DNA of 34,636 bases from Deltaproteobacteria bacterium (GTDB lineage: Bacteria > Desulfobacterota > WTBG01 > CAIYCZ01 > CAIRTM01), in contig JAJRXD010000102.1 of assembly GCA_024276465.1 (NCBI GenBank), forward strand, positions 1 through 34,636, written 5' to 3'. Made by a program: the position numbers and the translations under genes. The notes under the pieces are model-generated. The model worked only from the letters and a program-made list of their open reading frames with translations. It searched no databases and had not been told where the DNA came from. Positions 1 to 34,636 of the stretch are shown in pieces; the first letter of the stretch is position 1; each line of letters starts with the position of its first letter.

Positions 1-81
1 ATGTCTGCTTCCGAGGTAAGCATTACACTTCACTATCCAGGTGAAGCTTTTGTAATGCTTAAATCCGTTCAATGCTATTAC

Positions 82-107
82 ACAAATCCCGACACAGCGG
101 GATTTGT
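82..107. repeat. Perfect intergenic hairpin
   Basis: A 10-bp perfect inverted repeat (ACAAATCCCG at 82-91, CGGGATTTGT at 98-107) encloses a 6-base loop. It lies 25 bases beyond the end of the broken minus-strand gene at 132-716. A T-run on the plus strand begins only at 117, too far for a classical intrinsic terminator, and there is no T-run on the minus-strand side. It could be a 3'-end stabilising hairpin of the minus-strand transcript or a dispersed palindromic repeat. The rest of 1-131 shows no convincing gene; a 58-codon plus-strand frame starting at base 1 has no recognisable features. Confidence 0.4.
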
Positions 108-131
108 GGCATCATGTTTTTTTAGAATCGC

Positions 132-716
132 TCAATTTAGGTTCCATTCAAGCTTCCTCAGCGAAAAATCGGAATGAAACTCTTTTAAAATTATATGATA
201 AGGGGAAATCTTGATTATGTTAAGGGACTCAATGCCCTTTTTAAGCATTTTCTCAGCCTCTTTCTCTGGCAGGTTTTTTTCTTTAATCATGGGGCTCATG
301 ATTTTTCTCCCAACTTCATAGAGGTTCCATGCTTTTGCTTTAGCCCGAAAAATCCCCGGATGATTCCTGATGTTTATCAGTTATGCTTCTCCAAATATCT
401 GGAGGCTTTTCTGGGGTTTTGAATGATCCAGTGGCTGCTCATATACTACTGCAGATACGTTGGGGTTTCTTTTTATGTTTGCAATTTTTCCCCCAGGCTC
501 TCCGATAATATAGATGGTAAGTCCCACGTTAAAAAATTCAAGGACAGTGGCTCTGGGCTTGTTTTTAAAATTTGTTGCAAGCACAAGAGCATTTTTATGA
601 ATAAACCCGCAACTTTTCCTGCCAGGCCTGGGGTCAACTTTTGCAGATGTAGCATTTAAGAATTCAATAATATCTTTTTTGACTGCTGTGTTTGATTTTT
701 TTTTCATATCAGCCAT
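132..716 (-). pseudogene. Pyridoxamine 5'-phosphate oxidase-family protein, interrupted by an in-frame TAA
   Basis: This is a split-barrel FMN-binding (pyridoxamine 5'-phosphate oxidase-like) protein of the small general-stress/flavin type. The intact N-terminal part, 111 codons at 381-716, begins with AAGGAGG upstream of ATG and contains family-like segments such as FIHKNALVLATNFKN and IYIIGEPGGKIANIKRNP. A TAA at 381-383 follows QIFGEA. The same frame then continues for 82 more codons to TGA at 132-134, starting LINIRNHPGIFRAKA and ending IIKISPYHIILKEF...RKLEWN, which resembles the expected C-terminal half. A single G-to-T change (GAA to TAA) would explain the stop. The restored protein would be about 194 residues. 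I read this as a recent nonsense mutation or a sequencing error; a shortened functional protein is less likely because the second half of the barrel would be lost. Confidence 0.75.
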
Positions 717-945
717 AATGCTCCTCCTTTAAGGTTTATTGTTTGCTTGCGGTCTATTTTAGTAATGTTTAAGAATTTTTGCATTAAAAAAATCGCGGGA
801 AGTTTTCCTGTTAAAATAAGGTTCATCTCCTATGGAAAAAACAGATCAAATATAATACTTATAATACTGTCATCAGACTTGGTTTATATACTGTGGAGCC
901 TGTTCGTGACGGGCTGATTTTGCTAATTTCAAAAAGGAGATATCA

Positions 946-1869
946 ATGAACAAAACAGGAAATATTTTTTTTACAGTTCTTTCAATAATTTTAATGCAGG
1001 CAGGTTGCTTTTCTGCTTTTGCTGCTGAGCCGGGTGATGTTGTCATTAATGAACTGCTGGCAGACCCTGATACTGTATCAGGTGATGCCAATGAAGACGG
1101 TGTTCGAGATTCAAGTGATGATGAGTTTATTGAATTTGTCAACACCAGTGGCAGTGATCTGGAGATCAGCGGATGGACAGTAAGTGACAGCTCTTCAATA
1201 CGGCATGTTTTTCCACCCGGCACAGTGATGCCGGCAGGGTGCAGCATTGTTGTTTTTGGGGGCGGGACACCTGTTGGCATTTTTGGCGGCAGTCTGGTTC
1301 AGGCTGCATCGACCGGGCGACTGGGACTCAACAACAGCGGCGATACGGTTACACTGAATGATGGGGCAGTGGATATTGCAGAACAGACCTACGGCAGTGA
1401 AGGAGGTGATAATCAGGCACTTACCCGGGATCCTGACATCATCGGGTTGTTTGTCAAACACAGTATGGCCACAGGATCCGGTGGCGCACTTTTTTCACCA
1501 GGCACACGGCTGGACGGTTTTGCGTTTGCAGGCTGTGATGAATCAACGCTTATTAAACTTTCATCTTTTTCTGCATACCCGCACAATAAAAAAATAATAC
1601 TTGAGTGGTCAACCGAATCTGAAACAGACAATGCTGGGTTTAATATTTACCGCTGTTTTGCCGGGGATGATAAATACATGCGGATAAATGATTTTCTTAT
1701 TCCTGCAGAGGGCTCTCCCACAGAGGGTGCGTCATATGAATTTGTTGATGAGGGGGTAAAAAACAGAACAAGGTATTATTACAAGCTTGAGGATCTAGAT
1801 CTGAACGGAATATCTGTAATGCACGGGCCAGTAGATGCAATGCCGAGGCTGATTTATGAAAGAAAATAA
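946..1869 (+). CDS. Secreted lamin-tail-domain protein
   Basis: A 307-residue exported protein. A hydrophobic signal peptide ends near AFAA (about residue 27). Residues 30-135 match the lamin tail domain (LTD) pattern: a VINELLADP start, a DEFIEFVNTS strand, SGWTVSD, then PPGTVMPAG followed by a hydrophobic strand. An acidic DANEDGVRDSSDDE loop (47-60) looks like a calcium-binding insertion, as in dockerin-like loops. Residues 205-300 (ILEWSTESETDNAGFNIYR...RYYYKLEDLD) resemble a fibronectin-III-like beta sandwich often found at the end of such surface proteins. The ATG at 946 is preceded by AAGGAGA at good spacing. Bacterial LTD proteins are extracellular, often adhesive or nuclease-associated; no catalytic motif is visible here, so a surface or binding role is inferred only. 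It stands alone and converges with the next gene. Confidence 0.8.
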   Translation: MNKTGNIFFTVLSIILMQAGCFSAFAAEPGDVVINELLADPDTVSGDANEDGVRDSSDDEFIEFVNTSGSDLEISGWTVSDSSSIRHVFPPGTVMPAGCSIVVFGGGTPVGIFGGSLVQAASTGRLGLNNSGDTVTLNDGAVDIAEQTYGSEGGDNQALTRDPDIIGLFVKHSMATGSGGALFSPGTRLDGFAFAGCDESTLIKLSSFSAYPHNKKIILEWSTESETDNAGFNIYRCFAGDDKYMRINDFLIPAEGSPTEGASYEFVDEGVKNRTRYYYKLEDLDLNGISVMHGPVDAMPRLIYERK

Positions 1870-1898
1870 GAGGCACTGATAAATCCTGCATAGATATC

Positions 1899-3242
1899 TC
1901 AGCCCTTTTGGGTAAAAATACCGATGAATCGTCTGAAAGGGAAACTGAAATTTGTTTTTGGACCAAGAGGACTGTCAGGGTTAAGGAATTTTTTTGACAT
2001 ATGCTCTATACACCGGGATGCGCTGGCATGGGGTGTGTCAAGAAGCAGAGGCCTTTTTCTCAGCTCAGCTGTCCTGAGGAGTTTCCTGTCATAAGGTATG
2101 CTCCCGAGGTATTCCGGATCAATACGAAAGCGGCTTTCATTGATATTAATTTTATCATTTGCAGTTCTGTTTATAGTATTATGAATTTTAAGCCCTTCGT
2201 CCTTATGATTTGTCTGGTTGACTACCAGCATAGGGGCGAAACACCATTGAGGAGTGTAGTCTGAGAGCTGCCCTTCAAGCCTTTCTTCAATCTCTTTGAA
2301 GCGAAAAAACCCTGCTTTTGCACATGCGTACGCGCTGATGATGTCCTGTGGTGTAGTTACTATAACAGTACGGTCGGCTGCCAGGGCAAAATCAAGAACT
2401 GTGCGGGAAATTCCTGCGCCAAGATCAAATATGATAAAATCATAGATCATGCTGATATTCCTGAAATGTCTGACAAATTTTATCTTCTGTTGATAGTTAA
2501 GATTTGCGAGCTTAAAATCGCCGAATTTACTGCATATGAGGTCGAAATCAAACTCAGTCCGTACCACAAGATCCTGCATTTTTTTCTTCTTTTCCAGGAA
2601 ATCCAGCAGGGTTTGTTTAGGGAAAATGCCAAGTTTGTTGGAAATATCAGCATTGCCAAGGTCAGCATCAATGAGGAGAACCTTTGCACCGGTTCTGGCA
2701 AGAGCATATGCGCTGTTAATAGAAAAGTGGGTCTTTCCCACACCACCCTTGTTTGAGATGACAGAAACAGTTAATGCCTTTGTTTCAGCCTCTGAAGTTG
2801 CTCTGACTTGAGGATTTGCAAAAGAATTTTTTCTGGATTTTCCGTAAAAGGCTTGAAGGGCAGCTGAAACAGAACTTTTCGGGGCAGCAGCCCGCTGTAT
2901 GCTGCATTTGGTGAACAGTTTTAAAATGGTAACTTGTGCTTCATTACCGGGGCTTGCCATGGCAACCAGAAGGGTGTTATTGATGAGGCGAACAGGAATG
3001 GACTGGGTTTCAAACGCAATATCCGGATCAAGCCTGGTAACAGCATCTGGTTCAATATTGGCACGGAGGGGATCCACAAAAGGTATGCCAAGCTTCCTGG
3101 CAACAGTTTCTGCTATCCTGTCTTCCCCTGCATTGTTAGAAGACAGTTCAATAACATTTGAGAACTCCTGAGAAGCCCCTGTGCCGCTGTTTTCCGGCTT
3201 TTTGTTAAATCCGGGTTTAAGGTTTTCCATATTGTTTTTCAT
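1899..3242 (-). CDS. MshEN-domain / MinD-ParA-like ATPase fusion
   Basis: A 447-residue protein of two parts. Residues about 45-133 (ARKLGIPFVDP...QSIPVRLINNTLLVAMASPGN) resemble the GspE/PilB N-terminal (MshEN) domain, a fold that in some family members binds cyclic di-GMP. Residues 155-420 are a SIMIBI ATPase of the MinD/FlhG type: deviant Walker A KGGVGKT at 165-171, IDADLGNAD at 191-199 and a Walker B-like DFIIFDLGAG. This group positions or counts flagella and pili by ATP-dependent dimerisation at the membrane. It lies 90 bases downstream of aroC on the same strand and may be cotranscribed, though the pathway link is not obvious. No strong ribosome site precedes either candidate start (Met1 or Met5). 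The cargo is unknown. Confidence 0.8.
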   Translation of the reverse strand: MKNNMENLKPGFNKKPENSGTGASQEFSNVIELSSNNAGEDRIAETVARKLGIPFVDPLRANIEPDAVTRLDPDIAFETQSIPVRLINNTLLVAMASPGNEAQVTILKLFTKCSIQRAAAPKSSVSAALQAFYGKSRKNSFANPQVRATSEAETKALTVSVISNKGGVGKTHFSINSAYALARTGAKVLLIDADLGNADISNKLGIFPKQTLLDFLEKKKKMQDLVVRTEFDFDLICSKFGDFKLANLNYQQKIKFVRHFRNISMIYDFIIFDLGAGISRTVLDFALAADRTVIVTTPQDIISAYACAKAGFFRFKEIEERLEGQLSDYTPQWCFAPMLVVNQTNHKDEGLKIHNTINRTANDKININESRFRIDPEYLGSIPYDRKLLRTAELRKRPLLLDTPHASASRCIEHMSKKFLNPDSPLGPKTNFSFPFRRFIGIFTQKG

Positions 3243-3332
3243 GATCCAGAAAAGTATTCATGAATTTGCAGGTGACACTGTCCTCCAGTTAAGCATTCCC
3301 CTGCGAAGAAGATGCAGGAAACAAGAGAATTA

Positions 3333-4475
3333 TTATATCTCCCTCCATCTGTTTTCTGTTCTGCAGACATTATCATAACCCCGAGCCATCATTAAGGCAT
3401 CAACTATTGTTATTGCTGCCATTGCCTCGGCCACGGCATAAATCCGGCCAAGAAGTGTGGGATCACGTCTTGTAATGGGATTGAGCTCCTCAATCTGCAT
3501 TGTCTGCATGTTAACACTGTCCTGTCTGACACTTACTGTTGGCGTTGGTTTAATTGCCAGCCTCATGACAATTTCATCGCCAGTGCTGATTCCGCCTAAA
3601 AGGCCACCCGAATTATTTGTCTTGAATCCTATCCGGCCATTTTTGTCTGCAAATTCATCATTGTTTTCCGAACCCTTCATGTTGGCTACTTTGAAGCCGG
3701 CTCCAAACTCAATTCCTTTAACAGCACCAATGGAAAGAAGTGCATGACCAAGAAGGGCGCTCAGTTTGTCAAAAACAGGCTCTCCAAGTCCTGCCGGAAC
3801 ACCTTTAATCCTGAGCTCAATCACCCCCCCGGCTGTTTCGCCTTCATCCTTAATTTCAAGAACCCTCTTCTCCATTTTCTCCGCTGTTTCCATGTCCGGG
3901 CAGTTTATCTCATTTTTTCTGTAATTCTCCAGGGCTTCTTCAAAGGTCATCTCTTTGGCAATAATGTCCATGCACTGGACTGTAAAGGCAATAAGCTCTA
4001 TGCCTTCCAGGGCAAGGATCTGCTTTGCGATTGCTCCGCCTGCAACTCTTCCGACAGTCTCCCTGCCCGAGGCCCGTCCTGCACCGCACCAGTCCTGAGC
4101 TTCGCCGTACTTTTTATAGAAACCATACGTGGCATGACCGGGTCTGCACAAATCTTTATATTGTCTGTATTGATCAACATGAATTTTCTGGGTATCCACA
4201 TTGTAAATGATAATGCCAACCGGTGCGCCTGTTGTAACACCATCCTGTCCCATACCGGCAAAAATATGGCACTTGTCGGTTTCTTTTCTTGGTGAATTAA
4301 GTTTGCCGACCCCGGGCCTGCGCTTGTCCAGTTCTTCCTGAATAAGATCATCAGAGAGTTTTAATCCGGGCGGAACCCCGTCCACAATCACTGACAGCCC
4401 GCTTCCTTCACCTATTCCATAGCTTTCCCCTACGGTTGTAATTCTGAACATTCTTCCAAAAGTATTGCCAAGCAT
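3333..4475 (-). CDS. aroC: Chorismate synthase
   Basis: This enzyme converts 5-enolpyruvylshikimate-3-phosphate to chorismate with reduced FMN, the last step of the shikimate pathway. The 380-residue length is slightly above the usual ~360. Family features include MLGNTFGRMFRITTVGES at the start, DKRRPGVGKLNSPRKE, GVTTGAPVGI, RPGHATYGF (the second conserved His kept), GRASGRETVGRVAGGAIAK, and SGGLLGGISTGDEIVMRLAIKPTPT. Signature 1 reads GESYG (Tyr19) where the family normally has GESHG; that His takes part in FMN protonation in characterised enzymes. The start codon lies one base beyond the aroA stop, and its Shine-Dalgarno (AGGAGGT) lies inside the end of aroA, so translation is probably coupled. 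Identity is certain from overall motifs; the Tyr is the oddity. Confidence 0.96.
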   Translation of the reverse strand: MLGNTFGRMFRITTVGESYGIGEGSGLSVIVDGVPPGLKLSDDLIQEELDKRRPGVGKLNSPRKETDKCHIFAGMGQDGVTTGAPVGIIIYNVDTQKIHVDQYRQYKDLCRPGHATYGFYKKYGEAQDWCGAGRASGRETVGRVAGGAIAKQILALEGIELIAFTVQCMDIIAKEMTFEEALENYRKNEINCPDMETAEKMEKRVLEIKDEGETAGGVIELRIKGVPAGLGEPVFDKLSALLGHALLSIGAVKGIEFGAGFKVANMKGSENNDEFADKNGRIGFKTNNSGGLLGGISTGDEIVMRLAIKPTPTVSVRQDSVNMQTMQIEELNPITRRDPTLLGRIYAVAEAMAAITIVDALMMARGYDNVCRTENRWREI

Positions 4476-4476
4476 C

Positions 4477-5763
4477 TTATGTGACCTCCTGTATTAACTT
4501 GAATTTTGCTCCCAAATTTTGCATTGTTTCAACATAATCGGGATAAGTTACTGCCACAGCTTCAGCCGTGTCAATTATTGTTTTGTCATCAGCTATCAAA
4601 GCAGCAATAGAAAGCGCCATGACAACTCTATGATCATTATGACCATTAACATGAGTGCCTTTTAAACTGCTTTTGCCTATTGTCAGCCCGTCCGGCAGCT
4701 CTGCAATATCAGCCCCCATTTTTGCCAGTTCATGTGCCATCACACTTATTCTGTCTGTTTCTTTCACCCTTGCCTGGGAAACATTGATCAGCTTTGTTCT
4801 GCCCTCTGCATAACAGCCAACCACTGATAATGCCGGCAAAGCATCTGGTGTTGAATTAATGTCAAGTTCTGTTCCATGAATGCTTCTGCCTTTTATCCTT
4901 AGGCTGTCATTTCCTGTTTCAATATCAGCGCCCATGTTTTTGAGATACTCAGCAATTGCCTTGTCCCCCTGAATGTCATTTATGTCAATGCCTTTGATTA
5001 AAACATCGGAGCTTGTTACAGCTGCCGCACATATTGGAAACGTAGCTGATGACCAGTCTGCCGGGATTGTTTTTTCAAACGGTCTGTAGCTTTGATTTGG
5101 AGACATCCTGAACCAGGTGAATCCGTTTCTTTCGTATATTATACCATGATCATCAAGCCATTTTAAAGTCATTTCTATATATGGAAGTTCTGCAGGGTTT
5201 TCAACGGAAATTACGGTTTCCTGTTCAAGCAGAGGACAGGCCAGCAGTAAACTTGAAACATACTGGGATGATTTGCCGGCATCTATATTTATTTTTCCAC
5301 CCTTTATCCTGCCTGAAATCCTCAGCGGAGGACAGCCATGGTTGTCAAGAAATTCAATGCTCAGGCCAAGCCCTGTTAAAGCCTCTGCCAGAGCAGTTAC
5401 AGGTCTTGATCTCAGTGATGAGTCTCCTGTTATTTCAGCTTCTATTCCAAGGGCTGCAAGTATTCCCATGATGAGATTAGTCGAAGTTCCGGAATTAAGC
5501 ATATCAAGGACATTTTCAGGGGTTTCAGGATTAATGCCGAAACCTTCAATAAAAAGAATGCTGCCCCTTTGTTCAATAGTTGCGCCCAGGGCTTTGCAGG
5601 CGTTTATTGCAGCTTTTGTGTCATCTGAGATCAGTGGATTAATTATTTTTGATCTGCCTTTTGCAAGGGAAGCAGTAATGACAGCCCTGATAGTATGAGA
5701 CTTTGAAGAAGGCACGATAATTTCCCCCTGCAGTTTGTCTGTTTTTTCGATGATCAGTTCCAT
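4477..5763 (-). CDS. aroA: 3-phosphoshikimate 1-carboxyvinyltransferase (EPSP synthase)
   Basis: It transfers enolpyruvate from PEP to shikimate-3-phosphate. At 428 residues it has normal length. Visible motifs: VPSSKSHTIR (Lys21, Arg26), SGTSTN (92-96), RSRPVTAL, KSSQYVSSLLLACPL, ADWSSATFPI, the conserved Pro-Asp of NSTPDALP, RVKETDR and HNDHRVVMALS. The GTxxR motif, whose Arg corresponds to E. coli Arg100, reads GTSTN here, with Asn96 in the Arg place. The VTYPDY motif near the C terminus has the hydrophobic residue seen in many non-enteric enzymes. The gene overlaps the end of aroDE by 10 bases (5754-5763), indicating tight coupling in the aroDE-aroA-aroC operon. It is a divergent but otherwise complete EPSP synthase. 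Confidence 0.95.
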   Translation of the reverse strand: MELIIEKTDKLQGEIIVPSSKSHTIRAVITASLAKGRSKIINPLISDDTKAAINACKALGATIEQRGSILFIEGFGINPETPENVLDMLNSGTSTNLIMGILAALGIEAEITGDSSLRSRPVTALAEALTGLGLSIEFLDNHGCPPLRISGRIKGGKINIDAGKSSQYVSSLLLACPLLEQETVISVENPAELPYIEMTLKWLDDHGIIYERNGFTWFRMSPNQSYRPFEKTIPADWSSATFPICAAAVTSSDVLIKGIDINDIQGDKAIAEYLKNMGADIETGNDSLRIKGRSIHGTELDINSTPDALPALSVVGCYAEGRTKLINVSQARVKETDRISVMAHELAKMGADIAELPDGLTIGKSSLKGTHVNGHNDHRVVMALSIAALIADDKTIIDTAEAVAVTYPDYVETMQNLGAKFKLIQEVT

Positions 5764-7190
5764 TGCATAATGTCCCTCAGCAGATTTGTGTCCGGCTGAA
5801 TGCCGGTCCAGAGCCTGAACTGTTCAGCTGACTGGTTGATAAACATTTCCATGCCGCTGATTATTATGCAGTTGTTTTTTTCTGCTTCTTTAAGGAGCCT
5901 GGTTTTTGCCGGATTATAGATTGCATCAAAAACAACCATCTCCCGGACAAGGCTTGTGTCAACAGGAGATTCAGAGGTGTCAGGGTGCATGCCGACTGAA
6001 GTAATGTTGATTAGTATGTCAGTCCTGATTTTTTTAAATTCTGCTATGGGTCCTGAATTACAGTTGAGGTCTTGAGCTAAAAGGTCTGCCTTCTCAACAG
6101 TCCTGTTCAGGATTGTAAGTTTCCCCCCTTCTTCAATTATTCCTGAGGCTATTGCTTTTGCAGCGCCGCCTGCCCCTAATATTGTTACAGATCTGTTTTT
6201 AATCTCTGTTTTTGACAGCAAAGCCTTTATTGCTCCAGTCATGTCAGTGTTATACCCGGTTAATTTTCCGTCTCTGTTCACTACTGTATTGACAGCACCT
6301 ATTTTTTCTGCAACCGGATCTGTTTTGTCAAGATAATGCATTATGTTTTGTTTGTGGGGCATTGTTACGCTGAATCCGGAAAGCATGTCAGGAAAATTAC
6401 CGGTAAAATCCTCCAGATCATTAACCTGGAAATTAAGGTATATATTATTTAAAGAATACAGCTTGAATAAACAGTTATGCAGTATATACCCTTTGCTTTT
6501 GTTCACTGGATTTCCTATTATACCATAGATATTGCATTGAGGATTTAAATCATTAATTCTGTAAATGTTTTTCAGTGTTTCTGCAGGAATCTGGCCGGGA
6601 GCAGACTCCCGGCCTTTTTGCAGGCTTGCAAAAGTAAGGTATGAACCATATAAAGGAGCAAGGATTCTGCTGATTTCACCTGTTTGCCCCATGCATATTC
6701 CTATCATATCCTGGTCTCTTTTTTTAACAAGTCTCAGTATTTTAAGATTATCGCTCAACTTGTTTGCAGATGTTGCAATTTTAATTATGTCTGCCCCTGT
6801 TGATTTGATTTTGTTATATATTATGTCAAGATCATCAGGGGTTTCCTCAAAATTATGGTAAGAAACAATTATTTTTGCAGATCCCCTGTTTTTAATCAGG
6901 TTTTTTAATTCAGCACAGCCAAGGTTGACATCAACATAATCCGCACCTAAATATACTGCCTGTTTTAATAAAGAGACTCTTTCTTCTTCTGTTCCTTTGA
7001 AACTGCCGTTTTCATATTCAGGCATTATTGTTATGATTACAGGTTTTGTCCTGGCAGAAAGAATTTTCTCAAGGTCAGGATCTGTAACATGATCGACTCT
7101 TATCTCAAGCAGATCAGCAATCAAGCTTGCTTTCCGCATGTTTTCTATAACTCTATCAGTTGTTGTGTCAATTATTGGTATGCAGATCAT
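5754..7190 (-). CDS. aroDE: Bifunctional 3-dehydroquinate dehydratase (type I) / shikimate dehydrogenase
   Basis: A fused enzyme of 478 residues carrying out two consecutive shikimate-pathway steps. Residues 1-212 are type I dehydroquinate dehydratase: LLEIRVD (28-33), catalytic His112 in VSYHNF, Schiff-base Lys137 in DIIKIAT, and SAPGQ (196-200). Residues 220-478 are NADP-dependent shikimate dehydrogenase: IYGIIGNPVNKS, VTMPHK with catalytic Lys280, GAVNT, NTD with Asp316, the nucleotide-binding GAGGAAKAI (339-347), NRT, and ITSVGM. In the substrate motif the second serine of the usual SxS is Gly234. Such fusions are known from plants and several bacterial groups. It is the first gene of the aro operon on the minus strand. 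Met1 gives the canonical start of the dehydratase fold although no good ribosome site is visible. Confidence 0.94.
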   Translation of the reverse strand: MICIPIIDTTTDRVIENMRKASLIADLLEIRVDHVTDPDLEKILSARTKPVIITIMPEYENGSFKGTEEERVSLLKQAVYLGADYVDVNLGCAELKNLIKNRGSAKIIVSYHNFEETPDDLDIIYNKIKSTGADIIKIATSANKLSDNLKILRLVKKRDQDMIGICMGQTGEISRILAPLYGSYLTFASLQKGRESAPGQIPAETLKNIYRINDLNPQCNIYGIIGNPVNKSKGYILHNCLFKLYSLNNIYLNFQVNDLEDFTGNFPDMLSGFSVTMPHKQNIMHYLDKTDPVAEKIGAVNTVVNRDGKLTGYNTDMTGAIKALLSKTEIKNRSVTILGAGGAAKAIASGIIEEGGKLTILNRTVEKADLLAQDLNCNSGPIAEFKKIRTDILINITSVGMHPDTSESPVDTSLVREMVVFDAIYNPAKTRLLKEAEKNNCIIISGMEMFINQSAEQFRLWTGIQPDTNLLRDIMQWN

Positions 7191-7324
7191 AAAGCATGTT
7201 TTTTGTGGTAAATGTCATTGTTTCTGGCTTTTTACTGGACCAGCCTTGTTGAGACAGTGTCGTAATTATGAATGAGGCAGGCAGCCGTCCCGCTTACGGG
7301 GCGTAACATATTGAAAATGCATGG

Positions 7325-7356
7325 GCGCAGGCTCAAACTGAAGTTTGCGGCTACCA
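7325..7356 (-). repeat. Dispersed palindromic repeat, copy 1 (diverged)
   Basis: Read on the minus strand this contains GGTAGCCGCAAACTTCAGTT, matching the core of the two longer plus-strand copies near 13836 and 16219 (GGYAGCCGCAGACTTCAGTC). The centre forms a short palindrome (CAAACT-GA-AGTTTG on the plus strand). It lies in the 203-base gap between aroDE and the HD-domain gene, which otherwise shows no gene. Confidence 0.55.
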
Positions 7357-7393
7357 GAATTTTACTGTGCCAGTAGTCTCATTAAACCATGGA

Positions 7394-7918
7394 TTAAAGA
7401 AATTTTAAATCCGTTTTTTTTAAAATCCTGTTCTCTGTTTCTTTAATTTTTTCTTTCATTGTGTTAATGCGATTTACTGCTTTTTCATTTTTTCCATATC
7501 TTTTAACAAGATAATCAAATCTTTCATCCAGGCTGACCAGCCTGTCGTGCAAAACCCTTTTATCAGCATAGCTTATAATTTCCTCCTCGGTGATTGTTTC
7601 TCCGCTGTTTTCAGGAGCTATATGCTCTCTCACTATTTCGGCGATTCTTTCATAGCCAAGCTCCCTTAAAACTTTTGCTCCGGTTATTGCATGGTTTTCA
7701 CCTGTTTCAAGACTTCTTGTTTTAGTTATGTCATGAAGAAGAGCTGCAGCAAATATTTCAGGCAGGTTGAGGTTTTCCCCGTTTGCGTTCAGGTTTTCAG
7801 CGATAGACATGGCAATTTTACAGACCACGATGCTGTGCCTTTTAATATTTGACAGCATATTGTATTTGTCCATAAGCTCAAGACATTTTTTTTTGTCAGG
7901 TATTTTTTCTGCAGTCAT
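7394..7918 (-). CDS. HD-domain protein
   Basis: A 174-residue cytosolic protein of the HD metal-dependent phosphohydrolase superfamily. Likely metal ligands are His28 (KRHSIVV), His62-Asp63 (LLHDITKT), His76 (NHAITG), His99 (REHIAP) and Asp119 (SYADKRV), the full set of an HDIG-type fold. The C-terminal 50 residues are charged and helical. Small proteins of this kind hydrolyse nucleotides or other phosphoesters; the substrate cannot be read from sequence. It is transcribed away from the porin gene, with 192 bases between the two starts. A GAGGGG stretch lies 18 bases upstream of the chosen ATG, which is rather far; a start a few codons inside is possible. Confidence 0.8.
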   Translation of the reverse strand: MTAEKIPDKKKCLELMDKYNMLSNIKRHSIVVCKIAMSIAENLNANGENLNLPEIFAAALLHDITKTRSLETGENHAITGAKVLRELGYERIAEIVREHIAPENSGETITEEEIISYADKRVLHDRLVSLDERFDYLVKRYGKNEKAVNRINTMKEKIKETENRILKKTDLKFL

Positions 7919-8110
7919 TGCTTCGGTAATTATAACCCCTCTGTTTTTTCACCCTTTATGCAACGGGGTAGTGTTTACAATTCTTTTAACATAGAACAGG
8001 GTATTTAAGAAAGAATAGATTTGTGATTTGAATTATGATACACGGTGAATGGGGCAAAATTCAGGTAATAAACAGCATGTAAACTTTGATGAAAAAGATT
8101 AAAACAAAGA

Positions 8111-9430
8111 ATGTTTTCAGCTAACAGCTGGCATAAAACTGCCATAAAATTTTTATTTTCCTGTTTTTCCCTGTTTATTATATTAACCGCACAGACAGCA
8201 TGGGGTGAAGGAATTCTATCAGGAGATGATATTGATTTTGAACTGTTTGTTAATGACCGCTTTCAATTTTTTAATGATTTTTTTAACACTGGAGAAAATA
8301 AGTTTGACCTGGATAGAAACCTGCATATCCTTTATGTAAAACCATACCTCAATGTGCTTTTAGCCCCTTATGTTCGGGGTGTATTAGAGCTTGAATCAGA
8401 ATTAATTGTTGACCTTGACAGGCGTGACATTGACGATGATTTTGATGTGCGAAACGCCTATATCCAGACAGTTTTGCCGGGATGGGAATGGATTACGTTT
8501 TCTGCAGGGCAGCAGTCTTTCAGCACTGTAAATGGTCTGATATATTATGATGAGGCGCCTGCATTCAGGATGCAGGCTGATGTTGAAAGAGGTTTTGAAT
8601 GGCCGGTAAAGTTTCAGCTGATCGCTGCAGAGATAGAAAATGACAGCCCTTATATCCATGCTGATCTGAAATACAATTTTTCTTTCCTTGAATCCGTTAC
8701 TTTTTATTTTGGCTGGTTTCGGGATACAAAAAGTGGTGTGGCCAGAATTTTTAACTACCTTGAAGGGGCAAAACTGTACAAAAGCAGGGGTACGGTCCAG
8801 TGGTATGGTTTGTCTCTGAAAAAGTTTTTTGGCAATGCTTTTTTAAGGGCCACATTTATTTATGAAAGGGGTAATTTCAGTTTGAGGAAAAAAAGGACCG
8901 GAACCAGCAGGATGCAGATGCGGGGCTATCTTCTTGATTTGAATTTGGACTACAATTTTACAGACAACTTTTCTGCATCATTGTTTCTTTATGTTTCAAG
9001 CGGGGATGATAAACCCAAAAAGGGGACTTTCAGGTCGTTTTTATCTATTGATCCATATGTGGACAAGACAAACATCTTTTTTAACGGTGGAATAGACGGG
9101 CAGTATTCATCAGATAATGTTGGGCTAAATGGTATACAGGTGCCTGGTGTTATAACCCCTGGCCTGACATTTGACTGGCGTGCAGGGCAAAATACTTTTT
9201 TAAAATTCATTTTTGCCTATCTTTTAACTCATACGGGAACCGGTGGAAATGGTCATGTTTATGGCTGGGAAGCTGATTTTATGGGTTTTTACAACCTGAG
9301 CGACAATTTGCAGCTGTTTGTTGAGTATAACCTGTTTGATCCGGGTGATTATTTTAAAAATCTTACCAGCCGCAGGGATCATGTTTCAACAGAGATAATG
9401 GTTGGACTTAACTTTTTTTTTAATAATTAA
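8111..9430 (+). CDS. Outer-membrane beta-barrel protein (alginate-export/porin-like)
   Basis: A 439-residue exported protein. The signal peptide has a basic N-terminus and a long hydrophobic core ending around TAWGEG (about residue 32). The remainder alternates polar and hydrophobic/aromatic residues in 9-12-residue strands (for example FLRATFIYERGNFSL and YLLDLNLDYNFTDNFSASLFLYV), separated by acidic loops, and ends in the strand TEIMVGLNFFF, as outer-membrane barrels do. Segments such as WEADFMGFYNLSDNLQLFVEYN resemble the alginate-export (AlgE) barrel family, but I cannot tell what it transports. The gene stands alone, upstream of the ECF sigma operon, and may be one of that operon's envelope targets (inference). 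No clear Shine-Dalgarno is seen before the ATG. Confidence 0.75.
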   Translation: MFSANSWHKTAIKFLFSCFSLFIILTAQTAWGEGILSGDDIDFELFVNDRFQFFNDFFNTGENKFDLDRNLHILYVKPYLNVLLAPYVRGVLELESELIVDLDRRDIDDDFDVRNAYIQTVLPGWEWITFSAGQQSFSTVNGLIYYDEAPAFRMQADVERGFEWPVKFQLIAAEIENDSPYIHADLKYNFSFLESVTFYFGWFRDTKSGVARIFNYLEGAKLYKSRGTVQWYGLSLKKFFGNAFLRATFIYERGNFSLRKKRTGTSRMQMRGYLLDLNLDYNFTDNFSASLFLYVSSGDDKPKKGTFRSFLSIDPYVDKTNIFFNGGIDGQYSSDNVGLNGIQVPGVITPGLTFDWRAGQNTFLKFIFAYLLTHTGTGGNGHVYGWEADFMGFYNLSDNLQLFVEYNLFDPGDYFKNLTSRRDHVSTEIMVGLNFFFNN

Positions 9431-9509
9431 ATCTATTCATTAATAGATAACTTTAATAATATGAGCAAAAATTATAATATTTATTAATTCAATACGCGTT
9501 TAATTTGCA

Positions 9510-9536
9510 GAACTTTTTTAAAAAAAATGTGTTTAT
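9510..9536 (+). promoter_or_regulatory. Candidate ECF-type promoter upstream of the sigma gene
   Basis: GAACTT at 9510-9515 and GTTTAT at 9531-9536, spaced by 15 bases, resemble the RpoE-class pattern (GGAACTT and GTCTAA). Transcription would start shortly before AGGA (9543-9546), the apparent ribosome site of the ATG at 9553. This would fit autoregulation of the sigma operon. The surrounding DNA is very AT-rich, so chance matches are easy. Confidence 0.3.
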
Positions 9537-9552
9537 TTAAACAGGACAATTC

Positions 9553-10143
9553 ATGAATGAAGATCCGCATGTTCAGCTGATGCTCAGGTTTCAAAGCGGA
9601 GAGCAGAGTGCATTCAAACAACTTTTTGAAGCTTATAAAATACCTCTTTTAAACTTTATTTACAGGTATTGTCAGGATTACAGGGTTGCTGAAGAGCTTT
9701 CGCAGGAAGTTTTTCTGCGGGTGTATAAAACAGTTTCATCCTACAGGCCTGATGCAAAGTTTTCCACATGGATATACCGTATTGCAACCAATATCTGTCT
9801 TAACGAGATCAGGACAGGTAAATACAAGTATGAGATTAATAATGCATGTTTTGATTCAGGATCTGAAATCAAGGAATTTCAGGCTGTTGACAGCCGTACT
9901 TACACAGGGGTTGATGAAGGAATTGTTCAGAAGGAAAGACATAAGGAGGTAAGGTCTGCAATTAAAAAACTGCCGGACAAGCAGAGAATGGCACTTCTTT
10001 TCAGTGTGTATGATCAGCTGTCATATAAAGAAATTGGCCACAGGCTGGGATGTTCAGAAGGAGCAGTAAAGTCAATTATCCATCGTGCAAAGATTACAAT
10101 AAGAGACATTTTTTTAAAAAAAGGAAACAAACAGGATAAATGA
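9553..10143 (+). CDS. ECF RNA polymerase sigma factor (RpoE-like)
   Basis: A 196-residue group 4 (ECF) sigma factor. Region 2 spans about residues 20-90 (FEAYKIPLLNFIYRYCQDYRVAEELSQEVF in pieces, then FSTWIYRIATNICLNE), with the -10 recognition helix in it. Region 4 spans about 130-185 with a helix-turn-helix for the -35 element (LSYKEIGHRLGCSEGAVKSI). The loop between the regions is longer than average. Its stop overlaps the start of the anti-sigma gene (ATGA at 10140-10143). The operon content points to an envelope-stress or surface-state regulon, held inactive by the membrane anti-sigma factor downstream. Confidence 0.93.
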   Translation: MNEDPHVQLMLRFQSGEQSAFKQLFEAYKIPLLNFIYRYCQDYRVAEELSQEVFLRVYKTVSSYRPDAKFSTWIYRIATNICLNEIRTGKYKYEINNACFDSGSEIKEFQAVDSRTYTGVDEGIVQKERHKEVRSAIKKLPDKQRMALLFSVYDQLSYKEIGHRLGCSEGAVKSIIHRAKITIRDIFLKKGNKQDK

Positions 10144-10652
10144 ACAGGGAATGTAAAAAGCATAGAAAAAATCTGGTTGCTTACATGGACAGGGAACTGC
10201 CTCGGAAAAGGTTAATTCAAATTGATGAACACCTTCAGGGTTGTGCTTTGTGTCAGAAAGAACTGGAAGAATTGAGGATGCCGGTGGCTGCTCTTCTGGA
10301 ATGGGAAAGCATTGTGCCGTCAGCAGGCTATGACCGTGTTTTCTGGGAAAAGGTTGAAGGACTTAAGGCTGGTCAGAAAAACAGAAAAGAAAAGAGCTTT
10401 TCAAAACAGTTCAGGTTGTGTTTTAAGCCTAAGTTTGCTCTTGTGACATCTGCAGCTCTTGCAGCATTAATTTTTTTAATAACTTTTTTTGAGTTAAAAC
10501 CTCTGAATAATGAGCCCTCGCAGAGTGAAATTCTTTTTGTTCAGGATTTTGATCTTTTATACAATCTGGAAATCATTGAAAACAGAGAGGCCCTTGAAAA
10601 TTTTGAAGTAATTAATTTCCTTGACATTCTGGAACAGGAAGTGAATGGGTGA
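10140..10652 (+). CDS. Zinc-finger anti-sigma factor, membrane-anchored
   Basis: A 170-residue protein with an N-terminal cytosolic ZAS-type domain (His31-x3-Cys35-x2-Cys38, HLQGCALC), one membrane segment at about 98-118 and a short acidic periplasmic tail (about 120-170). Proteins of this shape bind and inhibit the cognate ECF sigma factor until a signal releases it. The tail contains ENREALENFEVINFLDIL, similar in style to the ENFELFENLDLF repeats of the next small protein, which hints that both contact the same periplasmic partner. It overlaps the sigma gene by four bases and the next gene by four (GTGA). Confidence 0.9.
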   Translation: MNRECKKHRKNLVAYMDRELPRKRLIQIDEHLQGCALCQKELEELRMPVAALLEWESIVPSAGYDRVFWEKVEGLKAGQKNRKEKSFSKQFRLCFKPKFALVTSAALAALIFLITFFELKPLNNEPSQSEILFVQDFDLLYNLEIIENREALENFEVINFLDILEQEVNG

Positions 10653-10897
10653 AAAATATTATTATTCCGGCAAGTATTGCAATAGTAGTTTTTGTCTGCT
10701 TTTCCTGTCGTCCCTGTTTTTCTGCAGAAGACCAGGACAGGGATGTGGGACAGAAAGAGGTAAGTGAAGTTGAGGAGATTTCAGCGGAGGACAGGGAAAT
10801 AATTGAAAATTTTGAGCTGTTTGAGAATTTAGACCTGTTCATGGAAAAAGATCTGGAAATGTTTGAGAATTTTGAGCTTTTTTTAGCAGACTCATAG
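10649..10897 (+). CDS. Small, highly acidic exported protein
   Basis: 82 residues, starting at a GTG that overlaps the anti-sigma stop codon. Residues 1-25 form a signal peptide (hydrophobic core IIIPASIAIVVFVCF, end near CFSA). The mature part has roughly 21 acidic residues against 4 basic ones and carries repeated F-x-L-F motifs (ENFELF, ENLDLF, ENFELF). I know no named family. The close packing (GTGA upstream, 12 bases to the next gene), the similarity to the anti-sigma tail and the opposite charge of the DUF3106-like product downstream suggest it modulates the sigma/anti-sigma switch or pairs with the DUF3106 protein. This is inference only. Confidence 0.65.
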   Translation: MKNIIIPASIAIVVFVCFSCRPCFSAEDQDRDVGQKEVSEVEEISAEDREIIENFELFENLDLFMEKDLEMFENFELFLADS

Positions 10898-10909
10898 GAA
10901 AAACGAGAT

Positions 10910-11557
10910 ATGAGAAGACATGGAGAATGCATGCAAAATATAGTAACTGTTGTTCTGATGGCAATGTTGCTGTGTAATGGAATTTTTTTCAAAAACAATG
11001 CCATGGCAGATGAGGCTCAGTCTGAGGAGAAGTTGTCTCAGTGGAAAAATCTAACAGCTGATGAGAAGAACAGGTTACGCGATTCATACAGTATCTGGAA
11101 GAATTTAAGTGCTGATGAAAAACAGAAGATACTTGAAAATTTTAAAAAGTTTGAAGCTCTTTCCAGTGAAGAGCGGAAAAGAGTCATTGAGAACCGCAAG
11201 GTTTTTATGGTTATGGAGCCTTCTTACAAAAAGGTTATTTTGAAGCGTTATGAGAAATGGTTGAAGCTCAGTCCGGAGCAGAAAGAACGTTTGAGAAAAC
11301 GTTATCAGATGCTTATAAATATGCATCCCGAGGAACAGACAAGATTTTATGAAAATTATCAAACCTGGAAGCGTCTTTCTTCAGAAGAGAAACAGAAGCT
11401 TCTGCTGAAATGGAGTTCTCTTTCTCCATCACAAAGGGATGCTTTTCTCAGCAAATACAAACAGGTTTTTTCCAAGGAAAGGCGGCAGGAGATAAAAAGA
11501 ATACTGAAAAAACTTCGAAAACAAAAGCTTGACAGAGAAAAACCCGGAAAGCAGTAA
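10910..11557 (+). CDS. DUF3106-like exported helical-repeat protein
   Basis: A 215-residue, strongly basic, predicted periplasmic protein. After a signal peptide (about residues 1-33) it consists of repeated helices of about 20 residues with a W-x-x-L-[ST]-x-[ED]-E-[KR] pattern: QWKNLTADEKNRL, IWKNLSADEKQKI, KWLKLSPEQKERL, TWKRLSSEEKQKL, KWSSLSPSQRDAF. This is the DUF3106 pattern. In many proteobacteria DUF3106 genes follow an ECF sigma gene, which agrees with this position. A second ATG at 10931 has a better ribosome site (GGAG at 10922-10925) but would remove the basic N-terminus of the signal peptide, so I keep the first. Function is unknown; sensing or buffering an envelope signal is plausible. 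Confidence 0.8.
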   Translation: MRRHGECMQNIVTVVLMAMLLCNGIFFKNNAMADEAQSEEKLSQWKNLTADEKNRLRDSYSIWKNLSADEKQKILENFKKFEALSSEERKRVIENRKVFMVMEPSYKKVILKRYEKWLKLSPEQKERLRKRYQMLINMHPEEQTRFYENYQTWKRLSSEEKQKLLLKWSSLSPSQRDAFLSKYKQVFSKERRQEIKRILKKLRKQKLDREKPGKQ

Positions 11558-11616
11558 CAAAAATCCAGGACCATTTGTTTAAATATGTAGAAACTTTAAA
11601 AAATTTTTTATATATT

Positions 11617-11655
11617 AAAAGGGGCTAAGAGGAAATTTTTTTAGCCCCTTTTTTT
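11617..11655 (+). terminator. Strong intrinsic terminator of the ECF operon
   Basis: A perfect 12-bp stem (AAAAGGGGCTAA at 11617-11628, TTAGCCCCTTTT at 11641-11652) encloses a 12-base loop and runs into a T-tract ending at 11655. It ends the sigma-DUF3106 operon. The A-tract on the left arm means it could also work in reverse. It finishes only 11 bases before the mtaB ATG. Confidence 0.92.
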
Positions 11656-11666
11656 GCAGCAAAATT

Positions 11667-12989
11667 ATGACAAAACAGCGGACAAAAATCTCCATTTCAA
11701 CCCTGGGCTGTAAGGTTAATCAGTATGATTCTGCAGCTTTGGTTGAAACTTTAAAAAAAAACGGATGTGATATTGTTCCATTTGATGCCCTGGCAGATGT
11801 ATGTATAATCAACACCTGTGTAGTTACTTCCAGAACAGAATCCCAGTCCCGTCAGCTTATACGCAGGGCATTAAAATCGTCTCCTCAATCGCATATAGTT
11901 GCTACCGGGTGCTATGCCCAGAAATCCCCCGAAGATTTAATTGCGCTTTCAGACAGGGTGCATGTTTTCGGGAACAGAGAAAAAGAGGATATTCCTCTGC
12001 ATGTTCCCATGCTCAGAACCGGCTGTAGGGTTAAGAGTGCTGTATCTGATATCTCCATGGAAAACAGTTTTACAACACCTGCATGTTCCAGTTTTTTTGA
12101 CAGAACAAGAGCATTTCTTAAGATACAGGATGGATGTAACTCAAAGTGTTCCTACTGTATTGTTCCCAGGGTCAGGGGTCCCAGCAGGAGCCTTAATGCG
12201 GATAATGTTGTAACAAGAGTAAAGCAGTTTGCTGAGTCAGGCTATCCTGAGGTTGTTCTCACCGGCATTCATCTTGGAGCCTATGGACTTGACCTTGTTC
12301 CCCGGACTAACATGTGCCAACTTCTTAAATCCCTGGAATCAGATGAACTCCTGTCCCTTTGTCGTATTCGCCTGAGTTCTATTGAACCCACAGAATTTTC
12401 TGATGAGCTTATAAATTTTATTTCTCAGTCACGAATTATCTGTTCCCATCTCCACATTCCACTCCAGAGCGGGGATGCTGAGATTCTCAGAAGGATGGGG
12501 CGTTCATACAGCCCTGTTTTTTTTAAAAACCTGATAGAACGACTGAAAACAGATATTGCTGATTTGAATATAGGAATTGACATTATTGCAGGATTTCCAG
12601 GAGAGACAGATGAGCATTTTCAAAACACAGTTAAGTTTGTCCAGGCTCTCCAGGTTGGATATTTTCATGTGTTTCCCTATTCGCGGAGGCAGGGAACTGC
12701 TGCAGCCCGGCTTGATAATCAGGTTCCTGAACCTGTTAAAAGGGAAAGGGTGAAGGCTTTAAGGCAGCTGTCTTTGAAGAAAAAGCAGAAATTTTATGCT
12801 TTGCATCTCAACAGGAGTCTTTCTGTAATAGCTGAGGGTAAACAGGGGGGGATGGACGGTATTCTGAAAGGCTTTTCAAAAAATTATATCCCGGTTTTTT
12901 TTAAAGGTTCAGATGAATTAATAGGAAAAAACCTGTGGGTAAAAACAAAAGAAGTCAGAGATGACAAAGTTTTTGCTCTGATAGAATAG
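11667..12989 (+). CDS. mtaB: tRNA (N6-threonylcarbamoyladenosine(37)-C2) methylthiotransferase
   Basis: A radical-SAM enzyme of 440 residues that adds a methylthio group to t6A37 in tRNAs reading ANN codons. The N-terminal UPF0004 domain has cysteines 15 (TLGCKVNQYD), 51 (NTCVV) and 82 (TGCYAQ) for the auxiliary cluster. The radical-SAM cluster is Cys157, 161 and 164 (CNSKCSYCIVP). Downstream are VLTGIHLGAYG, RLSSIEP, HIPLQSGD and GIDIIAGFPGET, typical of the MtaB (YqeV/CDKAL1) branch rather than MiaB or RimO. A C-terminal TRAM-like segment ends the protein. It starts immediately after a terminator and has no clear Shine-Dalgarno, so its promoter probably overlaps the terminator region or the hairpin lies in its leader. 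Confidence 0.95.
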   Translation: MTKQRTKISISTLGCKVNQYDSAALVETLKKNGCDIVPFDALADVCIINTCVVTSRTESQSRQLIRRALKSSPQSHIVATGCYAQKSPEDLIALSDRVHVFGNREKEDIPLHVPMLRTGCRVKSAVSDISMENSFTTPACSSFFDRTRAFLKIQDGCNSKCSYCIVPRVRGPSRSLNADNVVTRVKQFAESGYPEVVLTGIHLGAYGLDLVPRTNMCQLLKSLESDELLSLCRIRLSSIEPTEFSDELINFISQSRIICSHLHIPLQSGDAEILRRMGRSYSPVFFKNLIERLKTDIADLNIGIDIIAGFPGETDEHFQNTVKFVQALQVGYFHVFPYSRRQGTAAARLDNQVPEPVKRERVKALRQLSLKKKQKFYALHLNRSLSVIAEGKQGGMDGILKGFSKNYIPVFFKGSDELIGKNLWVKTKEVRDDKVFALIE

Positions 12990-13111
12990 TAATAACCCTT
13001 TTCAAGTTGATGACTTCGTAAATCCCGCAAGGCGGGACGGCGTTGCACGCCTTGAATTTGAAGCTTTTTACTTTGCCATCGGATTTTACTTTTTACTGTT
13101 TTGTCAGGTAT
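12990..13111. repeat. Convergent intergenic region with short palindromes
   Basis: This gap between mtaB (+) and the PilZ gene (-) contains CCCGC-AAG-GCGGG and GGCG-TTGCA-CGCC mini-hairpins near 13024-13051, preceded by GATGACTTCGTAAA. At 13068-13096 is a 29-base stretch nearly repeated at 31100-31129 (both begin TTACTTTGCCAT and end ACTTTTTAC). These look like remnants of dispersed repeats, possibly also serving as transcript ends for both genes. Confidence 0.45.
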
Positions 13112-13510
13112 TCAGACCTTGACCGGTATTACGCCTGTAGTGTGTTTTTCAAGAAAAGCAAGAATTTGCTCTTCATGGTCTTTGTCCAGTTTTTCAAACT
13201 GGATACCACAGCGTTTATATGTGAAATTCCTGGAAAACAGAGGGCTTGAATTAAGCGTATTTACTGCTATGTCATACACAATATTACACGGGACATTGGT
13301 CAGGTGGAACCCGTTACCTGAAACAAATATATCTATTTTTTCTTTTTGAAGAGATTTCATGGGGGGATCATCATACATGATGTACTCGAAAGATACCCCG
13401 CCTCTGCTTATGTCTTTGATTGATCCAACCTTGGTGAATCCACTCCCCAGGGAAACATATGCATTGTTTTGAACAAAAAACCGGTCATGTTTTCTCTGCT
13501 TGGACTCCAT
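13112..13510 (-). CDS. PilZ-domain protein
   Basis: 132 residues, essentially one PilZ domain. The cyclic-di-GMP-binding motifs are both present: RxxxR at Arg6-Arg10 (RKHDR) and [D/N]xSxxG at Asp33-Gly38 (DISRGG). The last strand and helix (KRCGIQFEKLDKDHEEQILAFLEKH) are also typical. Stand-alone PilZ proteins act as cyclic-di-GMP-responsive adaptors for motility, adhesion or secretion. GGGAG is a few bases upstream of the ATG. There is no obvious partner nearby, although a MshEN-containing protein, another fold that can bind this messenger, is encoded at 1899-3242. Confidence 0.9.
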   Translation of the reverse strand: MESKQRKHDRFFVQNNAYVSLGSGFTKVGSIKDISRGGVSFEYIMYDDPPMKSLQKEKIDIFVSGNGFHLTNVPCNIVYDIAVNTLNSSPLFSRNFTYKRCGIQFEKLDKDHEEQILAFLEKHTTGVIPVKV

Positions 13511-13688
13511 TTTTTACTCCCTCTTTTTTTGTTATGCAAATTCTGTTAACTTCTATCCTGCTGTTATAATTTATCTTTTTGACATGATAGAAGCAAGGAA
13601 AATTATTTATGTTGTTATTGACAAACCTTATGTTGTGGTATATTGTTTGATACTATACTATATAATGTATAAATTTTCAAGAAAAAAG

Positions 13689-13723
13689 ATTATCAGCAGC
13701 GGGTTTTTTTTGCTGCTGATAAT
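13689..13723 (-). terminator. Perfect hairpin, terminator-like on the minus strand
   Basis: ATTATCAGCAGC (13689-13700) and GCTGCTGATAAT (13712-13723) pair perfectly around an 11-base loop that is mostly T on the plus strand. On the minus strand the stem is followed by CTTTTTTC, giving terminator geometry, yet no minus-strand gene lies upstream of it. It may protect the PilZ gene from antisense transcription or mark the end of an unrecognised short transcript. Confidence 0.5.
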
Positions 13724-13781
13724 GGAAGTTTTTTGCGATAATATGGGACGCGGGAGATCAACTTGATTGTACAGGATTGTT

Positions 13782-13866
13782 TTTTTGCATTCTAAAGAAT
13801 GTGGATACACCAGGTTGATATGTTCAAGTTGTTGGTAGCCGCAGACTTCAGTCTGCGTTAAGTTTT
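13782..13866 (+). repeat. Dispersed ~80-bp repeat, left copy
   Basis: It begins TTTTTGCATTCTAAAGAAT, includes TTGATATGTTCA and ends in the palindrome CGCAGACT-TC-AGTCTGCG followed by TTAAGTT. A close copy is at 16172-16250 in the same orientation. Together they bracket the peptidase pair at 13909-16145. A shorter diverged copy lies at 7325-7356 in opposite orientation. Confidence 0.8.
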
Positions 13867-13908
13867 TGTTTGTCCTGTCACAGGCTTAATAAGTTTCAGA
13901 TTAATTAG

Positions 13909-14763
13909 ATGAAAAGAAGAGATTTTCTAAAAGCCGTAAGCGCAGGTGTTATAGGGTGGGGGATTTCCCCCCGGCAGGTTCTTTCGGACATGGCAAAAAT
14001 TTCCGTTGCCACACACAGGAAAAACTATGACAATTACATCCGGGATTATCTTTATAAGATGCGAAATTTTGACAGGCATCAGAAGGGAGATGTTTATGTT
14101 AACAGGGAAGATTTCCGGATTTTAAACTCCTCTGTGAAGCGCTTGAAGCGACTTCAGCATACAGTTGGACATGGCAATTTCCATCTGCTGAATTTTGATG
14201 ATGCTCTTAAAATCGCCCGTAACTACTCAAGGGTGGGCAGGTTCACCAGGGGGGAGCTTGATTTCCTTGAAAAGATTTTCCATGAAGATGCTGCCCTCTA
14301 CGGCTTTATGGGAAAAAAGACCATAAAAAACATTACCCACAATGTTAAATGTAATGCAACTGTCAAAGTTCCTTTTACCGGTAATTACCTTTATAATGGC
14401 CACCCCTTTGAGACTTACAGAAGAATCACTAAAATTGTTGGCAATAAGGTAATCATGACTTCCGGAGTGCGGAGTGTCATTAAGCAGTTTCAGCTGTTTC
14501 TTAACAAGGCCTTTAAAAGCAGTGGCAACCTTTCCTTGGCCTCCCGCTCACTTGCACCGCCAGGTTATTCCTTTCACGGTATCGGCGATTTTGATGTTGG
14601 ACAGGTTGGCTTCGGAATTGCAAATTTTACTGAACGATTTGTCACTACCGAAGTATACAGGAGGCTTGAGGCCCTGGGCTATCTTACTCTCCGCTATCCT
14701 CAGGACAATCATCTGGGGGTACGATACGAACCCTGGCACATCAAGGTGACTTCACTGGTATGA
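13909..14763 (+). CDS. M15-like zinc peptidase (VanY/LdcB type), Tat-like signal
   Basis: A 284-residue exported protein. The N-terminus MKRRDFLKAVSAG has the twin-arginine pattern. The C-terminal 110 residues carry the M15 (D-Ala-D-Ala or L,D-carboxypeptidase) signature: SGVRS (185-189), SFHGIGDFD with His223 and Asp229 as zinc ligands, and YEPWH with Glu274 as likely catalytic base and His277 as the third ligand. The middle region (about 60-160) is helical and of unknown role. The enzyme most likely trims peptidoglycan stem peptides in the periplasm. Its stop overlaps the start of the Csd4-like gene (ATGA), so the two peptidases are made together. Confidence 0.85.
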   Translation: MKRRDFLKAVSAGVIGWGISPRQVLSDMAKISVATHRKNYDNYIRDYLYKMRNFDRHQKGDVYVNREDFRILNSSVKRLKRLQHTVGHGNFHLLNFDDALKIARNYSRVGRFTRGELDFLEKIFHEDAALYGFMGKKTIKNITHNVKCNATVKVPFTGNYLYNGHPFETYRRITKIVGNKVIMTSGVRSVIKQFQLFLNKAFKSSGNLSLASRSLAPPGYSFHGIGDFDVGQVGFGIANFTERFVTTEVYRRLEALGYLTLRYPQDNHLGVRYEPWHIKVTSLV

Positions 14764-16145
14764 AAAAAATTCTTGTCATTTTTAATTTATGTCTCTTTTT
14801 TTATGCAGCTTGTGCCTGTGCAAAAAACTATCCTGTTTTTTCAGTGCACAAGCTTGAATCCGGCAGGCATGGCAACACTGTGCTTGTAATCGGGGGCATC
14901 CAGGGAGATGAACCCGGAGGGTTCAACGCTGCATCACTGCTGGTCACCCACTACAACATCCGCAAGGGAAATGTGTGGGTTGTGCCCAATTTGAATTTTA
15001 TAAGTATAATTAAACGCAGCCGTGGTGTTTACGGGGACATGAACCGAAAATTTGCTGCTTTGCAAAACAGTGATCCTGAATTCAGCATTATAAAAAAAAT
15101 CAAGGAGCTCATTATCGATGACCAGGTTGACCTTGTTTTGAACCTTCATGATGGAAGCGGCTTTTACCGCCATGCCTATATTGACCGGATGCATAATCCG
15201 GGGCGATGGGGCCAGAGCATCATTATTGATCAGGAAGAGATCCATACTGAGCATCATGGCAACATAGGTGAGATCGCAAGAGGAATTGCATCTGACATTA
15301 ACAGACACCTCTATTCCATGGAACATGCTTTTCATGTTAAGAACACCAGAACCTGCAAGGGGGACCTGGAGATGGCAAAAACTCTGACCTATTTTGCTAT
15401 CTGCAATGAAAAACCTGCCTTTGGACTTGAAACAAGCAAGTCATTTCCCACTGCCAAAAGGTCCTATTACCATCTCAGGATGCTGGAAGCTTTTATGGAC
15501 ATAGCAGGTATTGAATATGACAGACATTTTCAGCTTTCAGCGCGTGGCGTTAAGAGAGCCATTAATGATAACATTAAGTTTGCACTTTATGACAGCAGGA
15601 TTTTCCTTGATGTTGGTAATGCAAGAGAAAGGCTTGGCTATATGCCGTTCAAGAAGGATTCAGAGGTTGAATTTGTACCAAGCAATCCACTGGTTGCCAT
15701 GGTGAGCTCAGGAAATTCCTACAGGGTTTTCCACGGCAACCGCAGGCTTACCCGGATTTATCCCGAGTACTTTGAATATGATCTGAGCATTGATACAATC
15801 ACCATGCAGATCGATGGATCTGAAAAAATAATTAACTTCGGCCAGATAGTGGATGTGAATGATTCATTTCTGGTGGTCCCTCAAAAGGATTACAGGGTCA
15901 ATGTTATTGGTTATAAAAAAAAGGGTGTTGCCAATGAATCAGGAATCAATATCTGCAAAAATGACATTCAGAAACGATTTTCAGTTGATAAAAGGGGGCG
16001 TATATTCAGGGTTGAAGTATACCGGGAAAAGAAGTTTACCGGTATGGTGCTGGTGAGCTTTGACAGCAAACCTGCAACCATCACTGCATCCAAACCCTGG
16101 AAGCTTTCACAGGCAGAACACAGCCATGTTTCAGATATCAGATGA
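14760..16145 (+). CDS. csd4: Csd4/Pgp1-like peptidoglycan DL-carboxypeptidase (M99)
   Basis: 461 residues with a signal peptide (about 1-21). The catalytic domain has GGIQGDEPGG, with zinc ligands Gln48 and Glu51, then His130 in LNLHDGSGFYRHAY, and Glu224 in GLETSKSF as probable catalytic residue. A glutamine in place of the usual first histidine ligand is the hallmark of H. pylori Csd4 and C. jejuni Pgp1 (M99, within the M14-like zinc carboxypeptidases), and the spacing agrees. Residues about 260-440 form beta-rich accessory domains, as in Csd4. Those enzymes trim tripeptides to dipeptides in the wall and are needed for helical cell shape. Coupling to the M15 peptidase suggests sequential trimming of the stem peptide, perhaps controlling curvature (inference). 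Confidence 0.88.
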   Translation: MKKILVIFNLCLFFYAACACAKNYPVFSVHKLESGRHGNTVLVIGGIQGDEPGGFNAASLLVTHYNIRKGNVWVVPNLNFISIIKRSRGVYGDMNRKFAALQNSDPEFSIIKKIKELIIDDQVDLVLNLHDGSGFYRHAYIDRMHNPGRWGQSIIIDQEEIHTEHHGNIGEIARGIASDINRHLYSMEHAFHVKNTRTCKGDLEMAKTLTYFAICNEKPAFGLETSKSFPTAKRSYYHLRMLEAFMDIAGIEYDRHFQLSARGVKRAINDNIKFALYDSRIFLDVGNARERLGYMPFKKDSEVEFVPSNPLVAMVSSGNSYRVFHGNRRLTRIYPEYFEYDLSIDTITMQIDGSEKIINFGQIVDVNDSFLVVPQKDYRVNVIGYKKKGVANESGINICKNDIQKRFSVDKRGRIFRVEVYREKKFTGMVLVSFDSKPATITASKPWKLSQAEHSHVSDIR

Positions 16146-16171
16146 TATAAATTTACAGTATAGGAATTTCC

Positions 16172-16250
16172 TTTTTGCATTTTAAAGAATATGGACCCGG
16201 ATTTGATATGTTCAGTTGTTGGCAGCCGCAGACTTCAGTCTGTGTTAAGT
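16172..16250 (+). repeat. Dispersed ~80-bp repeat, right copy
   Basis: Starts TTTTTGCATTTTAAAGAAT, contains TTGATATGTTCA and GCAGACTTCAGTCTG, and ends TTAAGTT. It matches 13782-13866 over nearly its whole length with a few substitutions and small gaps. It lies just after the Csd4-like gene. Confidence 0.8.
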
Positions 16251-16360
16251 TCACGTGAAAATTCAAGACCCTGCATATTTGTCTTTTTATAAAAAACTTC
16301 TCTGTTAGATACAGACTGTATGTTTTTTCCAATTTTGTTTTGCTTTAGCGGGAGGGGAGT

Positions 16361-16732
16361 TCATTTTTTATAATATTTTAAGATTCTTTCTTTATCTTCA
16401 CTTTCCTTGTCACCCTTAAAATAAATTTCTATTAGCTCAATTCTGTCCTCTTTTTCAAAATAGGCATAAATTACTCTGATACCGGACAAAACGCCCTTGC
16501 CTTTCAGTGAACGACAAGCAAATTTTTTTGCCTTGTAAACACCAGGTGTTATAATTTGCAGGCTTGGTATTTGAAAAACGCCCTTATTGTCAATGTTTAG
16601 CTTATGATAAAGGTTCAACTCGTTTTTAATGAAAGTTTCCAAATCATTTTCAAGAGTTTTGAATTTTTTAAGAAGTTTTTTTATATCCTTGTTAAACTCA
16701 GGGAGGCGGGAAACTTTACTAAATATCCTCAT
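16361..16732 (-). CDS. Putative RelE/ParE-like toxin of a Panacea-type TA pair
   Basis: A 123-residue basic protein. The C-terminal half (YKAKKFACRSLKGKGVLSGIRVIYAYF, then RIELIEIYFKGD and ERILKYYKK) has the strand order and basic residues of RelE/ParE-superfamily mRNA interferases: a core Arg-rich strand, a hydrophobic strand with Tyr, and a final helix with Lys/Tyr. The N-terminal ~55 residues are helical. It overlaps the antitoxin gene by 14 bases, as usual for such pairs, with the antitoxin first. No strong ribosome site of its own is visible, consistent with lower expression by coupling. The superfamily call is moderate; its toxicity is inferred from context. Confidence 0.75.
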   Translation of the reverse strand: MRIFSKVSRLPEFNKDIKKLLKKFKTLENDLETFIKNELNLYHKLNIDNKGVFQIPSLQIITPGVYKAKKFACRSLKGKGVLSGIRVIYAYFEKEDRIELIEIYFKGDKESEDKERILKYYKK

Positions 16733-17507
16733 TGTATTCTCTTACCAAATATGGGGAAGTTCTGTAAAAGACAGATTCATATTCAATAAATTTTCCATCC
16801 TCAGTTGTTAACCAGGGAACATCATTATGGGAATATTTGCTTATCTCGTTGGCACTCATATCAGAAAGCCTGTTAAAAACATTGTCAATTACTTCGATTT
16901 CGCTGGCCTTTAATTTTGAGAGATCCGCCTTCCTTAATGGCAGGTACTTGGTTTGGGGATACTCGAAATAACTGCTTTTAACCTTCATGATTTCTTCATC
17001 TTTTATCATTTTGTCAGCTATCTTTTTGAATTCTACAGGTGTTGGCCCATAATGGTTTTTCATGTAAGTTGCACCGATTAACTGTTCTTCATATTTTTCG
17101 TAGTAATCGAAGTCAATAAAATACAGAAGCTTATAAATCACAGTCTCACCAATGTTAGGCTTTGAACCAACCTTGTTCAGAATGTAAAGGAAAACCTCTT
17201 TGAATTTTTCTAAATTCTTCTGTGGAACATTAATTCTAATTTGATGCCCCATTTTTTTTCTTTTTTTGGTTTCAGTTAAAATAACCGTTGTCTGTTTTTT
17301 TAAGTCCAGTAAGCTCTCTACAGAAAGATTAAAAATCTCTGAAAGTTTTATTAATTCGTCTGCAGAGATTTTTCTCTCTCCATTTTCTATTTGAGAAATC
17401 GCTGGTCGTGATACTTCTAACAGTTCGGCAAGTTTTTGCTGGTTAACCCCCAGCTGCTCTCTTAATTTTTTTATTCGCTGACCAATCTTTATATAAATAT
17501 CAGGCAT
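16719..17507 (-). CDS. XRE helix-turn-helix + DUF4065 (Panacea/SocA-like) antitoxin
   Basis: I choose the ATG at 17505-17507 (262 residues) because GAGGTG lies just upstream and the XRE domain begins at once; a longer open frame to 17594 would add a hydrophobic stretch and swallow the promoter. Residues about 5-65 are an XRE HTH (IGQRIKKLREQLGVNQQKLAELLEVSRPAISQIENGER in pieces). Residues about 105-255 match DUF4065: NIGETVIYKLLYFIDFDYYEKY, GATYMKNHYGPTP, then VIDNVFNRLSDMSANEISKYSH and DVPW. This domain (PanA) is known to neutralise many unrelated toxins; the HTH should give autoregulation. The overlapping downstream gene is the toxin candidate. Confidence 0.88.
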   Translation of the reverse strand: MPDIYIKIGQRIKKLREQLGVNQQKLAELLEVSRPAISQIENGERKISADELIKLSEIFNLSVESLLDLKKQTTVILTETKKRKKMGHQIRINVPQKNLEKFKEVFLYILNKVGSKPNIGETVIYKLLYFIDFDYYEKYEEQLIGATYMKNHYGPTPVEFKKIADKMIKDEEIMKVKSSYFEYPQTKYLPLRKADLSKLKASEIEVIDNVFNRLSDMSANEISKYSHNDVPWLTTEDGKFIEYESVFYRTSPYLVREYNEDI

Positions 17508-17534
17508 TACACACCTCTTCTGGTAGTTTTTTTC

Positions 17535-17564
17535 AGCATAGCATAATGATACATATTCTGTCAA
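17535..17564 (-). promoter_or_regulatory. Sigma-70-type promoter of the toxin-antitoxin operon
   Basis: On the minus strand TTGACA (17559-17564) is followed after 18 bases by TATGCT (17535-17540). It is placed correctly for the antitoxin ATG at 17507 with GAGGTG in the leader. This supports the shorter antitoxin start. Confidence 0.6.
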
Positions 17565-17573
17565 TGCAATGTA
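17550..17573. promoter_or_regulatory. Candidate operator for the XRE antitoxin
   Basis: TACAT (17550-17554) and ATGTA (17569-17573) form the ends of an imperfect 24-bp dyad, with further pairing of the AT-rich flanks. It overlaps the -35 box of the TA promoter, where binding by the XRE domain would repress transcription. Confidence 0.4.
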
Positions 17574-17619
17574 AGAAAAAAGAACAACAAACAATCATTG
17601 AAATTTTTTTAGTGAAGCT

Positions 17620-17651
17620 CCCCGCCTATCCCGAAAGGATTCGGGACGGGG
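17620..17651. repeat. GC-rich palindromic repeat
   Basis: TCCCGAA (17629-17635) pairs with TTCGGGA (17640-17646) around a 4-base loop, and CCCCG (17620-17624) with CGGGG (17647-17651), with a small bulge on the left arm. It sits in the 306-base stretch between the antitoxin and the Cys-rich TPR gene. The rest of that stretch shows only the TA promoter and no gene. It may be a dispersed element rather than a terminator, as no T-tract follows on either strand. Confidence 0.5.
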
Positions 17652-17813
17652 CTTGCGCGGCACGTTCCGGTCAACAGGTTAACAGATCCGATGCCAGCAT
17701 GAAACACCTGCCTTGAGAAACAACGGCATTGACCGCAGACAATCTGTTAAAACCTTTTTTGGCTTTTCCTTTGGGTTTATTTAGTGCTATAATATTCTCC
17801 AGTTTTTTATGTA

Positions 17814-18755
17814 TCATTTAAACATGGATTTAATATATGATTTTCCTTTAAGAGTATAATCTCTGGCATAATCAACGGTTTCGACTTGACCTGGTTCAGG
17901 TTTTTCATCATCGGCTAAAGATTTTACAACTTCCCGGTTGACGATTGCCACTTCATATTCAGGGTTTATTTCCATAGCTTTATCAAAGGCATCAATGGCA
18001 AGATTCTTTTTGCCCAACTTTGCATAGCAAAGCCCCATATTTCCATAAGACTGATAATGTTGTTTGTGCAGTGATAATACTGTTTTAAATTTATCGATAG
18101 CCTTTTCCCATTTTTGTTGCTCCATAAGGGATATTCCCTGTTCAAACAAAACCTGAGCTTTAAGAAATGTATCTAAATTAATACCGTTACTATTAAATAT
18201 TTCTTTTTCAACCCCGGACAAAAACTTTTTTGCCTGTAAAACATACATATTGTCCGTGGCACCAAACGCTACAACTTTTTTGTAAGCGTTAATAGTATCT
18301 CCAATCTCAAGTTTTTTTTGATATGCAACTGCAAGATTATAATGAGCCTCAATAAAATATGGAAAGATATCAGCAGCCTTTTTGAAAAGCTCTATAGCTC
18401 TATCAAGCTGGTCTTTAAGAGCAAAGATAACACCCTTTGCATACAATAACATATGATAATCCGGATGATCATTTAACAGCTTTGTAATAATCTCATCCCC
18501 TTTTTTTATATCTCCACATTCAACCATTGCCAAAGCCTCGTCTACAACCCGGTCGATCTCTTCATTTATTTCGATAATAAAATCTTCTTGACTGTTTTTT
18601 TCAACCTCGTACTTTTTAGAAAATTCGTAATATGAACATCCTTCACATTCCGGATTGCGTTTCATGGCACAGCACTGTGAACAGATAGTCATCTTGTTCA
18701 ACCTGCATCCTCTACGTGCTTTTGTTTTTTTGCACAAGGCACATTTGTTCTTCAT
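17814..18755 (-). CDS. Cys-rich zinc-ribbon-like + TPR protein
   Basis: 313 residues. The first 40 residues carry eight cysteines: Cys5, 8, 17, 25, 28, 29, 37 and 40 (CALC, GC, CSQCC, CEGC), a likely two-zinc or treble-clef cluster. Tetratricopeptide repeats follow at about 75-180 and 200-280, for example AIELFKKAADIFPYFIEAHY and AIDAFDKAMEINPEYEVAIV. No signal peptide or membrane segment is present, so it should be cytosolic. The zinc head may bind nucleic acid or protein while the TPRs recruit a partner; no specific function can be assigned. It is a single gene; the ATG follows a poorly defined leader. Confidence 0.8.
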   Translation of the reverse strand: MKNKCALCKKTKARRGCRLNKMTICSQCCAMKRNPECEGCSYYEFSKKYEVEKNSQEDFIIEINEEIDRVVDEALAMVECGDIKKGDEIITKLLNDHPDYHMLLYAKGVIFALKDQLDRAIELFKKAADIFPYFIEAHYNLAVAYQKKLEIGDTINAYKKVVAFGATDNMYVLQAKKFLSGVEKEIFNSNGINLDTFLKAQVLFEQGISLMEQQKWEKAIDKFKTVLSLHKQHYQSYGNMGLCYAKLGKKNLAIDAFDKAMEINPEYEVAIVNREVVKSLADDEKPEPGQVETVDYARDYTLKGKSYIKSMFK

Positions 18756-18954
18756 GAAAAGTTAGTGTGCTTACGATTATATTAAATGTTTCATCCGTTA
18801 GTAGTGGTATGCCTGCCCAATGCAGTTTCGTACAAATATTGAAAAATCAAATAACAAAACAAAAGGTGTCCTTTTGAGATGCTGTGTTTGACGGGTGTAC
18901 ATACTTACCGGCAGGTGCCTGTTCTTCCGTATGCCCCGGGGCCATTTCAGGCTG

Positions 18955-20448
18955 TCAGGTGCTTCTCTTGTCTATCTGTTTTATGAGGTCATAGAAAATA
19001 AATATGTGTGAAGGAAGAAATGCATACCAGTAAATCTTGCCGAGAAGCCCACGTGGCTGAAAAAATGCTTTTACTGACAGACAGTTTTCACCATTCCTGG
19101 AATCTATACTGAACCTCAGCCACCCCCTGCCAGGCAGCTTCATCTCTGCACGCAAAAGAAGCATTTCGTCCTGCTTCAGATCCTCTACACGCCAAAAGTC
19201 TATTACGTCATTGACCCTCAGGCTGGAAGCGCTTCTTCTTCCTCGGGCAGTCCCAACCCCCATCATAATGCGGTCAAATGCGCCCCGCAGCCTCCACATC
19301 CAGTTGCTGTTAAACCAGCCCTCTTTACCCCCGATCCTGCAGATGGAATTAAAAAGCAGAGAAGCTTTTTTGTCAGTAATAATGGCATATGAACTTGTGT
19401 AGCGGGGTGGGGGGCTAAGCTCATGGAGTTTTATTGCAAGTTCATGTGCGGGCGGGTAAGCGTCAGACCATCTGGTGTGCACTTTGTCCTGCTCTTCGCG
19501 TGATAAGGCTCTAAGGACAGACTCTTTATAGGTTATGGGTTGAAATGGTATTATATGTTTGATGTCGTCGTTCTGGCAGACAACATCATGATGTATGCTT
19601 TCCATCAGGCACCTGGTAATAGGAGCAGCTACCGGGGTAAGAAGGCTTGCAATGTAAGCATAAACTTTGACAGTTGAAAAAGGAGAAGGAAGAAAAAGCC
19701 TTTTCTTGCCTATGATGCCTGCCAGTATCTTCAGCATCATTTCGTATGTCAGGATATCTTTTCCTCCTATATCGTAAGATTTTCCTGCTGTTTCGTCTGT
19801 TTCAAGCACACCGACAAGGTATTTGATAACATCACGGACGCTGATGGGCTGGCATTTTGTTGTTGCCCAGTGTGGAATTAAAAAAAACGGACAGTTTCTG
19901 ACAAGGTGTTCAATTATTTCATATGATGCGCTCCCGGAACCGATAATGATTGCTGCGCGGAGGAGTGTGGTAGAGACACGTCCTTGTTTGAGTTCCTCTG
20001 CAACATTCATCCTGCTTCTTAAATGGGGAGACAATGTGGTTTGAGTGTCACCAAGTCCCCCGAGATAAATGATCCTTTTGAGATCCCTCTCTTCAGCAGC
20101 TTTCCTGAAATTGACAGCAGCCTCTATATCCGCTGATTCAAATCTCGTCTGTCCAAGAAGCAGAGAGTGAATAAGGTAATAAGCAGTATTAATTCCCTTA
20201 AGAGCTTTTTTTAAACTGCCCAGGTCCAAAGCATCTGCTTCCACAATTTCAGCCTCAGGCCATCGCTGCTTGTGCTCGGAGGAAAATTCCCTTACCATTA
20301 TCCTGACACTGTATCCGCGGGTCAGAAGCTCAGGAACCAGCCGGCCCCCGATGTAACCGGTGGCCCCGGTAACCAGGATTTTTCCGATTTCAGGCTTTGG
20401 CCTGGTTGGCAGACCAGGGCAGAAAAGATCACTGTTTTTCCATTCCAT
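18955..20448 (-). CDS. SDR-family NAD(P)-binding protein with C-terminal DUF2867
   Basis: A 497-residue fusion. Residues 22-250 are an atypical/extended short-chain dehydrogenase with nucleotide motif TGATGYIG (27-34), VEADALDLGSL and YLGGLGD; the catalytic YxxxK is not obvious, as in NmrA-like proteins. Residues about 340-490 match DUF2867 (GWFNSNWMWRLRGAFDRIMMG, then FWRVEDLKQDEMLLLRAEMKLPG, then YWYAFLPSHIFIF). This two-domain architecture is widespread, usually annotated as SDR oxidoreductase/DUF2867, and its substrate is unknown. The 20-residue N-terminal extension before the Rossmann fold is unusual; no good ribosome site is seen before this ATG. Confidence 0.85.
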   Translation of the reverse strand: MEWKNSDLFCPGLPTRPKPEIGKILVTGATGYIGGRLVPELLTRGYSVRIMVREFSSEHKQRWPEAEIVEADALDLGSLKKALKGINTAYYLIHSLLLGQTRFESADIEAAVNFRKAAEERDLKRIIYLGGLGDTQTTLSPHLRSRMNVAEELKQGRVSTTLLRAAIIIGSGSASYEIIEHLVRNCPFFLIPHWATTKCQPISVRDVIKYLVGVLETDETAGKSYDIGGKDILTYEMMLKILAGIIGKKRLFLPSPFSTVKVYAYIASLLTPVAAPITRCLMESIHHDVVCQNDDIKHIIPFQPITYKESVLRALSREEQDKVHTRWSDAYPPAHELAIKLHELSPPPRYTSSYAIITDKKASLLFNSICRIGGKEGWFNSNWMWRLRGAFDRIMMGVGTARGRRSASSLRVNDVIDFWRVEDLKQDEMLLLRAEMKLPGRGWLRFSIDSRNGENCLSVKAFFQPRGLLGKIYWYAFLPSHIFIFYDLIKQIDKRST

Positions 20449-20751
20449 AAGTTTTTTTCATAAATGGTTTAATTAGTTTTACTGTAAAAAAATATTTTTT
20501 TCTTGACATACATTGAATCTTATTATATTTCTCGGGACTTCGTAAAAGGGTATCAACTCCATAAGCAACAAAGAGCAAGTACAAAACAGGGTGTAATGAC
20601 TTTAGTTTTCAACAAGGGTTATTACCAGCTCAGGGTATAATTGTATGCTTGTCATATCAGCCTACTAAAATAGTTGAATTGTTTAATAAGAATGATGACT
20701 GCAGATGACAATTTAAAAACCTAAGAGTCTATAAACATAATCATTTATGTT
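20449..20751. other. 303-base divergent promoter region
   Basis: It separates the SDR gene (-) from the cytochrome operon (+). It contains a possible sigma-70 promoter at 20503-20529 and a GACTTCGTAAA stretch (20535-20545) also seen at 13013. No gene is visible in it. Confidence 0.5.
20503..20529 (+). promoter_or_regulatory. Candidate promoter for the cytochrome operon
   Basis: TTGACA at 20503-20508 is exact. The best -10 candidates are TATATT (20524-20529, 15-base spacer) or TATTTC two bases later (17-base spacer). The leader to the ATG at 20752 would be over 200 bases, so another promoter nearer the gene is possible. Confidence 0.35.
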
Positions 20752-22227
20752 ATGTACAATATACTCCGGAAAAAATTTTATCAATTATTTATTTGCTTTA
20801 CATCTATGTGTTCTTTTTCTTTTGCATATTATTCCATTGCAGGAATAACAGAAAACAATATTGACAAACAGCAGGCCGGGGGAGGGGCCCCTGCATTAGA
20901 AGTCGAAACCTGCATCACCTCTGAGTGTCATTTGGAGCTGATGAAAGAAAAATATGTGCATCCTAATATAAAAGAGGACAAATGCCTGATCTGCCATGAA
21001 CCGGCCAAAAAATGTACGCAATATAAATCCGGGCGTAAGCATAAATTTTCCCTGAAGGGAAAAGATGCTGAACTTTGCCTCCCATGCCATAATATCGGGA
21101 CAAAAGAATATGTCCATGAGCCCATACAGAAGGGAATATGCCTGGAGTGCCATTACCCCCACCAGTCACCGTATCCTTATTTGATTAAAAACATCCCCGT
21201 TGCCCTCATGTGCCTGAAATGTCATGTTAAGGGTATTTTTAAGGGGACAACAATTCATGGCCCTGTGGCTTTAGGGCATTGCAATATTTGCCATGAACCG
21301 CATGAATCATACTATGAAGCACTTACCCGTGGAGAACCTGTAGAAGAATGTTATAAATGCCATGAAAAAGAAAAGATGGAGTTTGACAAAGAATTTGTTC
21401 ATAAACCGGTCAGGGAAGATTGCAATAACTGTCATGACCCTCATGCCTCCCCGGAGGTGGAACGATTAAAATTACCCCCCCCTGATTGTTGCTATGATTG
21501 TCACAAAAAACAGCAGAAGTTTATTGAAAGTGCAAAAGTAAAACATGCTGCAGTAACAGATGATAAAATGTGTCTCAACTGTCACAATCCCCATGCTTCG
21601 AATCTTCCCAAACAGCTCAAAGAAGCGCCTATTGACCTTTGCCTGGTATGCCACAACAAAGAAATGGAAACACCATACGGCAACATACTTAACATGGCGC
21701 AGTTTCTTGATGATAACTCTTATGTTCATGGTCCGATTCTGAAAGGTGACTGCTCTGCATGTCACAATCCCCATGGTTCGGACTACTGGCGAATAGTGAA
21801 AAAATACTTTCCCCAGGAATTTTATGCCCCTTTTTCCCTTGGCATGTATGAGCTTTGCTTTGGCTGCCATGATAAAACCACTGCTTTAACAGAAGAGACA
21901 ACTTCTGTTACCGGGTTTCGTAATGGAGAACAAAACCTCCATTTCATGCATGTTAACAAGGATTATAAAGGCCGTACCTGCAAAGCCTGTCATAATATCC
22001 ATGGAAGCAATAACCCTCTGCACATCGCAGATGATTTCCCTTTTGGTACGATGCTTTTGCCGATTAATTATGAACCGCTTGAAAACGGTGGCAGATGTTC
22101 GCCTGGCTGTCATGAGACAAAAGAGTACAACAGAATTAATCCTGTGGAAAACAAATCAGAATTGTTTGAAATGTATGGTGGAGAAAAAGAGGAAAAGAAG
22201 GGAAGAAGAAGGAGGAGAAGAAGATAG
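20752..22227 (+). CDS. Exported multihaem cytochrome c (15 apparent haem sites)
   Basis: 491 residues with a signal peptide (about 1-30). There are 13 CxxCH motifs starting at Cys78, 109, 130, 154, 177, 200, 224, 247, 274, 297, 334, 369 and 410, plus CITSECH at 54 (Cx4CH) and CSPGCH at 449 (Cx3CH). Several are followed by PHxS (CHNPHAS, CHDPHAS, CHNPHGS), the doubled-CXXCH pattern of the extended cytochrome c3/NrfB-like families. Extra His residues (FVHKPV, YVHGPI, YVHPNI) lie before motifs as likely distal ligands. The C-terminus is a run of seven arginines. It is the first gene of the electron-transfer operon and probably acts as a periplasmic or outer-surface electron relay. No ribosome site is clear at the ATG. 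Confidence 0.92.
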   Translation: MYNILRKKFYQLFICFTSMCSFSFAYYSIAGITENNIDKQQAGGGAPALEVETCITSECHLELMKEKYVHPNIKEDKCLICHEPAKKCTQYKSGRKHKFSLKGKDAELCLPCHNIGTKEYVHEPIQKGICLECHYPHQSPYPYLIKNIPVALMCLKCHVKGIFKGTTIHGPVALGHCNICHEPHESYYEALTRGEPVEECYKCHEKEKMEFDKEFVHKPVREDCNNCHDPHASPEVERLKLPPPDCCYDCHKKQQKFIESAKVKHAAVTDDKMCLNCHNPHASNLPKQLKEAPIDLCLVCHNKEMETPYGNILNMAQFLDDNSYVHGPILKGDCSACHNPHGSDYWRIVKKYFPQEFYAPFSLGMYELCFGCHDKTTALTEETTSVTGFRNGEQNLHFMHVNKDYKGRTCKACHNIHGSNNPLHIADDFPFGTMLLPINYEPLENGGRCSPGCHETKEYNRINPVENKSELFEMYGGEKEEKKGRRRRRRR

Positions 22228-22270
22228 CTTGATCCCAGGCTTAAAACAAATTTTTTCAATGGAGGTAAGC

Positions 22271-22990
22271 ATGAAGAGCAAAGCAATGTTTGGAGCTATG
22301 ACAGGTATTGCCATGTCTGTTGCGCTGTTGTGTTCATCAACTCTTTCAGCCAGGGAGTACAAATACCTTGGATTTGAAACAGGCGGATGCAAGAAGTGTC
22401 ACAAAAAGCAGTATGAATCGTGGGTTGAAACCGTTATGGCCAATGCATATTACAGTTTGGAGCCTGGGGAAAAGGTGGAGGAAAAGAAAAAAGTAGGCCT
22501 TGACCCGCATAAAGACTATACAAAGGATCCCGAGTGCCTAAAGTGTCATGTAACAGGGTATGGTAAGCCCGGTGGATTTGTGAGCATGGAAAAAACCGAA
22601 GAGCTGCACGGCATTACGTGCGAGGCCTGTCATGGGCCTGCAAGCGGTTATCAGGCAGAGAATATCAAAGGCACGGATAAATCCGCAGAAAAACACAAAT
22701 TAGCCGATGCTGTGGCCGCAGGTCTTATGTATCCTGTCAAAGAGGATCACTGTACAAATTGTCATAATGAAGATCACAGGCACAACTCCAAAGTTGATAA
22801 GAAATATGTTTTTGATTTTAAAGAAAGGCTGGGAAGGGAGAAGAAAAAGAGTAGTAAGGATGAAGGAACTCATAAACACTACGTACTGGAATTTGATCAC
22901 GGCCCAATCAAGGATTCATTTTTTCAGGATGATCTGAAGAAAAAGGAAGCTCTTAAGAAAAAGGAAGCTCTTAAGAAAAAAGCAAAATAA
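22271..22990 (+). CDS. Tetrahaem cytochrome c554-like protein
   Basis: 239 residues from the ATG at 22271, which has GGAGG ten bases upstream; the frame is open far upstream but that part overlaps the previous gene and is rejected. A signal peptide ends near LSA (about 27). Haem sites: CKKCH at 40, CLKCH at 89, CEACHG at 117, CTNCH at 161. The pattern GGCKKCHKKQYESWVETVMANAY followed by ECLKCHVTGYG and GITCEACHGP is that of the cytochrome c554/NapC-unlike periplasmic multihaem family. The tail is three copies of a Lys-rich motif (KKKEAL, KKKEAL, KKKAK) encoded by an 18-bp tandem repeat. It lies 43 bases after the 15-haem gene in the same operon. Confidence 0.92.
   Translation: MKSKAMFGAMTGIAMSVALLCSSTLSAREYKYLGFETGGCKKCHKKQYESWVETVMANAYYSLEPGEKVEEKKKVGLDPHKDYTKDPECLKCHVTGYGKPGGFVSMEKTEELHGITCEACHGPASGYQAENIKGTDKSAEKHKLADAVAAGLMYPVKEDHCTNCHNEDHRHNSKVDKKYVFDFKERLGREKKKSSKDEGTHKHYVLEFDHGPIKDSFFQDDLKKKEALKKKEALKKKAK
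22937..22987 (+). repeat. 18-bp tandem repeat inside the tetrahaem gene
   Basis: The unit AAGAAAAAGGAAGCTCTT occurs perfectly at 22937-22954 and 22955-22972, followed by a partial third unit to 22987. It encodes the repeated KKKEAL tail. Copy number could change by slippage without breaking the frame. Confidence 0.9.
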
Positions 22991-23051
22991 GGCGCCAGGT
23001 AATAAAACAGCAGCCTGAATAAAACTAATTAAATTTAAATTTGAGAAGTCA

Positions 23052-23561
23052 ATGAAAAAGAAAATAACTGGTTTGTCTGTTCTGGTTATCATTTTAGCGG
23101 GTTTAATATATTCGCTGTCTGCCACCAAACTTCCGGCACTGGTTGAACAGCCGATTCTTTTCAACCATGTAAGACATGCAGAAAAGGATGTAGCATGCTA
23201 TGACTGCCATCAGTATTACAAAAATTATGCTGTTGCAGGGATACCGGATACAGAACTTTGCTACTCCTGCCACAAATCAGACAAAGACCTTAAAGAGAAG
23301 GAAGAAAAAAGAAAACTGCACGAGTATTTCACTGAAAAAATCGAAATTGAATGGAACCGCGTTAATACTCCCCTTCCTGATGATCTGGTCTTCAATCACA
23401 AAAGACATGTTGCTGAAGATATAGAGTGCGCAGAATGCCATGGAAAAATTGAAGACCAGGTTGAGACAAAACAGATGGTTGAAGATTTTAAAATGGACTG
23501 GTGCATCGAATGCCATCAAAAAGAAGAAGCAGATGAGGACTGCCTAACTTGTCATAAATAG
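23052..23561 (+). CDS. Membrane-anchored pentahaem cytochrome c (QrcA/ActA-like)
   Basis: 169 residues. An uncleaved-looking N-terminal membrane helix (residues 6-24) is followed by five haem motifs at Cys49 (CYDCH), 70 (CYSCH), 126 (CAECH), 151 (CIECH) and 164 (CLTCH, almost at the C-terminus). FNHVRH and FNHKRH before the first and third motifs look like distal-ligand sites, as in cytochrome c7/c3 modules. The gene is 19 bases before the molybdopterin-family gene; this order (cytochrome, MoOR-like, FeS, NrfD) is that of the Qrc complex, whose QrcA has six haems, and resembles alternative complex III, whose ActA has five. Likely role: electron exit or entry from the membrane complex to periplasmic cytochromes. 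Confidence 0.9.
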   Translation: MKKKITGLSVLVIILAGLIYSLSATKLPALVEQPILFNHVRHAEKDVACYDCHQYYKNYAVAGIPDTELCYSCHKSDKDLKEKEEKRKLHEYFTEKIEIEWNRVNTPLPDDLVFNHKRHVAEDIECAECHGKIEDQVETKQMVEDFKMDWCIECHQKEEADEDCLTCHK

Positions 23562-23580
23562 TTTTTATAGGGATGTATCA

Positions 23581-25944
23581 ATGAAATTAAAAAGAAGAAC
23601 CTTTCTAAAAGTTTCCACTTTGAGCGCTTTAAGCAATTTTTTTCTTCCAACTGCCTTTGCCGGAAGAAGGAGGAAAGAAAAGGAAGAACCTCTCTGGGTC
23701 CCGAAAGTCGGGCGCTATGCAAACACTATCTGCAATGGATGTTTGAGCGGGTGCGGCATACGGGTAAAGAGGGTTGAAAAGAATGCTGTAAAGATCGAGG
23801 GCAATCCGGATTTTCCCATGAATCAGGGGGGGGTCTGTCCCCGGGGACAGGCGGCCCTGCAATCCCTTTATAATCCCGACAGGATAAAAACCCCCCTGAA
23901 AAGAGCAGGTGAAAGAGGATCTGACCGCTGGGAAGAAATCAGCTGGGATTCAGCCTTAAATGAGGTAACAAGCCGCCTGCAGGGGTTAAGGCAGAAAGGC
24001 AGATCACATACTCTTGCCCTGTTAACAGGGAGAAGGGGTGAGGGAACCCCCTTTCTTTTTAAGCGCTTTATGGAAAGCTATGGTTCTCCAAACTTTATCT
24101 GGTGTCCTTCGCTGGCTGATGAGAGTGTAATCAAGGCAGATCACCTCATTGACGGCAGTGAGGGATATAAGGCCTATAATTTTACAAACACGCAATATGT
24201 TATCAGCTTTGGTGATGTTTTGCTGCAAAGCCCTGACTGTTACATGCATCTTCTTAATTCCTTCAAGCGTCTGAGGTTTGACAGGCCAGGGAGGAGGGCA
24301 AAACTGGTTTCTGTTGACAGCCGTTTTTCTACAACTGCTGCAAAAGCTGATGAATGGGTACCGGTGAAGCCAGGTACGGAAGGGGCATTGGCTCTTGGGA
24401 TAGCCTATATATTGATAAAAGAGGATCTTTTAAACTCTTCATTTGTAGAAAAGCATGCCTTTGGATTTGAAGACTGGCAGGATGACCTGGGTGAAAAACA
24501 CGTGGGCTTTAAGAATATGGTTTTAAACGAATACTCACCTGATCAGGTTTTATCCATAACAGGTGTTGCTCCGGAGGTTACCGCAAGATTGGCAAGAGAA
24601 TCAGCAGGGAACCTTCCGGCAGTGGCTGTTTGCAGTCACAGTGCATGCTTTTACAGTAACGGTGTCTACAATGCAATGGCATTCCAGAGTCTTAATGCGC
24701 TACTGGGCAGCATAAACACAGCAGAAGGGATTTTCCATCAGAGGAAGCCACCTGTAACTGATTTTCCCATTCCAGAAGCAGATGAAACCGGTAAAAAGGG
24801 GCTGGCCATGCCTCGTATTGATGGTGCGGGGAGTTCCATCTCCCCATTCACATTCAATGCTGCAGGTAATTTTCCTCAAGCTGTTTTGTCCCAAAATCCC
24901 TATCCCGCTGATATATTAATGATCTATCATTGCAACCCTGTTTTTAAACGTGTTGATTCAGAATCATTTAAAAAGGCATTTGCCAAAATACCATTCATCA
25001 TAAATTTCAGTCCGTTCATGGATGAGACAGCCCTTTATTCTGATCTTGTTCTGCCGGACTCGACTTTTCTGGAACGCTGGGAAAGCACAGCGGTTTCTTC
25101 CGGCATTGGAAGGGCTGCATTCGGGATCAGACAACCTGTAGTAGAACCTCTCTATGATACCTTAAATACAGGCGATGTCATAATAAGACTGGCCGATAAA
25201 ATCGGCAAACCCGTGTCTGAGGCCTTTCCATGGAAAGACTCTCAGCAGTTTGTTAAGGAAAGGGTCCGTGGAATTCAGGAATCAGGCAGGGGATCGGTTG
25301 TCTCGACGTATTCGAAAAAATTCTGGAAAAAGTTATTGGAAAAAGGGGGCTGGTGGGAAACAGACTATGACTTCAACCAGTCAGATAAAAAATTTAATAC
25401 TCCTTCCGGTAAATTTGAATTCTTTTCACAAACCATGAGAAAAAATTTTAAAAACAAGGCACCTCAGAAAGTGAATATAACTGCCCGGGGAGATCAAAAA
25501 TTTATGCCTCATTATGAAGCCCCTGAGTTCAATGGTGATAAGGAAAACTTTCCCCTGATTCTAATTCCCTTCCCAACAGCATCTCTGGGAACAGGAGGAG
25601 GAGCCAACCAGCCATTTCTCCAGGAAATTTTCGGGGCAGTTCATGCTCTGACCGGTGAGTCATGGGTTGAGATTAATCCGGATCTGGCAGTACGTTTGAA
25701 TATCAGGGACAAAAGCCATGTATGGATAGAATCCAGGAGAGGCAGAATAGAGACACTGGTAAAAATTTTTCCAGGCCCGCAGTCTGATGTAATCTATATG
25801 CCTTTAGGGCAGGGGCACACTGCTTTTGGAAGATATGCTGACAAACGGGGTGTAAATCCTCTTTCAGTGATGGAAAAGGCATTTGATCCTGTAAGCGGAG
25901 CTCAGGTTTTAGCAGGAACAAGAGTAAGAATATATAAAGCGTAG
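23581..25944 (+). CDS. Molybdopterin-oxidoreductase-family subunit (Qrc/Act/Psr-like)
   Basis: 787 residues. The N-terminus MKLKRRTFLKVSTLSAL is a Tat signal. The FS0 iron-sulfur cysteines are Cys51, 54, 58 and 86 (CNGCLSGCG and GVCPRGQA). The body shows the family's domains: WDSALNEV, DPxKAD-like segments, TGVAPE, NAMAFQSLNALLGSI, DLVLPDSTFLERWE, NTPSGKFEFFSQ, and the C-terminal barrel with EINPDLAVRLNIRD and YMPLGQG. At the position where family members place a Mo-binding residue the sequence reads NFIWCPSLAD, with Cys175. The related ActB and QrcB subunits are reported to lack Mo; whether this one binds it is open. A cluster of charged residues (GRRRKEKEE) follows the signal. It forms the periplasmic arm of the complex with the next two genes. 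Confidence 0.92.
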   Translation: MKLKRRTFLKVSTLSALSNFFLPTAFAGRRRKEKEEPLWVPKVGRYANTICNGCLSGCGIRVKRVEKNAVKIEGNPDFPMNQGGVCPRGQAALQSLYNPDRIKTPLKRAGERGSDRWEEISWDSALNEVTSRLQGLRQKGRSHTLALLTGRRGEGTPFLFKRFMESYGSPNFIWCPSLADESVIKADHLIDGSEGYKAYNFTNTQYVISFGDVLLQSPDCYMHLLNSFKRLRFDRPGRRAKLVSVDSRFSTTAAKADEWVPVKPGTEGALALGIAYILIKEDLLNSSFVEKHAFGFEDWQDDLGEKHVGFKNMVLNEYSPDQVLSITGVAPEVTARLARESAGNLPAVAVCSHSACFYSNGVYNAMAFQSLNALLGSINTAEGIFHQRKPPVTDFPIPEADETGKKGLAMPRIDGAGSSISPFTFNAAGNFPQAVLSQNPYPADILMIYHCNPVFKRVDSESFKKAFAKIPFIINFSPFMDETALYSDLVLPDSTFLERWESTAVSSGIGRAAFGIRQPVVEPLYDTLNTGDVIIRLADKIGKPVSEAFPWKDSQQFVKERVRGIQESGRGSVVSTYSKKFWKKLLEKGGWWETDYDFNQSDKKFNTPSGKFEFFSQTMRKNFKNKAPQKVNITARGDQKFMPHYEAPEFNGDKENFPLILIPFPTASLGTGGGANQPFLQEIFGAVHALTGESWVEINPDLAVRLNIRDKSHVWIESRRGRIETLVKIFPGPQSDVIYMPLGQGHTAFGRYADKRGVNPLSVMEKAFDPVSGAQVLAGTRVRIYKA

Positions 25945-25958
25945 ACCGAGGAAAACAT

Positions 25959-26669
25959 ATGGAAAAAGCAAAAATTCAATGGGGGATGACAATCGACCTT
26001 GACCTGTGCATTGGCTGCCAGGCCTGTACCCTTGCGTGCAAGCAGGAGAATAACATATCTTTTGTTTCCCAGAAACAGGCAAAAATGGGAAGAATTATCG
26101 AGTGGAACCAGGTTATTCATACAGTCAAAGGGGAAGTCCCTTACACGAAACTTCGCTTTCTTCCCAGATTATGCAATCACTGTGAACAGCCGGCCTGTAC
26201 AAAGGTTTGTCCTGTGGGGGCTACTTACAAAAACCCTGAAGGCCTGGTTGCTCAAATTTATACCCGCTGCATTGGCTGTCGATTCTGTACTGTTGCCTGT
26301 CCATATACCGCAAGATACTTTAACTGGTATACCCCCGAGTGGCCGGAGGAGATGAAAAAGTCTTTAAACCCTGATGTTTACGTCAGAACCAAAGGAGTTG
26401 CTGAAAAATGTACATTCTGTTCTCAGAGGATCAGGGCGGCTAAAGACAAGGCCAAAGATGAGGAAAGAGAGTTGAGGGATGGTGATGTTGTCCCTGCCTG
26501 TGTGGAGATATGTCCCACCAAGGCAAGGCTTTTTGGCAATCTCGCTGACTCTGAGAGCAGGGTTGCAAAATTGTCCAGAAGTCCGAGGGCATTCAGACTA
26601 TTGGCGCATTTAGGTACACAACCCAAGGTTATTTACTTATCAGAAAGGGCATGGAATGAGTCAGAATAA
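25959..26669 (+). CDS. Four-cluster iron-sulfur subunit (NrfC/PsrB/QrcC-like)
   Basis: 236 residues with 16 cysteines in four complete groups: 17/20/23/27 (CIGCQACTLAC), 72/75/80/84 (CNHCEQPACTKVC), 104/107/110/114 (CIGCRFCTVAC) and 151/154/181/185 (CTFC and ACVEIC). This is the usual electron-wire subunit of CISM enzymes, passing electrons between the NrfD protein and the molybdopterin-family subunit. No signal peptide is present, so it is presumably exported as a complex with the Tat-bearing partner, as in PsrB. All four groups are complete, whereas one cluster is 3Fe-4S in Qrc and ACIII. It starts 14 bases after the previous gene and overlaps the next by 14. Confidence 0.94.
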   Translation: MEKAKIQWGMTIDLDLCIGCQACTLACKQENNISFVSQKQAKMGRIIEWNQVIHTVKGEVPYTKLRFLPRLCNHCEQPACTKVCPVGATYKNPEGLVAQIYTRCIGCRFCTVACPYTARYFNWYTPEWPEEMKKSLNPDVYVRTKGVAEKCTFCSQRIRAAKDKAKDEERELRDGDVVPACVEICPTKARLFGNLADSESRVAKLSRSPRAFRLLAHLGTQPKVIYLSERAWNESE

Positions 26670-27987
26670 CGAGTTTCCAAGTGATGACAGTGCATTAATT
26701 GACCCCATACTTAAAACCGGTCGGTGGTATTATATTTCTGTAGCCTGTCTGTTTTGCATTGTGGCCTGGGGCATCTTCAGCTGGGGCTATCAAATTCGGA
26801 ATGGACTTGGTGTAACGGGAATGAACAGGCCTATTTTCTGGGGAATATATATTGCAAACTTTGTTTTCTTTATCGGGATCAGCCATGCTGGGACACTGAT
26901 CTCAGCTATCCTGAGGGTAACCGGCGCAGAGTGGCGCAAGCCTGTAACCCGGTGTGCTGAAGCAATTACTGTTTTTGCTCTGGTGGTTGGCCCTATTAAT
27001 GTGATCATCGACCTTGGCCGGGTGGACAGGATGATGAACATTCTGCCTTTTGTCAAATGGGGGCGTTTTCAGTCTCCTCTTTTGTGGGACGTATGCTGCA
27101 TAACAGCCTATCTGATCGGAAGCGTCACCTTTCTGTACCTTCCGCTTATTCCCGATATAGCCATGCTGAGAGACAAAATAAACAAAAGAAGATGGCTGTA
27201 CAAAACACTTGCCCTGGGATGGACAGGGTCCCCCCGGCAAAAAAAGGTCCTGGAGACACTTATGTCGATTATGACTATTCTTATTATTCCTGTTGCAGTT
27301 TCAGTCCATACAGTGGTTGCCTGGGTTTTTGCCATGACCATTCAACCCATGTGGCACAGTACCATATTCGGGCCCTACTTTGTGATCGGGGCTATCTTCT
27401 CTGGCATCGCCTCTCTTATAATTGCTATGGCTATCCTGAGGAAGGCGCTTCATCTGGAAGAATATCTTAAACCGATACATTTCAATTATCTGGGCGTCCT
27501 GCTGTTAACCATGTGCCTGCTGTGGTTCTACTTTACCTTTGCAGAATATCTCACTACTTTCTATGGGGCTGAACCTGAACATATGGAGGTTTTTTATGCC
27601 AAATTAGGCGGAGAATTTACACCGTTCTTTATAGTCATGATCGTTACCTGTTTTATCATCCCTTTCATTTTTCTGGCACCAAGGAAACTTCGGACCATAA
27701 CAGGAACTGTTATCGCCTCAATTTCCATCAACATAGGAATGTGGCTGGAAAGGTTCCTGATTATTGCCCCGACACTTTCAAGACCCCGTCTCGATTACGG
27801 AGGACATGGTATTTACCATCCTACATGGGTTGAAATCTCCATTTTTGCAGGTGAAATAGCCACTCTTTGTCTCCTGTACTTCATTTTCATTAAGATATTC
27901 CCTATTATTTCCATCTGGGAGTTAAAAAAACATGATAAAGAGGAGGAAATTACAGTAAAAGAAAAGCCGGCAGAAGCCTTGAGTTAA
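26656..27987 (+). CDS. NrfD/PsrC-family integral membrane quinone-interacting subunit
   Basis: 443 residues with about ten hydrophobic segments and a charged C-terminal tail. The motif region GVTGMNRPIFWGIYIANFVFFIG continuing into SHAGTLISAIL and then WRKPVTRCAEAITVFAL is strongly conserved in ActC-type and long NrfD proteins. This subunit supplies the menaquinol/menaquinone site near the periplasmic face. It is the last gene of the operon, overlaps the iron-sulfur gene by 14 bases and is followed by a terminator. It is closer in style to ActC and long NrfD proteins than to the short PsrC (inference from the motif only). Confidence 0.94.
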   Translation: MSQNNEFPSDDSALIDPILKTGRWYYISVACLFCIVAWGIFSWGYQIRNGLGVTGMNRPIFWGIYIANFVFFIGISHAGTLISAILRVTGAEWRKPVTRCAEAITVFALVVGPINVIIDLGRVDRMMNILPFVKWGRFQSPLLWDVCCITAYLIGSVTFLYLPLIPDIAMLRDKINKRRWLYKTLALGWTGSPRQKKVLETLMSIMTILIIPVAVSVHTVVAWVFAMTIQPMWHSTIFGPYFVIGAIFSGIASLIIAMAILRKALHLEEYLKPIHFNYLGVLLLTMCLLWFYFTFAEYLTTFYGAEPEHMEVFYAKLGGEFTPFFIVMIVTCFIIPFIFLAPRKLRTITGTVIASISINIGMWLERFLIIAPTLSRPRLDYGGHGIYHPTWVEISIFAGEIATLCLLYFIFIKIFPIISIWELKKHDKEEEITVKEKPAEALS

Positions 27988-27990
27988 ATT

Positions 27991-28053
27991 AGAACCAGTA
28001 AAAGATTTCTCCACTGACTAACGTCAGTGGAGAAATGACAGGTTCTGTTTTTT
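27991..28053 (+). terminator. Terminator after the NrfD gene
   Basis: An inner perfect 14-bp stem (ATTTCTCCACTGAC at 28005-28018, GTCAGTGGAGAAAT at 28023-28036, 4-base loop) is enclosed by an outer pair AGAACC (27991-27996) and GGTTCT (28041-28046), which runs directly into GTTTTTT. It should end the electron-transfer operon and separate it from the thioredoxin-TPR genes. Confidence 0.8.
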
Positions 28054-28064
28054 CTGACAATAAA

Positions 28065-28219
28065 TAGTGCCTGAACGAAAAGTCCATTAATTACACTTTT
28101 TCTGTCATTGCGAGGGAAGTATGACCGAAGCAATCTCCTGGAAACAAAGGGATTGCTTCCCCGATTTTATCGGGGCTCGCAATGACAACTCGGAATCAGG
28201 ATTTTTCGTTCAGCCACTA
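28065..28219. mobile_element. MITE-like element with 21-bp terminal inverted repeats
   Basis: The ends at 28065-28085 (TAGTGCCTGAACGAAAAG...) and 28199-28219 are inverted repeats matching at 19 of 21 positions. Inside is a second inverted pair, TGTCATTGCGAG (28103-28114) and CTCGCAATGACA (28176-28187), with GAAGCAATC facing GATTGCTTC, and a small hairpin CCCCGAT-TTT-ATCGGGG (28159-28175). The TGTCATTGCGAG...GAAGCAATC motif is a dispersed palindromic repeat known from several bacterial genomes. The element encodes nothing. Its TA termini would fit target duplication by an IS630/mariner-type transposase, but that is a guess. It fills most of the 308-base gap between the NrfD gene and the next gene. 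Confidence 0.75.
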
Positions 28220-28295
28220 AATACAACTTCGTTTCTAACAAGATCTCCCGATTCCCGGGATAATCAGCTTTTTATGAGTTCATCAAAATTAAGTA

Positions 28296-29303
28296 ATGAA
28301 AATTAAAATTATTCCCACCATTAACTTCAAAAACCTCTGCCTGTTTTTTTCAGGTGTTTTTTTCTGTTTCATCATTTCCCGTGATCTGTCAGCTTCTACG
28401 TCAAACCGGACCAAACATCTCCATGCAGGTGAAAATATCCTTTCAGAAATTGCTGATCTGGGCGGGATTGATGAAGATCTTGTGTTTTTAAAGGGGAAAA
28501 TTATTATAATGATTTTTGCTTCTGCAGAACAGGAATTTTCACAAAAAGCCCTGAGAGATGTTCAAGCCATTATAAAAAAAATAAAATCAAAAAAAATTGA
28601 TGCTATCGGTATAGTTTCTTCTTCTAAAGGCCATGATGAAGTAAAAAAGCTTATCGACAAGTATCATTTTAAGTTTCAAATTTTCTATGATGAAGATGAC
28701 ATTGCAACTAAAATGAAAGTCCTTGTCTATCCGACAACTTTAATCCTGGACAGCAAGGGAAGGCTTGCCTATTACTACTCCCTGTATTCTTCTGGTTATA
28801 AAGATGTTATCATGGCGCAGCTGGAAAAAATCAGCAAAGATGATGCCCATAACTATATCGATGCAGAGGCGAAAAAAAGGAAGCAAAAAGAAGAATTCAA
28901 AAAGGCCAGGGAGGAAATTGAAAGGGGAAATGTCAGTTCCGCAGTAGCTATCCTGACCAATATCCTCCAACAGGGGCATGATCTTTATAATACCAATTTG
29001 TTACTTGGATATTCCTATATTAAACTTAATGAACCGGAAAAAGCATTATCCTGCTTTAAAAATGCAAAAGAAATAGAGCCTGATTCAGTAAAGGTTGACC
29101 TTGGAATGGGCATAGCATATTCACGGGCAGACCAGACGGAAAATGCTGTTTCCATTTTAACAAAAATTGTTGAAAAAGATCCCACAGCTATTTTTGCCTA
29201 TCGTGAATTATCACATATTTTTGAAAAAATGGACGATGTGGATAAAGCCATTTACTATATAAAAAAAGAAATTGACAGTTTGAACCAGCAGATAAGAGAC
29301 TGA
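28296..29303 (+). CDS. Exported thioredoxin-fold (no CxxC) + TPR protein, first of pair
   Basis: 335 residues. A signal peptide or anchor spans about 13-33. Residues about 45-175 have a thioredoxin/TlpA-like fold: KIIIMIFASAEQEFSQKALRDV in the place of the usual FWATWCPPC stretch, and the cis-proline loop VYPTTLILD (Pro146). The redox cysteines are absent. Residues about 205-330 are tetratricopeptide repeats (AREEIERGNVSSAVAILTNIL, PEKALSCFKNAKEIEPD, AVSILTKIVEKDP). It is thus a redox-inactive thioredoxin fold plus protein-binding repeats in the periplasm. Position just after the cytochrome operon suggests a role in assembling or organising it, but a terminator lies between. Confidence 0.8.
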   Translation: MKIKIIPTINFKNLCLFFSGVFFCFIISRDLSASTSNRTKHLHAGENILSEIADLGGIDEDLVFLKGKIIIMIFASAEQEFSQKALRDVQAIIKKIKSKKIDAIGIVSSSKGHDEVKKLIDKYHFKFQIFYDEDDIATKMKVLVYPTTLILDSKGRLAYYYSLYSSGYKDVIMAQLEKISKDDAHNYIDAEAKKRKQKEEFKKAREEIERGNVSSAVAILTNILQQGHDLYNTNLLLGYSYIKLNEPEKALSCFKNAKEIEPDSVKVDLGMGIAYSRADQTENAVSILTKIVEKDPTAIFAYRELSHIFEKMDDVDKAIYYIKKEIDSLNQQIRD

Positions 29304-29312
29304 GGAGTTATT

Positions 29313-30464
29313 TTGAGATATTCGCTGCCCCAAAAAATTATTTATTGTTTATTAACGCTTTTTTTGTCTGGAACTGTTATCCATCCAGAAAGCGTTTCAG
29401 GAAAACTCAACAGGGGGATGTCTTTTCCTCCCTTTACACTTGGCGATGTATATGGCACCCGCACAACTTTTGCCCGGTTAAGTGCAGAAAAAAAACTGAC
29501 TGCTGTTGTTTTCTGGGCCATGTGGAATGAACAGTCCTTAGAAGAACTGAAACGGCTTCAAAACGCATATGAGCAATATCAGCCGGATGGTTTTCAGGTT
29601 GTTGCCATTAATATCGATGATCATCCTGTTTCTGGAAATCAGCTGGAAAAAATTTCCAATTACTGTAAGCAGGCAGGGATTACCTTTTCTGTTTTAATTG
29701 ATCAGAACCTGGAAACATTTCAGGAATATTCCATTATTGCCATCCCAACAACCTACCTCGTCAGCAGGGAAAGAACTATTATATATAAACTTCCCGGTTA
29801 TTCAATTGCCGGTGCAGAACAGCTGTTTTCCAATATTAAATCCATAATGAAAACCAGTCCTGGAAAAGTTCAGACAGGTAAAACTAAAATCAGAACACCT
29901 GATGGCATAGCCTTTCGATATTTTCAAATGGCAAAGGTTCTTCAAAAGAAAGGAGACCATGATAGCGCTGTCAATGCTTTGCATAAATCAATAAATATCG
30001 ACCCGGATTTTTTAGATGCATACAACCTGCTTGGAATTCTTCTTCGCGAACAGGGAAAACATAACGATGCTGTTGAGCTTTACAGCCGTGCTCTACGCAG
30101 AAACCCTGATGATATTGCCTTAATGGCACTTTATGGTAATTTTTTGCTTGCTGCTGACAGGGAGGAGGGGTTGAAATTGATAAGAAAAGCAATAGAAACA
30201 GACCCTGATTATGCGGAGGCCCATTATTATCTGGGCAGCTATTTTTTTAAGATCGGGGAAAAAGAGGATGCGTTGAAAGAAGCCAGCACAGCTGTTAACC
30301 TGTACCCCCTTGATTCAAACGTATACTGTTTATTAGGAAACATTTATCAATCAATGGGGAAGAAGAAACTGTCCCTTGCAGCTTACAAAAAAGCTGTTAA
30401 ACTGTTTGACAAAAACGGGTTAATCATGGACTTTCCTTATTTGTCTCTCATTTCAGATCCGTGA
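29313..30464 (+). CDS. Exported thioredoxin-fold (no CxxC) + TPR protein, second of pair
   Basis: 383 residues starting at a TTG preceded by GAGGAG that overlaps the end of the previous gene's stop region; spacing is 9 bases, so the two genes are cotranscribed. A signal peptide covers about 1-30. Residues 35-180 are TlpA/ResA-like: FPPFTLGDVYG, AVVFWAMWNEQSLEEL where WCxxC would be (Asn72-Glu-Gln-Ser75), VVAINIDD, and cis-proline IPTTYLV (Pro145). The CxxC is gone, as in its neighbour. Residues 198-370 hold five or so TPRs (AVNALHKSINIDPDFLDAYN, AVELYSRALRRNPDD, LKLIRKAIETDPDYAEAHYY). A paralogous, redox-inactive pair is the best description. Confidence 0.82.
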   Translation: MRYSLPQKIIYCLLTLFLSGTVIHPESVSGKLNRGMSFPPFTLGDVYGTRTTFARLSAEKKLTAVVFWAMWNEQSLEELKRLQNAYEQYQPDGFQVVAINIDDHPVSGNQLEKISNYCKQAGITFSVLIDQNLETFQEYSIIAIPTTYLVSRERTIIYKLPGYSIAGAEQLFSNIKSIMKTSPGKVQTGKTKIRTPDGIAFRYFQMAKVLQKKGDHDSAVNALHKSINIDPDFLDAYNLLGILLREQGKHNDAVELYSRALRRNPDDIALMALYGNFLLAADREEGLKLIRKAIETDPDYAEAHYYLGSYFFKIGEKEDALKEASTAVNLYPLDSNVYCLLGNIYQSMGKKKLSLAAYKKAVKLFDKNGLIMDFPYLSLISDP

Positions 30465-30483
30465 CTTCTTTTCTATAAGTACA

Positions 30484-31071
30484 TTACTGAAAAATAATTT
30501 TTTTAATGATATCCTTTTCAGGAGTCAGACCTTTCCGCCATTTGTTTAGATTGTATTTAAGATGCTTCCCCTTATTATTCACTGAATAGTCGCATTCCAG
30601 ATAAATCCCTTCTCCATAGAGGAGTTTCGTATCATCAAAAAAAGATACAGCAATGGGACCCAAACGGAGTCTCTCAAATTTTGTTCCATCAGTTAAAATT
30701 ATAACAACTTTTTCCGCATTTCCCCAATTCCAGTTCCAGAGATACTCAATGGAGGATAAATTTTTGCAGTCTATGTTGATCTCTTTTTCCCTGCCAGCCC
30801 CGGTTTTGCCCTCTTTTCCATCATACCTTTCCACCAGATACAGGTTTTGGGAAGACTTTTCCAGGATTGGATGCGAACTGCCTTTGGGCAGCACTGTGTT
30901 TCTTCGTGTTGCATGGTATACAAAAGTCCAGTTGTTTGATTCTACTGAATCCCCGTTTCCAAAAACAACTGTTATTTTTTTTTGCCGGCAAAAGGCAATG
31001 TCCCGATAACAACAAAGCAGGATCGCTATAGTCAAAACGAAAGTACCTGTAAATTTTAAATAAATTTTCAT
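30484..31071 (-). CDS. Small exported protein of unknown function
   Basis: 195 residues. An N-terminal hydrophobic stretch (about 5-22) is a signal peptide or anchor. The rest is beta-rich with alternating hydrophobic and charged residues (KKITVVFGNGDSVES, EKVVIILTDGTKFERLRLGPIAVSFF) and resembles a small beta-sandwich or barrel. I recognise no family. It converges with the second thioredoxin-TPR gene (19-base gap) and lies downstream of nothing else on its strand. Because it sits next to the cytochrome locus it might belong to the same envelope system, but this is only proximity. Confidence 0.6.
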   Translation of the reverse strand: MKIYLKFTGTFVLTIAILLCCYRDIAFCRQKKITVVFGNGDSVESNNWTFVYHATRRNTVLPKGSSHPILEKSSQNLYLVERYDGKEGKTGAGREKEINIDCKNLSSIEYLWNWNWGNAEKVVIILTDGTKFERLRLGPIAVSFFDDTKLLYGEGIYLECDYSVNNKGKHLKYNLNKWRKGLTPEKDIIKKIIFQ

Positions 31072-31220
31072 TGTAAGGCCTCTGCTTTTATCCTTTGTTT
31101 TACTTTGCCATTGAATTTTTACTTTTTACGACTTTATCAAGTTTGCTGGCTTCATCATGTTTTCAGGTTGTTCAAACCTGAATTGTGCGATTCTCAACAC
31201 CTGCTTTTTACAAAATATGG

Positions 31221-32027
31221 TCAGGAATCATTTTCAGGAGATCCGGAAGATATCCTGAAAAGAAAGCTTTTATTCCTGTGTATCCTTTCAACCTTGTAAA
31301 TCGTATCCTGTTCTAATTTATTGTTTAAACGTGACAGCTGGAGCCGTAAAGCAGCCATATCCCTTATATCAAGCCCCATCCTCTGAGTTTCTTTGAAAAG
31401 CTCCTCATAGTTTTTTTCTCCCTGGCTTAGCAGTTTAAACAACTCGTACTGTTTAGGGCTGAGCAGGTCATGAATGTTCTCACTTTGAATTCTCCTTCTT
31501 TTCTCCTCAAAAAGTTCAGTTGGATTTTTCTTGATTTCTGCCAGTTCGTTCTTCAGCTCATCAATCAAAAGGTTCTTTTCCCTGATTTCCCTTTCCCTGT
31601 CTTCTAAAATCTGAAACAGTTCGCTGTATTCTGAGCCATCATCCTGAGCTGCGTCCTGGTTAATATTTTTCAGCTCCTCAGTATAGGAAATAAAGCTGTC
31701 CAGATCCAAAGGCTTTGAAAAGATTGCATTAGCACCACCTTTTTTTGCTTCCTGAACCAGTTCATGCATGGTGTAGGCGGTAATCATCATTACGTTGGTT
31801 TGAGGCGACAATTTTTTTATCTCTTTTAAAAGCTGGACACCATTAATTTCAGGCATTTTTATATCTGTCAGAACAATGTCAAATGACCGTTTTTTGATCA
31901 GCTCAATGGCCTCAAGACCGTTATTGACCGCAACAACTTCATACCCCTTTTCTGTCAGGATATAGTTCAGGGTTTTCAGCATTCCCAAATCATCATCAAC
32001 TATTAAAATACTGATCGATTTTTCCAT
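31221..32027 (-). CDS. Response regulator with coiled coil and winged-helix-like C-terminus
   Basis: 268 residues. A receiver domain (1-120) has all key residues: Asp11-Asp12, phosphoacceptor Asp55 (LTDIKMP), Thr83 (MITAYT) and Lys105 (FSKPLD). A charged coiled coil follows (about 135-180, LQILEDREREIREKNLLIDELKNELA in pieces). The last 70 residues (LSPKQYELFKLLSQGEKNYEELFK, then LRLQLSRLNNKLEQD and IYKVERI) look like a helix-turn-helix or winged helix in the style of OmpR-type output, though not a clear match. It pairs with the upstream sensor kinase, 111 bases away on the same strand. Output is probably transcriptional. Confidence 0.88.
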   Translation of the reverse strand: MEKSISILIVDDDLGMLKTLNYILTEKGYEVVAVNNGLEAIELIKKRSFDIVLTDIKMPEINGVQLLKEIKKLSPQTNVMMITAYTMHELVQEAKKGGANAIFSKPLDLDSFISYTEELKNINQDAAQDDGSEYSELFQILEDREREIREKNLLIDELKNELAEIKKNPTELFEEKRRRIQSENIHDLLSPKQYELFKLLSQGEKNYEELFKETQRMGLDIRDMAALRLQLSRLNNKLEQDTIYKVERIHRNKSFLFRISSGSPENDS

Positions 32028-32138
32028 AGGTCAGCTATGACAATTCTGTAAAAAGTCAGTAAACAGTGGGCAGAGTAAAAAAACTCCGGGTGCAGGCAGT
32101 GCTTGCCTGTACACCGCAGATGGATTTTTGCAAAGCCA

Positions 32139-34283
32139 TCAACTGTTCCTTTCGAAAGTTATTGTAAAAGTACTCCCCCTGCCTTCCTCACTTTCAACAT
32201 CAATTCTTCCACCGTTTGCCTCAATCAAATTTTTGGAGACAGCAAGTCCAAGGCCAATACCTTTCGCCTTTGTAGTAAAAAGAGGCTCAAAAATCCTCTC
32301 CAGATTATCTGCGGAAATTCCACAACCCTCGTCAGCAAAAGCAACTTCAACTGCAGAATCCTTCTGCCTTGAAATTACTTTGAGAGTTCCACCTTTTTCC
32401 ATGGACTGAACAGCGTTTTCTATAAAGTTGAGAAAAATCTGGGCTATCTGGGTAGGGTCGACAGAAACAGTGGGTATCTTTTCGCTTAAATCTGTTACCA
32501 CTTTGATGTTTGCCGGTATTAATGATTTTGACAACATCTCCTTGACAAGTTGATTAATGTCGATGTCAAGCCGTACAGGAGGTTTTCCCCGCGTAAAATC
32601 AAGAAGATCTGAAATAATCTTGTTTGCTATATTTATTTCCCGGGTAATTATCTGGATGTTTTCCTTAATAGCCTCATCCTCAAATGAATTCATTTTCATG
32701 TTGAAAAAATATATGGCGTTTTTTATAACACCAAGAGGGTTGCGAAGTTCGTGACTGACACTGCTTGCAAGTTCACCAAGGGTGGCAAGCTTTTCTTTCA
32801 GTAACAGAACTTCATGGACTTTTTTGAGTTCCGCAGTCCTTTCTTCAACCTTTTGTTCCAGGTTGCTTCGGGCTGATTCCAGTTCAATCGCATAATTTTG
32901 CAGCTCCTTTTCAGCCTGCTTTCGTTCAGTAACATCTCTGTCTGCACCTCTAAACCCGGTCAGGTTTTCAGCGTCGTCCAGTATCGGAGCACCATTTGTT
33001 TCAAGAATTATGTGTTTACCACTTTTATGGATGGTGTTCCTTTCAAGGTTGCTGAAGCGGCGTTTGCTGTACCCTATTTCCTGCAGAGTTTCCTTTAGTT
33101 TCTGTGCATCTCCTTCAGGCATCAGATCAAAAATGGTTTTACCAATTAATTCTTCAGGTTCATAGCCTAAAATTTCTTTTGCCAGAGGACTGACATAGAC
33201 ATATTTCAAATCAGCATCAACCTCCCATATCAGGTCATTAATGGTCTCCACCATACCTCTGAGTTTTCCTTCAGACAATGCAAGCTCTTTTGTCCTGATT
33301 TTTACCATTGAATCGAGTTCAATGTTCCATACGTTGATAAAATAAATAATTAAAAATGAAGCGCTTGCAACCAGGAAAAGTGCAATCAGGGTGGCAACCG
33401 TATATTTTACAGAAAAAGGTTTTAATAAATTGTGAAGAACTTCCTCAGGAGTGGCAAGTATCATCGACCATGTCTGGTTTTCAATCTTTAACGGATAAGA
33501 AACAGAAATTGTTTTTATTCCGTCAGGAGACAGGTACTCGCCTGTAACGATTTTACCTGCCATGACCTTTTCAAGAAATGTTTTGAAGGCTGGATCCAGG
33601 TTTTTATACTGGTCAACGATTTTTCCGGACCAGCGTTTGGGATTACATAAAATATTTCCTTTGGAATCAATAACACAGGATTCCCTGTCTGTTGTCTGCA
33701 GGGGAATAAAGCCCTTAATTAATTCATTAACTTTTATGGTAAAGACCACTACGCCTGAGAACTTTTTCTCATGGAAAAACAGGGGCATGGCAATTACAAT
33801 CCCGCTTTTGCCCATGTCAGTCCCATTAAATGTTATAAATTCAAAAACAGTTTTTCCTGTTTTCATTAACTTTGCAGTTTTAAAATATTTTCTGCCTGAA
33901 AAGTCCTGCCCGACAAGATGGGGAGAACTCAGACTGTCTCTGAGAATACCCCTGGAATCAAGAATTCGAATATCGTTTATATACAGGTCTTTCAGCTGCT
34001 TAAATGCCGCCATAATAGTTCTGCTCGCTCTCAAGTTGAATTTTTTTATGGCGGCATCAAGGGACATCTGTTCCAGTTCCTTGGTTGCCAGTTTGATATT
34101 TCTTTCAATCCCCAGTGCTGTTTGTTTAGCCACTAAAATCTGCTGCTTACTATACTGGTCTTTTATAAGTGATAGTGCCTCATTATAGGAATAGTATAAA
34201 AGAACTGCCAGAGACCCTATGGAGAGGAGGCAGACAAGAGGAAAAATTATTTTAAAATATTTTAAAATTATAGTTTTTTTCAT
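32139..34283 (-). CDS. Sensor histidine kinase (dCache-like + PAS)
   Basis: 714 residues. Membrane segments at about 8-30 and 293-318 bracket a periplasmic region (about 35-285) with the look of a double Cache domain (DIRILDSRGILRDS, then GKSGIVIAMPLF, SCVIDSKGNILCNP). A PAS domain with PAC-type end spans about 343-455 (INDLIWEVDADLKYVYVSPLAKE, ITxGFRGADRDVTERK-like). A coiled coil leads to HisKA with His511 (SSVSHELRNPLG) and an HATPase domain with N-box FIENAV, DEGCGIS, FEPLFTTK and GIGLGLA. It should autophosphorylate on His511 and phosphorylate the downstream regulator. The ligand sensed by the Cache region is unknown; small organic acids are common for this fold. Confidence 0.93.
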   Translation of the reverse strand: MKKTIILKYFKIIFPLVCLLSIGSLAVLLYYSYNEALSLIKDQYSKQQILVAKQTALGIERNIKLATKELEQMSLDAAIKKFNLRASRTIMAAFKQLKDLYINDIRILDSRGILRDSLSSPHLVGQDFSGRKYFKTAKLMKTGKTVFEFITFNGTDMGKSGIVIAMPLFFHEKKFSGVVVFTIKVNELIKGFIPLQTTDRESCVIDSKGNILCNPKRWSGKIVDQYKNLDPAFKTFLEKVMAGKIVTGEYLSPDGIKTISVSYPLKIENQTWSMILATPEEVLHNLLKPFSVKYTVATLIALFLVASASFLIIYFINVWNIELDSMVKIRTKELALSEGKLRGMVETINDLIWEVDADLKYVYVSPLAKEILGYEPEELIGKTIFDLMPEGDAQKLKETLQEIGYSKRRFSNLERNTIHKSGKHIILETNGAPILDDAENLTGFRGADRDVTERKQAEKELQNYAIELESARSNLEQKVEERTAELKKVHEVLLLKEKLATLGELASSVSHELRNPLGVIKNAIYFFNMKMNSFEDEAIKENIQIITREINIANKIISDLLDFTRGKPPVRLDIDINQLVKEMLSKSLIPANIKVVTDLSEKIPTVSVDPTQIAQIFLNFIENAVQSMEKGGTLKVISRQKDSAVEVAFADEGCGISADNLERIFEPLFTTKAKGIGLGLAVSKNLIEANGGRIDVESEEGRGSTFTITFERNS

Positions 34284-34636
34284 TGGCAGTAAAAAAGGCT
34301 GACGGGCATGTCAGACTGATACTCCGCATATGTTTTAAGCAGCATGAAATTTATAGATATAAATTTTAATTATCCTGCGAAAATGGTTCGTGTGTCAAGA
34401 ATATTTAACACAGAAGTTTCCCCGAATAAAGGCATCAAATCTCACTAAAGGTAATAATGGCAGTAATAACCCTGAAACACCAAGTGGTAAAGTATTTTTT
34501 TAAACCCATTGCACCGCAGCCGGCAATGAGTGTCTTTCTGCAGATGAAGGGTCCAAACTGTTTGAGGCACGGCCTTTGTGCCGTGGCGAGTTTTTGGACC
34601 CGCTGCAGAAGATGCTCTTTGCCGGGAAGCCGCAGG
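34284..34636. other. 353-base right-edge region
   Basis: It begins with the leader of the sensor kinase and continues to the window edge. A plus-strand frame starts at the ATG at 34457 (AAAGG a few bases upstream) and stays open for 60 codons to the edge, beginning MAVITLKHQVVKYFFKP. Most of it lies inside a long inverted repeat, so I do not call it a gene; it could be a truncated ORF of a repeat element. Confidence 0.4.
34515..34636. repeat. Long imperfect inverted repeat reaching the window edge
   Basis: Two arms of about 55 bases pair around a central GGCAC-GGCCTTT-GTGCC (34566-34582). Matching blocks from the centre outward are GGGTCCAAACT versus AGTTTTTGGACCC, CTGCAG versus CTGCAG, GAGTGTCTT versus AAGATGCTC, CCGGCAA versus TTTGCCGG, and CCGCAG near the outer ends. 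This suggests a structured RNA or a palindromic mobile element. The right end is cut off by the window. Confidence 0.65.

Follow-up and report, generated by a model that had tools for sequence, protein, structure and literature searches.

A run of six adjacent genes on the forward strand (positions 20752-27987) of a 34,636-nucleotide stretch of deltaproteobacterial DNA, hereafter the window, is predicted to encode a quinol:cytochrome c oxidoreductase located in the inner membrane, belonging to a third lineage (with four subunits) of the ACIII/Qrc superfamily and equipped with its own periplasmic haem relay. We assign this reading a probability of roughly 0.58. It draws on features read from the sequence: which genes are present, the ligands of the haems and clusters, the missing Mo ligand, the retained residues of the quinone site, synteny and lineage. 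Three cytochromes with 15, 4 and 5 haem sites (G1, G2 and A) are followed by a MoOR-family subunit, a four-cluster FeS subunit and an NrfD subunit (B, C and D; genes 4-6).

Organization and conservation of the locus

All six open reading frames correspond to real genes, separated by gaps of 43, 61, 19 and 14 bp and then, between genes 5 and 6, by a 14-bp overlap. Gene 2 starts at 22271, where an ATG follows GGAGG, and not at position 21923 given by the mechanical ORF; its orthologue in a second genome, G014, agrees. The hairpin 3' of gene 6 has a minimum free energy of -29.5 kcal/mol (z -6.45, with 0 of 200 shuffles as good), and a simple consensus terminator scan of the forward strand did not pick it up. 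ORFs, motifs and hairpin statistics thus bear out the initial annotation of this DNA, which had described six closely spaced genes, haem counts of 15, 4 and 5 and a terminator at the end. The conserved unit reaches beyond 27987 to include two TPR/thioredoxin-fold genes (28296-30464). The palindromic repeat that precedes these genes has 32 matches in the genome and is missing at the matching junction of G014, where the gap is 59 bp.

Table 1. Positions of genes and other features in the window.
Feature	Position	Strand	Description
Gene 1 (G1)	20752-22227	+	491-aa secreted cytochrome c, 15 haem sites, paired-CXXCH/MtrA-like
Gene 2 (G2)	22271-22990	+	239-aa secreted tetrahaem cytochrome, c554 family
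Gene 3 (A)	23052-23561	+	169-aa membrane-anchored pentahaem cytochrome, ActA/QrcA type
Gene 4 (B)	23581-25944	+	787-aa MoOR-family subunit, Tat-type leader, ActB1/QrcB type
FS0 cluster cysteines of gene 4	23731-23838	+	C51, C54, C58, C86
Ala179 codon of gene 4	24115-24117	+	Mo-ligand Cys position of catalytic MoORs
Gene 5 (C)	25959-26669	+	236-aa four-cluster ferredoxin subunit, 16 Cys
Gene 6 (D)	26656-27987	+	443-aa NrfD/ActC-type integral membrane quinone subunit
Predicted intrinsic terminator	27990-28047	+	Two-part hairpin, then T-run, 3' of gene 6
Dispersed palindromic repeat	28103-28187		85 bp, between gene 6 and TPR genes
trxTPR1	28296-29303	+	TPR protein, thioredoxin/AhpC-like domain without CxxC; syntenic
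trxTPR2	29313-30464	+	Second TPR/thioredoxin-like protein without CxxC; syntenic

The six-gene order, for which the initial annotation had proposed a neighbourhood search, recurs in G014, a member of another family of the same class, as part of the eight-gene order G1-G2-A-B-C-D-trxTPR1-trxTPR2. There the run is split between two contigs, with a 202-bp overlap of their ends (97.5%), and the encoded proteins are 45-84% identical to those of the window. In a distantly placed genome (L123), a single run comprises A-B-C-D, a 4-haem ActE-like protein, G2 and G1. As the L123 G1 is only 37% identical to that of the window and is not its sister, the association of core and G1 probably has more than one origin or was retained repeatedly. 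The gene 6-type D subunit was absent from ten same-family or same-order genomes searched, and is thus not essential to the host lineage.

Placement of the core relative to Qrc and ACIII

The cytochrome-MoOR-FeS-NrfD order of genes 3-6 is that of QrcABCD from sulfate-reducing bacteria, as recognized earlier; judged by its sequence, however, the core is not Qrc. Scored against the QrcA-D NCBIfam equivalog models at their curated cut-offs, the window proteins miss all four (QrcA 89.8 against 180, QrcB 309.8 against 440, QrcC 282.9 against 400 and QrcD 25.1 against 570 bits), cut-offs that a bona fide Qrc locus clears in every case. In the FeS tree, Qrc forms a supported subclade (100/97) from which gene 5 is excluded. 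Gene 4 falls outside Qrc in the free MoOR tree, though the AU test does not reject a clade uniting the two (p 0.25), and in the NrfD tree the ACIII-like family clade (97/96) excludes Qrc, although here too the joint grouping is not rejected (p 0.12). The placement of all four core subunits within Qrc, raised by the initial annotation together with a call for MoOR and NrfD phylogenies, is thus contradicted with support for FeS, for MoOR in the free tree, and for NrfD in the free tree and by the HMM score. The distinction then drawn from Qrc as described, with two further multihaem cytochromes, holds, but two of the marks offered for it do not. In six loci above the QrcB cut-off, QrcA likewise has five CxxCH motifs and QrcB the full set of four FS0 cysteines, so that five haems in the anchored cytochrome and intact FS0 cysteines discriminate nothing; these cysteines are common to ACIII, Qrc and the ACIII-like family.

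At the ACIII/Qrc split, the MoOR and FeS subunits fall with Qrc, whereas the NrfD subunit is ActC-like, and for this reason we assign the core to a third lineage and not to a Qrc-like one. Gene 6 matches ActC chains with E values of 1e-60 to 1e-70, and its residues D119, S140, D145 and R366 align with the ActC site residues His139, Ser164, Asp169 and Arg395 (PMC8076601). An Asp at the D119 position, occupied by His in ActC, is also found in QrcD and in PsrC of Wolinella. The earlier proposal of a menaquinol-to-cytochrome conduit stands as regards a non-catalytic quinone-cytochrome complex coupled to two further multihaem cytochromes, with the type of core revised.

By the same sequence comparisons, the core is not canonical ACIII either. 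It shares with the alternative complex III of R. marinus, F. johnsoniae, Roseiflexus and Chloroflexus an ActC-type NrfD, a pentahaem ActA-type cytochrome (gene 3, with five CxxCH, matches ActA chains at 5e-20), a MoOR without Mo ligand and a four-cluster FeS subunit, but its MoOR and FeS genes are not fused, and ActD, ActE and ActF (the second NrfD) were not found in the window, in keeping with the initial annotation. Read in the same manner, canonical ACIII loci do show the second NrfD and the small membrane subunits. In the NrfD tree, a grouping of the window with ACIII alone is rejected (AU p 0.007).

With separate A, B1, B2 and C genes, an ActC-type NrfD, the Mo ligand lost and no ActD or ActF, the core belongs by sequence to a widespread third, four-subunit 'ACIII-like' lineage of the ACIII/Qrc superfamily. 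A scan with the NrfD alignment as query recovered at least 68 readable loci in at least 18 named phyla; with a single MoOR protein as query, a scan of named genomes gave no matches. About 42 of the 68 loci have a 4-haem ActE-like partner, which is absent from the window and present in L123. The core itself is thus not new, but belongs to a known, widespread and unstudied group, and what is new is the variation in which it is paired with a 15-haem protein; our literature search found no report of a purified four-subunit member. A similar cluster (cluster 4) has been described in Ca. Deferrimicrobium borealis SHF-111 of MBNT15 (PMC9386147). Compared through the description in that paper, it likewise has A, B and C subunits of the ACIII type and no ActF, has a multihaem partner, does not adjoin an oxidase and is proposed for Fe(III) reduction; it differs in listing ActD and in having a 4-haem ActE-like partner in place of a 15-haem cytochrome, a tetrahaem c554-type cytochrome and a TPR/thioredoxin pair. 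Geobacter Cbc4 and Cbc5 were also considered and rejected as matches, their published composition being different. The four-subunit core is common in uncultured phyla, and its position between ACIII and Qrc in the FeS and MoOR trees bears on the descent of a quinol oxidizer and a quinone reductase from a common stock.

The 15-haem cytochrome, its tetrahaem neighbour and the TPR proteins

The haem count of G1 is firm from its motifs, which comprise 13 CxxCH, one CITSECH (CX4CH) and one CSPGCH (CX3CH). Because the same set is kept in all 19 homologues compared, the CX4CH and CX3CH motifs are conserved haem sites and not chance occurrences. G1 resembles MtrA/DmsE-family cytochromes in its paired CXXCH repeats and in its matches to structure 6r2q (E 6.5e-16), which we take to be an MtrA-family entry, and to the DmsE decahaem model; it differs in having 15 haems with the two conserved atypical motifs, in missing the DmsE cut-off (121.6 against 192.2) and in having no barrel adjacent. 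The protein has a plain signal peptide without evident lipobox and ends in a polybasic stretch (KKGRRRRRRR). An AlphaFold prediction of G1 from a two-row alignment reached a pLDDT of 30.

Homologues of G1 occur elsewhere without the A-B-C-D core, so that G1 is not dedicated to it. Each of the nine G1-homologue neighbourhoods in which G1 was called has a TPR/thioredoxin-like gene nearby, mostly adjoining. A thioredoxin-fold TPR protein without CxxC is normally the companion of the 15-haem protein, and in the window the core sits between the two.

Gene 2 contains four CxxCH and matches Cytochrome_C554 (PF13435, 3.9e-26) and the c554 structure 1bvb (2.3e-23). It shares four haems and this domain with Nitrosomonas cytochrome c554, but adjoins a quinol complex, and the window gives it no hydroxylamine oxidoreductase context.

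Direction and destination of electron transfer

In the reading we favour, D would oxidize menaquinol close to the periplasmic face, and the four FeS clusters of C, whose cysteines fall into four motifs, would carry the electrons onward. B would have a structural, scaffolding role, might hold FS0 and would do no molybdenum chemistry. The anchored pentahaem A would then take up electrons and pass them to G2 and G1 for transport through the periplasm. Their destination would be an anaerobic acceptor, possibly an MtrAB-type conduit in the outer membrane, for which the same genome encodes an MtrB/PioB barrel beside a decahaem MtrA-like protein on another contig. The redox-dead thioredoxin-fold TPR proteins probably aid G1 in folding, haem loading or docking. 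We infer in which direction and order the electrons move, which conduit receives them and what the TPR proteins do. Qrc runs the opposite way with related subunits, and direction is therefore not readable from sequence.

Reverse flow is the less probable but most serious alternative. Periplasmic or extracellular electrons, supplied by Fe(II), by a syntrophic partner or by hydrogenase or formate dehydrogenase, would then pass through G1 and G2 to A, and the core would reduce menaquinone. Since such conduits can work both ways, sequence is a weak guide here. B and C side with Qrc, D119 is an Asp as in QrcD in place of the His of ActC, and syntrophic sulfate reducers that accept electrons conserve c554-type carriers (PMC10553843); against this, D as a whole is ActC-like and not QrcD, and no DsrA was found in the genome, which argues against a Qrc-type sulfate-reduction sink.

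Somewhat less probable still is a quinol:cytochrome complex that serves periplasmic acceptors only, with G1 as a store or relay without an outer-membrane link. The signal peptide of G1 is compatible with this, as is the lack of any barrel gene in the window and of any lipoprotein or surface cytochrome in the locus; moreover, the neighbours of G1 homologues are often TPR genes and ResB/CcsA-type-looking maturation genes and not barrels. The MtrA-type likeness of G1 and the MtrAB-type pair and other large cytochrome clusters of the genome speak against it, and electrons may be exported to the outer surface. More tentatively, the locus may be a dedicated module from quinol to a long haem wire, a third functional lineage that is neither oxidase-linked ACIII nor sulfate-linked Qrc. 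The core would have been inserted between the 15-haem cytochrome, itself mobile, and the redox-dead thioredoxin/TPR proteins that partner it, and the module would feed extracellular electron transfer in uncultured anaerobes.

That B is a catalytic Mo/W-bisPGD enzyme of the Psr/Phs/Arr kind, with an NrfD anchor and accessory cytochromes, is highly improbable and was rejected: despite its MoOR fold, its FS0 cysteines and best PDB and NCBIfam matches to ArrA and PsrA/PhsA, it falls far below the curated cut-offs (ArrA 340.7 against 1600, PhsA 311.1 against 694) and has Ala179 in place of the Mo-ligand Cys (SLA, against SVC in ArrA and SLC in PsrA), a position unconserved throughout the whole family. 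The sequence thus supports a non-catalytic role for this subunit, which has a Tat-type leader (RRTFLK).

The conserved pairing of the core with a 15-haem protein offers a way, open to testing, of connecting the quinone pool with a long chain of haems; to our knowledge, such a link is not known in most uncultured iron reducers and syntrophs. In line with the reading we favour, no intact haem-copper oxidase was found in the genome. Against it, two other cytochrome-b proteins encoded there could also oxidize quinol.

Gene content of the six-gene locus

ORF reading confirms the six genes at the places given in the initial annotation; all are on a single strand, with intergenic gaps of 43, 61, 19 and 14 bp followed by a 14-bp overlap. 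Motif counts agree with its 15-haem and 5-haem cytochromes and four-cluster FeS subunit: gene 3 (A) carries five CxxCH, and gene 5 (C) has 16 cysteines and four cluster motifs. In gene 1 (G1), 13 CxxCH are accompanied by CITSECH and CSPGCH; because all 19 G1 homologues, the window's included, hold exactly 13 CxxCH, one CX4CH and a conserved C-terminal CX3CH, a number of 15 haem sites is well supported by sequence. Gene 2 (G2, c554-type) starts at 22271, downstream of GGAGG, and its orthologue in G014, a genome of a different family in the same class, begins at the same place. The predicted terminator closing the operon also stands, since its hairpin and T-run fold far better than shuffled sequences.

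Features of the locus and its surroundings
Feature	Coordinates	Strand or position	Remarks
HTH and SocA-like (Panacea) antitoxin-domain protein	16719-17594		candidate toxin-antitoxin component
G1, 15-haem cytochrome	20752-22227	+	
G2, tetrahaem c554-type cytochrome	22271-22990	+	
A, pentahaem cytochrome	23052-23561	+	
B, MoOR subunit	23581-25944	+	
C, FeS subunit	25959-26669	+	
D, NrfD subunit	26656-27987	+	
Two-part hairpin and T-run	27990-28047	3' of gene 6	folding against shuffles, z -6.45
Palindromic repeat, 85 bp	28103-28187	between gene 6 and TPR genes	CATTGCGAGG...CTCGCAATG type; 32 genome-wide matches
TPR proteins with thioredoxin/AhpC-like domain (TPR1, TPR2)	28296-30464		without CxxC
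Two-component pair (dCache-PAS histidine kinase and response regulator)	31221-34283	opposite strand	

The core compared with Qrc and alternative complex III

The claim that the locus is distinct from Qrc is upheld by the curated models. None of the four core subunits reaches its Qrc cut-off (A, 89.8 bits against 180; B, 309.8 against 440; C, 282.9 against 400; D, 25.1 against 570), and a bona fide Qrc locus treated identically (L043) passes all four. Two features put forward as marks against Qrc, a haem count of five instead of six and an unbroken set of FS0 cysteines, do not discriminate across the family: in six loci passing the QrcB cut-off, QrcA has five CxxCH with zero variant motifs, and QrcB retains all four FS0 cysteines. 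The characterised Desulfovibrio Qrc has six haems and a QrcB without cofactor (PMC8076601; PMC13059093).

Against solved structures, D matched ActC of alternative complex III (ACIII) at 1.1e-70 and A matched ActA chains at about 5e-20. Canonical ACIII is ruled out: ActD, ActE and ActF are missing from the locus, as initially annotated, whereas ACIII loci of the same phylum do show such extra subunits, and two genes rather than one fused gene encode B and C.

In the FeS-subunit tree, ACIII forms one clade and all remaining sequences another (each 100/100), with Qrc inside a subclade to which the window does not belong (100/97). The MoOR tree sets ACIII (100/100) apart from a group of the family, Qrc and the window (98/99), which has an unresolved backbone. 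The NrfD tree contains a family clade including the window (97/96), an ACIII clade (98/97) and Qrc as a third group on a long branch; joining the window to ACIII alone is rejected (AU p 0.007). Separation from the Qrc clade thus holds with support for the FeS subunit, but a constraint uniting window and Qrc is not rejected for MoOR (AU p 0.25) or NrfD (AU p 0.12). Because the trees give three groups, the core is best described as an ACIII-like lineage of four subunits, a third one beside ACIII and Qrc. Qrc may itself derive from ACIII-like stock, its NrfD subunit having been exchanged or having diverged fast.

Distribution and cytochrome partners

What had been read as a Qrc/ACIII-like core is a real, conserved and probably quinol-oxidising multihaem complex; it is an ACIII-like variant and no new kind, since such clusters have been described in Ca. 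Deferrimicrobium (ActABCD with a 4-haem ActE-like protein; PMC9386147) and in iron oxidisers (an ACIII-Qrc clade with split ActB; PMC4643136). A named-genome scan with the D alignment found at least 80 loci; the readable ones, at least 68, cover at least 18 named phyla, including Acidobacteriota, Myxococcota, Bacteroidota, Ignavibacteriota, Planctomycetota and Nitrospirota among the matches listed. Complete A-B-C-D occurs in at least 37 of 68 readable loci, a 330-560-residue protein with three to five haems in at least 42, and a c554-type protein and a cytochrome with eight or more haems in at least nine each, all minima because contig ends truncate many loci and ORF picking misses genes where the DNA is GC-rich. 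Within its own lineage the locus is patchy, as ten same-family or same-order genomes have no D subunit of this kind; the window's genome is 95% complete with 4.4% contamination.

Two loci (L032, L096; genomes G023, G224) whose gene 4 relatives score highest after that of G014 have the core adjoining genes whose products, in size and number of TM segments, resemble subunits of cytochrome c oxidase, which suggests an oxidase-linked branch within the lineage. A related core in Anaerolineales (L171) carries a gene for a 17-haem protein between those for MoOR and NrfD.

In the window, G2 and G1 take the place of the 4-haem partner. The order G1-G2-A-B-C-D-TPR1-TPR2 recurs in G014 (identities: G1 70%, A 70%, B 63%, C 77%, D 84%, TPR1 45%, TPR2 46%), pieced from two contigs that likely join, their ends overlapping within G2 over 202 bp at 97.5%. 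L123, which the NrfD tree places at a distance from the window, has an uninterrupted run of A-B-C-D, a 4-haem protein (by eye, four class-I-like cytochrome c domains), G2 and a 15-haem G1. This G1 shares 37% identity with the window's and is not its sister, although long branches make the exact place of the L123 G1 unsure. G1 and G2 thus accompany the core in at least two settings that are far apart.

G1 homologues occur in 41 of 297 phylum genomes (E 1e-40). Each of the nine neighbourhoods with a called G1 also has, near it and usually adjoining, a gene for a TPR protein of thioredoxin-like fold; among 21 of these proteins listed, 20 have no CxxC. These conserved neighbours of the 15-haem family (also at L203, L250 and L225-L236) are possibly cytochrome-folding or docking factors. 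On contig C101 of the window's own genome, two further G1 paralogues alternate with TPR/thioredoxin-like genes; in the window, G2-A-B-C-D separates G1 from the TPR genes and looks like an insertion into what may be an older G1-TPR pair. The C101 cytochrome cluster (L203) holds, besides the two paralogues, 11-, 10- and 7-haem proteins, NHL beta-propellers and a sulfatase-modifying-factor-like protein, and a same-family genome has a similar cluster (G004, L230). ResB/CcsA-type cytochrome c maturation-like genes often stand beside 15-haem homologues (L225-L236, by eye).

Proposed function and neighbouring features

B is very probably not a molybdoenzyme, because Ala179 replaces the Mo-ligand Cys of catalytic relatives (ArrA SVC, PsrA SLC), a position unconserved throughout the family, Qrc and ACIII. 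In D, S140, D145 and R366 align with ActC Ser164, Asp169 and Arg395, D119 aligns with ActC His139 and QrcD Asp120, and Val224 replaces ActC Asp253; with these residues, D likely has a quinone site at its periplasmic face and possibly a proton path. The electron route would lead from D through the clusters of C, perhaps via B, to A and then G2/G1. The core may instead run in reverse and reduce quinone; quinol oxidation is the favoured direction, given the ActC-like D, a search of the window's own 95%-complete genome that found neither an intact haem-copper oxidase nor DsrA, and the fact that this genome encodes an MtrB/PioB barrel adjoining a decahaem MtrA-like protein. Quinol oxidation might then deliver electrons to the outer surface, although the locus itself has no barrel gene. 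The barrel cluster (L204, contig C43) also includes a b561-type protein and other multihaem genes.

In G014, the region immediately upstream of gene 1 holds a kinase/regulator pair different from the window's (L249). The 85-bp repeat is absent from the corresponding G014 junction, where the gap is 59 bp, and one of its copies follows a 15-haem paralogue on C101.
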